NCBI RefSeq assembly: GCF_017744835.1
Contig: NZ_JAGIAM010000001.1
Location: 806,001 to 870,000, forward strand
DNA length: 64,000 nt
From: Sphingomonas sp.
GTDB lineage: Bacteria > Pseudomonadota > Alphaproteobacteria > Sphingomonadales > Sphingomonadaceae
Direction: 5' to 3'
How positions within the stretch are numbered: position 1 is the stretch's first letter; every line of letters begins with the position of its first letter. The notes under the pieces were generated by a model. The model was not told where the DNA came from. It did not search any database and was given only the letters and a program-made list of their open reading frames with translations. Below, one piece after another: positions 1-64,000 of the stretch. The translations under genes and the position numbers were made by a program.

Positions 1-1
1 G

Positions 2-79
2 GGGATCAGCGGACCCGGCGTGGTCGAGCGCGCCAGCCCGCGCACGCTGTGGCTGGGAATGCGCTACCGGCTGCGCTGA
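2..79 (+). CDS. C-terminal end of a probable TonB-dependent receptor (partial)
   Basis: Only the last 25 codons are in the window, ending at TGA 77-79. The tail contains SPRTLWLGMRYRL and then a final Arg. Alternating hydrophobic and aromatic residues in the last ten positions are typical of the closing beta-strand of outer-membrane TonB-dependent receptors, which usually end in an aromatic residue. Here one Arg follows, which is slightly off pattern. The frame runs open from the window edge. It overlaps the 3' end of the convergent glycosyltransferase by 16 bp. The family call is inference from a short tail; another beta-barrel protein is possible. Confidence 0.5.
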   Translation, partial: GISGPGVVERASPRTLWLGMRYRLR

Positions 80-1158
80 GCCACGAGACCGTCGAACAGC
101 GCGAGATAGTCGGCGATCGGATCGCCCGCTGACAGCACCGGCTCGGGCCGCGCGCGCCCCGGCGCCAGCCAATAGTCGAGCCCCGCGACCAGCCCGGCGG
201 CATCGTCGCGCGCGACCACGCTGCCATGCTCCGGCGCGGCGACGATCTCGCGCACCGCGACGCTCGATTCGGTCGAGACCACCGGCGTTCCCACCGACAG
301 CGCCTCGCGCAGGACACCGGGCACGCCCTCATAGTCCGAAGTGAGCAGCGCCACCGCAGCGCCTGCGATCGCCGGCAGCGGATCGCCGGCGTGGCCGGGC
401 ATCAGCACGCGCCCTTCGAGCCCGAGCGCGCGAACCTGCGCCTCCAGCGCAGCACGCTGGCTGCCTTCGCCGAGGATGAGCAGCTTGATCCCGCGATCGG
501 CGAGCCGCGGCAGCGCGGCGATCGCGCGATCCCAGCGCTTCTGCGGCTCGAGCCGGCCGACGCCGATGATGTAGCGCCCCGCGGGCAGCGGCACCGCCGC
601 GGCATCGGGGCGCGGTTCGGCCGGCGGATTGGCGATCACGTGCACGCGCTCGGCGGGCATCCCCGTCTCCGCCACTGCTTCGGCCGCCATCGCCGGAGTC
701 ATCGCCACCAGCGCGTCGACGAAGGCCGGGTGCATGCGCAGCCAGCGGCGATAGCCCCAGGCGGCGACCGGTCCCAGCTCGGCGCGGACCAACGCATTGG
801 AGACCTTGGCGACCAGTGGCGGGCAATCGCGCCCCAGCCGCAGCCGCGTCCATGCGGCGATCCCGCTGTAATGGTTGCCCGGACAGAAGATCAGATCGGG
901 TGCAAGCGCGCGAACATGGCCGGGCAGCGCCGTCAGCGCGCGATAGCCGGAGTCGTGCAGGTCGATTCGCTCGATCCCCTGCGGCAGCTCGGCGGCGAGC
1001 GGGCCCTCGGCCGAGCCCAGCACCAACGTCACGCGCCGGCCAGCGCGCAGCCAGCCGCCGGCCATGCGCAGCAGTGCGCGCTCGACACCCCCGCCACGCA
1101 GCGTCTGCGCATAGGTAAGGATGTGCTGTGCAGAGGAGGAAATGCTGTGTTGCAACAT
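64..1158 (-). CDS. Glycosyltransferase family 4 (GT-B fold)
   Basis: Predicted 364-residue cytoplasmic retaining glycosyltransferase that would transfer a sugar from a nucleotide donor to a surface glycan. The N-terminal acceptor domain has the GGGVERAL loop (residues 22-29). The C-terminal donor domain begins near residue 196 with YIIGVGRLEPQKR, and the GT4 E-x7-E pair lies at E277 and E285 in DYEGVPGVLREALSVGTP. The length is normal for GT4. The ATG at 1156-1158 is the natural start. It is transcribed away from the glycan genes at 1.3-5.5 kb but probably shares their theme. Donor and acceptor cannot be read from the sequence. Confidence 0.85.
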   Translation of the reverse strand: MLQHSISSSAQHILTYAQTLRGGGVERALLRMAGGWLRAGRRVTLVLGSAEGPLAAELPQGIERIDLHDSGYRALTALPGHVRALAPDLIFCPGNHYSGIAAWTRLRLGRDCPPLVAKVSNALVRAELGPVAAWGYRRWLRMHPAFVDALVAMTPAMAAEAVAETGMPAERVHVIANPPAEPRPDAAAVPLPAGRYIIGVGRLEPQKRWDRAIAALPRLADRGIKLLILGEGSQRAALEAQVRALGLEGRVLMPGHAGDPLPAIAGAAVALLTSDYEGVPGVLREALSVGTPVVSTESSVAVREIVAAPEHGSVVARDDAAGLVAGLDYWLAPGRARPEPVLSAGDPIADYLALFDGLVAQRSR

Positions 1159-1316
1159 GAAACCTTGCGGATTGCCACGCTAAAGCCCAAATCGCCCCCG
1201 CAATAAACCGCATTCTGCTGTCATCGGCCCCTTGCCGCGCGTGCCGACGCCTTGGGGGAGGGGGGCAAGAGCGGAAACGTAAAGAATTGCGCCCAGTCGG
1301 CAGCGGAAAGAAGCAA

Positions 1317-2270
1317 GTGAACGAACCAGCTGTGGAGGCTTCGGTGAACGCAAGCGCTGTCGAAGCCCCCTTGCCCAGCGCCCCCGACCTCGCCGGGCTC
1401 GAGCCCGTCGAGAAGATCAAGCGGCGCTGGCCGACGCTGCTCGGCGGCGCGCTGACGCTGCTGATGATCGGTGCGCTGGCGCGCGAGCTGTTCGGCTCCG
1501 GGCTGGGCGCGCTGTCGCGCTCGGTGCCGACCAACCCGCTCTTCTATCTTGCCTTCGCACTCTATTATCTCGGTCCGCCGACCTTCGATTACGTCATCTT
1601 CCGGCGGCTGTGGCGCATCCCGCTCTCCGGCATGGCCGCGCTCCACAAGAAGCGCATCTCGAACGAAGTGCTGCTCGGCTATTCGGGCGAGGCCTATTTC
1701 TACGCCTGGGCGCGCCAGCGCACCCAGATGGTCGCGGCGCCCTTCGGCGCAGTGAAGGACGTGATGATCCTGTCGGCGATCGCCGGCAACGGAATCACCT
1801 TCCTCGGCATCACGCTCGCGCTGCCCTTCGGCATCAACCTGCTGACCGCGGTCCAGCAGAAGCTGGTACTCGGCTCGCTGGGGCTGATCATCGCCACGTC
1901 GCTGCCCTTCCTGATCTTCTCGCGCCGCGTGTTCTCGCTCCCGCGCCCGACGCTCTGGTGGATCTTCGGCATCCATTGCCTGCGCCTCCTTTCGGGTTCG
2001 TTCTTCATCGCGCTCGCCTGGCACGCCGCCATGCCGCAGGTCGCGCTGGTCGTCTGGCTGTTCCTCGCCGCCGCGCGGCTGCTCGCCTGGCGCCTGCCGC
2101 TCGTCCCCAACAAGGAGCTGGTCTTCGCCACCTTCGCGATCATGCTGATCGGCCAGGGCGAGTCGCTTTCGAACCTGATGGCGTTGATTGCCGCGCTCAG
2201 CCTGGTCGTCCATGTTGCGCTGATCGCCGCCTTCAGCATCCATTCGCTGCTCACGAGGAAGACGCAATGA
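1317..2270 (+). CDS. Multi-pass inner-membrane protein, unknown function
   Basis: About 317 residues with a polar N-terminal tail (roughly 35 residues rich in Ala, Glu and Val) followed by about eight hydrophobic segments spread to the C-terminus. I do not recognise a catalytic motif; the pattern of long hydrophobic helices with short loops suggests a flippase-like or scaffold protein. The GTG at 1317 is preceded by GGAAAG at 1305-1310; a TTG at 1287 would add ten residues but has no better site. The stop overlaps the next start (ATGA at 2267-2270), so it is translationally coupled to the DUF2141 gene and then a GT4 enzyme. Operon context suggests a role in envelope glycan export or assembly, which is inference. 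Confidence 0.7.
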   Translation: MNEPAVEASVNASAVEAPLPSAPDLAGLEPVEKIKRRWPTLLGGALTLLMIGALARELFGSGLGALSRSVPTNPLFYLAFALYYLGPPTFDYVIFRRLWRIPLSGMAALHKKRISNEVLLGYSGEAYFYAWARQRTQMVAAPFGAVKDVMILSAIAGNGITFLGITLALPFGINLLTAVQQKLVLGSLGLIIATSLPFLIFSRRVFSLPRPTLWWIFGIHCLRLLSGSFFIALAWHAAMPQVALVVWLFLAAARLLAWRLPLVPNKELVFATFAIMLIGQGESLSNLMALIAALSLVVHVALIAAFSIHSLLTRKTQ

Positions 2271-2797
2271 TCCGCACGCTCGCCGCTTCGGCCACGCTGG
2301 CCCTCGCCGCGGGAACGCTGGCGTTCGTCGCTGCCCCGCCCGCGGCGGCGGCTGACCCGACCGACGGCTCGTGCGCGCTCCCCGGCGGCCCGCGCATCCT
2401 CGTCCATGTCGAAGGGCTGAAGGACCGCACCGGCCGGCTCAAGGTCGAGCTCTATCCGGCGACCGAGGAGGATTTCCTCAAGGACGACCGCGATCTCCGC
2501 CGCGAAGGCAAGCCTTTCCGCCGCGTCTGGGCATCGATGCCAGCCTCGGGCCCGGTGACCGTCTGCATCCGTGCGCCGAGCGCCGGCCAATGGGCGCTGC
2601 TCTTCACGCACGACCGCGACGGCAAGAACAAGTTCAACTTCTGGCAGGACGGCGCCGGCTTCCCCAGCAACCAGCGGCTCGGCCGCAGCCGGCCCAAGCT
2701 GCACCAGGCGCTGCTCAACGTCTCGCCCGCGGGCGGGGGCATCACGGTGCGCGCCCAATATCTTCGCGGGCTCGGCGGCTTCGGCCCGATCGACTGA
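2267..2797 (+). CDS. DUF2141-family secreted protein
   Basis: 176 residues with a Sec signal peptide: short basic start MIRTLAAS, hydrophobic core, and AAA cleavage region near residue 27. The mature part contains ILVHVEGLKDRTGRLKVELY and FTHDRDGKNKFNFWQDGAGF, which match the DUF2141 pattern of a small beta-rich extracytoplasmic domain that ends in an acidic, Asn-rich loop. No catalytic role is known for the family. The start ATG overlaps the stop of the upstream membrane protein and the glycosyltransferase starts 10 bp downstream, so the three genes form one operon. Confidence 0.8.
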   Translation: MIRTLAASATLALAAGTLAFVAAPPAAAADPTDGSCALPGGPRILVHVEGLKDRTGRLKVELYPATEEDFLKDDRDLRREGKPFRRVWASMPASGPVTVCIRAPSAGQWALLFTHDRDGKNKFNFWQDGAGFPSNQRLGRSRPKLHQALLNVSPAGGGITVRAQYLRGLGGFGPID

Positions 2798-2807
2798 GGA
2801 AACGCCC

Positions 2808-3986
2808 ATGCGCGTGGTCGACGTCAACGAATTCTACTCGCCGACCGGCGGGGGCGTGCGCACCTATCTCGACCGCAAGATGGGCATCATGGCCGACATG
2901 GGCCATGAGCTGATCGTCGTCGCGCCCGCGCTCGAGGATTCGGTCGAGGACCGGCCCGGCGGCGGACGCATCTACTGGATGAAGGCGCCGCCGCTGATCC
3001 TCGACCGGAACTACGGAATCTTCGTCAAGGACGAGCCGATCTGGGAGCTGCTAGATCGGCTGAAACCCGATGTCGTCGAGACCAGCTCGCCTTGGCGCCC
3101 GTGCTGGACGGTGGCGGCGTGGAAGGGCGACGCGCTCAAGGTCTTCTTCGCGCACGGCGACAATATCGGCGCCTATCCCCAGCGCTGGCTCGACAGCGTG
3201 GCGACCCCGATCCAGGTCGAGCGGGCGTTCGACTGGTACACGCGCTACATGAACCGCTTCCTCCAGCACTATGACGCGTTCGTCACCAACGGCCCGGCAC
3301 TGGCGAAGCGATTCCGCCGCCGCGGCATGACGGTGCATGCATCGATGCCGCTGGGGATCGAGCGGCGCTGGTTCTCACCCGATCTGCGCGACGAGAAGCT
3401 GCGCGTCGCGCTGCTCGAGCAATGCGGCCTGCCGCCCGAGGCGCATCTGGTGCTCGGGCTGGGGCGCCACCACAAGGAGAAGCGCTGGCCGCTGGTGATC
3501 GACGCCGTCGAGGCCGCCGCGACCGACATTCCGGTGGGGCTGATCCTGATCGGCGACGGCCCCGAGCGGCGCCACCTCGAGGATCGCATCGCCGGCAGTC
3601 CGCACATCCGCATCTTCCGCCCGGTCTATGACCGCGTCCGGCTGTCGCGGATCATGGCGAGCTGCGACGCGCTGATCCACGGATCGGACGCCGAGCCGTT
3701 CGGGCTGGTCGCGTCCGAGGCACTCGCGTCGGGCCTGCCGCTGATCGGCCCCGACGAGGGTGGCTTCGCCGAGATCGCCGACCCGCTCTTCGCCGAGACC
3801 TATCGCGCCCGCGACGCGCTGTCGGCGGCCGAGGCGATCCGCCGCATGTTCGCGCGCGAGCCGGCGATCCTGCGCGCCGCCGCGCGCCATGCCGCGAGCC
3901 AGGTTCGCAGCGACGAGGACCACGCCGCCGAGCTGATGGCCTATTATTCGGACCTGCTCGCCAACCGCGGCCGCACCGCCGCCTGA
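2808..3986 (+). CDS. Glycosyltransferase family 4
   Basis: 392 residues. The N-terminus MRVVDVNEFYSPTGGGVRTY is the glycine-rich acceptor-side loop seen in GT4 enzymes that start directly at the first beta strand. The donor domain contains VLGLGRHHKEKRW (near residue 215), LILIGDGPERR and the E-x7-E pair E296/E304 in AEPFGLVASEALASGLPLI. The ATG at 2808 has GAGGAAA 6 bp upstream. A longer open frame begins upstream, but its extra residues are out-of-frame readthrough of the DUF2141 gene. Third gene of the operon. The last 43 bp overlap the convergent membrane glycosyltransferase gene. Confidence 0.88.
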   Translation: MRVVDVNEFYSPTGGGVRTYLDRKMGIMADMGHELIVVAPALEDSVEDRPGGGRIYWMKAPPLILDRNYGIFVKDEPIWELLDRLKPDVVETSSPWRPCWTVAAWKGDALKVFFAHGDNIGAYPQRWLDSVATPIQVERAFDWYTRYMNRFLQHYDAFVTNGPALAKRFRRRGMTVHASMPLGIERRWFSPDLRDEKLRVALLEQCGLPPEAHLVLGLGRHHKEKRWPLVIDAVEAAATDIPVGLILIGDGPERRHLEDRIAGSPHIRIFRPVYDRVRLSRIMASCDALIHGSDAEPFGLVASEALASGLPLIGPDEGGFAEIADPLFAETYRARDALSAAEAIRRMFAREPAILRAAARHAASQVRSDEDHAAELMAYYSDLLANRGRTAA

Positions 3987-5482
3987 AGCCCGGCGGTCGG
4001 GCCCGGCCCGAGCAGCAGCAACCGCAGCCGCCCGCCATCGACCATGACGCGCCGCGCCTTGCGCAGCGCCGCGATCCGCTCGATCGCTTGGTCGAGCTTC
4101 GCCTCGCCCCCGGACCATGCCGCCTCGCCGCCGATCAGCACTGCCTGGGGCAAGTCGCCCGCGCGCAGGCGATCGGCGGACATGAGATGGAAGCGCTGTT
4201 CCTCGGCCGGAGAGATCAGCGCGCGGCTGCGGAAATAGAAGGGGCCGGCGGCGAAGCGCTTGTCGGGGAGGCGTCCGGCGGCGGGCAGGAGCTGCGGCGC
4301 GATCGAGGCGACCGGACCCTGCACGCCTGCCGCGTCGAGCGCGCGGTCGATCGCCTGGCCTTCGTCGACGACGCGCACCATCGGATTGCCCTCGATCGCC
4401 GCGCGGCCGAAGGCGATCATCGTCGGCGCCAGCCCGGCGAGCGCGAACACGGCGAAGACCGTGCGCTGCCATTGCGGGAGCACCTGGCCGCGGCAGGCGC
4501 GCGCCAGCCGCACGAACAGCGGCGGCAGCATCGGCAGCAGATATTGGCGCCAGGTCGGCTCGGGAAGCACTGCCGAGAGCAGCCCCGCCGCGATCAGCAG
4601 GTCGAGCATCCAGTCGATCCGCTCGCGCTCGCCATGCTGGCGGAAGACGCGCGTCGCGACCAGCACCAGCGCCGGCAACGCCGCGCCGAGCGCGAGGAAC
4701 TTGGCAAGGTCCAGCAGGCGAAAGGCAAGCGTGAGCTTATAGGCGCGCCCGCCGGTGGAATAATATTGCTGCGGCGCATCGGCCGGGAACGTGAAGGCAC
4801 CGAACCAGAAGGCCTCGGGCGCGAGGCTCGCGAGCCACAGCACCAGCGCGCAGGGCACGGCCGCGCCGGCCGCGACCCAGAGCGGGCGGTGCTGGCGGTC
4901 GAGCAAGGTCCAGGCGCCATAGGCCGCGGCGGGAAGCGCATAGCTCGCCTTGGTCGCCGCCGCCGCGGCGAGCAGCAGCCCTGCGGCAAAGGCTGCGGCC
5001 GGGGTGCGTGGGCGCCCTTCTCCGGCGACGATCAGCCACAGCGCACCCGCGAGCATCGCCACCGGCAGCGCATCGTTGCGCGCGATGCCGGTGCCGAACA
5101 GCAGGATATCGGTCGTCGCGAACAGCCCGGCAGCGATCAGCGCGGCGCGCAGCGACACGCCGCCGGCGCGGGCGGCGCGGTAGACGAAGAACACCGCCAG
5201 CGCGCCGAGCATCGCATTGACCAGCCGCAGCCCGGGATAGGCATAGAGCCCCAGCGCCTTGGCCATCCAGCCGAACGCCAGAGGCTGGAGCGGCGTCTGG
5301 AGATAGGCATAGTCGCGATAGGGCAGCAGCCCCTGGCCGGTGAGCACCGCAGCGGCGACATATTGGCTCTCGTCATGGTCGATCGGCCGAGTCATCGCGA
5401 GCAGCGCGAGCAGCAGGAAGAGCGCGGCAAAGGCCGCGCCATGGCCGAGCGCAGCGGCGCGGGGCGGAGTCGTGGCTGTCAT
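3944..5482 (-). CDS. GT39-like integral membrane glycosyltransferase
   Basis: 512 residues with roughly ten membrane spans and a soluble C-terminal segment of about 150 residues. The first extracytoplasmic loop carries the acidic motif DHDE (residues 35-38) followed by QYVAAA and GLLPYRDYAYLQTPL. This is the catalytic-loop arrangement of polyprenyl-phosphate-dependent GT39/ArnT-type enzymes, in which the Asp acts on a lipid-linked sugar. The substrate cannot be told. It is transcribed towards, and overlaps by 43 bp, the GT4 gene, and stands divergent from phoD with a 136-bp shared upstream region. Confidence 0.75.
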   Translation of the reverse strand: MTATTPPRAAALGHGAAFAALFLLLALLAMTRPIDHDESQYVAAAVLTGQGLLPYRDYAYLQTPLQPLAFGWMAKALGLYAYPGLRLVNAMLGALAVFFVYRAARAGGVSLRAALIAAGLFATTDILLFGTGIARNDALPVAMLAGALWLIVAGEGRPRTPAAAFAAGLLLAAAAATKASYALPAAAYGAWTLLDRQHRPLWVAAGAAVPCALVLWLASLAPEAFWFGAFTFPADAPQQYYSTGGRAYKLTLAFRLLDLAKFLALGAALPALVLVATRVFRQHGERERIDWMLDLLIAAGLLSAVLPEPTWRQYLLPMLPPLFVRLARACRGQVLPQWQRTVFAVFALAGLAPTMIAFGRAAIEGNPMVRVVDEGQAIDRALDAAGVQGPVASIAPQLLPAAGRLPDKRFAAGPFYFRSRALISPAEEQRFHLMSADRLRAGDLPQAVLIGGEAAWSGGEAKLDQAIERIAALRKARRVMVDGGRLRLLLLGPGPTAGLQAAVRPRLASRSE

Positions 5483-5554
5483 GGCGTAGGCAAGGTCAAG
5501 GCGATTGGCGGTCCCAGTCCAGTCGTCGCCGTTCCTATGCCCGATCCGGGGCGA

Positions 5555-5572
5555 CTGTCACAGTAATTCCAT
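5555..5572 (+). promoter_or_regulatory. Possible PHO box upstream of phoD
   Basis: The sequence CTGTCAC-AGTA-ATTCCAT has one good half-site of the PhoB consensus (two CTGTCAT/C repeats 11 bp apart) and one poor half (4 of 7 matches). It lies 46 bp before the phoD start, where a PhoB-activated promoter would be expected. The first half also forms the palindrome ACTGTCACAGT. Weak evidence, supported mainly by position. Confidence 0.25.
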
Positions 5573-5618
5573 GCAGCGGCGGCAGGAAGCGCGCACCAGA
5601 TCATAAAAGGGGCCCCCA

Positions 5619-7238
5619 ATGACGCTTACGACCGACCGCCGCTCGCTGCTGCTCACCGGCACGCTGGGGCTGGGCGCGCTCGCGATTCCCGGCTTCGCGC
5701 TCGCGCAGGGCCTGGCGCGCGGCTTCACCCATTCGGTCGCGAGCGGCGAGCCCCAGCAGCAATCGATGCTGCTCTGGACGCGCTACGTGCCCGCCGACGG
5801 CGGCGCGGCACGGCTGCGCGTCGAGCTTTCGGAGACGCAGGACTTCGCCCGCGTGGTGACCGGCGGCGAGACGATCACCGGCCCGTGGCGCGACCATACC
5901 GCCAAGATCACCGTCACCGGCCTCGAGCCCGGCACGCGCTACTTCTATCGATTCGTCGGCCCGGACGGCACCTTCTCCCCGGTGGGTCGCACCCGGACGC
6001 TGCCGCGGGACGACGCGCGCCGCGTCGGCATCGCGATCTTCTCCTGCTCCAACCTGCCCTTCGGCTATTTCAACGCCTATGCCCATGCGGCGCAGCGCGA
6101 CGACATCGACCTGTGGATCCACCTCGGCGACTATCTCTACGAATATAAGAAGGGCGGCTATGCCCCGGCGGCCGGCGCGGTCGGCGGCCGCTGGCCCGAG
6201 CCCGAAGGCGAGATGATCCAGCTCGCCGACTATCGCCTGCGCTACGCCAGCTATCGCAGCGACCCCGACCTCCAGGCGCTCCATGCGGCCAAGCCGATGC
6301 TCATCCAGTGGGACGATCATGAATCGGCCAACAACAGCTGGGAAGGCGGCGCCGAGAACCACCAGCCGGACGAAGGCGACTGGAATGCGCGGCGCGCTGC
6401 GGCGATCCAGGTGTTCCGCGAATGGATGCCCGTCTCCGACGATCCCTGGGCGAGCTATGAGCTGGGCACGCTCGCCACTTTCTTCCGCACCGAGAGCCGG
6501 CTGCTGGGCCGCACCCAGGCGCCCGACATCGCCCCGCTGTTCCAGCAAGCCGACCCGGCCGCCGCGCTCAAGGCCTTCCGCGACGGGCCGTGGCAGGATC
6601 CGGCGGCGACGATGCTGGGCAGCGCGCAGGAGGCCTGGCTGGCGCAGGGGCTCGCGCGCTCGGTGCGCGCCGGGCAGCGCTGGCAGCTGGTCGGCTTCGG
6701 CACGATCATGGGCGAGATGCGCACCCCCGCCGACGCGCTCGGCTGGCTGGCGCCCGACGCTTCGGCCAAGACCCGCGCCTATGTCGCCGCGGCAGTGGCG
6801 GCGGCCAAGGCGGGGCTCCCCAACGAAATGGACAATTGGGGCGGCTATCCGGCGGCGCGCGCGCGTTTCCTCAAATCGGCACAGGCAGCGGGCGCCAATC
6901 TGCTCGTGATCGCCGGCGACAGCCACAATGCCTGGGCATTCGACCTGGCGCAGGATGGCAAGCCGGCGGGCGTCGAATTCGCCGGGCACAGCGTGACTTC
7001 GCCCGGCTATGAGAATTCGCTCGCGATCGATCCCAAACGTGTCGCCGCGGCGATGGTCGGCGCCAGCCGCGAGCTCAAATGGTGCGACACCAGCCGCCGC
7101 GGCTATATGGCGCTGACCCTCACGCCCGACCGCGCGACCAACGACTGGGTGTTCCTCGACACGATCGTCGAACGCTCAACTCGCGCCACCGTCGGACACA
7201 GCGCAACGGTTGCGCGCGGACGGAACCTGATGGCCTGA
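5619..7238 (+). CDS. phoD: Alkaline phosphatase D (PhoD), Tat-exported
   Basis: 539 residues. The signal sequence has a twin arginine (DRRSLLLTGTLGLGAL, R7-R8) and an ALA cleavage region near residue 29, so export of the folded enzyme by Tat is expected. A fibronectin-like PhoD N-terminal domain (about 33-130) precedes the metallophosphatase domain. Visible metal-site motifs are FSCSNLP (C143), HLGDYLYEY (D171), WDDHE (231-235) and VIAGDSHNAW near residue 432. PhoD enzymes are Ca/Fe phosphodiester and phosphomonoester hydrolases that release phosphate in the periplasm. A weak PHO-box-like site lies upstream. The gene ends 6 bp from the convergent ogt. Confidence 0.92.
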   Translation: MTLTTDRRSLLLTGTLGLGALAIPGFALAQGLARGFTHSVASGEPQQQSMLLWTRYVPADGGAARLRVELSETQDFARVVTGGETITGPWRDHTAKITVTGLEPGTRYFYRFVGPDGTFSPVGRTRTLPRDDARRVGIAIFSCSNLPFGYFNAYAHAAQRDDIDLWIHLGDYLYEYKKGGYAPAAGAVGGRWPEPEGEMIQLADYRLRYASYRSDPDLQALHAAKPMLIQWDDHESANNSWEGGAENHQPDEGDWNARRAAAIQVFREWMPVSDDPWASYELGTLATFFRTESRLLGRTQAPDIAPLFQQADPAAALKAFRDGPWQDPAATMLGSAQEAWLAQGLARSVRAGQRWQLVGFGTIMGEMRTPADALGWLAPDASAKTRAYVAAAVAAAKAGLPNEMDNWGGYPAARARFLKSAQAAGANLLVIAGDSHNAWAFDLAQDGKPAGVEFAGHSVTSPGYENSLAIDPKRVAAAMVGASRELKWCDTSRRGYMALTLTPDRATNDWVFLDTIVERSTRATVGHSATVARGRNLMA

Positions 7239-7244
7239 GCGTCG

Positions 7245-7727
7245 CTAGGCGGCGGCTTCCAGCCCCAGCAGATAGGCCTTGGCCTCGAGCCCGCCCGCGA
7301 AGCCGGTGAGCTTGCCGGTCGATCCCACCACCCGGTGGCACGGCGCGATGATCGAGATCGGGTTGCGCCCGTTCGCCGCGCCCACCGCACGCGAAGCACC
7401 GGGGCGCCCGAGCTTCGTGGCGATCGCGCCGTAGGAGCGCGTCTCACCGAAGGGGATCGCGAGCAGCTCGGCCCAGACGCGCTTCTGGAAATCGGTGCCG
7501 CGGAAATCGAGCGGCACGTCGAACCGCGTACGCTTGCCCGCGAAATATTCCGCCAGCTGCGCCGCGGCGCTGGCGAGGACCGGATGCGCCGCATTCTCGG
7601 TCGCGGCGCCGAGCCGAACGCGCGCGGGATCGTCGTTCTCCCACAGGATCGCGACAAGCCCGGCGTCGCTCGCCACCAGCTTGAGTTCACCGACGGGGGA
7701 AGCGACGGTCGTGGTCGAAAGCGTCAT
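7245..7727 (-). CDS. ogt: Methylated-DNA-protein-cysteine S-methyltransferase (Ogt)
   Basis: 160 residues, the normal length for an Ogt without the Ada regulatory domain. It repairs O6-alkylguanine by irreversible transfer of the alkyl group to Cys130 in IAPCHRVVG. Also visible are DFQKRVW (79-85, recognition helix), the arginine finger at R113 in ASRAVGAANGRNP, and the C-terminal GFAGGLEAKAYLLGLE. It is monocistronic and divergent from nothing nearby; pepN follows on the same strand side 84 bp downstream. No SOS-like or Ada-like site was seen upstream. Confidence 0.93.
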   Translation of the reverse strand: MTLSTTTVASPVGELKLVASDAGLVAILWENDDPARVRLGAATENAAHPVLASAAAQLAEYFAGKRTRFDVPLDFRGTDFQKRVWAELLAIPFGETRSYGAIATKLGRPGASRAVGAANGRNPISIIAPCHRVVGSTGKLTGFAGGLEAKAYLLGLEAAA

Positions 7728-7810
7728 GGTCCGCTCCTCTTCAAGGTGTCCATGACGCTATGGCCCGCCACGTCCGCGGCCGCTTCCCGGTGCTTCCGTT
7801 CAAAGCGCGA

Positions 7811-10402
7811 TCAGTCGAGCGACTTGCTGGCCTGCTCGAACATGTCCTTGCTCAGCCCCGGCGTCGCGACGATGCGCTCGAGCTCGGCGCGCATCCTGGC
7901 GGCGCGGCCTTCGTCGAAGCGCTTCCAGCGGCCGAGCGGCGGGATCAGCTTCGCCGCGGTCTGCGGGTTGAGCTTGTCGAGTGCGATCAGCTGGTCCGCG
8001 ACGAAGCGATAGCCACGCCCCTCGCCCGAGTGGAACGCGCGCTGGTTGACGCTGAACGCGCCGATCAGCGCACGCGCCCGATTCGGGTTGGCGAGCGTGA
8101 AGTCGGGATGCGCCGCCAGCCGCTCGACGCTCTCGGCGGTGTCGTCGCGCGTCGACAGCGCCTGGGTCTGGAACCATTTGTCGAGCACCAGCGCGTTGCC
8201 GGCATAGCGATCGTAGAAGCCCTTCAGCGCGCGCTCGCGCAGCGTCGAGGCGCCATTGGCGAGCGTGGTGAGCGCGCCCTGGCGGTCGGTCATGTTGTCG
8301 GCGCCTTCGAACTGGCCGAACGCCAGCTCGGCCGCATCCGCCGCGCCGGTCGCCGCGATATAGCCGAGCGCGACGTTCTTGAGCCGCCGCGCGCCCTTGG
8401 CCGCGGGCGAATATTCGAAGCGGTTGGCCCGCGCCGTCTCATAGGCAGCACGCCACTCGCGCTCGAGCGCGGTGCCGAGCTCGGCCCTGAGCGCCTCGCG
8501 GGCGCGGAAGATCGCCTCGGGATCGACCACCGCCATCTGGTCGCCGATGAAGCTGTCCGAAGGCAGCAGCACTGCCTCGGCGACGAAGGCGCGGTCGAGG
8601 CTGGTGTCGCTCAGCGTATTGCGCACCGCCTCGATCACCGGGCCATGGTCGGCGCTGCCGTTGCGTACCGCACCGACGAGCGTGTCGAGCATCAGCTGCT
8701 GCATCGCCTCGTAGCGCGCGAACGGATCGTCGTCGTGCGCCGAGAGGAAGGCGAGGTCGGCCGGCGTGCGGTTGGTCTCGACGATCACCGGGGCGGAGAA
8801 GCCGCGGTTGATCGAGAGCACCGGCTGCTCGGTGAGGTTCTCGAAGACGATCTCGGTCGACGGATCCTTGAGCAGCACCAGCTGCTCGTCACACATCGAA
8901 CGGCCGGTGAAATTGCCGAACAGCTTGACCCGCAGCGGCAGCACCATCGGCGCCTTGTCGGGCTGGCCCGGCGTCGGCGGCACCGCCTGCTCGAGCTTGA
9001 GCCGCGCCTTGCCGCCGTCACGCGTGAGCGTGGCCGAGACGCGCGGCGTGCCCGCCTGGCCGTACCAGCGGCGGAACTGGCTGAGGTCCACTCCGCCCGC
9101 TTCCTCCATGCAGCGCACGAAATCCTCGCAGGTGGCGGCCGTGCCGTCGAAGCGCGCGAAATAGAGATCGGTCGCGGCGCGGAACTTCTCCGGGCCCAGG
9201 ATGGTGTGCATCATCCGGATCAGCTCGGCGCCCTTGTTGTAGATGGTCGCCGTGTAGAAGTTGCTGATCTCGATATATTCGTCGGGGCGCACCGGGTGGG
9301 CGAGCGGGCCGGCGTCCTCGGGGAACTGACTGGCGCGAAGCCCGCGCACGTCCTCGATCCGCTTGACCGCGGCCGAGCCCTGATCGGCCGAGAAGCTCTG
9401 GTCGCGAAAGACCGTGAAGCCTTCCTTGAGGCTCAGCTGGAACCAGTCGCGGCAGGTGACGCGGTTGCCCGACCAGTTGTGGAAATATTCGTGCGCGACC
9501 ACCGCGGCGATCGCGTCATAGTCGTAATCGGTCGCGGTATCCGGGTCGGCGAGGATGTAGCGGCTGTTGAAGATGTTCAGCCCCTTGTTCTCCATCGCGC
9601 CGAAATTGAAATCGTCGACCGCGACGATGTTGAAGACGTCGAGGTCATATTCGCGGCCATAGACCTTCTCGTCCCACGCCATCGCCAGCTTGAGCGCGTG
9701 GAGCGCATGGTCGGTCTTGGGCAGGTCGGGCGAACGCACCCAGATGCCGAGCTGCACTTCGCGGCCCGACTGGGTGGTGAAGGTCCCGCGGTTGGCGACC
9801 AGGTCGCCGGCGACCAGCGCGAAGAGGTAGCTCGGCTTGGGGAAAGGATCGTGCCATTCGGCCCAGTGCTTGCCGCCCTCGAGCTCGCCCTGCGCGACGG
9901 GATCGCCATTGGCGAGCAGCACCGGGAAGCGCGCCTTGTCGGCGGTCATCCGCACGCGATAGGTGCTGAGCACGTCGGGCCGGTCGGGGAAGAAGGTGAT
10001 GCGGCGGAAGCCCTCGGCCTCGCACTGGGTGCACAGGATGCCGCCCGAGGCATAGAGGCCCATCAGCTGGGTGTTGCGCTCGGGCGCGATCACCACTTCG
10101 GTCTCGACCAGATGGGCGTCGCCACCCAGCGGGATCACCAGATCGGATCCGTCCATCGACCAGCCGGCCGCATCCTGGCCGTCGACGCGCACCGCCACCG
10201 CGGTCAGCCCGTCGCCCAGCAGCCGCAGCGGCGCCTGGTTCTCTCCGTTCCGCTCGACCTTGAGCGTGGCGCGCACGCGCGTCGCGGCGGGATCGAGGTG
10301 GAAGTCGAGCGCGATCTCGGGAACGCGCCAGTCGGGAGCGCGATAGTCCTCGCGGCGCGTGACGTGGGGAAGCTGGTTTGCGATCTGAGCGTCTGCCATC
10401 AT
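7811..10402 (-). CDS. pepN: Aminopeptidase N (M1 family)
   Basis: 863 residues, close to the E. coli PepN length. This cytoplasmic zinc aminopeptidase trims N-terminal residues from oligopeptides. Visible motifs are the substrate-binding exopeptidase motif GAMEN (268-272), the zinc motif HEYFH (304-308), and the third ligand E327 in LKEGFTVF. The C-terminal half is helical, as in the DUF3458 domains of PepN. Two adjacent ATG codons (10402, 10399) could serve as start. It is divergent from the three M28 peptidases, with 123 bp between starts. Confidence 0.93.
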   Translation of the reverse strand: MMADAQIANQLPHVTRREDYRAPDWRVPEIALDFHLDPAATRVRATLKVERNGENQAPLRLLGDGLTAVAVRVDGQDAAGWSMDGSDLVIPLGGDAHLVETEVVIAPERNTQLMGLYASGGILCTQCEAEGFRRITFFPDRPDVLSTYRVRMTADKARFPVLLANGDPVAQGELEGGKHWAEWHDPFPKPSYLFALVAGDLVANRGTFTTQSGREVQLGIWVRSPDLPKTDHALHALKLAMAWDEKVYGREYDLDVFNIVAVDDFNFGAMENKGLNIFNSRYILADPDTATDYDYDAIAAVVAHEYFHNWSGNRVTCRDWFQLSLKEGFTVFRDQSFSADQGSAAVKRIEDVRGLRASQFPEDAGPLAHPVRPDEYIEISNFYTATIYNKGAELIRMMHTILGPEKFRAATDLYFARFDGTAATCEDFVRCMEEAGGVDLSQFRRWYGQAGTPRVSATLTRDGGKARLKLEQAVPPTPGQPDKAPMVLPLRVKLFGNFTGRSMCDEQLVLLKDPSTEIVFENLTEQPVLSINRGFSAPVIVETNRTPADLAFLSAHDDDPFARYEAMQQLMLDTLVGAVRNGSADHGPVIEAVRNTLSDTSLDRAFVAEAVLLPSDSFIGDQMAVVDPEAIFRAREALRAELGTALEREWRAAYETARANRFEYSPAAKGARRLKNVALGYIAATGAADAAELAFGQFEGADNMTDRQGALTTLANGASTLRERALKGFYDRYAGNALVLDKWFQTQALSTRDDTAESVERLAAHPDFTLANPNRARALIGAFSVNQRAFHSGEGRGYRFVADQLIALDKLNPQTAAKLIPPLGRWKRFDEGRAARMRAELERIVATPGLSKDMFEQASKSLD

Positions 10403-10525
10403 GACAGCGATATAGGACAGCGGCCGCGCCTCGCCATCAGTTTCTCGCGTGGGATTACGGCATTGCCTGCCAGTCGCAAAATGCTACCGATGCGGCATTT
10501 CCCCGGATTCAGAGGGTTTCTCTTG

Positions 10526-12217
10526 ATGTTTCGATCGACTGCGCCGTTCGTCCTGGCCCTGCTCTCCACCACAGCCGCGATCGCCCAGGAAGCGCCTGCG
10601 CCGGCCCCCGCTCCCGCCCTCAGCGCCGCCCAGGCCAATGCCGCGATCAACGCCGAGCTTCCCGCCGACCAGGCGGCGTTCAAGAGCCATGTGATGTTCC
10701 TCGCCTCGGACCAGATGCGCGGGCGCGACGCGGGCAGCCCCGAGTATGACATCGCCGCGCAATATGTCGCGTCGCAGTTCTACGAGGCCGGGCTGCGCCC
10801 CGCCGGCGACGAAGGCTCGTATCTGCAGAAGGTGCCGCTGCTCAGCTACAAGCCCGCGGACAAGGGCAGCTTCGCGCTCAGTCGCAAGGGGGGCGCGCCC
10901 GAGGCGCTGGTCTTCGGCCAGGATTTCGTCCCCGCCGCCAACCCGGCCAAGACCGACTACAGCGTCAGCGCGCCGGTGGTCTTCGTCGGCTATGGCATCG
11001 TCGGGCTGGGCCGCGACGACTACAAGGGCGCCGATGTGAAGGGCAAGATCGTCGCCTTCTTCGGCGGCGCGCCGAGCGCCTTCCCCAGCGAGGAGCGCGC
11101 GCACTTCTCGAGCCCGGCGACCAAGGCCGAGATCGCGATGAAGAAGGGCGCGGTCGGCTATATCACGCTCGAATCGCCCCGCGCCGGCCGCGGCAGCTAT
11201 CCCTTCGCGATGATCGCGGGCAGCTATGACCGCCCGCGCGTCACCTGGGCGCATGCCGATGGCACCGGCTATATCCCGACGCCCACCGCTCCCGGGCTCG
11301 GCATGCTGAGCCAGGCCGGCGCCGCCAAGCTGTTCGCCGGCGCCAAGACCCCCTGGGCCGACGTCGCCAAGCTCGCGCAGGACGATGCGGCGGTGTTCAA
11401 GCCCGTCCAGCTTCCGGCGACGCTCAGCGTCGCGCTCAAGACCGAGACCACGCCGATCACCAGCTACAACGTCGCCGGCATCCTGCCGGGCAGCGATCCC
11501 AGGGCCGGCCAGGAAGTCGTGGTCCTCTCGGCGCACCTAGACCACGTCGGCGTCGGCAAGCCCGATGCGAAGGGCGACACCATCTACAACGGCGCGATGG
11601 ACAATGCCGTGGGCATCGCCTCGCTGATCGAGGAAGCGCGCCGCTTCAAGGCGTCCGGCAAGGCGCCGCGCCGCTCGATACTGTTCCTCGCGGTCACCGC
11701 CGAGGAGAAGGGCCTCGTCGGCTCGGACTATTTCGCGCACAACCCCACGGTGCCCAAGGGCAACATGGTCGCCGACGTGAACCTCGACATGCCGATCATC
11801 ACCTACAAGTTCGAAGACGTGACGCCGTTCGGCGCGGCGCACTCGACGCTGGGCGAGATGGTGCAGAAGGCCGCGGCCGAGATCGGCGTCGGCGTGGGGG
11901 CTGATCCGCGCCCCGACGAAGCCTTCTTCGTCCGTTCGGACCATTATCGCTTCGTCCAGCAGGGCATCCCCTCGGTCTTCCTGTGGCCGGGCGAGAAGGG
12001 TCCGGGCAAGGCGGCGACCGACGCCTTCCTCTCGGGCAATTACCACAAGCCCTCGGACCAGGTGGTCCAGACGCCACCGATCGACTGGGAATCGGGCGTG
12101 CGCTTCGTCGACGTGAACTATCGCATCGCGCGCCAGATCGCCGACGCCGACCAGAAGCCGATGTGGAAGAAGGGCGACTTCTTCGGCACCACCTTCGGCG
12201 GACCGATGGAAAAGTGA
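10526..12217 (+). CDS. M28-family zinc aminopeptidase, secreted (copy 1 of 3)
   Basis: About 563 residues. The signal peptide MFRSTAPFVLALLSTTAAIA is followed by a Pro/Ala linker. A PA-type insert (FVGYGIVGLGRDDYKG) precedes the co-catalytic M28 zinc domain. Zinc and catalytic motifs are SAHLDHVG (about 334), GAMDNAVG (about 358), TAEEKG (about 391), VNLDMPI (about 417) and RSDHYRF (about 470). All five expected ligand or acid positions are present. The ATG at 10526 gives the cleanest signal peptide; in-frame ATGs at 10481 and 10490 would add 12-15 residues. It ends in TGATG, coupled to copy 2. Confidence 0.88.
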   Translation: MFRSTAPFVLALLSTTAAIAQEAPAPAPAPALSAAQANAAINAELPADQAAFKSHVMFLASDQMRGRDAGSPEYDIAAQYVASQFYEAGLRPAGDEGSYLQKVPLLSYKPADKGSFALSRKGGAPEALVFGQDFVPAANPAKTDYSVSAPVVFVGYGIVGLGRDDYKGADVKGKIVAFFGGAPSAFPSEERAHFSSPATKAEIAMKKGAVGYITLESPRAGRGSYPFAMIAGSYDRPRVTWAHADGTGYIPTPTAPGLGMLSQAGAAKLFAGAKTPWADVAKLAQDDAAVFKPVQLPATLSVALKTETTPITSYNVAGILPGSDPRAGQEVVVLSAHLDHVGVGKPDAKGDTIYNGAMDNAVGIASLIEEARRFKASGKAPRRSILFLAVTAEEKGLVGSDYFAHNPTVPKGNMVADVNLDMPIITYKFEDVTPFGAAHSTLGEMVQKAAAEIGVGVGADPRPDEAFFVRSDHYRFVQQGIPSVFLWPGEKGPGKAATDAFLSGNYHKPSDQVVQTPPIDWESGVRFVDVNYRIARQIADADQKPMWKKGDFFGTTFGGPMEK

Positions 12218-13788
12218 TGCGCCACCTCCTCCTCCTCGCGCTCCCGCTCCTCGCCGCGGCCCCCGCCGCCGCCCAGGAGCTCGCCCCCGACGCCGCCGCG
12301 CTCAAGGCGCATGTCCAGTTCCTCGCGTCCGACGCGATGAAGGGCCGCGACACCGGCTCGCCCGAGCTGGCGGTGGCAGAACAATATGTCGCCGCGCAGA
12401 TGCTCGCCGCGGGCCTCAAGCCCGCGGGTGCGAACGGCGGCTGGCTCCAGCCGGTGCCGCTCGTCGCCTACAAGGCCGCCGATCACGGCAGCCTAGTGCT
12501 CACCCGCGGCGCCACCCGCCTCCCGCTCGAATGGGGCAAGGACTATCTCGCCCGCGCGACTCCGGCGGCGCCCAAGGTCGCGGTCTCGGGCCCGGTCGTC
12601 TTCGCCGGCTATGGCAGCGAGGCCGAGTACAAGGGTCTCGACGTCCGCGGCGCGATCGTCGCGGTGCTGCGCGATTCGCCGCATTCGCTCCCCAGCGACG
12701 TGCGTGCGCATCTCGGCCAGCCCGAGGAGCAGGCGCGCACCGCCGCCGCGCATGGCGCGGCCGGCGTGCTGCTGCTCGAAGGCAATGCCCGTCACGCGAT
12801 CTTCCCCTTCGCCGAGAGCGTCGCCTATGCCGAGGACGAGGCGATGACCTGGCAGGGCGCGCCCGGCACCGGCGCTGCGCCGCCCTTCGCTTACCTGGGC
12901 TTTGACGGCGCGGCGAAGCTGTTCGCCGGCTCGAAGATCGGATGGGACGCGGTGCTCGCCGCGGACAAGGCGAGCAAGCCGCTGCCGCGTGGTGCCCTCG
13001 GCGTCACCGCGACGGGCGCCACGACCACTGCGGTGCGCACGCTCACTGCGAACAATGTCGCGGGCGTGCTCGAAGGTACCGACAAGAAGGACGAATATGT
13101 CGTCCTCTCGGCGCACCTCGACCATGTCGGCGTCGGCAAGGCCGATGCGACCGGCGACACGATCTACAACGGCGCGATGGACAATGCCGTCGGCACCGCG
13201 GCGATGCTCGAGGTCGCGCGCCGCTTCCAGGCGTCGGGCAAGCGCCCGCACCGCTCGATGCTGTTCGTCGCCGTGACGGCAGAGGAGCAGGGGCTGGTCG
13301 GCTCCGAATATTTCGCGGCCAATCCCACCGTGCCCAAGGGGTCGATCGTCGCCGACGTCAACCTCGACATGCCGATCCTGACCTACGACTTCGTCGATCT
13401 CGTCGCCTATGGCGCGGACCGCAGCTCGGTGGGCAAGCTCGTCGAGCAGGCCGCGGCGGCCGAAGGGGTCAAGCTGGTCCCCGATCCCGATCCCGAGCAG
13501 GCCTATTTCGTCCGCTCGGATCACTACAGCTTCGTCAAGGCGGGCATCCCCGCCGTGTCGCTCGACCTCGGCCCGGGCGGCCCCGGCGCCGCGGCCTCGA
13601 AGGAGTTCGTCGAGAAGCATTACCACCAGCCTTCGGACGAAGTCGGGCTGATCGACTGGAAGCAGGGGCTGCGCTTCGTCAGCCTCAACTATGCGATCGC
13701 CCGCGCCATCGCCGACGCCGACCAGCGCCCGGTGTGGAACAAGGGCGACTTCTTCGGCACGCTCTACAAGGGACCGATGGCCAAGTGA
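12217..13788 (+). CDS. M28-family zinc aminopeptidase, secreted (copy 2 of 3)
   Basis: 523 residues. Signal peptide MRHLLLLALPLLAAAPAAA, then a domain layout parallel to copy 1 but with a shorter PA insert. Motifs: SAHLDHVG (about 299), GAMDNAVG, TAEEQG (about 354), VNLDMPI (about 381) and RSDHYSF (about 434). The C-terminus WNKGDFFGTLYKGPMAK matches the ends of the other two copies, so the three derive from tandem duplication. The start overlaps the stop of copy 1 by one base. Probable role is periplasmic or extracellular peptide trimming for amino-acid uptake; exact specificity is unknown. Confidence 0.88.
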   Translation: MRHLLLLALPLLAAAPAAAQELAPDAAALKAHVQFLASDAMKGRDTGSPELAVAEQYVAAQMLAAGLKPAGANGGWLQPVPLVAYKAADHGSLVLTRGATRLPLEWGKDYLARATPAAPKVAVSGPVVFAGYGSEAEYKGLDVRGAIVAVLRDSPHSLPSDVRAHLGQPEEQARTAAAHGAAGVLLLEGNARHAIFPFAESVAYAEDEAMTWQGAPGTGAAPPFAYLGFDGAAKLFAGSKIGWDAVLAADKASKPLPRGALGVTATGATTTAVRTLTANNVAGVLEGTDKKDEYVVLSAHLDHVGVGKADATGDTIYNGAMDNAVGTAAMLEVARRFQASGKRPHRSMLFVAVTAEEQGLVGSEYFAANPTVPKGSIVADVNLDMPILTYDFVDLVAYGADRSSVGKLVEQAAAAEGVKLVPDPDPEQAYFVRSDHYSFVKAGIPAVSLDLGPGGPGAAASKEFVEKHYHQPSDEVGLIDWKQGLRFVSLNYAIARAIADADQRPVWNKGDFFGTLYKGPMAK

Positions 13789-13802
13789 GGCTCTCCGCTC
13801 TT

Positions 13803-13931
13803 CTCCCCTCCCTGAAAGGGAGGGGTTGGGGGTGGGTGCGCGGTGCAGCCGCGCTCGTTCGTTCGCCGTTGAAGTGCCGGACGGGGCATCGAGCCCCGAT
13901 CGACACTGGACCCATCCTTTCAGGGAAGGGA
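13803..13931. repeat. Multi-hairpin repeat element, copy A
   Basis: A 129-bp GC-rich element. The left hairpin is CCCCTCCCT-GAA-AGGGAGGGG (13805-13825, 9-bp stem). The middle hairpin is CGGGGC-ATCGA-GCCCCG (13882-13898). The right end, TCCTTTCAGGGAAGGGA, pairs less well. The first 40 bases are almost identical to the element at 35874-36024, and both copies have an internal hairpin with the same ATCGA loop. It fills the gap between M28 copies 2 and 3 and reaches the first hydrophobic codons of copy 3. I cannot assign it to a named repeat family. Confidence 0.75.
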
Positions 13932-15533
13932 ATTCTAGTTCTGGCGCTGCTCGCCTGCGCCCTTCCGGCACAGGCACAGACGGCGCTCCCGGCCGACCAG
14001 GCGGCGATCAAGGCGCATGTCCAGTTCCTCGCCTCCGACGCGCTGCGCGGGCGCGAGGCGGGGACGCCGGACCATGACCGCGCCGCCGAATATGTCGCCG
14101 CGAAGATGCTCGCCGCCGGGCTTCGTCCCGCAGGCGAAAACGGCAGCTGGTTCCAGCCGGTGCGGCTCACGCGCTACCAGCCTGCGGACAAGCCGCGCTG
14201 GACGCTGACGCGCGGCGGCAGTGCGATCCCGCTCCAGTTCGGCATCGACTTCATCAACGGCGCAATCCCCGCCACGCCTGCGTTCGCGGCGCAGGGCGGG
14301 ATCGTCTTCGCCGGCTATGGGCTGGTCTATCCCGCCGAGCAGATCGACGATTATCGCGGGCTCGACGTGAAGGGCAAGATCGTCGCGATCCTCGGCGGGC
14401 TGCCGGCCGACATCACCGGCGACGTCGCTGCGCATCTCGCCGACGACGACCAGAAGGCACGCTTCGCCGAGGCGCGCGGCGCCAAGGCCGTGATCGTGCT
14501 CGAATCGGCCGAGCGGCGGGCCGAAATGCCGTTCGAATCGATCGTGCCCTTCTGGAACTATCCGCGCTGGGGCTGGGCCGGACCCGACGGGCGCCCGAAC
14601 ATGATCGCGCCGGGCGCGCCCGTGGTCGGCTATCTGGGCCAGACGGGCGCGGAGAAGCTCTTCGCAGGCTCCGCGATCCGCTGGCGCGACGTGCTCGCCG
14701 CCGAGCGCCACGGCACGCCGATGCCGCATGGCGCGCTGCCGGGCACGCTCGCGGTGTCGAGCCGGACCAACGTCAGCGTGCGCCAGTCGCGCAATGTCGT
14801 CGGGCTGCTCCCCGGCTCCGATCCCGCGCTCGCGAGCCAGTATGTCGTGCTCTCGGCACACCTCGACCATGTCGGCGTCGGCCAGTCGGTGCATGGCGAT
14901 TCGATCTACAATGGCGCGATGGACAATGCCGTGGGCGTCGCGATGGTGCTCGAGGCGGCGCGCGCGCTCCAGGCATCGGGCAAGCGCCCGCGCCGCTCGA
15001 TCCTGTTCGTCGCACTCACCGCCGAGGAAAAGGGCCTGATCGGCTCGGACTATTTCGCGCATCATCCGACCGTGCCGCAGGGCTCGCTGGCCGCGAACAT
15101 CAACCTCGACATGCCGATCCTCACCTACAAGCTCGAGGATCTGGTGATCCTGGGCGGCGAGCGGTCGAGCCTGGGGCCCGCGCTCACCGCCGCAGCGGCG
15201 ACCGAGGGACTGAAGACCGTCCCCGACCCCGAGCCCGAGGAGATGTTCTTCGTCCGATCGGATCATTACAGCTTCGTCCAGTCGGGCATCCCGGCGGTGT
15301 CGGTCGACACCGGCCCCGGCGGCGAAGGGCTGGCCGCGCAGCGGCTGTTCCTCGACAACCATTACCACAAGCCCTCGGACGACATCTCACTACCCTTCCA
15401 CTGGGATTCGGCCGCACGCTATCTGCGCGTGATCACTGCCGGCGCGCGCTCGATCGCCGACGCGCCCGAGCGCCCGCGCTGGAACAAGGGCGATTTCTTC
15501 GGGGTCCAGTTCAAGGGCTATGGCGCGGAGTAG
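13836..15533 (+). CDS. M28-family zinc aminopeptidase, secreted (copy 3 of 3); start uncertain
   Basis: The enzyme part is complete: SAHLDHVG (nt 14858), GAMDNAVG, TAEEKG, INLDMPI and RSDHYSF all align with copies 1 and 2, and the end WNKGDFFGVQFKG is the shared tail. The start is the problem. No ATG precedes the signal core ILVLALLACALPAQAQ. In-frame candidates are GTG 13836, TTG 13869 (both inside the repeat element) and a rare ATT at 13932, which has AGGGAAGGG just upstream. GTG 13836 gives about 30 residues before the hydrophobic core. The original start codon has probably been lost or replaced by the repeat. The gene may be poorly expressed or read from the operon. Confidence 0.78.
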   Translation: MRGAAALVRSPLKCRTGHRAPIDTGPILSGKGILVLALLACALPAQAQTALPADQAAIKAHVQFLASDALRGREAGTPDHDRAAEYVAAKMLAAGLRPAGENGSWFQPVRLTRYQPADKPRWTLTRGGSAIPLQFGIDFINGAIPATPAFAAQGGIVFAGYGLVYPAEQIDDYRGLDVKGKIVAILGGLPADITGDVAAHLADDDQKARFAEARGAKAVIVLESAERRAEMPFESIVPFWNYPRWGWAGPDGRPNMIAPGAPVVGYLGQTGAEKLFAGSAIRWRDVLAAERHGTPMPHGALPGTLAVSSRTNVSVRQSRNVVGLLPGSDPALASQYVVLSAHLDHVGVGQSVHGDSIYNGAMDNAVGVAMVLEAARALQASGKRPRRSILFVALTAEEKGLIGSDYFAHHPTVPQGSLAANINLDMPILTYKLEDLVILGGERSSLGPALTAAAATEGLKTVPDPEPEEMFFVRSDHYSFVQSGIPAVSVDTGPGGEGLAAQRLFLDNHYHKPSDDISLPFHWDSAARYLRVITAGARSIADAPERPRWNKGDFFGVQFKGYGAE

Positions 15534-15539
15534 CGGCAT

Positions 15540-16361
15540 ATGCGCCTCTTCGTCTTCGGCCTGGGCTACACCGCGTCGCGCATCGCAGAGCGGCTATCCG
15601 CCCAGGGCTGGCGCATAGTCGGGACGACGCGCGACAGCTTCCTCGACCATGACCGCGTGGCCTTCGAAGTCGCGCACGCCACGCACATCCTGTCGTCCGT
15701 GCCTCCCGGCGAGGACGACCCCGTGCTGGCGACCTATGGCGAGGCGATCGCCGCCAGCGGCGCCGCGCTCGCCTATCTCTCCTCCACCGGCGTCTATGGC
15801 GACACCGGCGGCGCCTGGGTCGACGAAAGCGCGCCCACCGGCACCGGCCGCCGCAGCGCGCGCGCCGAGGCCGACGCCGCCTGGCTGGAGATGGGCGCCC
15901 GCGTCTTCCGCCTGCCGGGCATCTACGGCCCCGCCCGCTCGCCGCTCGATCGCGTGCGCGCCGGCCAGGCGCAGCGAATCGACGTGCCCGGCCAGGTGTT
16001 CAGCCGCATCCATGTCGACGACATCGTCGGGGGCGTGGTCGCCGGGCTCGACGCGCCGCCGGGTGCGTACAACCTCGCCGACGACTGTCCCGCCCCGCAG
16101 AGCGACGTGGTCGCCTATGCCTGCACGCTGCTTGGCCTGCCGGTGCCGCCGCTGGTGCCGCTCGACGCCGCCGGGCTCAGTCCGCAGGCGCGCGCCTTTT
16201 ATTCGGAGAACCGCCGCGTCGCGAACGGCAAAGCGAAACGGGTGCTCGGCTGGCGCCCGCGCTACGCCGACTACCGGTTGGGCCTGCGCGCCTTGAGCGC
16301 AATCACCAGCCCCACCAGCACCAGCACCGCGCCGCCCGCCGCCAGCGCCGACCAGCGATAG
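15540..16361 (+). CDS. NAD(P)-dependent SDR family epimerase/dehydratase-like protein
   Basis: 273 residues of extended short-chain dehydrogenase fold. The dinucleotide loop is FGLGYTASRIAERL near residues 5-18. AYLSSTGVYGDTGGAWVDE resembles the YeeZ-type active-site region, with Tyr in VYG but no classical YxxxK. FRLPGIYGPARSPLDRVRAG and the sequence ending WRPRYADYRLGLRAL are typical of this subfamily. The reaction is unknown. The natural end would be expected near 16300; the last 20 codons are antisense to the end of the DMT permease gene and look like readthrough into it. The start ATG lies 6 bp after the M28 stop. Confidence 0.8.
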   Translation: MRLFVFGLGYTASRIAERLSAQGWRIVGTTRDSFLDHDRVAFEVAHATHILSSVPPGEDDPVLATYGEAIAASGAALAYLSSTGVYGDTGGAWVDESAPTGTGRRSARAEADAAWLEMGARVFRLPGIYGPARSPLDRVRAGQAQRIDVPGQVFSRIHVDDIVGGVVAGLDAPPGAYNLADDCPAPQSDVVAYACTLLGLPVPPLVPLDAAGLSPQARAFYSENRRVANGKAKRVLGWRPRYADYRLGLRALSAITSPTSTSTAPPAASADQR

Positions 16362-17230
16362 CCCTCGAACAGGGTCGAGAGCAGCATCGCGATCACCGGG
16401 ATCAGCACGCTGGTATAGGCCGCCTTGGCCGGCCCGATCGCGCGGATCAGCCGGAAATAGATGGTGAAGGTCAGCGCAGAGCCGAGCACCCCCAGGTACA
16501 GCACCCCGGCCAGATAGCCCCAGCGCATCTCGAACACCGGCGGCCCCACGGTAGCCGAGGCAAAGGTCGCGTCGGCCGCCGCGCCGATCAGCATCGCCCA
16601 GCCGAGCGCGCTCGCCATCGGATAGGCCCTGGCGGTGTCGGTCGCCTGCATCACGTTGGCGATCGAGGCCGAGAGCACGCCTGCCAGCGCGATGCCGATG
16701 CCCACCAGCGCCTGCTCGGGGCCCACCGGGCTCAGCCGCGCCTCATGGACGAAGAGCAGCGCCACCCCCGCCATCGCCACCGCCGAACCGATCAGCAGCT
16801 GGCGCCCCATCCGCTGGCCGAGGAAGACGCGCGCGAGCACGGCGTTGGGCACGAGCAGCAGCGCATAGACGATCGCCACCACGCCCGAGGTGATGTGCTG
16901 CTCGGCGCGATAGACGAAATTGAAGTTGAAGGTGAATTGCGCGATCCCCAGCCCGGCGGCGAACAGCCAGCCGCGCAGGTCGAGCCGCAGCGAATCGCGT
17001 CGCACCACCGCCCAGCCGAGCATCACCAGCCCCGCGAGCGTGAAGCGATAAGTCACCGACCAGCTCGGCGGCACCACCGCGAGCTGGTCCTTGATGACAA
17101 GCCAGGTCGAGCCCCAGATCAAGGTGACCAGCAGGAATGGGACCAGCACTTCCAGCCGGGCCGAGCGCGGCGGCGTCCGCTCGATCGGCGCGGGGTCCTT
17201 CGGCGGGGCTATGGTGGTGATCCGCCTCAC
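16271..17230 (-). CDS. DMT-superfamily permease (EamA domains)
   Basis: About 319 residues with ten predicted membrane helices in two EamA repeats. The first begins LLVTLIWGSTWLVIKDQL and the second LGWAMLIGAAADATF; the typical end-of-repeat patterns GSALTFTIYFRLI and IGPAKAAYTSVLIPVIAM are present. Such proteins export small metabolites or amino acids; the substrate is unknown. The GTG at 17230 overlaps the stop of the threonine aldolase (GTGA), so the two are co-translated, and export of an amino acid or its product is a fair guess. The 3' end overlaps the SDR gene by 91 bp. Confidence 0.85.
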   Translation of the reverse strand: MRRITTIAPPKDPAPIERTPPRSARLEVLVPFLLVTLIWGSTWLVIKDQLAVVPPSWSVTYRFTLAGLVMLGWAVVRRDSLRLDLRGWLFAAGLGIAQFTFNFNFVYRAEQHITSGVVAIVYALLLVPNAVLARVFLGQRMGRQLLIGSAVAMAGVALLFVHEARLSPVGPEQALVGIGIALAGVLSASIANVMQATDTARAYPMASALGWAMLIGAAADATFASATVGPPVFEMRWGYLAGVLYLGVLGSALTFTIYFRLIRAIGPAKAAYTSVLIPVIAMLLSTLFEGYRWSALAAGGAVLVLVGLVIALKARRPNR

Positions 17231-18228
17231 AGCCGCGCGATCGCCTCCGCCAGCGGCCGGATCGCGTCCTCGGTCTGGTCCCATGACGTCACCAGCCGCA
17301 CTTCGCCCGGCGCCCAGTCGTAGAAGTCGAAGCCCAGCGCGCGCAGCCCTGCGGCTTCCTCCGGCATCACGCGCAGGAAGACTTCGTTCGCCTCGACCGG
17401 ATGCACCAGCCGCTCGCCCGCCGCCTGGCCGAGCAGCAGCGCCCCGGCGTTGGCCGCGCGCGCATTGGCGAGCCACAGATCGCCTTCGAGCATCGCGAGA
17501 ATCTGCGCGGCGAGATAGCGGCCCTTGGACAGCAGCAGCCCCGCGCGCTTGCGCCGCCGCAGCGTGTCCTCGGCCAGCTCGGGTTTGAAGAACACCAGCG
17601 CCTCGGCGCTCATCCCGCCGTTCTTGACGAAGCCGAAGCTCAGCACGTCGACGCCCGCGCGCCATGTCACCTCCGCGGGCGCGCAGCCGAGATGCGCCAC
17701 GGCATTGGCGAAACGCGCCCCGTCCATGTGGAAGCCCAGCCCGCGGGCACGCGCGATCTCCCCGATCGCCGCCACTTCGCCGGGCGCATAGACCAGCCCA
17801 TATTCGGTCGCGTTGGTGATCGAGATCGCGTGCGGCTGGACGCGGTGGACGTCGTTGGCGATCAGGTCGAGCACCTGGGCGACGCTCTCGGGGGTCATCT
17901 TCGCCCCTTCGCCCTCGGCGATCATCAGCTTGGCGCCGTGCGTGTAGAATTCGGGCGCGCCGCACTCGTCGTTCTGGATGTGCGCGTCGCGGTGGCACAC
18001 CACGCCGCCCCAGGGCGGGCACAGCGCTGCCAGCGCCAGCGCATTGGCCGAAGTCCCCGAAGGCACCCAGATCGCGCGGACCGCGGTCCCGAACAGGTCC
18101 GAAAAGGCGCCGTCGAGCCGCTTCGACCATTGGTCGCCGTCATAGGCGGTGTCGAGCCGGTTGGCCTCGAGCATCGCCTGGATCACTTCGGGGCAGACAG
18201 GAGCGGCATTGTCCGAGAAGAAGCGCAT
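17227..18228 (-). CDS. ltaE: Low-specificity L-threonine aldolase
   Basis: About 333 residues from the ATG at 18228 (MRFFSDNAAPVCPEV, the usual family start; an upstream TTG at 18264 would add 12 residues). This PLP fold-type I enzyme splits threonine or allo-threonine to glycine and acetaldehyde. Visible residues are the PLP-ring Asp169 in GFHMDGARFANAV and the Schiff-base Lys202 in SFGFVKNGGMSAEA. SGTSANALAL is the phosphate-binding turn. It is followed directly by a DMT permease with overlapping codons. Upstream lies a 10-bp hairpin and then the end of the PBP1A gene. Confidence 0.88.
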   Translation of the reverse strand: MRFFSDNAAPVCPEVIQAMLEANRLDTAYDGDQWSKRLDGAFSDLFGTAVRAIWVPSGTSANALALAALCPPWGGVVCHRDAHIQNDECGAPEFYTHGAKLMIAEGEGAKMTPESVAQVLDLIANDVHRVQPHAISITNATEYGLVYAPGEVAAIGEIARARGLGFHMDGARFANAVAHLGCAPAEVTWRAGVDVLSFGFVKNGGMSAEALVFFKPELAEDTLRRRKRAGLLLSKGRYLAAQILAMLEGDLWLANARAANAGALLLGQAAGERLVHPVEANEVFLRVMPEEAAGLRALGFDFYDWAPGEVRLVTSWDQTEDAIRPLAEAIARL

Positions 18229-18281
18229 GCCCGACGCATTGCGTCCCGCGCGCGCCGAGGTCAACCGAGCCGCGCGCCTCG

Positions 18282-18306
18282 CATCCTCCCCTCGGCGGGG
18301 AGGATG
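18282..18306. repeat. Perfect 10-bp hairpin between PBP1A and ltaE
   Basis: CATCCTCCCC-TCGGC-GGGGAGGATG is a perfect stem with a five-base loop. It starts 6 bp after the end of the PBP1A gene and sits upstream of ltaE. There is no T tract on either strand, so a simple intrinsic terminator is doubtful. The core CTCCCC-GGGGAG resembles the end hairpins of the element inside gluQRS. Confidence 0.55.
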
Positions 18307-18312
18307 GTCGCC

Positions 18313-20550
18313 TTATCGCCAGGCCCCCGGTCCGCCGCCCCTGCGCGGCGCGTCATAGCCGCGGCCGGGAGGCGGCAGCGCCTGCTCGTCGTCCTCGTCA
18401 TCGGCCGGGGGGCCCTGCTCGTCCTCGGGGATCACTTCGCGCGGGCGGATCACTTCGGTGTCGATCCCGCTGCCGCCGACGAAATCCTCGACGCCGTTGA
18501 GCACTTCGTCGAGCGTCATCGCATTGTCGTCGGGCTCGGCGACGGGAGGGGGCGGCGGCAGGCTGATGTCGAGCGCGCGGACCATGAAGTCGCGCCAGAT
18601 CCGCGCCGGCAGGCCGCTCCCGGCCAGCCCCGGGTTGGGCGAATTGTCGTCATTGCCCAGCCACACGCCCGCGACCAGGTCGCCGGCATAGCCGATGAAC
18701 AGCGCGTCGCGGCTGTCCTGCGTGGTACCGGTCTTGCCGAAGGCGGGGATCGGCAGCCGCGCGCCGTGTCCGGTGCCCGCCTCGATCACCGTCGAGAGCA
18801 TCGAGCGCAGATCGTCGAGCTCGCCCGCGCCATAGCGCGTCGCGCCGCCCAGCCGCAGCGCCAGCCAGTCGTCGGCGGCCTCTTCCTCGTTGAGCCCGCG
18901 CGGGCGCACCGGATAGCTGCCGTTGGCGACCGAGGCATAGGCGGCCGTCAGCTCAAGCAGCGACACGCCCGACGTGCCCAGGCCGATCGACGCCTCGTTG
19001 CTGATCGGAGTCGAGATGCCCAGGTCGCGCGCCGCGCGGATCACCCGGCCGACGCCGATCTGCGCGGTCAGCCGCGCCGCCACCACGTTGCTCGACTTGG
19101 CGAAGGCCTGGCGCAGCGTGATCTTGCCCGCATAGCGGCCGTCGCTGTTCTGCGGCGTCCAGTCGCCGATCGTCACCGGCGAATCGTCGACGATCGTGTC
19201 GGGCGTCATCCCCGATCGCAGCGCCGCCAGATAGACGAACAGCTTGAAGGTCGATCCCGGCTGGCGACGCGCCTGGGTGGCGCGGTTGAACGGGCTGTCG
19301 CGATAGCTCTTGCCCCCCACCATCGCCACGACGCGCCCGTCGGGCCGCATCGCGACCAGCGCGACCTGCGACTGGCGCAGCCCGGCCGCCGCGACCGCGC
19401 GATCGGCAGCGCGCTGGATCTTGGTCTCCAGCGTGGTGCGCACCGTCTGTTCGGTCGAGACGCCGCCGGCGCGGTCGCGCGCCTGGGGCAGCACCCAGTC
19501 GGCGAAATAGGTGCCGTTGGGCAGTTCCTTGGTCTTGCTGACTCGCAGCACCGCAGGCCGCACGCGCCGCGCCTCGGCGTGGGTGAGCAGCCCGGCGTCC
19601 TCCATCGCGCCGACGACGAGCTTCTGCCGCTCGCGCGCGCCCTTGAGGTTGCCCGTCGGCGCGAGCCGGCTCGGCGCCTGGACCAGCCCGGCGAGCAGGG
19701 TCGCCTGGCTCACGCTCAGATCCTCGGGATCGGTGCTGAAATAGTGCCGCGCGGCGGCGCGCAGGCCATAGACATTGTCGCCGAAATAGACGTTCGACAG
19801 ATAGCGCGAGAGGATGTCCTCCTTGGACAGCCACGCCTCGAGCCAGAAGGCGATCAGCACTTCGCGCATCTTGCGCGTGATCGTGCGGTCCTGCGTCAGG
19901 AAGGCGTTCTTGGCGAGCTGCTGGGTGATCGTGCTCCCGCCCTGCGAGCCCCCGCTCGACGTGACGTTGTGGATCACTGCGCGCAGGATGCCGCGCGGAT
20001 CGACGCCGAAATGGTCGTAGAAGCGCCGGTCCTCGATCGCGATGAAGGCGTTGCGCACGTGCTTGGGCAGCTTGGCGGCGTCGACCGGCCCCGCGATCAC
20101 CGCGCCGCGCCGGGCGATCGGCGTGCCGTCCGATGCCAGCAGCGTGATCGACGGCGGCGCCGGCGGCTGGAGCGACTTGGAGAGCGGCGCCGTGAACGCC
20201 AGCCAGCCGACCGCGAGCACGAACAGCACGATCAGCGCGCCGATCGCGCGCGTCACCCAGCGCCAATAGTTCCGGCGCGGAGACTGGGGCAGGTCGGCAG
20301 GCTCGCCCTCGCCCGCCACGCCCAGGCCCGGCTCCTCGGGAGGCGGCGGCGGAGGCGCAGCCTGGCGCTTGCGGAACCAGCCGCCCTTCTCGCGCTCGGG
20401 CGCCACGCCGCCGGTCAGCTCGAGCGGGGCCTCGCCGCTGCGCCAAAGCGGCGTCACGCGCGCCTCGGCGGCCGAAGCCGTTGCCGGTTCGGGCTCGAAG
20501 CCGGCCTGTCGCCGGAGGGGAAAGCGAACGTCGCTGGGTTCGCGGGACAT
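18313..20550 (-). CDS. mrcA: Penicillin-binding protein 1A (bifunctional class A PBP)
   Basis: About 745 residues. A cytoplasmic tail rich in Pro and Glu (1-95) precedes one membrane helix (about 101-120). The GT51 transglycosylase domain has the catalytic Glu173 in AIEDRRFYDHFG and the TITQQLAKN motif (207-215). The transpeptidase domain has SxxK at S433-K436 (GSTFKLF), SxN at 486-488 (KSSN) and KTGT at 606-609. It polymerises lipid II and cross-links peptidoglycan in the periplasm. The ATG at 20550 is chosen over a TTG at 20559. The C-terminal tail is Pro/Asp/Glu-rich with a run of acidic residues (DEQGPPADDEDDEQ). pbpC or another class A name is possible. Confidence 0.9.
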   Translation of the reverse strand: MSREPSDVRFPLRRQAGFEPEPATASAAEARVTPLWRSGEAPLELTGGVAPEREKGGWFRKRQAAPPPPPPEEPGLGVAGEGEPADLPQSPRRNYWRWVTRAIGALIVLFVLAVGWLAFTAPLSKSLQPPAPPSITLLASDGTPIARRGAVIAGPVDAAKLPKHVRNAFIAIEDRRFYDHFGVDPRGILRAVIHNVTSSGGSQGGSTITQQLAKNAFLTQDRTITRKMREVLIAFWLEAWLSKEDILSRYLSNVYFGDNVYGLRAAARHYFSTDPEDLSVSQATLLAGLVQAPSRLAPTGNLKGARERQKLVVGAMEDAGLLTHAEARRVRPAVLRVSKTKELPNGTYFADWVLPQARDRAGGVSTEQTVRTTLETKIQRAADRAVAAAGLRQSQVALVAMRPDGRVVAMVGGKSYRDSPFNRATQARRQPGSTFKLFVYLAALRSGMTPDTIVDDSPVTIGDWTPQNSDGRYAGKITLRQAFAKSSNVVAARLTAQIGVGRVIRAARDLGISTPISNEASIGLGTSGVSLLELTAAYASVANGSYPVRPRGLNEEEAADDWLALRLGGATRYGAGELDDLRSMLSTVIEAGTGHGARLPIPAFGKTGTTQDSRDALFIGYAGDLVAGVWLGNDDNSPNPGLAGSGLPARIWRDFMVRALDISLPPPPPVAEPDDNAMTLDEVLNGVEDFVGGSGIDTEVIRPREVIPEDEQGPPADDEDDEQALPPPGRGYDAPRRGGGPGAWR

Positions 20551-20737
20551 TGGCGGCAATCTCTAACTCGTTGAGGTGCCGAGGGGAAGCGCGCCCCCGG
20601 GCACCGGAACAATGGCCGCCCCCTGTCCCCGGGGCAGCAGCGCTCGGCCCCGGCAGATAGGAAGCCTTGCCCTCGATCGAAAGGCTCCCACGGCTCCGGG
20701 CTTTACCCTAGCTGCTGTGTTAGCGCAATAACACGGC

Positions 20738-21304
20738 TCAAGCTTCGAGCTCGATGTCCCAATAGAGCCAGTCGCGCCAGGTCTCGTGGAGATAGTGCGG
20801 GGGGAAGCTGCGGCCGTGCTCCTGGAGCTGCCAGCTCGTCGGCCGGATCGGCTGGATGTGGAGCGGCATTCCCGCTTCCCGGGGCGTGCGCCCGCCCTTT
20901 CTCAGGTTGCACGGCGCACAGGCAGTGGCGACATTTTCCCAGGTGGTGCGCCCGCCCTGGGCGCGGGGAATGACATGGTCGAAGGTGAGGTCGCGCTGGG
21001 TCCCGCAATATTGGCAGGAGAATTTGTCGCGGAGGAACAGGTTGAAGCGCGTGAAGGCAGGAAAGGCGGAGGGTCTTACATATTGCTTGAGCGCGATGAC
21101 CGAAGGAAGCTTCAGCCTCGCGGTGGGACTTCGCACTTCGCGCTCGTAATAGGAGACCACGTCGACACGATCGAGGAAGAGCGCCTTGATCGCCGTCTGC
21201 CACGGCCACACGCTCAAGGGATAATAGCTGAGTGGAGTATAATCGGCGTTCAGGACAAGCGCTGGGCAACTGTCCGGATGTCGGATCAGATCGGGATGAT
21301 ACAT
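20738..21304 (-). CDS. HNH endonuclease domain protein
   Basis: 188 residues. The HNH zinc-finger nuclease module has C97 and C100 in FSCQYCG, the catalytic DH at 109-110 in LTFDHVIPRAQGG, Asn124 in WENV, and C129 and C132 in CAPCN. The N-terminal part (LVLNADYTPLSYYPLSVWPW) is the conserved leader of the stand-alone HNH family present in many alphaproteobacteria. A physiological role has not been settled; no restriction or toxin partner is adjacent. The ATG at 21302-21304 has GAGGGAG upstream. It is divergent from gluQRS with 100 bp between starts. Confidence 0.85.
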   Translation of the reverse strand: MYHPDLIRHPDSCPALVLNADYTPLSYYPLSVWPWQTAIKALFLDRVDVVSYYEREVRSPTARLKLPSVIALKQYVRPSAFPAFTRFNLFLRDKFSCQYCGTQRDLTFDHVIPRAQGGRTTWENVATACAPCNLRKGGRTPREAGMPLHIQPIRPTSWQLQEHGRSFPPHYLHETWRDWLYWDIELEA

Positions 21305-21404
21305 ACGCTCCCTCGCCCTTTTGTGTTGCCCCGCCTCTCGCCGATCAGCGTGACACGGGCATGACAGCACAGGCCGCGACTCGTGGTCAAGGGCCGGTTT
21401 TGCG

Positions 21405-22370
21405 ATGGTGAGCACCCGATTCGCGCCCAGCCCCACCGGCCGGCTTCACCTCGGCCATGCCTGGTCCGCGATCCAGGCGCACGACTATGCCCGAACGCGC
21501 GGCGGGCGCTTCCTGCTCCGCATCGAGGATATCGACGGCACGCGCAGCCGGGCCGAGCATGTCGAGGCGATCCTGCGCGACCTCGAATGGCTGGGGCTCC
21601 GCTGGGACGGCGAGGTCGTGTTCCAGTCGCAGCGGCTGGGCCTCTACGAGGCCGCGCTCGACCGGCTGCGCGACATGGGGCTGATCTACCCCTGTTTCTG
21701 CACCCGCGCGGACATCGCCGCGAGCCTCAGCGCCCCGCACGGGCCCGCGGGCGCGCTCTATCCGGGGACGTGCCGCGGGCTCGAAGCCCCCGATCTTTCG
21801 CGCCCGCACAGCTGGCGGCTCGACGTGGCGAAAGCGCTAGCTTCACTCCCTCTCCCCGCCGGGGAGAGGGCAGGGGCCCGCGCCGAAGGCGTGGGAAGGG
21901 AGAGGGGCAGTGCCGAGCCAAGTGCCCCTCTCCCTTCCGCCGCTTCGCGGCTCCCTCCCTCTCCCCGGCGGGGAGAGGGATTGTTCTGGCACGACGACTT
22001 CGCCGGCTGGGTCCGCGCCGACCCGCTGTCGCACGGTGACGTGATCCTCGCCCGCAAGGACGCCCCCGCGTCCTATCACCTCGCCGTGACCGTCGACGAC
22101 GCGGCGCAGGGCATCACCCATGTCGTGCGCGGCATGGACCTGTTCGCCGCGACGCACGTCCACCGCCTGCTCCAGGCGCTGCTCGGCCTGTCGACCCCCT
22201 GCTACCGCCACCACGCGCTGCTCATGGGCCCGGACGACCAGCGGCTCGCCAAGCGCCACGGCGCGCCGACGCTCGAGGCGCTGCGGCTCGCCGGCGAGGA
22301 CGGCCGCGCGCTCGCCGATCGCCTGCGCGCCGGCCAGCTCCCGGTTGGCTTCGCCTCGGCAAAGGCGTAA
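21405..22370 (+). CDS. gluQ: Glutamyl-Q tRNA(Asp) synthetase with an in-frame repeat insert
   Basis: 321 residues. It charges the queuosine base at position 34 of tRNA(Asp) with glutamate. The class I HIGH-type motif is SPTGRLHLGHA (9-19). Zinc ligands are C97, C99, Y119 and C123 in CFCTR and YPGTCRG. The KMSKS equivalent is LAKRHG (281-286). The anticodon-binding domain of GluRS is absent, as is normal. Residues 148-192 (exactly 45 codons) are encoded by a GC-rich multi-hairpin repeat and have no counterpart in the family; they sit in a loop between WRLDVAKAL and FWHDDFAG. Flanking sequence is uninterrupted, so the enzyme may still work. Confidence 0.88.
   Translation: MVSTRFAPSPTGRLHLGHAWSAIQAHDYARTRGGRFLLRIEDIDGTRSRAEHVEAILRDLEWLGLRWDGEVVFQSQRLGLYEAALDRLRDMGLIYPCFCTRADIAASLSAPHGPAGALYPGTCRGLEAPDLSRPHSWRLDVAKALASLPLPAGERAGARAEGVGRERGSAEPSAPLPSAASRLPPSPRRGEGLFWHDDFAGWVRADPLSHGDVILARKDAPASYHLAVTVDDAAQGITHVVRGMDLFAATHVHRLLQALLGLSTPCYRHHALLMGPDDQRLAKRHGAPTLEALRLAGEDGRALADRLRAGQLPVGFASAKA
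21846..21980. repeat. Composite palindromic repeat inside gluQRS
   Basis: 135 bp built of nested hairpins. Each end has a CCCTCTCCCC/GGGGAGAGGG stem (left loop GCC, right loop GGC). In the centre, AAGGGAGAGGGGCA (21896-21909) pairs perfectly with TGCCCCTCTCCCTT (21923-21936). Smaller hairpins are GCC-GAA-GGC on the left and GCCGC-TTC-GCGGC on the right, so the whole element is roughly symmetrical. It has no stop in the reading frame used by gluQRS and its length is divisible by three. Confidence 0.85.
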
Positions 22371-22379
22371 ACGCCGCCC

Positions 22380-22610
22380 ATGAACCTCTTTCTCGTCCTG
22401 CTGCTCGTCGCCGTCATCCTCGCGGTGGTCGTCGTCCTCATCAAGGGACTGGTCAACATGGCCCAGACCACCCAGGCCGACCTGGAGGGCGAAGGCCCCA
22501 GCGACCGGGCGATCCGCTCGAACAAGCTGATGCAGCAGCGCATCCTGCTCCAGGCCGTCGCGATCGGGCTGATCGCGGTGATCCTGCTCTTCGCCTCGGC
22601 CGGCAGCTGA
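22380..22610 (+). CDS. HIG1-type twin transmembrane protein
   Basis: 76 residues with two membrane helices (about 2-24 and 56-74) joined by a charged loop. The sequence IRSNKLMQQRILLQ just before the second helix is the conserved signature of the alphaproteobacterial twin-membrane HIG1-like family. Mitochondrial relatives assist cytochrome oxidase assembly; a role with the terminal oxidase is inferred, not shown. It starts 9 bp after gluQRS and precedes the cobalamin adenosyltransferase by 25 bp. Confidence 0.8.
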   Translation: MNLFLVLLLVAVILAVVVVLIKGLVNMAQTTQADLEGEGPSDRAIRSNKLMQQRILLQAVAIGLIAVILLFASAGS

Positions 22611-22635
22611 GGGCGATCCCGTCGGCGCGCCCGCC

Positions 22636-23184
22636 ATGGTGAAGCTCAACAAGATCTACACGCGCACCGGTGACGCCGGCACCACCGGGCTGGTCGATGG
22701 CTCGCGCGTATCCAAGGCCGATGTGCTGATGGCCGCCGTCGGCGATGTCGACGAGGCCAACAGCGCGATCGGCGCGGCACGCGCGGCGCTGGGGCCCGAC
22801 AGCGCGCTCGAGCCGATCCTGTCGCGCATCCAGAACGACCTGTTCGATCTCGGCGCCGACCTCGCCACGCCCGCGACGATCGAGGGCGCGCTGCGCATCG
22901 TCCCCGCGCAGGTCGAGTGGCTCGAGGTCCAGATCGACGCGCTCAACGCCGGGCTCGCGCCGCTCACCAGCTTCATCCTGCCGGCAGGCAGCGCAGCCGC
23001 CGCCGCACTCCACCTCGCGCGCGCTGTCGTGCGCCGTGCCGAGCGCGCCGCGGTGGCGGCACGGGCCGGCGCGCAGCCGCTTGCCTATCTCAACCGCTTG
23101 TCCGACCTTCTCTTTGTCGCCGCGCGCGTGGTAAACCAGAACGGCTCCGGCGAAGTGCTGTGGGTGCCAGGGGCATCGCGCTGA
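22636..23184 (+). CDS. Cob(I)alamin adenosyltransferase, PduO type
   Basis: 182 residues. It transfers the adenosyl group of ATP to cob(I)alamin to make coenzyme B12. The ATP-binding N-terminus KIYTRTGDAGTTGL (5-18), GDVDEANSAIG (35-45) and the C-terminal RRAERAAVAA and YLNRLSDLLFVAAR motifs are the PduO/MMAB signatures. It forms a trimer in the family. It lies in a same-strand run with the HIG1 gene, and no B12 riboswitch was seen upstream. Confidence 0.92.
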   Translation: MVKLNKIYTRTGDAGTTGLVDGSRVSKADVLMAAVGDVDEANSAIGAARAALGPDSALEPILSRIQNDLFDLGADLATPATIEGALRIVPAQVEWLEVQIDALNAGLAPLTSFILPAGSAAAAALHLARAVVRRAERAAVAARAGAQPLAYLNRLSDLLFVAARVVNQNGSGEVLWVPGASR

Positions 23185-23233
23185 CCTGATTGCTCCGCTT
23201 GACGCGCAGGGGATGCGCGGCTAGGAGAACAAA

Positions 23234-24493
23234 ATGCGAACGGAAACGGGCATCCCTTCGTCTTGCAGCGCGCTCGCGGCACGGTTCGCCGCCGTCCGCG
23301 CGCTGAGCGAGGCGCTCGCCGCGCCGCTCTCCGACGCCGATGCGACGATCCAGTCGATGGACGACGCCTCGCCCGCCAAATGGCACCTCGCGCACACGAG
23401 CTGGTTCTTCGAGACCTTCGTGCTGCGCGACCATCTTCCCGGCTACCGGCTCCATGACGATCGCTGGCCCTATCTGTTCAACAGCTATTACGAGGCCGAG
23501 GGGCAGCGCCACGCCCGCACGCGCCGCGGCATGCTCTCGCGCCCAAGCCTCGCCGAAGTGCTGGCGTACCGCGCGCACGTGACCGAAGCGCTGATCGACG
23601 CCCTGCCCGTCCTCCCCGGGGCGGCGCTCGCCCTGGTCGAGCTCGGCTGCAACCACGAGCAGCAGCATCAGGAGCTGCTCCTCACCGACATCCTCCACCA
23701 TTTCTCGGCCAATCCGCTCGAGCCCGCGCTCTGGCCCGCCGCGCCCAAGGTGCCGGTGGCGATGCCCGGCCCGATCGGCTGGATCGAGGGCGCCACGGGC
23801 AGCATCGAGATCGGGCATGGCGACGCAGGCTTCGCCTTCGACTGCGAGGGGCCGCGCCACGCGGTGCTGCTCCATCCGCATGCGCTCGCCGACCGCACCG
23901 TGACCAATGGCGAATGGGCGGCGTTCATCGCCGACGGCGGCTATCGCGACCCGCGCCTGTGGCTGGCGGACGGCTGGGCCTGGGTGCAGGCGAACCGGAT
24001 CGAGGCGCCGCTCTATTGGGAGCAGCAGGGCGGCGTCTGGACGCGCTTCGGGCTCGACGGCCGTCGCGCGATCGATCCCGCCGCGCCGGTAACGCATGTC
24101 AGCTTCTACGAGGCCGACGCCTATGCGAGCTGGGCCGGCGCGCGGCTGCCTACCGAATTCGAATGGGAATCGGCGGCCGCAGGACACGATCCGCTCGCGG
24201 GCAACCAGCTCGATCGCGCCGGCCCGGTCGAGCCGCGCCCCTCCTCGGGCGGTCCTGCCTTTTTCGGCGACGTCTGGGAATGGACCGGCAGCGCCTATCG
24301 CCCCTATCCGGGCTTCCGCACCGCCGAGGGCGCGGTCGGCGAGTACAACGGCAAGTTCATGAGCGGCCAGTTCGTGCTGCGCGGCGGCAGCTGCGCCACT
24401 CCGCGCGGCCATGCCCGCGCCACCTACCGCAACTTCTTCTATCCCCACCAGCGCTGGCAGTTCACCGGCGTACGCCTGGCGAAGGATCTGTGA
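23234..24493 (+). CDS. egtB: Ergothioneine biosynthesis sulfoxide synthase EgtB
   Basis: 419 residues. A DinB-like helical domain with the three-His iron site (H51 in KWHLAHTSW, H141 and H145 in HEQQHQEL) is followed by a C-terminal FGE-sulfatase-like domain (about 185-419) ending GGSCATPRGHARATYRNFF. The enzyme couples O2-dependent S-C bond formation between hercynine and a thiol donor. The ATG has GGAG at 23224-23227. A GAAC-N7-GAAC sequence overlaps the start codon. The stop overlaps the start of egtD, so both enzymes are made together. A related ovothiol-type enzyme cannot be excluded by eye, but pairing with EgtD supports ergothioneine. Confidence 0.9.
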   Translation: MRTETGIPSSCSALAARFAAVRALSEALAAPLSDADATIQSMDDASPAKWHLAHTSWFFETFVLRDHLPGYRLHDDRWPYLFNSYYEAEGQRHARTRRGMLSRPSLAEVLAYRAHVTEALIDALPVLPGAALALVELGCNHEQQHQELLLTDILHHFSANPLEPALWPAAPKVPVAMPGPIGWIEGATGSIEIGHGDAGFAFDCEGPRHAVLLHPHALADRTVTNGEWAAFIADGGYRDPRLWLADGWAWVQANRIEAPLYWEQQGGVWTRFGLDGRRAIDPAAPVTHVSFYEADAYASWAGARLPTEFEWESAAAGHDPLAGNQLDRAGPVEPRPSSGGPAFFGDVWEWTGSAYRPYPGFRTAEGAVGEYNGKFMSGQFVLRGGSCATPRGHARATYRNFFYPHQRWQFTGVRLAKDL

Positions 24494-25470
24494 TGCTCAA
24501 GCAGGAAGCCGAGGACGGCCAGTCCGGCCTTGCCGACCCCCATTTCCGCGCCGATGTGCTGGGCGGGCTCGCCGCGCGCCCGCGCGCCATCCCCGCGCGC
24601 TGGTTCTACGACCGCCGCGGCTCCGAGCTGTTCGAGGGGATCACGCAGCTCCCCGAATATTATCCCACGCGCACCGAGACGGCGCTGCTTCTCCAGATCG
24701 CGCGCGAGCTGGCCGCTTCGGTGCCCCCCGGCGCCGCGGTGATCGAATTCGGATCGGGCTCCTCGACCAAGACCCCGCTCCTGCTGCGCAGCATCGCTCC
24801 GGCCGCCTATGTGCCGATCGACATTTCTGGCGATTTCCTCCGCGCTTCGGCCCGCGCGCTCGGCGAGCGCTTTCCGGACTTGCCGATCCTGCCGGTCGAG
24901 GGCGACTTCCTCCGCCCCGTGCCGCTTCTCGCCGAGGTCTCCGAAATGCCCAAGCTCGGCTTCTTCCCGGGCTCGACGATCGGCAACATGAACGCCTGGC
25001 ACGCCGTCGACCTGCTTCGCGCGATGCGCGCCTGGCTCGGCGAAGGCGCGCGGCTGCTGATCGGGATGGACCGGGTGAAGGGGCCGGAGGTGCTGATCCC
25101 CGCCTATGACGACGCCCAGGGCGTCACTGCCGCCTTCAACCTCAACCTGCTCGCGCGCATCAACCGCGAGCTCCGCGGCACCATCCCGCTCGACGCCTTT
25201 CGCCACCGCGCGATCTGGAACGCCGATGCCGCGCGGATCGAGATGCACCTCGAGGCGACCCGCGACGTGCAGTTCGAAGTCGAAGGCCGTCCCTTCGCCA
25301 TCGCCACAGGCGAGACGATCCACACCGAGAACAGCCACAAATACGGCCCCAACGGCGGCCGCATGCTGCTGCGCGCGGGCGGCTGGACGCCGACCGCCGA
25401 ATGGACCGACCCGCAGGGGTGGTTCGCGCTGGTGCTGTGCGAGGCCCAGCCGATCCGCTCGGCGCCCTAG
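24493..25470 (+). CDS. egtD: L-histidine N-alpha-methyltransferase EgtD
   Basis: 325 residues. It trimethylates histidine to hercynine with three SAM molecules, the first step of ergothioneine synthesis. Signatures are PARWFYDRRGSELFEGI (35-51), LPEYYPTRTE (53-62), the SAM loop EFGSGSSTKT (85-94), and FFPGSTIGNM near residue 157. The C-terminal ENSHKYG segment is also typical. The start ATG shares a base with the egtB stop. No egtA, egtC or egtE lies nearby, which fits the shorter bacterial pathways in which the C-S lyase is encoded elsewhere. Confidence 0.93.
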   Translation: MLKQEAEDGQSGLADPHFRADVLGGLAARPRAIPARWFYDRRGSELFEGITQLPEYYPTRTETALLLQIARELAASVPPGAAVIEFGSGSSTKTPLLLRSIAPAAYVPIDISGDFLRASARALGERFPDLPILPVEGDFLRPVPLLAEVSEMPKLGFFPGSTIGNMNAWHAVDLLRAMRAWLGEGARLLIGMDRVKGPEVLIPAYDDAQGVTAAFNLNLLARINRELRGTIPLDAFRHRAIWNADAARIEMHLEATRDVQFEVEGRPFAIATGETIHTENSHKYGPNGGRMLLRAGGWTPTAEWTDPQGWFALVLCEAQPIRSAP

Positions 25471-25475
25471 GGTTG

Positions 25476-25595
25476 TTTTTCAGCTTCGCTGAATCGGCGC
25501 CGGCCCGCTCCCCCACCCGGCCACCCAACGGCAGTATCATATGGGTGGCCGGGTTGGGGGAGCCGGTGCCGCAATCGTTTCAGCTTCGCTGAAAC
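25476..25595. repeat. Long inverted repeat flanked by identical small hairpins
   Basis: The core is GCTCCCCCACCCGGCCACCC (25507-25526) pairing with 25543-25563, its reverse complement apart from one bulged base. The stem extends outward through a CGGCGCCGG/CCGGTGCCG arm. Each end carries TTCAGC-TTC-GCTGAA hairpins (25479-25493 and 25579-25593). It fills the gap between the convergent egtD and DUF1176 genes and may act as a two-way terminator. Its layout is that of a mobile palindromic unit. Confidence 0.75.
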
Positions 25596-25605
25596 AGACT
25601 CAAGG

Positions 25606-26610
25606 CTATCGGGAGTCCGCCTCCGCCCGCCACACGCGCAGCCAGTTGATCGATCCGCGGCACTCGCCCATCGCGCGCGCCTCGACCAGCCGGAACATCG
25701 TTCCGTCCCACACATATTGCTCGGACGATCCGCAATCGCCGATGCCGCGCCCCTTGGCGAAGCTCGCGAGCAGCCCGAGCTTAGGATCCCAGTCGACATT
25801 GACGAGCATCGGCGGCCCGTCGGGGCTCATCCCCGGCCGCATGTCGAACTTCGCCAGCGCAAAGCGCCCGCCCGAGAGGATGAACGGCACGGTCGAATAA
25901 TTATACGCGCCCGCCCCGCACGGGATCAGCGCCAGCGTCTTGCCGCCGCCGAGCGCATAGGTCTCGACATCGGGTGCGGGCACGCCGGTGCCTTCGTACA
26001 GCCCGTCGCAGTCCGACGCCTTTTCCATCGCCGCGCGCATCGCCTTGCTGACCGATGCAGCCGTGCCCGAAGGCCGGATCGCGGCGATCCTCGGCGCCGG
26101 CGGCGCGGCGGGGACGGAGACCGCCGGCCTCGGCCCCTTGGCGACGAGCGCGGTGACCGTGCCCGCACGCCCCTGCTCGGCGTCGAAATAGCGCAGCGTC
26201 GCGGAGATGCCCTTGAGCGAGGCCTGGCTGAGCGGCTTGCCGTCGCCGGCGCGCATCGTCATCGCCTGCCCCTTGAGCATCGCCTCCGCCAGTTGCAATG
26301 CCGCGGCGTCGCGCACGATGACGCTGGGGCCGCCCAGCGTGCCCGACGACACCGACTTGCCGTCGATCTCCAGCCGATAGCTGCCGCGATATTCGGCGTC
26401 CGGCGTCACTTCGATCTCCAGCGCGCCGCCGGGTCCCGCCTCGCGCGTGATCGCGATCTGCGGCGGGTTCTCGATCTCGTCGCTCGCCGAGAGCGACGCC
26501 GCTTCGCAGAAGCGCAGATTGTCGCAGGCGACGGCCCAGTCGCCGAACGTCTTGACCTCGGAAGGGGTGGCGGCGGCCTGGGCCGCGGCAAGGAGTGCGA
26601 GCATCAGCAT
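25606..26610 (-). CDS. DUF1176-family secreted protein
   Basis: 334 residues. A short signal peptide (MLMLALLAAAQAAA) is followed by VKTFGDWAVACDNLRFCEA, the opening of the DUF1176 family. Further family-like features are Cys pairs (C28/C34, later SDCDGLYEG, IPCGAGAYNYS, DCGSSEQYVWDG and GECRG), which would form disulfides in the periplasm. No enzymatic function is known. It is monocistronic, convergent with egtD across the palindromic repeat, and divergent from the 3-hydroxyacyl-CoA dehydrogenase gene. Confidence 0.8.
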   Translation of the reverse strand: MLMLALLAAAQAAATPSEVKTFGDWAVACDNLRFCEAASLSASDEIENPPQIAITREAGPGGALEIEVTPDAEYRGSYRLEIDGKSVSSGTLGGPSVIVRDAAALQLAEAMLKGQAMTMRAGDGKPLSQASLKGISATLRYFDAEQGRAGTVTALVAKGPRPAVSVPAAPPAPRIAAIRPSGTAASVSKAMRAAMEKASDCDGLYEGTGVPAPDVETYALGGGKTLALIPCGAGAYNYSTVPFILSGGRFALAKFDMRPGMSPDGPPMLVNVDWDPKLGLLASFAKGRGIGDCGSSEQYVWDGTMFRLVEARAMGECRGSINWLRVWRAEADSR

Positions 26611-26673
26611 GACGCGAGGCTATCCGATCGCCGGACGAAACGATAGGACAGCTCCGACATCGGGAGAGACGGA

Positions 26674-27543
26674 ATGAAGACGGTTGGCGTGATCGGTGCG
26701 GGGCAGATGGGTGCGGGAATCGCGCAGGTCTCGGCGCAGGCGGGCTATCGCGTTCTGCTCGCCGACGTCGACCAGGCACGCGCCGAAGCAGGCAAGGCCG
26801 GAATCGCGAAGCAACTCGCCCGGCTGGTCGAAAAGGAGAAGATCGCCGCCGCCGACGCCGAGTCCGCGCTCGCCAATATCGAGCCGGTCGCCGACGTCTC
26901 GGCGATGGGCGCGTGCGAGCTGGTGATCGAGGCCGCGACCGAGCGCGAGGCAATCAAGCGCAGCATCTTCGAGGCCGTCGGCAAGGTGCTTGGCGCGCAA
27001 GCGATCCTGGCGAGCAACACTTCGTCGATCCCGATCACGCGCCTCGCCCAGTCCTCGCCCGATCCCGCGCGTTTCATGGGCGTGCATTTCTTCAACCCGG
27101 TCCCGGTGATGGGGCTGATCGAGCTGATCCGCGGCCTCGCCACCTCGGACGCGACCGTCGCCGCGGTCGAGGCCTTCGGCCAGTCGTTGGGCAAACGCAT
27201 CGTCCATGCCAACGACGCGCCGGGCTTCATCGTCAATCGCGTGCTGATGCCGATGCTCAACGAAGCATGCTTCGCGCTCGGCGAAGGCGTGGCCACCATC
27301 CCCGACATCGACGCCGCGTGCCAGCTCGGGCTCAACCATCCGATGGGGCCGTTCACGCTGGCCGACTTCATCGGGCTCGACACCTGCCTCGAGATCACCC
27401 GCGTGCTGTTCGAAGGCACCGGCGACCCCAAGTTCCGCCCGGCGCCGCTGCTGGTGAAGTACGTCGAGGCCGGCTGGTACGGCCGCAAGACCCGGCGCGG
27501 CTTCTACGATTATTCGGGCGCCGAGCCGGTCCCCACGCGCTGA
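26674..27543 (+). CDS. 3-hydroxybutyryl-CoA dehydrogenase
   Basis: 289 residues, the length of the stand-alone enzyme (Hbd/PaaH type). It oxidises (S)-3-hydroxyacyl-CoA to 3-ketoacyl-CoA with NAD. The NAD loop is [14 protein letters not shown] (5-18). Active-site motifs are [21 protein letters not shown] (His and Asn of the catalytic set) and [18 protein letters not shown], and the C-terminal dimer domain ends [17 protein letters not shown]. Start ATG 26674 has GGGAGAGACGG upstream. It ends directly against the convergent methyltransferase stop with no spacer. Role in butyrate or PHB turnover or beta-oxidation is inferred. Confidence 0.93.
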
Positions 27544-28275
27544 TCAGCCCTTGGGCTCGGCGAGCACGATCAGCGAGAGCCCCGGCGGCATCGGCATGCG
27601 GCCGACCAGGTGCCGCTCGATCCCGAAGATCGCCTCGAACGCGGCGTTGAGCGGCTTGGCGGGGGGCGAATCGTCGCTGTCGTCCTTGCCCATCAGCTTG
27701 CCGGCGAAGCGCGCCGCCACCGCCACCGGAAAGAGCAGCGAATTGAAATAGCCGAGCTTTTTCCACCCCAGCCCGGCCTTGCGCAGCGCTGCAGTGAGCG
27801 TTGCCTTGGAATAGCGGCGCTTGTGGTGGTTCACCACGTCGTGCGCGCTCCACATCCATTGGTGCGCGGGCACGGTGATCAGGATCTTGCCGCCGGGCTT
27901 GAGGGCACGGGCGATCGCCTGGAGCGCCGCGACATCGTCCTCGACATGCTCGACCACGTCGAGCACAGCGACCAGGTCATAGCTCCCGGGCTCGACTCCG
28001 GTCAGCTCGGGCAGCGGCGACGTGCCCACCGGCTTGCCCAGCCGCTCGCTGGCCTTGGCCCCGGCGGTCTCGTCGATCTCGATCGCGTCGACCTGCCCGA
28101 ACTGCGCGAGCATCGGGAGGTTGTGTCCCGTGCCGCAGCCGATCTCGAGGATGCGCGCATGCGCCGGCAGCGCGCCGAAGCGCATCAGATAGTCCGAGAG
28201 GATCTCGCGCCGCGCGCGGTACCACCAGTGCGTGGTGTCGTGCGCCGCCATGCGCTCGTAGACGATGCGGTCCAT
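27544..28275 (-). CDS. Class I SAM-dependent methyltransferase
   Basis: 243 residues with a Methyltransf_11/23 fold. The SAM loop is ILEIGCGTGHNLPML near residue 42, the acidic end of strand 2 is VDAIEIDE, and motif VAVLDVVEHVEDDVAAL follows. The N-terminal YERMAAHDTTHWWYRARREI is typical of methyltransferases found beside glycosyltransferases in polysaccharide clusters. The C-terminal hydrophobic stretch (YFNSLLFPVAVAARF) may attach it to the membrane. Its start is 1 bp from the stop of GtrA, so the two are co-transcribed. Confidence 0.85.
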   Translation of the reverse strand: MDRIVYERMAAHDTTHWWYRARREILSDYLMRFGALPAHARILEIGCGTGHNLPMLAQFGQVDAIEIDETAGAKASERLGKPVGTSPLPELTGVEPGSYDLVAVLDVVEHVEDDVAALQAIARALKPGGKILITVPAHQWMWSAHDVVNHHKRRYSKATLTAALRKAGLGWKKLGYFNSLLFPVAVAARFAGKLMGKDDSDDSPPAKPLNAAFEAIFGIERHLVGRMPMPPGLSLIVLAEPKG

Positions 28276-28276
28276 C

Positions 28277-28693
28277 TTATTTGAATACCAGATAACGGTT
28301 GAGAGCGAAGGTCACGAGCGGCGTCACCAGCACCACGGGGATCAGCGGCACCCAGGTCGGCTGGTGGAGCGGGCCGGTGCAGATCCAGGTGAAGCCGGCG
28401 TTCATCGCCATGCCCACCGACTGGACCGCGACGAACTTGGACTGGGTGCCCACCCCGCCTTCGGCCTCGTGCCCGCGAAAGCTCCAGCGACTGTGGAAGA
28501 CATAGCCGAACACGACGGCGACCAGGAAGCCGGCGACCGAGGCGAGTACCGGCGGGATCGCATAGGTCGCGAGCGGCCAATAGACCGCGGCATAGACCAG
28601 AGTGGAAAGCCCGCCGACGATGGCGAAGCGGACGAGCTGACCCAGCACGCCGCTTTCCTTCAGGCCTTCGACACGATTAAGTAACGCCGCCAC
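28277..28693 (-). CDS. GtrA-family membrane protein
   Basis: 138 residues with four predicted membrane helices. LVRFAIVGGLSTLVYAAVYW near residue 20 is the GtrA/DPMS_TM signature, and FALNRYLVFK is the standard ending. GtrA-like proteins are thought to flip undecaprenyl-phosphate-linked sugars. It is coupled to the SAM methyltransferase downstream and is divergent from the 621-residue membrane protein. A GtrB-type partner glycosyltransferase is encoded at 36.0-37.1 kb rather than next door. Confidence 0.88.
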   Translation of the reverse strand: MAALLNRVEGLKESGVLGQLVRFAIVGGLSTLVYAAVYWPLATYAIPPVLASVAGFLVAVVFGYVFHSRWSFRGHEAEGGVGTQSKFVAVQSVGMAMNAGFTWICTGPLHQPTWVPLIPVVLVTPLVTFALNRYLVFK

Positions 28694-28754
28694 GATCCCT
28701 TGCCCTCGCGCAAGCCGCCGCCCTAATGCCGGGATCGAAGCGAGGGAAGCGATT

Positions 28755-30620
28755 TTGAATCTTCAGACGATCCGCAATTGGCGGCCGGACCGCGAGCTCG
28801 ACAGGCACTGGCTGACGTGGATGCTCGTCTGCTGGGCGGCGATCGTCGCCTGGTTCCTCGTCCAGCGCCACGGCAACATCTATTGGCTCGTCCTCGGCGA
28901 CACCGACGACAATATGCGGCTGATGCAGGTCCGCGCGCTGCTCGCCGGCCAGGGCTGGTACGATCTGCGTCAGTACCGGCTCGATCCCGCGATGGGCGGC
29001 TTCGACATCCATTGGTCGCGCTTCGTCGACTTGCCGATCGCCGGGCTGATCCTGCTGCTCAAGCCGTTCCTCGGCCAGGCCGAGGCGGAAAAATGGGCGT
29101 GTGGCATCGCGCCCTTGCTTCCGCTCTCTGTCGCGATGACCGGGCTGGTGCTCACCGTCCGCCGGCTGGTGGCGCCGCACGCCTGGCCGCTCGCAGTGCT
29201 CGGCCTGCTCGGCTGCACCTCGACGCTCGGCATGTTCGTGCCGATGCGGATCGATCATCACGGCTGGCAGCTCGCCTGCCTTGCGATGACGGTAGCCGGC
29301 CTCGCCGATCCCCGCCGCGCCCGCGGCGGCGCCACCGTCGGGCTTTCGAGCGCGCTCTCGCTGACGATCGGGCTCGAGATGCTGCCTTATTGCGCGATGG
29401 CCGGTGCGATCATCGCGCTGCGCTGGGTGTGGGAGGCAGGCGACGCGCGGCGGATGCAGGCGTACGGCTTGGCTCTCGGCGGCGGCTCGGCGCTCGGCTT
29501 CGCGCTCTTCGCCTCCGAAGCCAACCAGGCGATGCGCTGCGACGCGCTCACCCCGGTGTGGCTCTCGGTGATGGTCGCCGCCGGCGCGCTGCTGTTCGCG
29601 CTGTCGCTCGCCAGTCCTCGGCAGCGCTGGGTGCGGCTGGCGCTCGCAGCCGCCGCGGGCGGCGTGATCGTCGCAGGTTTCGTCGCCTTCTTCCCACAAT
29701 GCCTCGGCCGGCCCGAGCAGGTCTCGGACGAGCTCGCGCGCACCTGGCTCAACAATGTCCGCGAGGCACGGCCGATCTATCGCCATCCGTTCAAGACCGG
29801 TTTTCCGATCGCGGCGCTGCCCGCGATCGGGCTGATCGGCGCATGCGTCGCCGCTTGGCGCGCGCGCCGCAGCGCCGCAGCGAGCGCCTGGGCGGCAATC
29901 GCGCTGTTCACGGCCTTTGCGGGCGCGATGCTGCTCTGGCAGATCCGCGCAGGCCCCGCCGCACAGATGCTGAGCGTGCCCGGCTCGGTCGCGCTGATCT
30001 GGCTGGTGGTGCCCTGGTTCCTGTCGCGCTCGTCGATGCTGCTGCGCGTGGTCGGGTCGGTCGCCGCCTTCCTTGTCCTCTCAGGGCTCTTCGCCGGGCT
30101 GCTGCTCCCCTATCTGCCGGGCGACAAACGCGGCAGCGGCGGTGGCGGCGGGGCCAACCGCGTCGCCCAAGCCAACGCCGCCTGCGCGCGGATGAGCACG
30201 CTGCTCCCGCTCAATATCGTGCCGCGCACGATCGTCTTCACCCATGTCGACATGGGTCCGCGGCTGATCACGATCACGCACCACGATGCCGTCGCGGGCC
30301 CCTATCACCGCAACGGCGACGCGATCCTGGCGGTGCACCATGCCTTCACCGGCCAGCCGAGCGGCTTCCGAGCGATCGCGGCGCGCCACCACGCCACGCA
30401 CCTGCTGATCTGCCCGAACATGGCCGAGACCACCGTCTATCGCGCGCGCAGCCCCGACGGCTTCTATGCGCAGCTGCACCGCGGCCAGGTGCCCAACTGG
30501 CTCGAGCCGGTCGCCCTGCCGCGGAATTCGCCGTTCCGGCTGTGGCGGATCCGCTACGACCTGCCCGACGCGTCGGTCACTGCCCGGCCAGCGCCCGCCC
30601 CGCGACCAGCGAAGCCCTGA
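28755..30620 (+). CDS. Large membrane protein with a glycosyltransferase-like layout (GT39/STT3-like)
   Basis: 621 residues, about 11-12 membrane spans, then a soluble C-terminal region of about 180 residues. The first external loop reads GDTDDNMRLMQVRALLAGQG (48-67) and continues DIHWSRFVDLP. A second acidic loop is MRIDHHGWQL near 165. Acidic first loop, helical bundle and soluble tail recall GT-C enzymes such as PMT/ArnT or oligosaccharyltransferase STT3, but I see no standard family signature. Related proteins occur in sphingomonads under varied names. The TTG at 28755 has GAGGGAAG 6 bp upstream. The 3' end overlaps marC by 44 bp. Confidence 0.7.
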   Translation: MNLQTIRNWRPDRELDRHWLTWMLVCWAAIVAWFLVQRHGNIYWLVLGDTDDNMRLMQVRALLAGQGWYDLRQYRLDPAMGGFDIHWSRFVDLPIAGLILLLKPFLGQAEAEKWACGIAPLLPLSVAMTGLVLTVRRLVAPHAWPLAVLGLLGCTSTLGMFVPMRIDHHGWQLACLAMTVAGLADPRRARGGATVGLSSALSLTIGLEMLPYCAMAGAIIALRWVWEAGDARRMQAYGLALGGGSALGFALFASEANQAMRCDALTPVWLSVMVAAGALLFALSLASPRQRWVRLALAAAAGGVIVAGFVAFFPQCLGRPEQVSDELARTWLNNVREARPIYRHPFKTGFPIAALPAIGLIGACVAAWRARRSAAASAWAAIALFTAFAGAMLLWQIRAGPAAQMLSVPGSVALIWLVVPWFLSRSSMLLRVVGSVAAFLVLSGLFAGLLLPYLPGDKRGSGGGGGANRVAQANAACARMSTLLPLNIVPRTIVFTHVDMGPRLITITHHDAVAGPYHRNGDAILAVHHAFTGQPSGFRAIAARHHATHLLICPNMAETTVYRARSPDGFYAQLHRGQVPNWLEPVALPRNSPFRLWRIRYDLPDASVTARPAPAPRPAKP

Positions 30621-31218
30621 CGCCGTCGATCACGAACTGGACCGCCAGCGCGCCGAGCAGCACGCCGAGCAGGCGCGAGACCACCGCCTCGATCTTGGCG
30701 CCGACCAGCCGCATCAGCGGTCCGGCGGCGAGCAGCGCCACCAGCGTCAGCGCCAGGATCGCGAGCATCGCGGCGAGCACCACCAGGGAGCGTTCCGCGC
30801 CGTCGCTCTGCGACATCAGCAGCATCACCGACGCGATCGAGCCCGGGCCCGCGATCATCGGCATCGCCATCGGGAAGATCGAGATGTCGACGGGCTCGCC
30901 CGACTTCAGCTTCTCCGCACGATCCTCGCGCCGCTCGGTGCGGCGCTCGAACACCATTTCGAGCGCGATCAGGAACAGCATGATGCCGCCGGCGATGCGA
31001 AAGGCGTTGAGGCTGATCCCCAGCGCGCGCAGCAGCACTTCGCCGAATAGCGCGAAGCCGAGCAGGATCAGCGCGGCGACCGTCACGGCGCGCACCGCCA
31101 TCGCGCGGCGATGCGTCGCGCTGGTGCCGCTGGTCAGCCCGGCGAAGATCGGCGCGCAGCCGGGCGGGTCGATCACCACGAAGAAGGTGGCGAAGGCGGA
31201 GATGAAGAGCTCGATCAT
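30577..31218 (-). CDS. marC: MarC-family integral membrane protein
   Basis: 213 residues with six predicted membrane spans. VVIDPPGCAPIFAGLTSG near residue 18 is the MarC/UPF0056 signature (normally DPxGxxPxF), and FPMAMPMIAGPGSIASVMLL is the second conserved stretch. Function is uncertain; the family was wrongly linked to multiple antibiotic resistance. It starts 22 bp after the folD stop and may be the last gene of the yggT-yggU-folD-marC run. Its end overlaps the convergent membrane protein gene by 44 bp. Confidence 0.88.
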   Translation of the reverse strand: MIELFISAFATFFVVIDPPGCAPIFAGLTSGTSATHRRAMAVRAVTVAALILLGFALFGEVLLRALGISLNAFRIAGGIMLFLIALEMVFERRTERREDRAEKLKSGEPVDISIFPMAMPMIAGPGSIASVMLLMSQSDGAERSLVVLAAMLAILALTLVALLAAGPLMRLVGAKIEAVVSRLLGVLLGALAVQFVIDGVRASLVAGRALAGQ

Positions 31219-31240
31219 CGGCGCGCGCCGCCCCGCGCCA

Positions 31241-32116
31241 TCAAAGCGCGTCCTCGTCGAGCGCGATATTCTCGCGGCGGTGCGCGGCGACCAGCGTGTT
31301 GCGCAGCAGGCAGGCGATGGTCATCGGCCCGACGCCGCCCGGGACCGGGGTGACCGCACCCGCGACCGAGGCCGCGCTGTCGAAGTCCACGTCGCCGACC
31401 AGACCCGCCTCGGTCCGGTTGATGCCCACGTCGATCACGGTCGCGCCGGGTTTGAGCCACTCGCCCTTGACGAACCCGGGCCGCCCCACCGCCGCCACGA
31501 CGATATCGGCGTGGAGCAGATAGTGCGGCAGGTTGCGCGTGCGCGAATGTGCGATCGTGACGGTGCAGTTCCGCGCGGTCAGCAGCGCGGCCATCGGCTT
31601 GCCGACGATGTTCGATCGGCCGATCACCACCGCATCGAGCCCCGAGAGATCGCCCAGCCGGTCCTCGAGCAGCATGACGCAGCCGAGCGGCGTGCACGGC
31701 ACGAACCCCGGAAGCCCCGTCGCCAGCCGGCCCGCGTTGACCGGATGGAAGCCGTCGACGTCCTTGTCGGGATCGATCCGCAGCAGCACTTCCTCGGCAT
31801 CCAGATGCCCGGGCAGCGGGAGTTGGACGAGGATGCCGTCGACCGTCGGATCGGCATTCAATCGGTCGACCAGCGCGATCAAGGCCGCCTGGTCGGTGTC
31901 GGCGGGAAGCTTGTGCTCGAAGCTTTCCATCCCCGCCTCGCGGGTCTGCTTGCCCTTCGAGCGGACATAGACCGCGGAGGCCGGGTCCTCGCCCACCAGC
32001 ACCACCGCCAGGCCGGGCGCACGCCCCGCCGCTGCGCGGAAGGCAGCGACGCCCTCCGCCACTCGGGCCCTCAGTCCCACCGCAAATGCCTTGCCGTCGA
32101 TCAGTGCCGCGCTCAT
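31241..32116 (-). CDS. folD: Bifunctional methylene-THF dehydrogenase/cyclohydrolase FolD
   Basis: 291 residues. It interconverts 5,10-methylene-, methenyl- and 10-formyl-tetrahydrofolate using NADP. Catalytic Tyr and Lys are in [21 protein letters not shown] is the conserved folate loop, and the NADP turn is [29 protein letters not shown] is the C-terminal signature. The start ATG overlaps the stop of the YggU gene (ATGA), so translation is coupled. The C-terminal LDEDAL tail is slightly longer than the E. coli protein. Confidence 0.95.
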
Positions 32117-32400
32117 GGCCAGTCCCCATAAAGGCTGGCGGCGATCTCTGCCAGCTTCGTCGTTTCGCCGGTGATCCGCAGCCGCTTCAGCCGCGACGTC
32201 TCGCCCGAGACGAAGGCCACCGCGCGCTTGCCCACGCCGAAGCTCTTCGCGACCAGCGCGACCAGTGCTTCATTGGCCGCACCCTCCACCGGCGGCGCGG
32301 CGAGCCGGGCGGCGAAATGCTCCGCGGTTCCGGCGAGCAGCGCGTCGCGCGAGGCCCGCGGCGTCACGCGGACGGCGATCTCCAGCCCGTCGTCGCGCAC
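32113..32400 (-). CDS. DUF167 (YggU) family protein
   Basis: About 95 residues. [14 protein letters not shown] near the start and [23 protein letters not shown] are the DUF167 signatures; the fold is a small alpha-beta domain of unknown role. The GTG at 32400 is the only standard start in this stretch. Homology appears to continue a few residues upstream (AWTVRDDG), so a CTG or other rare start closer to the YggT stop is possible. It is placed between yggT and folD, with ATGA overlap to folD. Confidence 0.8.
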
Positions 32401-32423
32401 CGTCCAGGCGGTGCCGGCCCGGC

Positions 32424-32726
32424 TCAGACCGGCAGGCCCATCGCCGTGCGGTAGAGCGCCGGCATCACTGCCTGCTGGATAACCAGCAGGATCACCAGCA
32501 CCACCATCGGCGACAGGTCGAGCCCGCCGAAGTCGGGCAGGATGCGCCGGATCGGCCGATAGAGCGGGTCGGTGATCACCTTGAGCGCGCGCCAGACCGA
32601 GCCGACGAACTCGTTGTAGGTGTTGATCACGTTGAACGCGATCAGCCAGGACATGATCGCCTGGACGATGATGATCCACCAGATGACGTTCAGCAGGACC
32701 TGGAGGATGTCGAGGATCAGGATCAA
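32424..32726 (-). CDS. YggT-family membrane protein
   Basis: 100 residues with two to three hydrophobic helices. IVQAIMSWLIAFNVIN and VWRALKVITDPLYRPIRRILPDFGGLDLSPMV match the YggT family, with its conserved DPxxRPxRRxxP turn. YggT proteins are linked to membrane protein placement and osmotic-shock tolerance in some bacteria. First gene of the yggT-yggU-folD set; the YggT-YggU pairing is widely conserved. The stop is 24 bp from the yggU start. Confidence 0.9.
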   Translation of the reverse strand: MILILDILQVLLNVIWWIIIVQAIMSWLIAFNVINTYNEFVGSVWRALKVITDPLYRPIRRILPDFGGLDLSPMVVLVILLVIQQAVMPALYRTAMGLPV

Positions 32727-32772
32727 ACCCGGTTCTCCGAAGAAGGATGTTCTCGCCTAGATAGCGTGCGTG

Positions 32773-33672
32773 TCAGGCGTGGACCAGCGTGCCTGCGCCG
32801 CGCCGCGTGAAGATCTCGAGCAGCATCGCGTGCGGGACGCGCCCGTCGAGGATCACCGCCGCGTCGACGCCCGCCTGCACCGCCGAGACGCAAGTCTCGA
32901 CCTTGGGGATCATGCCCCCCGAAATGGTGCCGTCGGCCTTGAGCGCGGCGATCCGCGCAGGGTCGAGGTCGGTCATCAGGTCGCCCGACTTGTCGAGCAC
33001 GCCGGCGACGTCGGTGAGCAGGAAGAAGCGCTTGGCGCCCATCGCCCCCGCGATCGCCCCCGCCATGGTATCGGCGTTGATGTTGTAGGTATGCCCGTCG
33101 GCGCCCATCGCGATCGGCGCGACCACGGGGATGAAGCCCTGCGCCGCGAGCGAGCGCAGCAACACGGGATCGACCGCCACCGGCTCGCCGACGAAGCCCA
33201 GGTCGACGTGGCGCTCGATCCCCTGCAGCGGGTCGGGATCGCGCCCCTGCACCTTCTCGGCAGTGACCAGCCCCGAATCCTTGCCCGAGATGCCCACGGC
33301 CTTGCCGCCGGCCTGGCCGATCCAGCCGACGATCTCCTTGTTGATCGAGCCGGCCAGGACCATCTCGGCGATCCGCGCGGTCTCGGCGTCGGTCACGCGA
33401 AGCCCGCCGACGAACTGCGATTCGACGCCCAGCCGCTTGAGCATCGCGCCGATCTGCGGGCCGCCGCCATGGACGACGATCGGATTGATGCCGACTGCCT
33501 GGAGCAGCACCACGTCCTCGGCGAAATCGCGCGCGAGCTCGGGGTCGCCCATCGCGTGCCCGCCATATTTCACGACGAAGGTCGCCCCGGCATAGCGTTG
33601 CAGATAGGGCAGCGCCTCGACGAGCGTTTCGGCCTTGGCGAGCATCGCCGGATCGGGTGCGTGGTCGGTCAT
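32773..33672 (-). CDS. argB: Acetylglutamate kinase
   Basis: 299 residues. It phosphorylates N-acetylglutamate in arginine synthesis. [10 protein letters not shown] (33-42) is the ATP-phosphate loop and [10 protein letters not shown] the N-acetylglutamate loop. VGQ-type and [17 protein letters not shown] segments are typical of the amino-acid kinase fold. The N-terminal helix of about 25 residues ([20 protein letters not shown]) is the form found in arginine-inhibited hexameric enzymes, so feedback control is likely by family knowledge. It is not next to other arg genes. The gap to the yggT start is 46 bp. Confidence 0.95.
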
Positions 33673-33727
33673 GCGCGCGCCTTTAGGGCAAAGTCGCAGC
33701 CAGCGCGAGTATGCGCTTCGAGAGCGC

Positions 33728-34405
33728 TCAGAGCGCCGGCCGCCGGTCGAGCGCGCGGCCCAGCGCGACGAACAGATAGATCATCGGCGGCACCAGCACG
33801 ATCGAGAGCACCACCTTAGTGAGCATCTGGCCGACGAGCAGCTCGCCGATCGGGAAGACGCCGTAGAAGGCGATGGTCACGAAGATCAGCGTGTCCGCCA
33901 CCTGGCTCAGCACGCTGGCGACCGCCGCGCGCAGCCACAGCAGCCGCCCGCCGCCCTGGCGCAGCGCGCTGAAGATGGTGACGTTGAGCAGCTGCGAGAT
34001 GCCATAGGCCACGATCCCGCCCAGCCAGATTCGCGGCGTGCCCGACATCATCAGCGCAAAGGCCTCGCGCCGCTCGGGGTCCATGCTCGGCGACGAGGGA
34101 AGCCCCAGCACGAGCAACGAGAGCAGCACCGACGTGATCAGCGGCACGAAGCCGAACACCACCAGCTTGCTCGCGATCCCGCGCCCGTGGAGCTCGGCGA
34201 CGGCGCTCGACACCGAGACCAGCAGCAGGAAGGCAAAGATGCCCGCCTCGACAGCCAGCGGCCCCACGCCCAGCCAGTTTCCGATCTCCGACACCGGGCC
34301 GAGCGACACCTGCTTGTTGCCGAGCACGCCTGCGATGCAGACCATGCCGCCGTAGAAGATCGAGAGGAAGAAGAGCGATCGCGTGATCTGGGGACGGGTT
34401 TCCAT
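33728..34405 (-). CDS. Queuosine precursor transporter (YhhQ/QPTR family)
   Basis: 225 residues with six predicted membrane helices. The N-terminal [43 protein letters not shown] and the central [22 protein letters not shown] are the COG1738 signatures. Relatives import preQ0 or preQ1. This fits the nearby GluQRS, which acts on queuosine-modified tRNA. No preQ1 riboswitch was recognised in the 155-bp divergent region shared with nupC. Confidence 0.87.
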
Positions 34406-34560
34406 CGGCGGACGCTAGCGGCAAAGCCGCCGCAGAGACAAGGGGAGACAGGGGGCCCGCGCCTACGCACGAATCCTGCGCTGGCGCGATTCCAAGCAGC
34501 GTGTATGGTCCCGCCTTTCGCCGGAAGAGAGTCCGGCTTTGGGGCGCGACTGAAAAGCGG

Positions 34561-35859
34561 ATGACTCACTTCCCGATCGGCATTCTGGGTATTTTGGCGA
34601 TTCTCGGCATCGCCTTCGTTCTGTCGAACAACAAGCGCGCGATCCGGCTGCGCGTCGTCGGTGCCGCCTTCGCGCTCCAGGCGGGCATCGCGTTCCTGGT
34701 GCTGCGCACGGACTGGGGCCGCGCGGCGCTGCACGCGCTCTCCAACGGCGTCTCGGCGCTGCTCGGCTATGCCGGCGCCGGCACCAGCTTCCTGTTCGGC
34801 CCCCTCGCCACGCCAGAGCTCGGCGGCCAGAGCTTCGCGATCGCGGCGCTGCCGGTGATCATCTTCTTCGCCGCGCTGGTGTCGATCCTCTACCATCTCG
34901 GCGTGATGCAGTTCGTCATCCGCTGGATCGGCGGCGGCATCGAGAAGGTGGTGGGCACCACCAAGGTCGAATCGCTGTGCGCGGCGGCCAACATCTTCGT
35001 CGGCCAGAGCGAATCGCCGCTGGTGATCCGCCCCTATCTGGCGCGGCTCACGCCCTCGCAGCTCTTCGCGGTGATGAGCGTGGGCATGGCCGGCGTCGCG
35101 GGCACGATCCTCGCCGCCTATGCCAGCCTGCTCGGCCCGGCCTCGCTCCCCTATCTCCTCGCCGCCTCGTTCATGGCCGCCCCCGGCGGGCTGCTGATGG
35201 CCAAGATCATCATGCCCGACGAGATCGCGCCGGCAAACGGCGACCTGCCGCTCGGCGACGATGCCGAGGAGGAAGCGATCAAGGTCGCCGAGCATGATCT
35301 GGAGGAAGAGCGCGCCGCCAATCTGATCATGGCCGCGGCCACCGGTGCCTCGACCGGCGTCAAGATCGCGGTCGCGGTCGGCGCGATGGTGCTCGCCTTC
35401 GTCGCGCTCGTCGCGCTCGCCAATGGGCTGCTCGGCGGCGTCGGCAACTGGATCTACGGCCTCAGCGGCCATGCCGCCTGGGCGGCCTGGTTCGCCGACC
35501 TGAGCTTCCAGAAGATCATCGGCACGCTCTTCGCGCCGGTCATGTATCTGCTCGGCATTCCCTGGCACGAAGCGATCGAGGCGGGCGGCCTGTTCGGCAC
35601 CAAGATGGTGCTCAACGAATTCGTCGCCTTCATCGAGCTCGGCAAGCTGACCGACCTCGGTCCGCGCACCGTCGCGATCGTCACCTTCGCGCTGTGCGGC
35701 TTCGCCAATTTCAGCTCGATCGCGATCCAGATGGCGGCGACCGGAAGCCTGGCCCCCAACCAGCGCCCGATGATCGCCAGGCTCGGCATCCGCGCGCTGA
35801 TCGCCGGCAGCCTCGCCAACCTGATGAGCGCGGCGCTGGCGGGGCTGCTGCTGCCGTAG
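34561..35859 (+). CDS. Concentrative nucleoside transporter (NupC/CNT family)
   Basis: 432 residues with about ten spans. The Nucleos_tra2_N, gate and Nucleos_tra2_C regions are visible: [29 protein letters not shown] (split here as [16 protein letters not shown] and [14 protein letters not shown]), [16 protein letters not shown], and [24 protein letters not shown] and NEFVA are the nucleoside-binding motifs. It takes up nucleosides using an ion gradient. The ATG at 34561 is chosen; a longer frame from 34501 lacks family similarity. The stop is 14 bp before a multi-hairpin repeat. Confidence 0.9.
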
Positions 35860-35873
35860 TCTCGCCACCAAAA

Positions 35874-36024
35874 CTCCCCTCCCTGAAAGGGAGGGGTCGG
35901 GGGTGGGTGCGCGCGTCCGCGCGCTCAGGAAGACTCGAAGCGACCCGATGAAAGCGCCCCGCGAGGCATCGAGCCTCGCCCGGCGCTGAACCCGCCCTAG
36001 CCCCTCCCTGCAGGCAGGGAGGGG
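35874..36024. repeat. Multi-hairpin repeat element, copy B
   Basis: A 151-bp element. Left hairpin CCCCTCCCT-GAA-AGGGAGGGG (35876-35896) is identical to copy A at 13.8 kb. The middle hairpin GCGAGGC-ATCGA-GCCTCGC (35961-35979) has the same loop as copy A. The right hairpin is CCCCTCCCTG-CAGG-CAGGGAGGGG (36001-36024). It fills the gap between the convergent nupC and GT2 genes and may stop transcription from both sides. Confidence 0.78.
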
Positions 36025-36040
36025 AATAGAGGTGAGAAGC

Positions 36041-37069
36041 TCACCCCTCCGCCACCTCGTGCCGGAAGGTCTGCGGCGAGACGCTGACTTCGCCCGAATC
36101 CTCGGAGCGATAGCCGAGCGAGGCGTGGCCCTTCACCGGGCCCGCGACGTCGGCGACCAGATAGAGCGGGCGGCGCTTGGACTCGACATAGAGCCGGCCG
36201 AGATATTCGCCGATCATGCCGAGCACGAACATCTGCACCGCGCCCAGCACCACCACCACCAGCATCAGCGAGGTCCAACCGGGGATCGCGCGGCCGATCA
36301 GCCAGCCGCCGACGATATAAAGCACGAGCAGCGCCGAGGCGGCGGTCAGCAGCAGCCCAACATGGCTGGCGAAGCGCAGCGGCGCGGTCGAGAAGCCCGT
36401 GATCGCGTCGAGCGCGAAGCGGATCATCTTGCCGAGCGGATATTTGGTCTCTCCCGCGTGGCGTTCGTGCCGGTCATAGGGGAAGGGCACCTGCTTGAAC
36501 CCCACCCAGGCGACCATCCCGCGAATGAAGCGCGCCTGTTCGGGGAGCGACAGGAAGGCGTCGAGCGCGCGCCGGGTCATCAGCCGGAAATCGCCGGTGT
36601 CGAGCGGGATCGGCGTGTCGGTGATCCGGTCGAGCATGCGATAGAAGATCACGGCGGTGATCTTCTTGAAGATCGTCTCGCCCTCGCGCTTGCGGCGCAC
36701 CGCATAGACCACGTCGGCGCCCTGGCTGCGCATCGCCGCGCGCATGTCGCTCAGCAGCTCGGGCGGGTCCTGCAGGTCCGCGTCGATGATCAGGATCTCC
36801 TCGCCCGCGCACAGGTCCAGCCCCGCCGTCAGCGCGAGCTGGTGCCCGTGGTTGCGCGAGAGGTTGATCGCGACGAGGCGCGGGTCGCCCTCGGACAGGC
36901 GCTGCATCACCCTCCAGCTCGCGTCGCGCGAGCCGTCGTTGATCAGGACGATCTCATAATCCTCGCCCACCGCCGCCTTGGCCGCCGCCGAGACGCGCGC
37001 GTGGAGCATCTCCAGGCACCCCTCCTCGTTGTAGCAGGGGACGACGATCGATAGCTTGGGCCGCTTCAT
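36041..37069 (-). CDS. Glycosyltransferase family 2, GtrB/DPM type
   Basis: 342 residues. The GT-A domain starts LSIVVPCYNEEGCLEMLHAR, with the DxD at IIDADLQDPPELL and MRAAMRSQGADVVYAVRRKR typical of polyprenyl-phosphate sugar synthases. Two C-terminal membrane helices (about 232-255 and 265-290) are followed by EYLGRLYVESKRRPLYLV. Expected reaction is transfer of a sugar from UDP- or GDP-sugar to undecaprenyl phosphate on the inner face of the membrane. It may supply the GtrA flippase or GT-C-type enzymes elsewhere in the window. Confidence 0.9.
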   Translation of the reverse strand: MKRPKLSIVVPCYNEEGCLEMLHARVSAAAKAAVGEDYEIVLINDGSRDASWRVMQRLSEGDPRLVAINLSRNHGHQLALTAGLDLCAGEEILIIDADLQDPPELLSDMRAAMRSQGADVVYAVRRKREGETIFKKITAVIFYRMLDRITDTPIPLDTGDFRLMTRRALDAFLSLPEQARFIRGMVAWVGFKQVPFPYDRHERHAGETKYPLGKMIRFALDAITGFSTAPLRFASHVGLLLTAASALLVLYIVGGWLIGRAIPGWTSLMLVVVVLGAVQMFVLGMIGEYLGRLYVESKRRPLYLVADVAGPVKGHASLGYRSEDSGEVSVSPQTFRHEVAEG

Positions 37070-37144
37070 AGGGCGGGGTGTCTAGCGCCGTCCGTGTTCG
37101 GCGTCGAGGCGGGTTGCCTCCCTCTCCTCCGGCTCCCACTCTTT

Positions 37145-37227
37145 CGTCATCCCCGCGAAGGCGGGGACCCAGGAATCACGAGCGATGTCCGCTGTGGCTC
37201 TGGCTCCCCGCCTTCGCGGGGATGACG
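37145..37227. repeat. 23-bp perfect inverted repeat (REP-like pair)
   Basis: The left arm (37145-37167) starts CGTCATCCCCGCGAAGGCGG, and the right arm (37205-37227) is its exact reverse complement, with a 37-base spacer. Each arm also folds on itself (CCCCGC-GAAG-GCGGGG). The arm resembles short palindromic units dispersed in many proteobacterial genomes. It lies just after the HerA-like gene, upstream of the GT2 gene. A single-arm relative lies at 59653-59670. Confidence 0.8.
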
Positions 37228-37244
37228 ATATGGTTATGCGGAGG

Positions 37245-38705
37245 TCAGCCCGCGTCCGAGGGCTGCGTCGTCCACCCCAGCCGCGGGATGGTGATCGAGC
37301 GCTTGCCGGCCAGGTCGACCCGCGTCACGAACAGCTCGCGGCTCTCGATATAGCTGAGCAGCCGGCGCACGCGGCCGAGCGAGCTGGTGCCATAGGTCGC
37401 GGCGATCTCGGCGTCGCTCGGGCAGGGCTCGCCTTCGCGCGCGGCGCGGGCGATCAGCAGGAACGGCCCCAGCATGTCATCGGGCAGCGCGCGCGCGGCC
37501 TCCAGCGCCTGTGCCCATTCCGCATCGGGGTCGCCGTGGATGCCCGCCCGTGCCGCCGAAAGCCGGCGGACGAAGCCTGACAGGTCGAGCGGCGGCCGCG
37601 CCAGCCCCACCATCCGGCAGCGCACCAGGAAATCCTGATAGAGCACCGAGGGCGAGCGATAGGTCGAGTCCGCGTCCTCGACGATGTCGCGCAGCACGTC
37701 GGCGATCCGGGCGGCGGCCTCTTCCGGCTCCATCTCGGGCGGCGCTTCGACGGGCGCCGGCGTCGAACGCGCGAGCGCCTCGATCAGCCGTTCGGATGCG
37801 GCCTGCGGCGCGACCTGCACCGGCGGCGGCGCGGGCGGCGTCCAGCTCGGCTCGGCGGGGGCGAGCAGCAGGTCCTTGAGGTCCTCGGTCGGCGCCTCGG
37901 GGAGCGGGGTGAGCTTGGGGCTCGAGCTGCGCGCGCTGGTCTCGACCGCGCCGATCTGCACCGACAGCGGCCGGCGCGACACCGCGGGGCCGAGCGCGAG
38001 GAAATGCCCGCGCTGCAGGTCACGGATCGATTCGGCCTGGCGCCGCTCCATGCCGAGCAGGTCGGCGGCACGCGCCATGTCGATGTCGAGGAAGGTGCGC
38101 CCCATCAGGAAGTTCGAGGCCTCGGCCGCGACATTCTTGGCGAGCTTGGCGAGCCGCTGGGTCGCGATCACGCCGGCGAGCCCGCGCTTGCGGCCGCGGC
38201 ACATCAGATTGGTCATCGCCGAGAGCGAGGCGCGCCGCACGTCCTCGGCCACTTCGCCGCCGCCCGCGGGTGCGAACAGCTGCGCCTCGTCGACCACGAC
38301 CAGCGCCGGATACCAATGGTCGCGCGGCGCATCGAAAAGCCCGTTGAGGAACGCGGCGGCGCATTTCATCTGCCCCTCGGCCTCCAGCCCCTCGAGGCTG
38401 AGCACCACCGAAGCGCGGTGTTCGCGGATTCGCGATGCGAAGCGGATCACGTCGCGCTCGCTATGCTCCGAAGCCTCGATCGCGAGATGGCCGTAGCGAT
38501 CGCCCAAAGTGACGAAGTCGCCCTCGGGGTCGATCACCACCTGCTGGACATGACCCGCGGACTGTTCGAGCAGCCGGCGCAGCAGGTGCGACTTTCCCGA
38601 GCCCGAATTGCCCTGGACGAGCAGACGGGTGGCGAGCAATTCCTCGAGATCCATCGACACGGGCGCCCCACCCGTGTCCTTCCCCATTTCAACCCGGACC
38701 GTCAT
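37245..38705 (-). CDS. HerA-like ATPase (DUF87 domain)
   Basis: 486 residues. The ATPase has Walker A GNSGSGKSH (32-40), Walker B VVVDEAQLF (around D139-E140), and NLMCRGRKRGLAGVIATQRLAKL with arginine residues typical of FtsK-HerA enzymes. A Pro/Ala-rich linker (about 275-345) leads to a C-terminal winged-helix-like segment (about 375-480). HerA family members translocate DNA, often with NurA, but no nuclease partner is adjacent here. It is divergent from recQ with 137 bp between starts, so a DNA-repair role is a reasonable inference. Confidence 0.82.
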   Translation of the reverse strand: MTVRVEMGKDTGGAPVSMDLEELLATRLLVQGNSGSGKSHLLRRLLEQSAGHVQQVVIDPEGDFVTLGDRYGHLAIEASEHSERDVIRFASRIREHRASVVLSLEGLEAEGQMKCAAAFLNGLFDAPRDHWYPALVVVDEAQLFAPAGGGEVAEDVRRASLSAMTNLMCRGRKRGLAGVIATQRLAKLAKNVAAEASNFLMGRTFLDIDMARAADLLGMERRQAESIRDLQRGHFLALGPAVSRRPLSVQIGAVETSARSSSPKLTPLPEAPTEDLKDLLLAPAEPSWTPPAPPPVQVAPQAASERLIEALARSTPAPVEAPPEMEPEEAAARIADVLRDIVEDADSTYRSPSVLYQDFLVRCRMVGLARPPLDLSGFVRRLSAARAGIHGDPDAEWAQALEAARALPDDMLGPFLLIARAAREGEPCPSDAEIAATYGTSSLGRVRRLLSYIESRELFVTRVDLAGKRSITIPRLGWTTQPSDAG

Positions 38706-38842
38706 TCGCCCCTGCTTTGGCGGATCGGGGGCTTGGGGTTCAAGCTTCGAGTGGATCGGTCTGCCGAAAGCCTGTGGATGGAACGGCTCCGTCCGCCCCT
38801 ATGGCCTCGACACCACCCCTTCGCCTTCCCTAACGAAGCCTC

Positions 38843-40621
38843 GTGCACGATCCGCTCGACATCCTCCGCAAGACCTTCGGCTTCGCCGATTTCCGCGGCG
38901 TTCAGCGCCAGGTGGTCGATCGCGTGATGGCGGGCGCCAACACCCTCGCGGTGATGCCCACTGGCGCTGGCAAGTCGCTCTGCTACCAGGTGCCCGCCCA
39001 GGCGCTCGACGGCACCTGCGTGGTCGTCTCGCCGCTGATCGCGCTGATGCACGACCAGCTCCGCGCCGCCGAGGCCGTGGGCATCCGCGCGGCGACGCTC
39101 ACCAGCGTCGACGAGAATCGCGAGGAGACGATCGACCGTTTCCGCGCCGGCCAGCTCGACTTGCTCTACGTCGCGCCCGAGCGCGCCTCGAACGACGGCT
39201 TCCGCCGGCTGCTCGAAAGCACGCGGCTGAGCCTCTTCGCGATCGACGAGGCGCACTGCGTCTCCGAATGGGGGCACGACTTCCGCCCCGACTATCGCCT
39301 GCTCCGCCCACTGCTCGACCATTTCGCGCAGGTCCCGCGGCTCGCGCTCACTGCCACCGCCGACGCCCACACCCGCGCCGACATCCTCGACCAGCTCGGA
39401 ATCCCGCAGGACGGGCTGATCGTCGCCGGCTTCGACCGGCCCAACATCCGCTATCTGATCAGCCCGCGCGAGAACACGACCCGCCAGGTGATCGACCTGA
39501 TCGCCGAGCAGCCCGGTCCCGGCATCGTCTATGCCCAGACGCGCACCGGGGTGGAGAAGCTCGCCGAGAAGCTCGCCGCCGAGACCGGCCGCCCGGTGCT
39601 CCCCTATCATGCCGGGCTCGATCCGGCGGTGCGGCGGCGCAATCAGGCCGCCTTCGTCGCGTCCGAGGACATGGTGATCGTCGCCACCGTCGCCTTCGGT
39701 ATGGGGATCGACAAGCCCGACGTCCGCTTCGTCGCCCATGCCGGGCTGCCCAAGTCGATCGAGGCCTATTATCAGGAGACCGGCCGCGCCGGACGCGACG
39801 GCGATCCTTCGGTCGCGCATCTCTTCTGGGGCGCCGACGATTTCGCCCGCGCGCGCCAGCGGATCGGCGAAGTCGAGCCCGCGCGCCAGCCGGGCGAGCG
39901 CACTCGCCTCAATGCCCTCGGCGCGCTGGTCGAGACCGCCGGCTGCCGGCGTCGTATCCTGCTCCGCCACTTCGGCGAGGACGCGCCCGAGAATTGCGGC
40001 AATTGCGACAATTGCCTGCACCCGCCCGCCGCGGTCGACGCCACCGTCACTGCGCAGAAATTCCTCTCGGCGGTGTTCCGCACCGGCATGATGTTCGGCG
40101 TCGGCTACATCGAGTCGATCCTGCTCGGCCAGTCGAGCGAGCGCAGCCTGATGAACGGGCACGAGGCGCTGTCGGTGTTCGGCATCGTCGACGGCGACGA
40201 AGCGGCGCTGCTCAAGCCGGTCGCGCGCGCGCTGCTGCTGCGCGATGCGCTGCGCGCCAATGCGCATGGCGGGCTCGAGTTCGGCCCCGGCGCGCGGCCG
40301 ATCCTCAAGGGCGAGGCCGACCTCAAGCTGGTGCTGCCGCCCAGGCGCGAGCGCCGCAGCCGGCGCGGGCGGACCGGGGGCGACAATCCGGTCGGCAACC
40401 CGCTGTTCGAGGCACTGCGCGCCAAGCGCCGCGAGATCGCGCAGGAGACCGGGCTGCCGCCCTATGTGATCTTCCACGATTCGGTGCTGCGCGACATGGC
40501 GCTGAGCCGCCCGGCGAGCCTTGCCGAGCTCGGCCGCATCTCGGGCGTCGGCGCGCGAAAGCTCGACGCCTATGGCGCCGCCTTCCTCCAGATCATCCGC
40601 GAGGCCCCGCCAGCGAACTGA
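38843..40621 (+). CDS. recQ: ATP-dependent DNA helicase RecQ
   Basis: 592 residues. A 3'-to-5' helicase of recombination and fork repair. Walker A MPTGAGKSLCYQ (38-49), DEAH box in FAIDEAHCVSEWGHDFRPDY (about 131), and motif VI YYQETGRAGRDG are visible. The RQC zinc site is ENCGNCDNCL near residue 384, and the C-terminal HRDC domain contains VIFHDSVLRDMA and ISGVGARKLDAYG. The start is GTG 38843. Slightly shorter than E. coli RecQ (about 610). It is divergent from the HerA-like ATPase. Confidence 0.95.
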   Translation: MHDPLDILRKTFGFADFRGVQRQVVDRVMAGANTLAVMPTGAGKSLCYQVPAQALDGTCVVVSPLIALMHDQLRAAEAVGIRAATLTSVDENREETIDRFRAGQLDLLYVAPERASNDGFRRLLESTRLSLFAIDEAHCVSEWGHDFRPDYRLLRPLLDHFAQVPRLALTATADAHTRADILDQLGIPQDGLIVAGFDRPNIRYLISPRENTTRQVIDLIAEQPGPGIVYAQTRTGVEKLAEKLAAETGRPVLPYHAGLDPAVRRRNQAAFVASEDMVIVATVAFGMGIDKPDVRFVAHAGLPKSIEAYYQETGRAGRDGDPSVAHLFWGADDFARARQRIGEVEPARQPGERTRLNALGALVETAGCRRRILLRHFGEDAPENCGNCDNCLHPPAAVDATVTAQKFLSAVFRTGMMFGVGYIESILLGQSSERSLMNGHEALSVFGIVDGDEAALLKPVARALLLRDALRANAHGGLEFGPGARPILKGEADLKLVLPPRRERRSRRGRTGGDNPVGNPLFEALRAKRREIAQETGLPPYVIFHDSVLRDMALSRPASLAELGRISGVGARKLDAYGAAFLQIIREAPPAN

Positions 40622-40636
40622 CGGAGCCCCCGGGGC

Positions 40637-40915
40637 TCACATGTGGTTGGCGACCTGGTTCTCGATCCGCGCGTCGTCCTGGTCGTCGGCGCGATCGGCC
40701 GCGGCGTCGGCGGCGTCCTCGATATTGTCAGCCTTCGCCTCGAGCGCGTCGTGCAGCTGGTCGTTGTTCGTCGCATCGGCCTGCGCTTCGAGCGCATCGG
40801 CCTGGTTCTCGCCGGCCGCCTCGATATTCGCCGCCGCGCGATCGTCGGCGCCGCCGCCGCACGCGCCCAGCGCGAGCAGACCCGCCGCGCATGCGGCCTT
40901 CACCAGAATCTTCAT
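40637..40915 (-). CDS. Small Ala/Asp/Glu-rich lipoprotein
   Basis: 92 residues. The lipobox LGAC (16-19) gives a lipid-modified Cys19 after MKILVKAACAAGLLA. The mature part has no hydrophobic segment and is about half Ala, Asp and Glu, with repeats such as IEAAGENQ, LEAQADATN and LEAKADNIED that would form a helix or coiled coil. The start ATG has AGGGGA 7 bp upstream. I do not recognise a named family. It follows the S41 lipoprotein on the same strand (89 bp gap). Confidence 0.75.
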   Translation of the reverse strand: MKILVKAACAAGLLALGACGGGADDRAAANIEAAGENQADALEAQADATNNDQLHDALEAKADNIEDAADAAADRADDQDDARIENQVANHM

Positions 40916-41004
40916 TGCTGTCCCCTTTTTTTCGCGGTTCCCCGGCACGGTACGGCCGGAGCCGCTCCAATCGCCGGGGAACGCCAGAGGTTCCCGCCGA
41001 AGCG

Positions 41005-42459
41005 TCAGAAGGCGCCGGGCACCTCGCGCTGGAGCGTGCTCGGCCGCTCGGGCGCGATCAGCTCGCGCGGGGCCTCGCGCAGCGCGAGCGTCGATTGGCC
41101 CGCCCCGGCGATCGCAGTGCAGCTCCGTCCCGCGAGGAAGTCGAGCGCCGCCTTGGTCGAGGATTCGCGCGGATCGCCCAGCGGATAGTTGATGTCGTCG
41201 CTCGCGCGGCAGCTCGCCTCGACCGTGCCCGAGAGCCCCGAATAATAGCCGCCCTGGTGCGCGCTGTTCTGCACCGCGAGCGCGATCACGCGCAGCCGGT
41301 CGTCGCAGGCGGTGCGGTCGACCGCGATCTGCCCCACCGGCTTGCCATAGGTGTTGGTCCCGACCAGCGCGGCGTTGGCGTGGAGATAGGGGATGAAGGC
41401 ATTGATCACCAGCTCGCTCGCCGAGGCGGTGCCGCCGGTGCCGATGAAGGCGATCCGCGTCGGCGCGACCGATTCGGGCTGCGGCGCGAAATAGCGCGTC
41501 TCGTTGTTCGACGCCTTGGAGGGGCGGAAGACGGTGTAGCTGAACACGTCGGAGCTGGTCCGCCCGCCGCCGAGCAGGTCGCCCATCAGCTCGGCGATCG
41601 AAATGAGCCCGCCGCCATTGTAGCGCAGGTCGACGATCACCTTGCTGACGCCCTGCGCCTTGAACTGCGCGAAGGCCGCGCGCAGCGCCGGGTCGGCGGT
41701 GTTGATGAAGGTGCGCAGGTTGACGTAGCCGACCTTGGTGCCGCCGTCGTCGATCACCTTGGCGCCGTAGCGGCTGGAGACCGGCGTGAGCGCATAGTCG
41801 GCCATCGAAACGCTCACGTCGCGCGTGCCCGCAGCGTCGCGGATGCGCAGCACGCGCGTCGTGCCCACCGCCGAGCCGCCCAGCGCGTTGCTGACGCCGT
41901 TCAGCCCCTCGGCGGCGACGATCGAATCGACCGTGCGCAGGTTGGACGCGCTGGTGCCGATCGCCAGTATCTCGGTGCCGCGGTCGATCCCGGCCGCGAG
42001 CGCCGGCGCGCCTTCGAAAGCCTCGGAGATCCACACGCGCCGCGCGAGGCTGTCCCCGGCCAGGCGGAAGCCATAGCCCGCGCTCGACCCCGAGGAATAA
42101 TAGGCGTTCTCCTCGGCGATCGAGGTCAGATACGTGAAATAGCGATCCTTCTGCTGCGCGCGCGCCGTGGCGGTCAGCCCGTCGATATAGTCCTCGACGG
42201 TCGCGTAGTTCGCGGGATTGAGGCTCGCGGGCAGAAGCTCGGGGAAGAGATACCATTCGTCGAGCTGCTGGCGCGCCCAGTCCTGGCGTTCGCGCAGCGT
42301 GCAGCCGGCCGTGGTCGGCGCAGGCGTCGGCGCGGGCGTCACGCTTCCGCCACCGCCGGTCGGCGGCGCCGAGACCGAGCCGCCGCCACCGCCGCCGCCG
42401 CTGCACGCCGCAAGCATCGCCACCAGCGCCAGCGACGCACCGAACCGCGACTGCTTCAT
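41005..42459 (-). CDS. S41-family serine peptidase, lipoprotein
   Basis: 484 residues. Lipobox LAAC (16-19) puts a lipidated Cys19 at the start, then a Gly-rich and Pro/Thr-rich linker. The N-terminal helical region (about 55-110) is followed by a PDZ-like region (ISEAFEGAPALAAGIDRGTEI) and the tail-specific protease domain. VIVDLRYNGGGLISIAELMG, the catalytic-Ser segment GTGGTASASELVINAF and the general-base Lys in NTYGKPVGQ are visible. Expected role is C-terminal processing of periplasmic proteins at the outer membrane. Shorter than CtpA/Prc. Confidence 0.88.
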   Translation of the reverse strand: MKQSRFGASLALVAMLAACSGGGGGGGSVSAPPTGGGGSVTPAPTPAPTTAGCTLRERQDWARQQLDEWYLFPELLPASLNPANYATVEDYIDGLTATARAQQKDRYFTYLTSIAEENAYYSSGSSAGYGFRLAGDSLARRVWISEAFEGAPALAAGIDRGTEILAIGTSASNLRTVDSIVAAEGLNGVSNALGGSAVGTTRVLRIRDAAGTRDVSVSMADYALTPVSSRYGAKVIDDGGTKVGYVNLRTFINTADPALRAAFAQFKAQGVSKVIVDLRYNGGGLISIAELMGDLLGGGRTSSDVFSYTVFRPSKASNNETRYFAPQPESVAPTRIAFIGTGGTASASELVINAFIPYLHANAALVGTNTYGKPVGQIAVDRTACDDRLRVIALAVQNSAHQGGYYSGLSGTVEASCRASDDINYPLGDPRESSTKAALDFLAGRSCTAIAGAGQSTLALREAPRELIAPERPSTLQREVPGAF

Positions 42460-42529
42460 TCGATTCCTCCCAACCGGATCAACAGCTTGGCACGAGATCG
42501 TCGGCCCGCCAACGCTTTTGCGGATTCGC

Positions 42530-43228
42530 TCAGGCTTCGGCGGGGAGCGCCCAGTCGATCGGCTTCTGCCCGTGCGCCTTCAGGAATTCGTTCGCCCTGG
42601 AGAAATGCCGGCACCCGAAGAAGCCGGTGTGCGCGGAAAGCGGCGAGGGGTGCGGCGCCTTGAGCACCAGATGCCGCCCGCCGCGATCGACCGAATCGAC
42701 GAACGCCGCCTTCTTCTGCGCATGGCTGCCCCAGAGCATGAACACCGCCGGCTCGGGGCGCGCATTGACCAGCCGGATCACCGCGTCGGTGAAGCGCTCC
42801 CAGCCCCGGCCCTGATGCGACGCGGCCATGCCCATCTGCACCGTCAGCACGGCATTGAGCAGCAGCACGCCCTGGCCTGCCCAATGCTCGAGGAAGCCGT
42901 GGCGCGCACGCGGGATGCCCAGGTCGCTCTCCAGCTCCTTGTAGATGTTGACCAGGCTCGGCGGCACGCGCACGCCCGGGCGCACCGAGAAGCACAGGCC
43001 GTGCGCCTGTCTCTCCCCGTGATAGGGGTCCTGCCCCAGGATCACGACCTTGACCTGCTCGAGCGGCGTGAGATCGAGCGCACGGAACCACTCGCCGCCC
43101 GCCGGGAAGATGCGCTTGCCCGCGGCCTTCTCGGCGACGAGGAAGCGCTTCAGCGCTTCCATGTACGGGCTCTCGAACTCGCCCTTCAGCGGCTCGAGCC
43201 AGCTCGGATGCAGCTTGACGTCCCCCAT
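42530..43228 (-). CDS. ung: Uracil-DNA glycosylase (family 1)
   Basis: 232 residues, standard for UNG. It removes uracil from DNA. The water-activating motif GQDPYHG (65-71, Asp67), the stacking Phe region [13 protein letters not shown], the conserved LLLNAVLTV, and the minor-groove loop [13 protein letters not shown] (about 190) are all present. The ATG at 43228 is chosen; a longer frame upstream is not conserved. It is divergent from the GFA and DNA-ligase pair, with 90 bp between starts. Confidence 0.95.
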
Positions 43229-43318
43229 GCCCCTGCTGTCCGAAACGCATGCGCGCCTGTCAACGGCCGGATCGTAATCCCCGGCAAATGGGTTTGCGCC
43301 ACAAGAGGAGGAACGACC

Positions 43319-43669
43319 ATGGCCTTCACCGGAAGCTGCCACTGCGGCGCCATCGCCTATACCGTCGACGAGGATCCGCCGACCAAGGCGCTCCAGTGCA
43401 ATTGCTCGATGTGCCGGCGCAAGGCGCCGCTCCATTATTTCACCACGCCCGACAAGTTCCGGCTCGAGACGAGCCGCGACGCGTTCGCCACCTATCGCTT
43501 CAACCATCTCGTCATCGCGCATCATTTCTGCAAAACCTGCGGCATCGCGCCCTTCGCCGAGGGCAATGGCGCCGACGGCAAGCCGATGGTCGAGATCAAC
43601 CTGCGCTGCGCCGACGGTATCGATCCCGAGGCACTGGAGATCCAGTTCTACGACGGCGCCAGCCGGTGA
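43319..43669 (+). CDS. GFA-family (CENP-V/GFA domain) protein
   Basis: 116 residues. Zinc-binding Cys are in GSCHCGAI (C7, C9), CNCSMC and FCKTCG, in the order of the glutathione-dependent formaldehyde-activating enzyme fold. Such proteins bind Zn, but only some use S-hydroxymethylglutathione; activity here is not assured. SD GAGGAGGAACG lies before the ATG. The stop overlaps the start of the DNA ligase (GTGA), so they are translationally coupled. Confidence 0.85.
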
Positions 43670-44685
43670 TCGCACCCGGGCTCGAACCGATGGAAGCCAA
43701 GCTCGTCGAGGCGCTGCCCGACGGGACCGGCTGGCAGTTCGAGCCCAAATGGGACGGCTTCCGCTGCCTGGTGTTCAAGCAGGGCGGCGAGGTGTTCCTC
43801 CAGTCCAAATCGGGCAAGCCGCTCGGACGCTATTTCCCCGAAGTCGCGGCTGGAATCGCAGAACTGCCGATGGACCAGGTGGTGCTCGACGGCGAATTGC
43901 TGATTCCGGTGGGCGAGACGCTGTCTTTCGAAGCGCTCCAGATGCGGCTCCACCCGGCCGAGAGCCGCGTGCGCAGGCTTGCGGCCGAGACGCCGGCGCG
44001 GCTGATGCTGTTCGATTGCCTGTGGAGCGAGGGCGCGCTCGCCGACCGGCCGCTTACCGAACGCCGCGCCGCGCTCGAGCGCTTCCACGCCGCGCACGGA
44101 TCGCCGATGCTCCATCTGTCGCCCGCGACCGAGGACCCGGCGCTGGCGCAGCGCTGGCTCGATGCCGCCGGCGGTGCGCTCGACGGAGTCGTCGCCAAGC
44201 GGCTCGACGAGCCGTACCAGCCCGGCGAGCGCGCGATGCTCAAGGTCAAATGCCTGCGCACGGCCGACTGCGTAGTGGGCGGCTTCCGCTACGCCGCGAA
44301 GAAGCGCGAGGTCGGATCGCTACTGCTCGGCCTCTATGACGATGCCGGGCTGCTCCACCATGTCGGCTTCACGTCTGCGATCCCCGCCGCCGACCGGCCC
44401 GCGCTCACCGAGCGGCTCGAGGCGCTGGTCGAGCCGCCGGGCTTCACCGGCGACGCGCCGGGCGGGCCCAGCCGCTGGTCGACCGAGCGCACCGGCGAAT
44501 GGGAGCCGCTGCGCCCCGAGCTGGTCGCCGAGGTACGCTACGACCATGTCACCGGCCGCCGCTTCCGCCACGGCACCGGCTTCCTGCGCTGGCGCCCCGA
44601 CAAGGCGCCACGCCAATGCACGATGGAGCAACTGGGCGGCGAGGCGCGCCCCGCGCTGGTCGAGGCGGCGCTGGCGAAGGCTTGA
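43666..44685 (+). CDS. Stand-alone ATP-dependent DNA ligase (LigC/LigD ligase-domain type)
   Basis: About 339 residues. The nucleotidyltransferase lysine is in FEPKWDGFR (near residue 24). Motif III is VLDGELLI, motif [11 protein letters not shown], motif [14 protein letters not shown], and the OB-fold follows (about 230-339). There is no polymerase or nuclease domain and no Ku gene nearby. Such ligases act in base-excision or alternative end-joining repair. The GTG at 43666 gives [13 protein letters not shown], with a following Met as an alternative. It is coupled to the GFA gene and adjacent to ung. Confidence 0.88.
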
Positions 44686-44687
44686 CG

Positions 44688-45968
44688 TCAGCCGGCGCGG
44701 CGCAGGCGCGCGATGAAGAAGCCGTCGAGCCCGCCCTTGTCGGCCAGCGCTCCCGGCAACAGCCGCAGCGTGCCGTCCTCGCGTGCGCTCACACCTTCCG
44801 GCAGCTCGCCCGGCCGGACCGGCTCGACGCGGTACTCGCCATGCGCGGCGAGGAAGGCATCGAGGTGCGCCTCGCCTTCCTGCGGCTCGAGCGAGCAGGT
44901 CGAGAAGACCAGCACCCCGCCCGGCTTCACCCATTTGGCGGCGCGGTGGAGCAGCTTCGACTGGAGCTCGGCCATCTCGGCGATCAGCGCGGGGCCGACG
45001 CGGTGGAGCACGTCGGGATGCCGGCGGAAGATGCCGGTGGCGCTGCACGGCGCGTCGAGCAGCACCGCGTCGGCGGGCGCGTCGGGCTGCCATTTGAGCA
45101 GGTCCGCGGCGACCACGCGCGCGGCGAGGCCGGTGCGTTCCAGATTCTCGTGAAGTCGCGCCAGACGACTTTCCGAGACGTCGACCGCCGTCACTTCCCA
45201 GCCCGCCGCGGCGAGCTGGAGCGTCTTGCCGCCCGGCGCCGCGCACAGGTCGAGCGCGCTGCCCTTGCCCGGCCCGATCAGCCGCGCGGGAAGCGAAGCG
45301 GCGAGGTCCTGCACCCACCAGTCGCCTTCGGCATAGCCTTCGAGCGTCGGCACCGCCGCCTTTTCGTCGAGGCGGAGATGCCCCGCGATCAGGCTCGCAC
45401 CGGGGAGGTCGGGCGCCCGCGCCGGATCGCGCAGCGTCAGGTCGAGCGGCGGCGGCACTGCGATCGCGCGCTCGGCGTCCTCGATCATCTGGTCGCCCCA
45501 GGCGGCGTGCCAGCGCAACGCCACGGCGTCGGGGAGCGTCGGCGGTTCGGGCAATGTGGCGCCCTGCCGCATCAGCGCGCCGAACACGCCGTGGACCAGT
45601 TTCCGGGGGCCGCCGTCGACCAAGGGCAGCACCGTCGCGATCGCGGCATGGCCCGGCGTGCCGAGGGACAGCGCCTGGACGAGCGCGATGCGCAGCGCGA
45701 AGCGCGCCTTGGCGTCGTCGGGGAGCGGGCGCTGGGTCGCCGAATCGATCAGCGCGTCGAGATCGGGGAGCCGCCGCAGCGCCTCGGCCGCGATTGCATG
45801 CGCCAGCCCGCGATCGTTGGGCGCGAGCCCCTGCGCGGCCGAATCGAGCACTTGCTCGAGCGCGAGCCCGCGGCGCAGCACGGCGTCGAGCAGCTTGAGC
45901 GCGGCGCGGCGCGCGGGGACGCCGGGGGCGTCGCCCTGGGGGCGGGAAGGTCTTGCGGGTCGGGCCAT
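44688..45968 (-). CDS. rsmB: 16S rRNA m5C967 methyltransferase RsmB
   Basis: 426 residues. An N-terminal NusB-like helical domain (about 20-145) precedes the Rossmann methyltransferase domain. The SAM loop is DLCAAPGGKTLQLAAAG, the acid is in VTAVDVSESRL, and the catalytic Cys pair lies in LLDAPCSATGIFRRHPD and VFSTCSLEPQE. It methylates C967 of 16S rRNA. The stop is 2 bp from the convergent ligase stop. It starts 38 bp from the htpX stop on the same strand. Confidence 0.93.
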   Translation of the reverse strand: MARPARPSRPQGDAPGVPARRAALKLLDAVLRRGLALEQVLDSAAQGLAPNDRGLAHAIAAEALRRLPDLDALIDSATQRPLPDDAKARFALRIALVQALSLGTPGHAAIATVLPLVDGGPRKLVHGVFGALMRQGATLPEPPTLPDAVALRWHAAWGDQMIEDAERAIAVPPPLDLTLRDPARAPDLPGASLIAGHLRLDEKAAVPTLEGYAEGDWWVQDLAASLPARLIGPGKGSALDLCAAPGGKTLQLAAAGWEVTAVDVSESRLARLHENLERTGLAARVVAADLLKWQPDAPADAVLLDAPCSATGIFRRHPDVLHRVGPALIAEMAELQSKLLHRAAKWVKPGGVLVFSTCSLEPQEGEAHLDAFLAAHGEYRVEPVRPGELPEGVSAREDGTLRLLPGALADKGGLDGFFIARLRRAG

Positions 45969-46006
45969 GGCCTTTCCCTAGGAGCCGCGCCGCGCGAGGG
46001 AAAGGG

Positions 46007-46948
46007 TCAGCGGCGGCCGAGCGGATCGAGCGCGCTGGCGCGGCGGGACTTGCGCGTGACCGGCACGCTGGGACCGGCCGGCCGTCGCGGCGCCAGGCCC
46101 GGACCGCTTCCGCCGCCCATTTCGGCGGCCATCGCCTCCAGCGCGGCGATGCGATTGCCGGTGTCGGGGTGCGTCGAGAACATATTGTCGCCGCCGCCAC
46201 GCAGCCCGGGGACGATGTAGAGCTGCGCCGCCGCGGGCACGCGCTCGGCGACCGGATTGGGGATGCGCGCGGCGCCCTGCGCCAGCTTGGCCAGCGCCGA
46301 GGCGAGCGCGCGCGGATCACCCGAGATCTCGGCACCCGCGCGGTCGGCGCCATATTCGCGCGTGCGGCTGATCGCGAGCTGGACGATCATCGCCGCGAAG
46401 GGGGCGACGATCACGGCCGCCAGCCCGGCCATTCCGGCCCCGCGCCCGCCCGATCCGCGGAAGAACAGCCCGAAATTGGCGACCATCGAGATCGCACCCG
46501 CGATCGTCGCGACCATCGTCATGATCAGCGTGTCGCGGTTGCGGATATGGCCGAGCTCGTGCGCCATCACCGCGGCGACTTCCTCGCGGGTCAGCAGGTC
46601 GAGCAGCCCGGTGGTGGCCGCGACCGCGGCGTGCTGCGGGTTGCGGCCGGTGGCGAAGGCGTTGGGATGCGGCGAATCGATCACATAAACCTTGGGCATC
46701 GGCAGCTGCGCGCGGCGGCTCAGCTCCTCGACCAGCCCGACGAACTCGGGCGCCGAGCCGGCATCGACTTCGCGCGCGTGGTGCATCGACAGCACGATCT
46801 TGTCGGCGTTCCAGAAGGTGATCAGGTTCATGCCCGCCGCGAACACCAGCGCGATCAACGCGCCGCCGCTGCCGCCGAACATATAGCCCAGCGCCATGAA
46901 CAGCGCCGTCAGCGCCGCCAGAAGCATCGCCGTCTTGAACCCGTTCAC
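46007..46948 (-). CDS. htpX: Zinc metalloprotease HtpX (M48B)
   Basis: About 313 residues. Two N-terminal membrane helices (about 5-45), then [20 protein letters not shown] and the zinc motif [13 protein letters not shown] (HELGH). Two further hydrophobic segments and the third ligand region [14 protein letters not shown] follow, as in HtpX. It degrades misfolded membrane proteins. The GTG at 46948 ([13 protein letters not shown]) has GAGGAACC upstream. The C-terminal tail ([17 protein letters not shown]) is a low-complexity basic extension beyond the usual end. Confidence 0.93.
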
Positions 46949-47004
46949 TTGACCCGGTTCCTCCTCGCCACAATGTGGGAGCCGAACCGCCAGGAAACAA
47001 TGCC

Positions 47005-47166
47005 ATGCGCCAGCGCCCCGACCATGTGAAACCGCCCGAATATCTCTCGAAGAGCCCGCCGGTGCCGCAGCCGGCGGAAGCGCCGGCGAAGGAGGGCGAT
47101 CCACTCGGCAAGAACCCCACGCGCTACGGCGACTGGGAGCTCAAGGGCATCGCGGTCGACTTCTAG
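47005..47166 (+). CDS. DUF1674/SDHAF4-like small protein
   Basis: 53 residues. The C-terminus [22 protein letters not shown] (seen here as [14 protein letters not shown] plus IAVDF) is the DUF1674 signature shared with mitochondrial succinate dehydrogenase assembly factor 4. The N-terminal half is Pro/Ala-rich and probably disordered. Expected partner is the flavinated SdhA subunit. The ATG at 47005 has AGGAAAC 7 bp upstream. It is divergent from htpX across 56 bp and ends 6 bp before the convergent DUF1697 stop. The sdh genes are not in the window. Confidence 0.85.
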
Positions 47167-47171
47167 AAGCG

Positions 47172-47708
47172 TTATTCCCCCAGTGCCGCCTGCAGCTTGA
47201 GCACGGTGTTCCAGTTGCGCCCGGTATTGCCCTGCGCGAGCTTCGCCTTCGCCATCGCCGGGATCAGGTTCGAGCGGCCCTGCCCGTAGGGGAAGTCGGT
47301 GAACAGCTCGCGGCCGATCGCGACCATGCGCTCGGGGCCGTCATAGCTTTCCGCCAGCCGCGCGATCGCCGCCTTGTCCACCTCGTCGCGGTGGAAGGTC
47401 ACGACGAGGAAGCTCGGCCGCTCGCGCGCCGCCTCGGGAAAGGGGTTGGCGGCGACCACCGCGTCGAGCGCGGCGCGGTCGCGGACGTACACGTCGGACT
47501 TGAGCCCCGTCGCCTTCTCCAGCGCCACATGGAGTTCGCGCTCAAGGCTTTCGGCATCGCCATCTGCGTCGAACACGACATTGCCCGATGCGAGGATGGT
47601 CTTCACATTCGCGAAGCCCAGCCCCTCGACCACCGCCTTGAGCTCGGCCGATTTGAGCTGGCGCTTGCCGAGGTTGATCCCCCGCAGCATCGCCGCCCAG
47701 CGCTTCAC
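47172..47708 (-). CDS. DUF1697 family protein
   Basis: 178 residues. It starts with [20 protein letters not shown] and contains ILASGNVVFDADG and RSNLIPAMAKAKLAQGNTGRNW, the DUF1697 signatures. A crystal structure is known for the family but no activity. The GTG start overlaps the gpsA stop (GTGA), so translation is coupled. A longer frame upstream is out of register with gpsA and not conserved. Confidence 0.85.
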   Translation of the reverse strand: MKRWAAMLRGINLGKRQLKSAELKAVVEGLGFANVKTILASGNVVFDADGDAESLERELHVALEKATGLKSDVYVRDRAALDAVVAANPFPEAARERPSFLVVTFHRDEVDKAAIARLAESYDGPERMVAIGRELFTDFPYGQGRSNLIPAMAKAKLAQGNTGRNWNTVLKLQAALGE

Positions 47709-48691
47709 TGATGTTCCTCGCGGATCGGGCGGCTGAGCATCCCCTCGACCACTTCGCCCAGCGCCGCGCCTTCGAGCAGCGCATTGACGGCGTTGCACAT
47801 CGGCATCTCGACGCCCGCCGCGGCCGCGGCCTCGCGCAGCACCGGCGCGGTCGAGGCGCCCTCGGCGACGGTGCGGCGGTCGCAGAGCAGTTCGTCGGCG
47901 CTCTTGCCTTGTCCCAGCCCGACGCCGAGCGAGAAGTTGCGCGAATTGGTCGAAGTGCAGGTCAGCACCAGGTCGCCCAGCCCCGACAACCCGCCCAGCG
48001 TCTCGGCCTGCGCCCCGCGCGCCACGCCGAAGCGCGTCATCTCGGCAAAGCCCCGCGCGATCACCGCCGCGCGCGCGTTGAGCCCCAGCCCGGCGCCCTC
48101 GACCACCCCGCAGGCGATCGCGAGGACGTTCTTGACCGCGCCGCCGATCTCCGCGCCCACCGTGTCGTTCGAGACATAGGGGCGGAAGGTCGGCTGGCCG
48201 ATCAGCGCGGCGAGCGCGTGCGCGGTCTCGAGGTCGTCGGCCGCGAGCGTAACCGCGGTCGGCAGCCCGGCGGCGACTTCGTGCGCGAAAGTGGGTCCCG
48301 AGAGCACTGCGATAGGCGAATCGGCATGCACTTCGCGCGCGACTTCGTGGAGCAGCTTGTGGGTCCCCGCCTCGATTCCCTTCGAGCAGAGGATCAGCGG
48401 GCGCCCGCGCGCAGGCAACTGGCCGAGCACCGCGCGCATGTGCTGCGCGGGCGTGACCACCAGCACCACCTCGGCCTCGGCCAGGTCGGCAATGTCGCCG
48501 GTCGCGACGATCGCCTCCGAAAGCGGGCGTCCGGGCAGGAACAGCGCATTTTCGTGCTGCGCGTTGATGCCCTCGATCACTTCGGGCTCGCGCGCCCAGA
48601 GCCGCACCGCGCGGCCGCCCGAGGCGATCGCCTGCGCCAGCGCGGTGCCCCAGGCGCCGCCCCCCACTACGCCGATCGCGGCTTCGCTCAT
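47705..48691 (-). CDS. gpsA: Glycerol-3-phosphate dehydrogenase [NAD(P)+]
   Basis: 328 residues. It reduces dihydroxyacetone phosphate to sn-glycerol 3-phosphate for phospholipid synthesis. The dinucleotide loop is [17 protein letters not shown] (7-23), CSKGIE and [12 protein letters not shown] are substrate-site motifs, and [14 protein letters not shown] holds the catalytic Lys. [12 protein letters not shown] and the C-terminal helix complete the family. The ATG at 48691 overlaps the tsaD stop (ATGA), and the stop overlaps the DUF1697 start, giving a tsaD-gpsA-DUF1697 operon. Confidence 0.95.
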
Positions 48692-49722
48692 GCCTTCACT
48701 CCTGCCCCGCGCACCTTCTCCGCGTCCGGATCGAGCGGCCAGCGCGCGCGCGCCGGCGTGTCGAGCGGATCGGTCAGCCCCGCGCCGAACCGCTCGGCGC
48801 CTGCCCAGCCGATCATCGCCGCATTGTCGGTGCAAAGCCACAGCGGCGGCGCGACGAAGCGCAGCCCATGGTCCGCCGCCAGCGTCTGCAGCGCCGCGCG
48901 CACCGCCTTGTTCGCCGCGACGCCGCCCGCCACGACCAGCGCGCTCGCCTCGACCTCGCCCAGCGCGCGGCGGGTGCGATCGACTAGGCAGTCGACCACC
49001 GCCTGCTGGAACGACGCCGCCAGATCCTCGGCGCTATGCTGCCCCACCGCACGCGCGACGGCGCTCTTGAGCCCGGCGAAGGAGAAATGCGGCTCGCCCG
49101 ATCCGACCAGCGGCCGGGGCAGCGGCACGGCTTTGGGATCGCCCTTCGCCGCCGCCTCCTCCACTGCCGGCCCGCCGGGAAACCCTAGGCCGAGCAGCTT
49201 GGCGGTCTTGTCGAACGCCTCGCCCGCGGCATCGTCGATCGTGGTGGCCAATCGACGGTAATCGCCCACCCCTTTGACCAGCAGCAGCTGGCAATGCCCG
49301 CCCGAGACGAGCAGCAGCAGATAGGGGAATTGCAGCTCGGGGTCGCTGAGCCGCGGCGAGAGCGCATGGCCCTCGAGATGGTTGACCGCCACCAGCGGCT
49401 TGCCGCTCGCCAGCGCCAGCGCCTTGCCGGTCACCAGCCCGACCATCACACCGCCGATCAGCCCCGGCCCCGCGGTCGCGGCGATCGCGTCGACTTCGTC
49501 GAGCCCGACGCCCGCTTCCTCCAGCGCCGCCTCGACCAGCGGGGCCAGCACCTCGACATGCGCGCGCGCCGCGATCTCGGGCACCACGCCGCCATAGGGC
49601 CGGTGCGCCGCCTCCTGCCGCGCCAGCTTGTGCGCCAGGATGCGGCCGTCGGTGGTGACGAGCGCCGCGGCGGTTTCGTCGCAGCTCGATTCGAGTCCCA
49701 GGATCAGCGCCATTGCATCCAT
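48688..49722 (-). CDS. tsaD: tRNA N6-threonylcarbamoyladenosine synthase subunit TsaD
   Basis: 344 residues. This ASKHA-fold enzyme, with TsaB, TsaE and TsaC, makes t6A37 on ANN-decoding tRNAs. [16 protein letters not shown] is the N-terminal signature, the metal-binding motif is VNHLEGHAL (H-x3-H), and [23 protein letters not shown] and [12 protein letters not shown] follow. Two start codons are possible (49722, with GGGG 6 bp upstream, or 49713). It is divergent from hemC with only 28 bp between starts. Confidence 0.95.
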
Positions 49723-49750
49723 CTAGAACCCCGATGCATTAGCACAAGTG

Positions 49751-50665
49751 ATGCCCGTCTTTCGTCTTGGAACCCGCGGTTCGCCGCTTGCCCTCACTCA
49801 GGCCGGTCTCGTGCGCGACGCGCTCGTCGCCGCGCACCAGATCGCGCCCGCCGACATCGAGATCGTCGTGATCCGCACCACCGGCGACCAGGTGCAGGAC
49901 CGCGCCCTCGCCGAGATCGGCGGCAAGGCGCTGTGGACCAAGGAGCTCGACCGCGCGCTGCTCGAGGGCGAGATCGACGCCGCGGTCCATTCGATGAAGG
50001 ACGTCGAGACGATCCGCCCCGATGCCATCGCGATCGCCGCGATGCTGCCGCGCGCCGACGTGCGCGATCGGCTGGTCGGCGCCGAATCCTTCGAGGCGCT
50101 GCCCCAGGGCGCCGTGATCGGCACCAGCTCGCCGCGCCGCGCCGCGCAGGTCCGCCGGCTGCGCCCCGACCTCGAGACCGTGCTCTTCCGCGGCAATGTC
50201 GACACGCGCCTTGCCAAGCTCGCGGCGGGCGAGGCCGATGCCACGCTGCTCGCCTCGGCCGGGCTCGAGCGGCTGGGGCGTCATGACGTCGGCACGCCGA
50301 TTCCGCTCAACATCCTCCTCCCCGCGCCTGCGCAGGGCGCCGTCGGGATCGAGTGCCGCGCCGACGATTCGCACACCCGCCAGCTGCTCGCCGCGATCGA
50401 CGATCGGCAGACCCACGCCTGCGTCCTCGCCGAGCGCGCGCTGCTCGCCGCGCTCCAGGCCGATTGCCACTCGCCGGTCGCCGCGCTGGCGGTGCTCGAA
50501 GGCGCGATCCTGACGCTCAGCGCCGAGCTGCTGTCCGAGGACGGCAGCGCCTATGTCCATGCGCAGCTCGAAGGCGCGCCGCTCGACTCCGATCTGCCGC
50601 GCGCCGTCGCCGCAGACCTGCTCGCGCGCGCGCCCGATCCAGTGCGCAGGCTGTTCGGCGGATGA
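49751..50665 (+). CDS. hemC: Porphobilinogen deaminase (hydroxymethylbilane synthase)
   Basis: 304 residues from ATG 49751 (GTG 49748 would add one). It joins four porphobilinogen units into hydroxymethylbilane. [16 protein letters not shown] is the N-terminal signature, the active-site loop is [21 protein letters not shown] and [13 protein letters not shown] follow, and the dipyrromethane-anchoring Cys is in GADSHTRQ-side domain 3 ([12 protein letters not shown]). No clear Shine-Dalgarno sequence. The stop overlaps the hemD start (ATGA). Confidence 0.96.
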
Positions 50666-51330
50666 GCCGCGCCATCGCGGTGCTGCGGCCCGAGCCCGGC
50701 AACCGCGCCACTGCGGCGGCGATCGAGGGCCGCGGACGCCGCGCCATCCGCCTGCCGCTGTTCGAAGTCCGCCCGCTCCCCTGGACCGCGCCCGATCCTC
50801 GCGATTTCGACGCGCTGCTCCTCACCAGCGCCAATGCCGTGCGCCACGCCGGCCCCGCGCTCGCCGCGCTCGCGCCGCTTCCGGTGCATGCCGTCGGGCG
50901 GGCGACTGCCGAGGCGGCACGCCGCGCCGGGCTGCAGGTGGTCGCCGTCGGAGACGACGGCGCCGCCACGCTCGTCGCCGATGCGGAGAAGGCAGGCGTA
51001 CGCCGCGCGCTGCACCTCGCCGGGCGCGAGCGCACGCTGGAAGCCGGCGGAATCATCGCCGCGATCGTCACCGTCTACGCCAGCGAGCCGTTGCCGGTGC
51101 CACCCGAAGCGGTCGCCCGGCTCGCCGGCTCTGTGGCGCTGCTCCAGTCGACGCGCGCCGCGCACCGCCTCGCCGAGCTGGTTCCCCCACCCCGCCGCAG
51201 CGGCATCGCCCTCGCCGCCGTCAGCGCCAGGGCCGCCGCTGCGGCCGGCCCCGGCTGGCAACGCGTCGAGATCGCCGCCGACCCGAGCGCCGAGACACTG
51301 ATCGAGGCGGCGATCGCGCTCGCCGATTGA
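50662..51330 (+). CDS. hemD: Uroporphyrinogen-III synthase
   Basis: 222 residues. The two-domain HemD fold diverges strongly in sequence, but [20 protein letters not shown] at the start, [16 protein letters not shown] and [12 protein letters not shown] in the first third, and [17 protein letters not shown] plus [11 protein letters not shown] near the end are in the expected order. It closes and inverts ring D of hydroxymethylbilane. Position right after hemC, with overlapping ATGA, supports the call. It is followed 31 bp later by the mitofilin-like gene. Confidence 0.9.
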
Positions 51331-51360
51331 CCGGGCGGGCGCCCCGGCGAATAAGGGGGC

Positions 51361-52194
51361 ATGAGCGACGAGCCCCGCGCGCCCGAGCCTGTCGAAGGCC
51401 CCGCCCGCAAGAACAGCCTGCTGATCGGCGCGATCGCCTTTGTCGGCGGCATCGCCGTGACTGCCGGCGCGATCCATTATTGGCCCCAGTCCGGCCTCCA
51501 GCCGCTGGTCTCGCCCACGGCGGAAGCCCCCGCCGAGCCCCAGCAGGTCCCCGCGCCGCTGCCCCCCGGCACCGACATGGCGACGCTCAGCGCGCGCGAG
51601 CAGGAGCTCGCCGCCCGCCTCGACCAGCTCGATCTTCGCCTGCGCCAGGTCGACGCCAGCGCGCGCTCGGCATCCGGCTATGCGACGCGCGCCGAACGGC
51701 TGATGCTCGCCTTCGCCGTGCGCCGCGCGATCGAGCGCGGCCAGCCGCTCGGCTATCTCGAGCAGCAGCTTCGCGAGCGCTTCGGCGAGACGCATGGCGC
51801 GGCCGTGGACGCGATCGTCCGCGCCGCCGCCGACCCGGTGACGCTCGAGGACCTGCGCCTCGCGCTCGACACGATCGCGCCGCGCCTCACCAGCGGCCCC
51901 AGCGACAGTTTCTGGGCGCACGCGCGCCGGCTGCTCACCGATCTGGTGGTGCTGCGCCAGGCCGAGTCGCCGAGCCCGCGCACCTCCGACCGGCTCCGTC
52001 GCGCGCGCACCGCGCTCGACCACGGCCAGGTCGAGGCCGCGCTCGCCGAAGTCGCGCATCTGCCCGGCGCCGCCAATGCCGAGAACTGGATCGCGGCCGC
52101 GCGGCGCTACATCGATGCCCGCAAGGGCCTCGCCGAGATCGAGAAGGCGGCGCTCGAAGCACCCGCCCCCGCACCGGCGGTCGCCGCGAACTGA
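51361..52194 (+). CDS. Mitofilin-like (Mic60/COG4223) membrane protein
   Basis: 277 residues. One N-terminal membrane helix (about 20-40, [20 protein letters not shown]) is followed by a Pro-rich spacer, a coiled-coil stretch (about 70-105, [20 protein letters not shown]) and a C-terminal helical region (about 175-265). The last region, with [19 protein letters not shown] and [19 protein letters not shown], resembles the mitofilin signature. Alphaproteobacterial Mic60 homologues sit next to hem genes and bend the inner membrane. Conserved placement after hemCD supports this. E. coli HemX is a different protein. Confidence 0.75.
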
Positions 52195-52211
52195 GAGGAC
52201 AAGGGACAGAC

Positions 52212-53396
52212 ATGGCAGAAATGGGCCGGTTCGACTGGCAGGACCCGTTCGCGCTCGACGCGCAGCTCACCGACGAGGAGCGCATGGTCCGCGATGCCGC
52301 GCGCGACTATGCCCAGGGCGAGTTGCTGCCGCGCGTCACCAGCGCCTTTCTCGAGGAGCGCTTCGACCGCGAGATCATGTCGGAGATGGGCGCCCTCGGG
52401 CTGCTCGGCGCGACGATCCCCGAGGCCTATGGCGGCGCGGGCCTCGGCTATGTCGCGTACGGCCTCGTCGCGCGCGAAGTCGAGCGCGTCGATTCGGGCT
52501 ATCGCTCGGCGATGAGCGTGCAGAGTTCGCTCGTGATGCACCCGATCCACGCCTATGGCACCGAGGAACAGAAGCGCAGGTATCTGCCGAAGCTCGCCAC
52601 CGGCGAATGGGTCGGCTGCTTCGGCCTCACCGAGCCCGACGCAGGCTCCGACCCCGGCTCGATGCGCACCCGCGCGCAGAAGATCGACGGCGGCTATCGT
52701 CTGACCGGCGCCAAGATGTGGATCACCAACTCGCCGATTGCCGACGTGTTCGTGGTCTGGGCCAAGTCCGATGCGCACCAGGGCGCGATCAAGGGCTTCG
52801 TCCTCGAAAAGGGGATGAAGGGGCTTTCGGCGCCCAAGATCGAAGGCAAGCTGAGCTTGCGCGCCTCGATCACCGGCGAGATCGTGATGGACGGCGTCGA
52901 AGTCGGCGAGGACGCGCTGCTCCCCGAGGTGCAGGGATTGAAGGGTCCCTTCGGCTGCCTCAACCGCGCGCGCTACGGCATCGCCTGGGGCGCGATGGGC
53001 GCCGCCGAGGCCTGCATGCACGCCGCGCGGCAGTACACGCTCGACCGCGCCCAGTTCGGCAAGCCGCTCGCCGCCAACCAGCTCGTCCAGTTGAAGCTCG
53101 CCAACATGCAGACCGAGATCGCGCTCGGGCTCCAGGCGGCGCTGCGCGCGGGCCGCATGTTCGACGAAGGCACGCTCAGCCCCGACGCGATCAGCATCAT
53201 CAAACGCAACAATTGCGGCAAGGCGCTCGATATCGCCCGCGTCGCGCGCGACATGCACGGCGGCAACGGCATCTCGGCCGAGTTCCACGTCATGCGCCAC
53301 GCGATCAACCTCGAGACAGTCAACACCTATGAGGGCACGCACGACGTCCATGGGTTGATCCTCGGCCGTGCGATCACCGGGATCGCGGCGTTCTGA
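52212..53396 (+). CDS. Acyl-CoA dehydrogenase, glutaryl-CoA dehydrogenase type
   Basis: 394 residues. FAD acyl-CoA dehydrogenase. Signatures are [17 protein letters not shown] (substrate and FAD), [18 protein letters not shown], and the catalytic Glu374 in [16 protein letters not shown]. The combination [17 protein letters not shown] and [18 protein letters not shown] is characteristic of GcdH, which oxidises and decarboxylates glutaryl-CoA to crotonyl-CoA in lysine and tryptophan breakdown. SD AAGGGACAG precedes the ATG. A TGATG junction couples it to the GNAT gene. The CoA-transferase two genes down fits glutarate activation. Confidence 0.88.
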
Positions 53397-53929
53397 TGGC
53401 GCCCGATCGTCAACCGCTGCTCGAAGGCGAGCTGGTCCGGCTCCGGCCGATGACCGAAAACGATCGCGAGGCGCTGTTCGCAGTCGCCAGCGATCCGCTG
53501 ATCTGGGAAGTCCATCCGGCGCACGATCGCTGGAAGCGCGACGTGTTCGACGCCTTCTTCGACGCCGGCCTCGCCTCGGGCGGCGCGCTGGTCATCGAGG
53601 ACAAGGCGAGCGGCGCGGTGATCGGATCGAGCCGCTACGACGGCCATGATCCGCAGGCCGACGAGATCGAGATCGGCTGGACCTATATCGCCCGCGCCTA
53701 TTGGGGCGGCACCTACAACCGCGAGATCAAGCGGCTGATGCTCGATCACATCCACCGCTTCGTCGGGACCGCGCTCTTCCAGGTGGGCGAGGACAATATC
53801 CGCTCGCGCAAGGCAATGCTGAAGATCGGCGGAGTCCTCCGCCCCGGCACCGCCGAGCGGATCATGGCGGGCGAAGTGAGGCGCCACGTGACTTACGAGA
53901 TCCGCCGCCAGGGAAATCTGGAAGCGTGA
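53396..53929 (+). CDS. GNAT-family N-acetyltransferase (RimJ/RimL type)
   Basis: 177 residues. LEGELVRLRPMTENDREALF and EIEIGWTYIARAYWGGTYN are acetyl_transf_3-like; the acetyl-CoA binding loop is weak (GGTYNREIKRLMLDHI) and FQVGEDNIRSRKAMLKIGG is the usual C-terminal pattern. The substrate is unknown. It is coupled on both sides (shared base with gcdH stop, GTGA overlap with the CoA-transferase), so it belongs to the operon. A small-molecule or protein acetylation role in this pathway is not obvious. Confidence 0.82.
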   Translation: MAPDRQPLLEGELVRLRPMTENDREALFAVASDPLIWEVHPAHDRWKRDVFDAFFDAGLASGGALVIEDKASGAVIGSSRYDGHDPQADEIEIGWTYIARAYWGGTYNREIKRLMLDHIHRFVGTALFQVGEDNIRSRKAMLKIGGVLRPGTAERIMAGEVRRHVTYEIRRQGNLEA

Positions 53930-55038
53930 AGCCGCTGGCAGGGCTTCGCGTCGTCGAGCTCGCCCGCATCCTCGCGGGGCCCTGGTGCGGCCAGCTGCTC
54001 GCCGACCTCGGCGCCGAAGTGATCAAGGTCGAGCGGCCCGGCGCCGGCGACGACACACGCCACTGGGGCCCGCCCTTCCTCCATGACGCGGAAGGCGAGA
54101 GCCTCGACGCCGCCTATTTCCACGCGTGCAACCGCGGCAAGGAATCGCGCTTCATCGACATCGCCACGCCCGAGGGTCAGGCCGAGGTCCGCGCGCTGAT
54201 CGCCGACGCGGACGTGGTGATCGAGAACTACAAGGTCGGCGGGCTGGTCAAATACGGCCTCGACCCCGCCTCCTTGCGCGCCGCCCGCCCCGGGCTGATC
54301 GTCGCCTCGATCACCGGCTTCGGCCAGACCGGCCCCTATGCCAGCCGCGCCGGATACGACTTCATCGTCCAGGGCATGGGCGGCTTCATGAGCCTGACCG
54401 GCGAGCCCGACGGCGCGCCGCAAAAGGCGGGCGTCGCCTATGCCGACATCTTCACCGGCGTCTACACCGCGGTCGCGGTCCTCGCGGCGCTGCGCCACCG
54501 CGACGCCACCGGCGAAGGCGCGCATATCGACATGGCGCTGCTCGACACCCAGGTCGGCGTGCTCGCCAACCAGGCGCTCAACTGGATGGCCGACCCCGCC
54601 AGGGTCCCGCACCGCATGGGCAACGGCCACGCCAACCTCGTGCCCTATCAGGCGTTCCACGCGAAGGACGGCGAGCTGATCGTCGCGGTCGGCAATGATT
54701 CGCAGTTCCGCAAGCTGTGCGCGGTGCTCGGGCTGGACCTCGCCAACGATTCGCGCTTCGCCACCAACCCCGCGCGCGTCACCAACCGCGCCGCGCTGAT
54801 CCTGCTGCTCGAAGCCGCGATCGGCAGCTGGGCCAAGGCCGACCTCTATGAGGCGCTCGAGGCGCAGAGCGTCCCCGCCGGCCCGATCAACACGCTCGAC
54901 GAAGTCTTCGCCGATCCGCAGGTGCAGGCGCGCGGCATGAAGATCGAGCGCGAAGGCGTCCCCGGCCTCGCCAGCCCGATCGTCATCGACGGCGAGCGCA
55001 TGGTCTCGGACAAGCCCAGCCCGCGGCGACCGGGCTAG
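53926..55038 (+). CDS. Family III CoA-transferase (CaiB/BaiF), possibly glutarate CoA-transferase
   Basis: 370 residues. LAGLRVVELARILAGPWCGQ and LGAEVIKVERPGAGDDTRHWGPP open the family fold; the catalytic Asp is D174 in YADIFTGVYTA. GYDFIVQGMGGFMSLTGEP and VPYQAFHAKDGELIVAVGND are also typical. Family III enzymes swap CoA between acids through an anhydride on the Asp. Close placement to a glutaryl-CoA dehydrogenase matches the gcdH-gcdG arrangement of other proteobacteria, so glutarate is the best substrate guess. GTG start at 53926. Confidence 0.87.
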   Translation: MKPLAGLRVVELARILAGPWCGQLLADLGAEVIKVERPGAGDDTRHWGPPFLHDAEGESLDAAYFHACNRGKESRFIDIATPEGQAEVRALIADADVVIENYKVGGLVKYGLDPASLRAARPGLIVASITGFGQTGPYASRAGYDFIVQGMGGFMSLTGEPDGAPQKAGVAYADIFTGVYTAVAVLAALRHRDATGEGAHIDMALLDTQVGVLANQALNWMADPARVPHRMGNGHANLVPYQAFHAKDGELIVAVGNDSQFRKLCAVLGLDLANDSRFATNPARVTNRAALILLLEAAIGSWAKADLYEALEAQSVPAGPINTLDEVFADPQVQARGMKIEREGVPGLASPIVIDGERMVSDKPSPRRPG

Positions 55039-55039
55039 G

Positions 55040-56236
55040 GTGCGGCCTCTCGACATCGCGGTCGCCGGCTGCGGCACGGCGGGGATGGCGGCCGCGCTGC
55101 TGCTCCACCGCGACGGGCACCGCATCACTTTGTTCGAGCGATTCGAGGAGGCGCGGCCGCTCGGTTCGGGGCTGATGCTCCAGCCGACCGGCCTCGCGGT
55201 GCTCGAAAGGCTCGGCCTCGCCGCCTCTACGCTCGCTACCGGCGCGCGCGTCGACCGGTTGTTCGGCGTCGCGGCAGGCTCGGCGCGCACCGTGCTCGAC
55301 GTGCGCTATTCGGCGCTCCGCCGCGCGAACGCCTTCGGCCTCGGCATCCACCGCGCCGCGCTGTTCGGCGTGCTCCACGACGCCGTCCGCGCGGCGGGCA
55401 TCCCGATCCACAGCGGCAGCGAAGTGACCGGAAGCGAGGCCGAGGGCGGAAGGCGCCGCCTGCGCTTCGCCGACGACTCGCGCTCGCCTGCCTTCGACCT
55501 GGTGGTCGACGCGCTCGGCGCCCGCAGCGCGCTCGCCCCCGAGGCCGGCCGCACGCTCGCCTATGGCGCGCTCTGGGCGAGCCTGCCCTGGCCCGGCGAC
55601 GGCTTCGACTCGGCCGCGCTCCAACAGCGCTACCGCCGCGCCAGCGTGATGGCCGGGGTGCTCCCGATCGGCCGCGCGCCGGGCGCCGAGGGGCAATGCG
55701 CCGCCTTCTTCTGGTCGCTCCGTGCCGACCGGCTCGAGGCCTGGCGCGCCGGAGGGCTCGATCGCTGGAAAGCCGAAGTCGCGGCGCTCTGGCCCGCCAC
55801 CCGCCCGCTGCTCGATTCGATACAAGACGCGGGCCAACTCACCTTCGCCCGTTACGCGCATCGTACGCTGCGCGCCCCCGCCGAGCCCGCGCTCGTCCAC
55901 ATCGGCGATGCGTGGCACTCGACCAGCCCGCAGCTCGGCCAGGGCGCCAACATGGCGCTGCTCGACGCCTGGGCGCTCGCGCTGGCGTTGCGCGAGAGCG
56001 ATTCGCTCGACGCCGGCTGCGCGCGCGCGGTGGCGCTGCGCCGCCGCCACGTCCGCCTCTATCAGGCAATGAGCCGCGTCTTCACCCCCGTCTACCAGTC
56101 CGACGGGCGCGCGCTCCCCTTCCTGCGCGATCGGCTGGTCGGCCCGCTGTCGAAGCTCTGGCCGGCGACCACGCTCCAGGCGGCGATGGTCAGCGGCCTG
56201 GTCGGTTCGCCGCTGCGCCCGCTCGGCCTAGGCTAG
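55040..56236 (+). CDS. FAD-dependent monooxygenase (PHBH/UbiH-like)
   Basis: 398 residues. The FAD loop is IAVAGCGTAGMAAALLL (6-22), LVVDALGARSALAPEAG is the DG-like motif, and HIGDAWHSTSPQLGQGANMA is the second FAD motif. The reaction is hydroxylation of an aromatic or enolic substrate with NAD(P)H. GTG start 1 bp after the CoA-transferase stop, so it is the last operon gene. It overlaps the convergent DUF72 gene by 9 bp. I cannot name the substrate; a link to lysine or glutarate breakdown is only positional. Confidence 0.85.
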   Translation: MRPLDIAVAGCGTAGMAAALLLHRDGHRITLFERFEEARPLGSGLMLQPTGLAVLERLGLAASTLATGARVDRLFGVAAGSARTVLDVRYSALRRANAFGLGIHRAALFGVLHDAVRAAGIPIHSGSEVTGSEAEGGRRRLRFADDSRSPAFDLVVDALGARSALAPEAGRTLAYGALWASLPWPGDGFDSAALQQRYRRASVMAGVLPIGRAPGAEGQCAAFFWSLRADRLEAWRAGGLDRWKAEVAALWPATRPLLDSIQDAGQLTFARYAHRTLRAPAEPALVHIGDAWHSTSPQLGQGANMALLDAWALALALRESDSLDAGCARAVALRRRHVRLYQAMSRVFTPVYQSDGRALPFLRDRLVGPLSKLWPATTLQAAMVSGLVGSPLRPLGLG

Positions 56237-57025
56237 CCGCCGGATCAGCTCCTGCGCCGCCGCCGGCGCGCGCACCTTTCCGCCGTGGATGAAGAAGACA
56301 AAGGTCTCGCGCGGGCTCTTCGGCGGATCTTCGTCCACCACATAGGGCAGCCCCTCGGGCCGCCCGCCCGCGGCCCAGGTACGCGCCGCCTCGGTCCAGC
56401 GCGGCAGCGCCGAATCGGGGTAGCAGAAGGGATTGTCGTCCTCGCCCGCCTCGAGCCGCGCATAGACGAAGTCGCCGGTCACGTCGGCGATCGCGGGATA
56501 TTCGGGCGAATCGGCGAAGACGATCGCGACGCCCGCGTCGCGGCACATCCCAACGAACTCGGGCACCGCGAAGCTGTCGTGGCGCACCTGCACCGCATGG
56601 CGCAGCGCCACGCCTTCATGGTTCTTCGGAAGCAGCTTGAGCCAGGCGCCGAAATCCTCCGCGTCGAACTTCTTGGTCGCCATGAACTGCCACAGGATCG
56701 GCCCCAGCCGGTCGCCGAGCTCGGTGATCCCCTGCCCGACGAACTTCGCGATCGATTCGCCGCCCTCGGCCAGCACCTTGCGGTTGGTGCAGAAGCGCGA
56801 CGCCTTGACCGCGAAGACGAACCCGTCGGGCACCGTCTTCGCCCAGCCCTCGAAGGTCGCGGGCTTGAAGCTCGAATAATAGGTGCCGTTGATTTCGATC
56901 GCAGTCAGCTGGCCCGAGGCGAACTCGAGCTCCTTCTTCTGCGAAAGTCCCGCGGGATAGAAGGTCCCGCGCCAGGGCTCGAAGGTCCAGCCGCCGATGC
57001 CGACTCGTATGGGTGCGATGGTCAT
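56228..57025 (-). CDS. DUF72 (YecE) family protein
   Basis: 265 residues with a TIM-barrel-like fold by family. Opening IRVGIGGWTFEPWRGTFYP and EINGTYYSSFKPATFEGW, then VKASRFCTNRKVL and the C-terminal FVFFIHGGKVRAPAAAQELI are the DUF72 signatures. The function is unknown; a nuclease-like or metabolic role has been proposed without proof. Its stop overlaps the end of the FAD monooxygenase gene. It starts with ATG at 57023-57025. Confidence 0.88.
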   Translation of the reverse strand: MTIAPIRVGIGGWTFEPWRGTFYPAGLSQKKELEFASGQLTAIEINGTYYSSFKPATFEGWAKTVPDGFVFAVKASRFCTNRKVLAEGGESIAKFVGQGITELGDRLGPILWQFMATKKFDAEDFGAWLKLLPKNHEGVALRHAVQVRHDSFAVPEFVGMCRDAGVAIVFADSPEYPAIADVTGDFVYARLEAGEDDNPFCYPDSALPRWTEAARTWAAGGRPEGLPYVVDEDPPKSPRETFVFFIHGGKVRAPAAAQELIRRLA

Positions 57026-57085
57026 GGCGCGAAGCTAGCCGCTCCGCCGCGCCGCGCCAGCCCGATTGCTGCGGTCAAACCCGCG

Positions 57086-57508
57086 TCAGCGCACCCGCGA
57101 CCAGGTCTGCGCCTTGCAGATCACGCCGAACAGCACGCAGCCCTTGCCGACCATCTTGTCCTGCCCCGAGAAGCTGATCGTGCCCGAGAAGGTCTTGCGG
57201 ATGTCGGGGACGAACACCTTGCCCTTCCACTTGCCCGCACCCGCGGGCTCGAGGTCGCGGAACAGCCGCGTGCCGATCAGGTTCTGCGTCCCGCCGCGGC
57301 GCGCGTCGGCGATCGCCTTGGCGCTCGCCCAGCTGACGGTGCCGCAGATGCTGCTGCCGCAGCGGTCGATTCGCACGTGGACGCTGTTGCTCGGATTGGC
57401 CCATTCGCTCGCGATCGGGGGCGGTGCGGTCTCGTTGGCGGCGGCGGGCACGGCCAAGGGCGCCGCCAGCAGCGCGACGGCAGTGAGCCTGGAAAGGACG
57501 GACTTCAT
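57086..57508 (-). CDS. DUF2147 family secreted protein
   Basis: 140 residues. Signal peptide MKSVLSRLTAVALLAAPLAV with AAA cleavage region. The mature part contains SEWANPSNSVHVRIDRCGSSICG, seen as WANPSNSVHVRIDRCG followed by SSICG, and FSGTISFSGQDKMVGKGCVLFGVIC, both matching DUF2147 (a beta-barrel-like lipocalin-type domain). Two Cys pairs would form disulfides. Function is unknown, though family members associate with envelope stress. ATG 57508 is preferred to upstream GTGs. It is on the same strand as the tRNA-Gly, which lies 194 bp upstream. Confidence 0.82.
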   Translation of the reverse strand: MKSVLSRLTAVALLAAPLAVPAAANETAPPPIASEWANPSNSVHVRIDRCGSSICGTVSWASAKAIADARRGGTQNLIGTRLFRDLEPAGAGKWKGKVFVPDIRKTFSGTISFSGQDKMVGKGCVLFGVICKAQTWSRVR

Positions 57509-57701
57509 CACAACCACATTCCCTCGAACAAGCTGAACACCCGCTTGCGCGGATGTCGACGTCACCAAGATCGGGAGCCCCGCCCGCTCGGACCGGATAC
57601 GATCTGGAAACCGAATGCGGCGCCCGCAAGGCCGCAGTTTGGAAACGCTGTGTTCTGTGGCGACCGATTGTCGTGGTCCGGGCATCTGGCCCGGAAGCCG
57701 C

Positions 57702-57776
<75 letters not shown>

Positions 57777-57951
57777 TCTGGCGTCTGGCCCCGTGCGACA
57801 AGCGCTTCGGGGCGGGTGAGGCGCGGCCACTAGCAGCGGGATTCGGACAGCGCAAGCCCCTTGATGCGATTCGGGAAAAGGCTTGGCGCGAAGCAGTGAA
57901 ACGCCCACATAGCGCCGATCCCGATCCGCAATCTTGCCGAGGAGCACCCCG

Positions 57952-58854
57952 TTGGCCACGCTTGGACTGAGCCCCGCCGAGAAGGAAGCCGTCGAAGCCT
58001 TCCGTCGCGACATCGTCGAGCCGTCGATGACGAGCCTGGTGATCATCGATTTCTGGGCCGAATGGTGCGGGCCGTGCAAGGCGCTGGCCCCCGTGCTCGA
58101 CAAGCTCGCCGAGGATTATGCGTCGAAGGGCGTCAAGCTCGCCAAGGTCGACGTCGACAAGAATCAGTTCATCGCCGCGCAGTTCCAGGTGCGCTCGATC
58201 CCGACGGTCTATGCGATGTTCCAGGGCCAGCTCGTCGCCGATCTCTCGACCGCGCGCACCGAGAGCCAGTTCCGCACGATGCTCGACCAGATCCTGCGCC
58301 AGCTTCCCGTCCAGAGCGAGAATGCCCAGGCCGAGGCCGAGATCGAGCCGCTGATCGCGATGGGCGAGCAGGTGCTGGCCGAGGGCGACAACGAGCGTGC
58401 GCTTTCGATCTTCGACCAGATCCTCGAGCTCGCGCCCGACCATCCCGTCGTCATCGCCGGCCGCGCCCGCGCGCTGGTCGCGCTGGGCCGCGCCGGGGAA
58501 GCGGCCACCGCGCTCGCAACGCTGCCCGAGGACGCCGCCAGGCTCCCCGAAGTCGAGCGCGCCCGCGCCGCAGTGAGCCTCGCGCAGGAGGCCCAGCCGG
58601 TCGACGATCTCGCCGGCCTCCGCACCCGCGCCGCCACCGGCGACATGGAAGCGCGCTACGAGCTCGCCGGCGCACTGATGGCAAGCGACCGCGACGGCGC
58701 CGCCGAGACGCTGCTCGAGATGATTCGCGAGGACCGCGAGTGGAACGACGGCGCCGCCCGCGCGCGCCTGCTCAAGCTGTTCGAGGCCGTCGGGCTCGAG
58801 GACCCCTGGGTCTCCGCCCAGCGGCGCAAGCTCTCGGCGATCCTGTTCGGATGA
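57952..58854 (+). CDS. cnoX: Thioredoxin-TPR co-chaperone CnoX (YbbN)
   Basis: About 300 residues. The thioredoxin fold holds WAEWCGPCK with a full CGPC site (C39, C42), and VRSIPTVYAMFQ gives the cis-Pro. Four TPR-like helices fill residues 130-300. In Caulobacter the homologue is a redox-active holdase that hands clients to GroEL; in E. coli it has SxxC. This copy has the active pair. TTG at 57952 has GAGGAG 7 bp upstream; an upstream TTG at 57934 would add six residues. It overlaps the next gene (ATGA). Confidence 0.9.
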   Translation: MATLGLSPAEKEAVEAFRRDIVEPSMTSLVIIDFWAEWCGPCKALAPVLDKLAEDYASKGVKLAKVDVDKNQFIAAQFQVRSIPTVYAMFQGQLVADLSTARTESQFRTMLDQILRQLPVQSENAQAEAEIEPLIAMGEQVLAEGDNERALSIFDQILELAPDHPVVIAGRARALVALGRAGEAATALATLPEDAARLPEVERARAAVSLAQEAQPVDDLAGLRTRAATGDMEARYELAGALMASDRDGAAETLLEMIREDREWNDGAARARLLKLFEAVGLEDPWVSAQRRKLSAILFG

Positions 58855-59459
58855 CGGTCACGCGCCTGTCGGTCTTCCCGCTGGCGGGCGCGCTGCTCTT
58901 CCCGCGGATGCAGTTGCCGCTGCACATCTTCGAGCCGCGCTACCGGGCGATGGTCTCGGACGCGCTCGCCCGCGACCGGCGCATCGGCATGATCCAGCCG
59001 CGCGATTCGTCCGATCCGCCTGCCTTGTTCGACATGGGCTGCGTCGGCCGCATCGCCGATGTCGAGGCGCTGCCCGACGGCCGCTTCGACATCGTGCTCG
59101 AAGGGCTGGCGCGCTTCACCATCGTGCGCGAGCTCGAGGTCACCACGCCCTTCCGCCAGGTCGAGGCCGAGCTGGAGGACGCGGGCGAACCCGGCGTGCT
59201 CGCGCTGGCCGAGCGCGCCAGCCTCGAGATGGAGGCGCGCCGCTTCGCCGACGGGCTCGGCTATGCCGTCGACTGGGAAGCCGTGAGCCGGCTCGACGAC
59301 GAATCGCTCGTCAACGGCATCGCCCAAATCGCGCCCTTCGACGCGGCGTCCAAGCAGGCGCTGCTCGAATCCGATTCGCTCGGCGACCGTGCGGCGCTCG
59401 TCGTCCAGCTCATGCAGTTCTTCGGCCGCCACGGCGAAGACCGCGCGACGCTGCAGTGA
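58851..59459 (+). CDS. LON peptidase substrate-binding domain protein
   Basis: 202 residues. [24 protein letters not shown] (seen as [10 protein letters not shown] and [10 protein letters not shown]) is the N-terminal domain of Lon; the ATPase and protease domains are absent. MIQPRDSSD and [19 protein letters not shown] follow. Stand-alone LonN proteins (BPP1347/COG2802 type) may bind substrates or antagonise Lon. The start overlaps cnoX, and a GTG start of the Trm112-like gene follows 10 bp after its stop, so the three genes are one operon. Confidence 0.87.
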
Positions 59460-59469
59460 GGTTCGGGCA

Positions 59470-59640
59470 GTGATCGACCCCTGGCTCCTCGAAAAGCTGG
59501 TCTGCCCCGCCACGCGCACGCCGCTGCGCTACGATGCCGAGCGGCAGGAGCTGGTCTCGGACCAGGCCGGCCTCGCCTATCCGATCCGCGACGGCGTTCC
59601 CGTCCTGCTGGTCGAAGCGGCACGGAAGATCGAACGCTAG
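59470..59640 (+). CDS. Trm112 family protein (YcaR type)
   Basis: 56 residues. [17 protein letters not shown] and [14 protein letters not shown] are the UPF0434/Trm112 signatures. Only one Cys remains of the usual zinc set, which is common in the bacterial group. Partners in eukaryotes are methyltransferases; the bacterial role is not settled. GTG start. It is the last gene of the cnoX operon and is followed 12 bp later by a GC-rich hairpin that could end transcription. Confidence 0.85.
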
Positions 59641-59980
59641 CTCCCCCCTGTACCCCGGCGAAGGCCGGGGCCCAGTCGCCCCGCCCTCAAGACGGCGCGA
59701 GCGTGTCGAACAGATCCTCCCACTCGGGATTCAGCCCCGCGCAGCTTCCACGCACGCCGCCTGGGAAAGCCCTTGAAATGTAGGATTTCGCCTGCTCAGC
59801 TCGATGCGCTGCCGCCTGGCCGCCGCTCTTTGACAAGTGAGTCGCACCCAGCACGATCGCCTGTTTGGGCCGCACCATCGCGCGTTTCCGCCCCGCCGCG
59901 TCGCCGCGCGAACCATCGCGATAGTGTGACCCTGGTGTGACCTTTGCCTGCGTATGGTGCGCGGCGAAGCCCGGCGAACG
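59641..59980. other. Intergenic region with a REP-like hairpin and no clear gene
   Basis: This 340-bp gap lies between the convergent Trm112-like and ubiH genes. It holds one REP-like hairpin near its left end. An ATG-started open frame on the minus strand (59687-59878, 63 residues ending WEDLFDTLAPS) has no signal or family that I recognise. I could not support a further gene, promoter or RNA here. Confidence 0.5.
59653..59670. repeat. REP-like hairpin, single copy
   Basis: CCCCGGC-GAAG-GCCGGGG has a 7-bp stem and is followed by CCCAG. It matches one arm of the inverted repeat at 37145-37227 (CCCCGC-GAAG-GCGGGG, then ACCCAGG), with an extra base in each half of the stem. It starts 12 bp after the Trm112-like gene, where it may work as a terminator. 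Confidence 0.6.
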
Positions 59981-61198
59981 CTACGCCGTCACGCCCTGCA
60001 GCAGCTTGGGCACGTCGCCGCTCTCGCCGCGCGCCTCGCTCATGAACCAGTCCTTGAGCGGCGGCAGCCGGTCGACCGCCGACAGCCCGAACCGCCGCAC
60101 TGCGCTCGCGGTACGCCCCGGCACTCCGAACAGCCGCGTCAGCCCATCGGTCGCCGCGGCGACCATGAAGGTGTCGAGCCCGCGCCAGCGCTGGTAGCGC
60201 GCGAGCAGCTGCGGGTCGCCCAGGTCGAGCCCCAGCCTTTTGCCGTCGACCAGCACCTCGACGAGCGTCGCGACGTCGCGGAAGCCCACGTTGACGCCCT
60301 GCCCCGCGATCGGATGGATGCCGTGCGCCGCGTCGCCCACCAGCGCGAGCCGGTCCGCGGTGATCCAGGCGGCATGGTGGAAGCCCAGCGGATAGCTCGA
60401 CCGCGCCGAAAGCGGCCCGAGCTTGCCCAGGAAGCCGCCCATCTTCTTCTCGGCCTCGGCCAGATAGGCGCGCGGGGAAATCTTCATCATCCCCGCCGCC
60501 TCGCTCGCCTTGACCGTCCACACCACCGCCGAGCGATGGCCGTTGGCGTCGTCGAGCAGCGGCAGGATTGCGAAGGGTCCCTGCGGGTAGAAGATCTCGA
60601 AGGCGATGTTCTCGTGGCTGCGCTCGTGCCCCAGCGTCGCGATCATCGCGGCATGGTCGTACTGCCAGCGCGCGGTCTTGAGCCCGGCCGCCTCGCGCGT
60701 CGGCGAATTGCGCCCCTCGGCCGCGACCAGCAGCGGCGCGTGCACCACCGCACCCGAATCGAGCGTCGCCGTCACGCCGGTGGCGCCGCGCTCGACCGAG
60801 ACCGCGCGCGTCTTCATCCGCATGTCGGCGCCCGGCGCCGCCTGCGCCGCCTCGAACAGCGCCGCGCGCAGCACGCGATTCTCGAACATATGGCCGAGCG
60901 CACCCTCGCCGGCGTCGGGCTTGAAGTCGAGCTTGCCCGGATCGAGCCCGTCGGAGACGCGGATGCCTTCGATCGGGCAGCCCTTGCCGGCGAGCCGGGG
61001 GGCGACGCCGATGGCTTCAAACATCCGCATCGGCGCGCTGGCGATCGCCGAGGCGCGCCCGTCGAACCCCGATGCGAGGATCAGCTCGGGGTCCGCGGGA
61101 TCGACGATGATCGAAGTGAGGCCATGCGCATCGAGCGCAACCGCAAGCGCGCTGCCGACCAGCCCGCCGCCAAGGATGAGTACGTCCGCACGATCCAT
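59981..61198 (-). CDS. ubiH: UbiH-family ubiquinone hydroxylase
   Basis: 405 residues. FAD loop VLILGGGLVGSALAVAL (6-22), LVAAEGRNSPTREAAGL (the DG-type motif), and LVGDAAHGIHPIAGQGVNVG (second FAD motif) are those of UbiH/Coq6 enzymes that hydroxylate the ubiquinone ring. GFRDVATLVEVL is the typical continuation. The ring position cannot be read from the sequence; UbiF, UbiL and UbiM homologues look alike. It is divergent from ftsK, with a 268-bp shared region that contains an SOS-box-like site. Confidence 0.88.
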   Translation of the reverse strand: MDRADVLILGGGLVGSALAVALDAHGLTSIIVDPADPELILASGFDGRASAIASAPMRMFEAIGVAPRLAGKGCPIEGIRVSDGLDPGKLDFKPDAGEGALGHMFENRVLRAALFEAAQAAPGADMRMKTRAVSVERGATGVTATLDSGAVVHAPLLVAAEGRNSPTREAAGLKTARWQYDHAAMIATLGHERSHENIAFEIFYPQGPFAILPLLDDANGHRSAVVWTVKASEAAGMMKISPRAYLAEAEKKMGGFLGKLGPLSARSSYPLGFHHAAWITADRLALVGDAAHGIHPIAGQGVNVGFRDVATLVEVLVDGKRLGLDLGDPQLLARYQRWRGLDTFMVAAATDGLTRLFGVPGRTASAVRRFGLSAVDRLPPLKDWFMSEARGESGDVPKLLQGVTA

Positions 61199-61253
61199 GC
61201 GCCAGCCCTAGCGCCGCACCGCCGACGCGACAAACGCTTTCCTACAAGTACGT

Positions 61254-61268
61254 GTTCTGCTATTGTTC
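61254..61268. promoter_or_regulatory. Putative SOS (LexA) box, GTTC-N7-GTTC
   Basis: GTTC-TGCTATT-GTTC has the exact direct-repeat spacing of alphaproteobacterial LexA sites and an AT-rich spacer. It lies 56 bp upstream of the ubiH start and 199 bp upstream of the ftsK start. Two such eight-base matches are expected by chance in a window of this size, so the call rests mainly on position. Confidence 0.4.
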
Positions 61269-61466
61269 CCGATTGTGGGGCCGGTGCGGCCGATTCGGAG
61301 CGGGGCGCCGCTCCGGGGCGGCCGGAAAATGAAAACACGGGGGAGGGTGTGCACTTTGTCCACTTCCAGACTGTCCACTTCCACGGCCGCGGCGGGGATG
61401 CTTGACGGCGGACTCGTCGCAGGCGATGATTCCGCCCGCACCCCCTGACAATTCGGAGGCTGGACG

Positions 61467-63785
61467 ATGGCGTCCCGCGCACAACCGTCGCAACTGCGCG
61501 ACACGATGAAGGCCGGCGCGCGCCGCAGCGGCGCGCTGATCGGCGGGACGATCCTGTTCCTGCTGACCATCGCGGCGGTGCTCGCGCTGCTCACCTATCA
61601 TTCGCAGGATCCGTCGCTGAACACGGCTTCCGGGGGCCCTGCGCACAATCTGCTCGGCACGCCCGGCGCCTGGATCGCCGATCTGCTGCTGATGCTGCTC
61701 GGCCTGCCGGTCGCGCTGTTCGCGCCGGTCGGGCTGATCGTCGCGCACCGGCTGTGGCGCGATCTGCCGGTGGGCAACTGGCGCGCGATGCTGCGCGGCG
61801 TCGCGATCGGCGTGGTGCTGCTCTCGACTGCGCTGTCCTTCTTCTCGAGCGATTCGGTGCTGTGGCTCGTCGGCGGCTGGGGCGGCGTGGTCGGCCTCGC
61901 GATCGCCGGGCTGTTCAACTGGGGAATCGCCTTCATCGGCCAGGCCGATCTCGAATTCTGGATCGGGCGCGGGCTGGGGCTCGTCTTCGCGCTCGCCGGC
62001 CTGTGGGTCTGGTCGCGCAGCCTCGATTTCCGCCCGTCCGAGACTCCGCTCCGCCTGCCCAGCTTCAAGCCCGCGCCGCGCCAGCAGCGCCTCGCCGCGC
62101 CCGAGCCCGATCCGCGCGAGACCGGCGACCTGCGCGAGCCGCGCGAGGCCCGCGAGCCTCGCAAGCTGGTGGTGCCGGACAACCGCCCCGGCCCGGTGAT
62201 CGCCGATCGCACGATCGCTCCTTCGCCGGCGCGCACCAAGCCGCCCGAGCAGACCAGCCTCGACTTCAAGGACAGCTACAAGCTGCCCCCCCTCGACCTG
62301 CTCAAGGCGGCGCCGCCCAACCAGAACGCCGCGATCGACAAGGCCGCGCTCGAGCGCAACGCGCGGCTGCTCGAGAGCGTGCTCGACGATTTCCATGTGA
62401 AGGGGCAGATCGTCGAGGTCCGTCCCGGTCCCGTCGTCACCATGTACGAGCTCGAGCCCGCCTCGGGCATCAAGGCGAGCCGCGTGATCCAGCTCGCCGA
62501 CGACATCGCGCGAAACATGAGCGCGATCTCGGCGCGCGTCGCGACCATTCCCGGCCGCACCGTCATCGGCATCGAGCTCCCCAACGCCAAGCGCGAGGCG
62601 GTGAATCTCCACGAGCTGATCGGCAGCGAGGCGTTCGAATCGCAGGGCGCGTCGCTCCCGCTGGTGCTCGGCAAGAACATCGCCGGCGATCCGGTGATCG
62701 GCGACCTCGCCCCGATGCCGCACCTGCTCGTCGCCGGCACCACCGGCTCGGGCAAGTCGGTGGGGCTCAACTCGATGATCCTGTCGCTGCTCTACCGGCT
62801 GACCCCGGACCAGTGCCGGATGATCATGATCGATCCCAAGATGCTCGAGCTCAGCATCTACAAGGACATTCCGCACCTGCTGGCCGACGTGGTGACCGAT
62901 CCGCCCAAGGCGGTCCGCGCGCTCAAATGGGCGGTCGAGCAGATGGAGGACCGCTACCGGATGATGGCCTCGGTCAACGTCCGCAGCCTCGCCAGCTTCA
63001 ACGAGAAGGTCCGCGCCGCCAAGGCCAAGGGCCAGCCGCTCGGGCGCAAGGTCCAGACCGGCTACGACCCCGACACCGGCAAGCCGATCTATGAGGAGGA
63101 GACGCTCGATCTCCAGCCGCTGCCGCAGATCGTGGTGATCGTCGACGAGCTCGCCGATCTGATGATGACCGCGGGCAAGGAAGTCGAATTCCTCATCCAG
63201 CGCCTCGCGCAGAAGGCGCGCGCCGCGGGCATCCACTTGATCATGGCGACGCAGCGCCCCTCGGTCGACGTCATCACCGGCGTGATCAAGGCCAATCTGC
63301 CGACGCGAATCTCCTTCCACGTCACCTCGAAGATCGATTCGCGCACCATCCTCGGCGAACAGGGCGCCGAGCAGCTGCTCGGCAAGGGCGACATGCTCTA
63401 CATGCCCGGCGGCAAGCAGATCGTCCGCGTCCACGGCCCCTTCGTCAGCGACGAGGAAGTCCAGGCGGTCGCCGATTTCTGGCGCGCGCAGGGCGCCCCC
63501 GACTACATCAGCGCCGTCACCGAGGAGCCCGAGGACGGCGGCTTCGCGCTCGAGGGCGGGCCCGAGGGCGAGGACAGCCCCGAGGAGCAGCTCTACCGCC
63601 GCGCCACCCAGCTCGTCGCCGAGAGCCAGAAGGCCTCGACGTCATGGCTGCAGCGCCAGCTGCGCGTCGGCTATAATTCGGCGGCGCGCCTGATCGAGCG
63701 GATGGAGAAGGACGGGCTGGTCTCGCGCCCCGACCATGTCGGCCGGCGCGAGGTGCTGATGGATACCGACGGCCGGGCACTCTGA
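61467..63785 (+). CDS. ftsK: DNA translocase FtsK
   Basis: 772 residues. Four N-terminal membrane helices (about 23-180), a short Pro/Arg-rich linker, then the alpha-beta motor: FHVKGQIVEVRPGPVVTMYE, Walker A GTTGSGKSVGL (near residue 424), Walker B IVVIVDELADLMM. The gamma winged helix is at the end (AARLIERMEKDGLVSRP). It pumps DNA at the septum and activates XerCD at dif. The linker is much shorter than in E. coli (1329 residues). SD GGAGGC before the ATG. It is followed by lolA, a common alphaproteobacterial order. Confidence 0.95.
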   Translation: MASRAQPSQLRDTMKAGARRSGALIGGTILFLLTIAAVLALLTYHSQDPSLNTASGGPAHNLLGTPGAWIADLLLMLLGLPVALFAPVGLIVAHRLWRDLPVGNWRAMLRGVAIGVVLLSTALSFFSSDSVLWLVGGWGGVVGLAIAGLFNWGIAFIGQADLEFWIGRGLGLVFALAGLWVWSRSLDFRPSETPLRLPSFKPAPRQQRLAAPEPDPRETGDLREPREAREPRKLVVPDNRPGPVIADRTIAPSPARTKPPEQTSLDFKDSYKLPPLDLLKAAPPNQNAAIDKAALERNARLLESVLDDFHVKGQIVEVRPGPVVTMYELEPASGIKASRVIQLADDIARNMSAISARVATIPGRTVIGIELPNAKREAVNLHELIGSEAFESQGASLPLVLGKNIAGDPVIGDLAPMPHLLVAGTTGSGKSVGLNSMILSLLYRLTPDQCRMIMIDPKMLELSIYKDIPHLLADVVTDPPKAVRALKWAVEQMEDRYRMMASVNVRSLASFNEKVRAAKAKGQPLGRKVQTGYDPDTGKPIYEEETLDLQPLPQIVVIVDELADLMMTAGKEVEFLIQRLAQKARAAGIHLIMATQRPSVDVITGVIKANLPTRISFHVTSKIDSRTILGEQGAEQLLGKGDMLYMPGGKQIVRVHGPFVSDEEVQAVADFWRAQGAPDYISAVTEEPEDGGFALEGGPEGEDSPEEQLYRRATQLVAESQKASTSWLQRQLRVGYNSAARLIERMEKDGLVSRPDHVGRREVLMDTDGRAL

Positions 63786-63869
63786 GGATCGTTTCACGAA
63801 CCTGCGGGTTCAGTTGGCATTCAAGCCCGGCCGCCTAGCGGCATCATCCAGCAATTGGAGAAGAGAAAC

Positions 63870-64000
63870 GTGTTTGCACGGCCCCTCGCCCTCACTCTGC
63901 TCGCCGCCCCCGCGCTGGTCGCCGCCGCGCCCGCGGGCGAGCTCGCCCAGGTGCAGCAGCACCTCCAGGGCGTGAGCAGCATGACCGCGAATTTCACGCA
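63870..64000 (+). CDS. lolA: Outer-membrane lipoprotein carrier protein LolA (partial, 5' end)
   Basis: The first 43 codons are visible. A signal peptide (MFARPLALTLLAAPALVAAA, from the GTG start) is followed by ELAQVQQHLQGVSSMTANFT, which matches the start of mature LolA. LolA carries lipoproteins through the periplasm from LolCDE to the outer membrane. GGAGAAGAG lies 6 bp before the GTG. The gene runs off the window edge and follows ftsK by 84 bp. Confidence 0.8.
   Translation, partial: MFARPLALTLLAAPALVAAAPAGELAQVQQHLQGVSSMTANFT

Follow-up and report, generated by a model that had tools for sequence, protein, structure and literature searches.

A dispersed palindromic repeat in frame within gluQRS of a sphingomonad, and several repeat families in the same loop of its relatives

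The RPE of Rickettsia are described as palindromic repeats of ~150 bp that fall into ten families, with 44 integrations in R. conorii, many of them in frame and in unrelated genes (PMC10969869). Intragenic GTAG/CGTC REPs have been reported from the tRNA synthetases of the sphingomonads E. litoralis and S. alaskensis and from RNA helicases of O. terrae, and the recB genes of two Xanthomonas have REPs that differ from each other but occupy roughly the same site (PMC3733652). The CGTC REPs are defined in that account by an unpaired tag (CGTC, TGTC or CCTC), a stem that starts with A-T pairs and a CCA tail (PMC3733652); the words glutamyl and glycyl are absent from its main text. The enterobacterial RU are characterized as MITE-like small mobile repeats of 103-168 bp that have open frames and occur inside genes (PMC2759123). 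A search of the open-licence literature found no report of insertions or palindromes in GluQRS or glyS.

The stretch of DNA analysed here (the window) comprises 64,000 nucleotides of a Sphingomonas genome and holds a composite palindrome in frame within gluQRS. A first-pass annotation likened it to the coding palindromes of Rickettsia, and this resemblance is supported in that a repeated palindrome lies in frame inside conserved genes, a likeness of arrangement. Unlike the RPE as described, the elements reported here occur in free-living sphingomonads, place several families at nearly identical codons of a single gene across species, and show turnover and a scar. The RU belong to another host group and are likened by description rather than by sequence. 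Inserts found in gluQRS were sorted by eye into families A (the window type), B, C, E, F, G, H and I. A location within genes is shared with the published account of intragenic REPs, and the F and G inserts start with CGTC. Four inserts (L166, L170, L174 and L178) resemble CGTC REPs in that each is an inverted dimer with CGTC at its two outer ends. Family A differs from the CGTC REPs as defined there and is a larger composite of five hairpins: in the window and in the other full copies there is no tag, the stem starts with C and there is no CCA tail. Families B, C and E, and the family S introduced below, appear similar by eye. Elsewhere in the window, a CGTC-type REP dimer with 29-nt arms (97% complementary) lies at 37144-37228 and is crossed by two mechanical ORFs, and a palindrome resembling the E family, TCCCCTCCCTGAAAGGGAGGGG, lies at 13804-13931.

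The host gene occupies 21405-22370 on the forward strand and encodes 321 amino acids plus a stop. Its proposed identity as GluQRS is borne out by a match above cut-off to NCBIfam NF004315 (tRNA glutamyl-Q(34) synthetase; E 1.6e-95), and 1nzj and 4a91 are relatives in the PDB. The element spans 21846-21980, that is, 135 bp or 45 codons without a stop, corresponding to residues 148-192; reading of the sequence, shuffling and folding scores all agree with the in-frame palindrome first noticed there. Folding exceeds that of shuffled sequences as DNA (z -9.0) and as RNA (z -10.1), and none of 200 shuffles equals it in either case. The layout of family A consists of two end hairpins, two small hairpins and a central stem. 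The end hairpins, H1 (21848-21870) and H5 (21957-21979), each have a 10-bp perfect stem and a 3-base loop, as originally described, whereas the central stem, first given as 14 bp, reads as 16 bp of perfect pairing between 21894-21909 and 21923-21938. H2 (21877-21895) has an 8-bp stem that includes one G-T pair, has a GAA loop and can form in place of part of the central stem, and H4 (21939-21951) has a 5-bp stem. The ends of the element also pair with each other through 35-nt arms that are 89% complementary, and arms of 21 nt form a second inverted repeat. The 35-nt inverted repeat ranks first among the best 25 of 68 in the window, and the element thus carries the terminal inverted repeats used as a criterion for MITEs. 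In the AF2 model the insert is without confident predicted structure, with pLDDT below 50 at residues 153-186 and 188-190.

The window's own genome (G000; 3.9 Mb in 8 contigs) contains further copies, as the first-pass annotation had anticipated: 35 BLAST matches were found with strands counted separately and 40 of 65 first-look candidates scored. These matches comprise 10 full and 2 partial places of family A. Family S, a sister of A, has 6 full places and 3 partial ones, and a further palindrome, R, has 5 full places and 1 partial one. Four of these 27 places lie within conserved genes, namely gluQRS (A), glyS (S and R) and hrpB (S), and in each of the four the flanks on both sides have coding composition and belong to one frame and one protein family. 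Among the other 23 places, several start a few bases past the point where a long mechanical ORF stops. Other long ORFs across copies were considered as hosts and set aside as mostly chance-like frames in high-G+C DNA. A Pfam scan covering a subset of the element-crossing ORFs (20 chosen plus 5 more) gave matches on both sides of the element for glyS and hrpB only, and on one side only for MoaC, DUF559 and a 4HBT thioesterase. The Y1 (RAYT) transposase was rejected as the mover, as PF01797 has no match in G000 and is present in 33 of 295 genus genomes. No clear target-site duplication was seen by eye in the element copies or in pairs of filled and empty sites.

The two further host genes show a similar arrangement. 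In glyS (glycyl-tRNA synthetase beta), two different in-frame palindromes lie ~810 bp apart (L244, G000:C5:43680-43786; L263, G000:C5:42786-42872). The S element covers roughly residues 378-413 of the open frame, with R further on, and the S residues fall inside 373-416, a segment that does not align to the solved GlyS chain 7yse. The counterpart of glyS is essential in E. coli. Among the best 120 GlyS relatives, all 115 that were readable have element-type peptides at this position by eye, of at least five kinds (judged from proteins only), a count biased toward filled loops because the search words were taken from the insert region. In hrpB (ATP-dependent helicase), the in-frame S palindrome (L274, G000:C1:1129558-1129655) sits between the helicase and C-terminal parts. 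HrpB relatives have varied palindromes, with several peptide kinds, in the same loop, and 9 of the 28 loops read (of 30, G000 included) out-fold all other windows sampled from their gene.

The comparison of GluQRS covered 61 genomes, 80 named loci and 295 genus genomes. In the genus, 286 of the 295 genomes have a GluQRS match at E 1e-50, and in 42 of these one continuous match spans the insert site. This is a lower bound, since only 55 (26 + 29) of the remaining 244 genomes were read as DNA and the continuous-match search favours in-frame inserts, so that frame-broken cases may be missed. Two of the 55 are frame-broken at the site, G262 (L179) with an insert and G026 (L037) without a full insert. 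Most of the GluQRS compared are without the loop, in line with the original expectation that relatives would lack it and against the loop being widespread. After removal of duplicates, 159 gluQRS rows remained, with 42 distinct inserts at this site ranging from 78 to 201 bp. The inserts were cut at codon limits, and lengths in multiples of three are therefore no evidence. Four Sphingobium rows have other extra stretches a few residues beyond the site. In L163 and L165 the inserts reach ~200 bp, and a further stretch seems to be nested within the element with the frame kept. Two loci, L080 and L081, are titled Bacillus sp. and Microvirga sp., yet their gluQRS is of the Sphingomonas type.

At the protein level, 78 of the best 120 GluQRS proteins listed carry an insert (77 by script and P0069 by eye, with 2 of the 120 unparsed by the script). 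Among the other 42, a pattern test finds the usual loop in 3, and many of the rest keep element-like ends by eye. A search with words from the insert peptide only, covering proteins of about 177-561 aa, returned 8 proteins at E <=1 among 274 candidates, and all of them are GluQRS, including the window's own. One pair of DNA sequences provides a scar, in which L183 retains the two edges of the L033 element but lacks its middle, with the frame preserved.

The inserts and the enzyme around them change in different ways. Across seven non-overlapping pairs, changes at codon positions 1/2/3 number 42/48/59 in the inserts, which does not depart from an even distribution (p 0.22). Elsewhere in gluQRS they number 204/166/621, a pattern that differs from that of the insert (p 1.4e-7). 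Three of ten pairs were dropped because rows were reused, and they have the same pattern (7/9/7, 3/8/8 and 5/11/10). Even changes within the insert and a third-position bias elsewhere point to an enzyme that is kept and a peptide that is free to change. Same-family inserts are possibly non-orthologous, so the test carries less weight for pairs from families A, B and C. Pairs from E (2/6/5) and F (4/5/9) give the cleanest comparison, but they are few. Part of the even pattern may have arisen outside gluQRS. The hairpins are kept. All but two of the 42 inserts (the exceptions being L164 and L175) out-fold every sampled window of the same length in their own gene. In 8 of the 14 B inserts (6 were omitted as unlike in length or layout), pairing holds in 93% of cells, and both partners have changed in 8 pairs, a number that 0 of 500 shuffles reach, with the pairing structure drawn from those same sequences.

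Such paired changes, which preserve hairpins, could suggest that the insert is useful, with an mRNA hairpin pacing translation or a loop altering tRNA binding, and the presence of three RNA-related enzymes as hosts in one genome would fit this idea. The paired changes are also expected, however, if a genomic pool replaces the copies. The free drift of the amino acids also speaks against a useful insert, as does the filling of the same place by different families and the many relatives that have no insert. A useful insert is therefore considered unlikely, and the evidence instead favours an in-frame repeat that is tolerated by the host gene, as initially suggested.

Somewhat less probable again is a single ancient in-frame insertion into gluQRS that diverged by mutation only, without later arrivals or overwriting. 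The A, B and C inserts mostly share start and end codons and reading frame, and a single clade (97*) contains 8 of the 9 inserts in an initial tree, as a single event would predict. Inserts of the E, F and H families, in contrast, occupy the same loop in other clades, beside insert-free rows. A tree of 131 rows built without the insert columns (50 of its 128 inner branches with support below 80) requires at least 30 changes of family label and a minimum of 16 between presence and absence, and the 33 A, B or C rows alone require a minimum of 11. Changes forced by the starred branches alone number 6 for B, 4 for A and 4 for C. Family A as a single clade is rejected (p-AU 0.009, with the groups named once the tree was known), while E and F each form a single clade. 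Close relatives can hold different families, as with L143 (C) and L147 (A), which are joined with support 94.

Similarity to copies elsewhere in the same genomes bears on the same question. Searches of 10 carrier genomes gave 34 to 92 matches per genome for inserts of families B, C, E and F, with strands counted separately. In G258, the C insert shares 92% identity with a copy elsewhere in that genome, as against 81% with the gluQRS insert of G244 and 79% with that of G314, and the B insert of G131 shares 87% with an own copy, as against 83% with the gluQRS insert of G065. Both are thus nearer to copies elsewhere than to their gluQRS counterparts, which a single ancient insertion would not predict. 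The F inserts are closest to one another (87%, versus 83% for the best own copy), and the E inserts are equally close to each other (93% over 121) and to their own copy (93% over 111). For the window insert, identity is 86% to the insert of strain HITSZ_GF and 82% to the best own copy. On these sequence comparisons, inheritance of inserts occurs as well, which speaks against general overwriting.

By analogy with the yeast mitochondria, where hairpins are bypassed in translation, the element might be skipped as the gene is read, and strong hairpins within an open gene are what such skipping would involve. This seems very improbable: 42 genes are open in one frame over the insert, which skipping would not need, and stops occur in 43 of 126 frames of 21 copies in G000. 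The open-frame argument is weaker than it appears, since the search favours in-frame cases. An assembly or annotation artefact, for which no supporting evidence was found, can practically be dismissed, as the same loop is filled in 42 genus genomes and in 78 of the best 120 GluQRS proteins.

The 135-bp palindrome is thus very probably a copy of a dispersed family lying in the gluQRS frame and likely translated as a tolerated, predicted disordered loop of 45 residues; we infer both the translation of the insert and the mobility of the element. The presence of different repeats at the same spot in relatives suggests that the repeats likely add a loose loop that is tolerated. One course of events that would lead to this situation begins with elements arriving, as mobile or recombined DNA, wherever possible. 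Selection would then remove copies that shift the frame, add a stop or damage the fold, and the survivors would hence collect in the few loops able to accept extra residues. A resident element could subsequently be overwritten by members of the family through recombination between similar end hairpins, and later deletions may shorten it. A broader and more tentative proposal, for which we would not yet claim even odds, is that a few loops of core RNA enzymes (GluQRS, GlyS and HrpB) are reusable docking sites where rival selfish families land and overwrite one another, which would give sphingomonads fast-changing, translated, disordered loops within enzymes that are otherwise conserved.

What is new here is that several families use the same loops repeatedly, together with the turnover, the scar and the codon-position test. 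If the proposal holds, selfish palindromes would enter proteins repeatedly and at the same loops in free-living bacteria, rather than as rare accidents. The sphingomonads offer hundreds of genomes, with close relatives whose alleles are filled, empty or scarred, and such alleles make the origin, spread and loss of coding palindromes directly testable, in glyS as well as in gluQRS.
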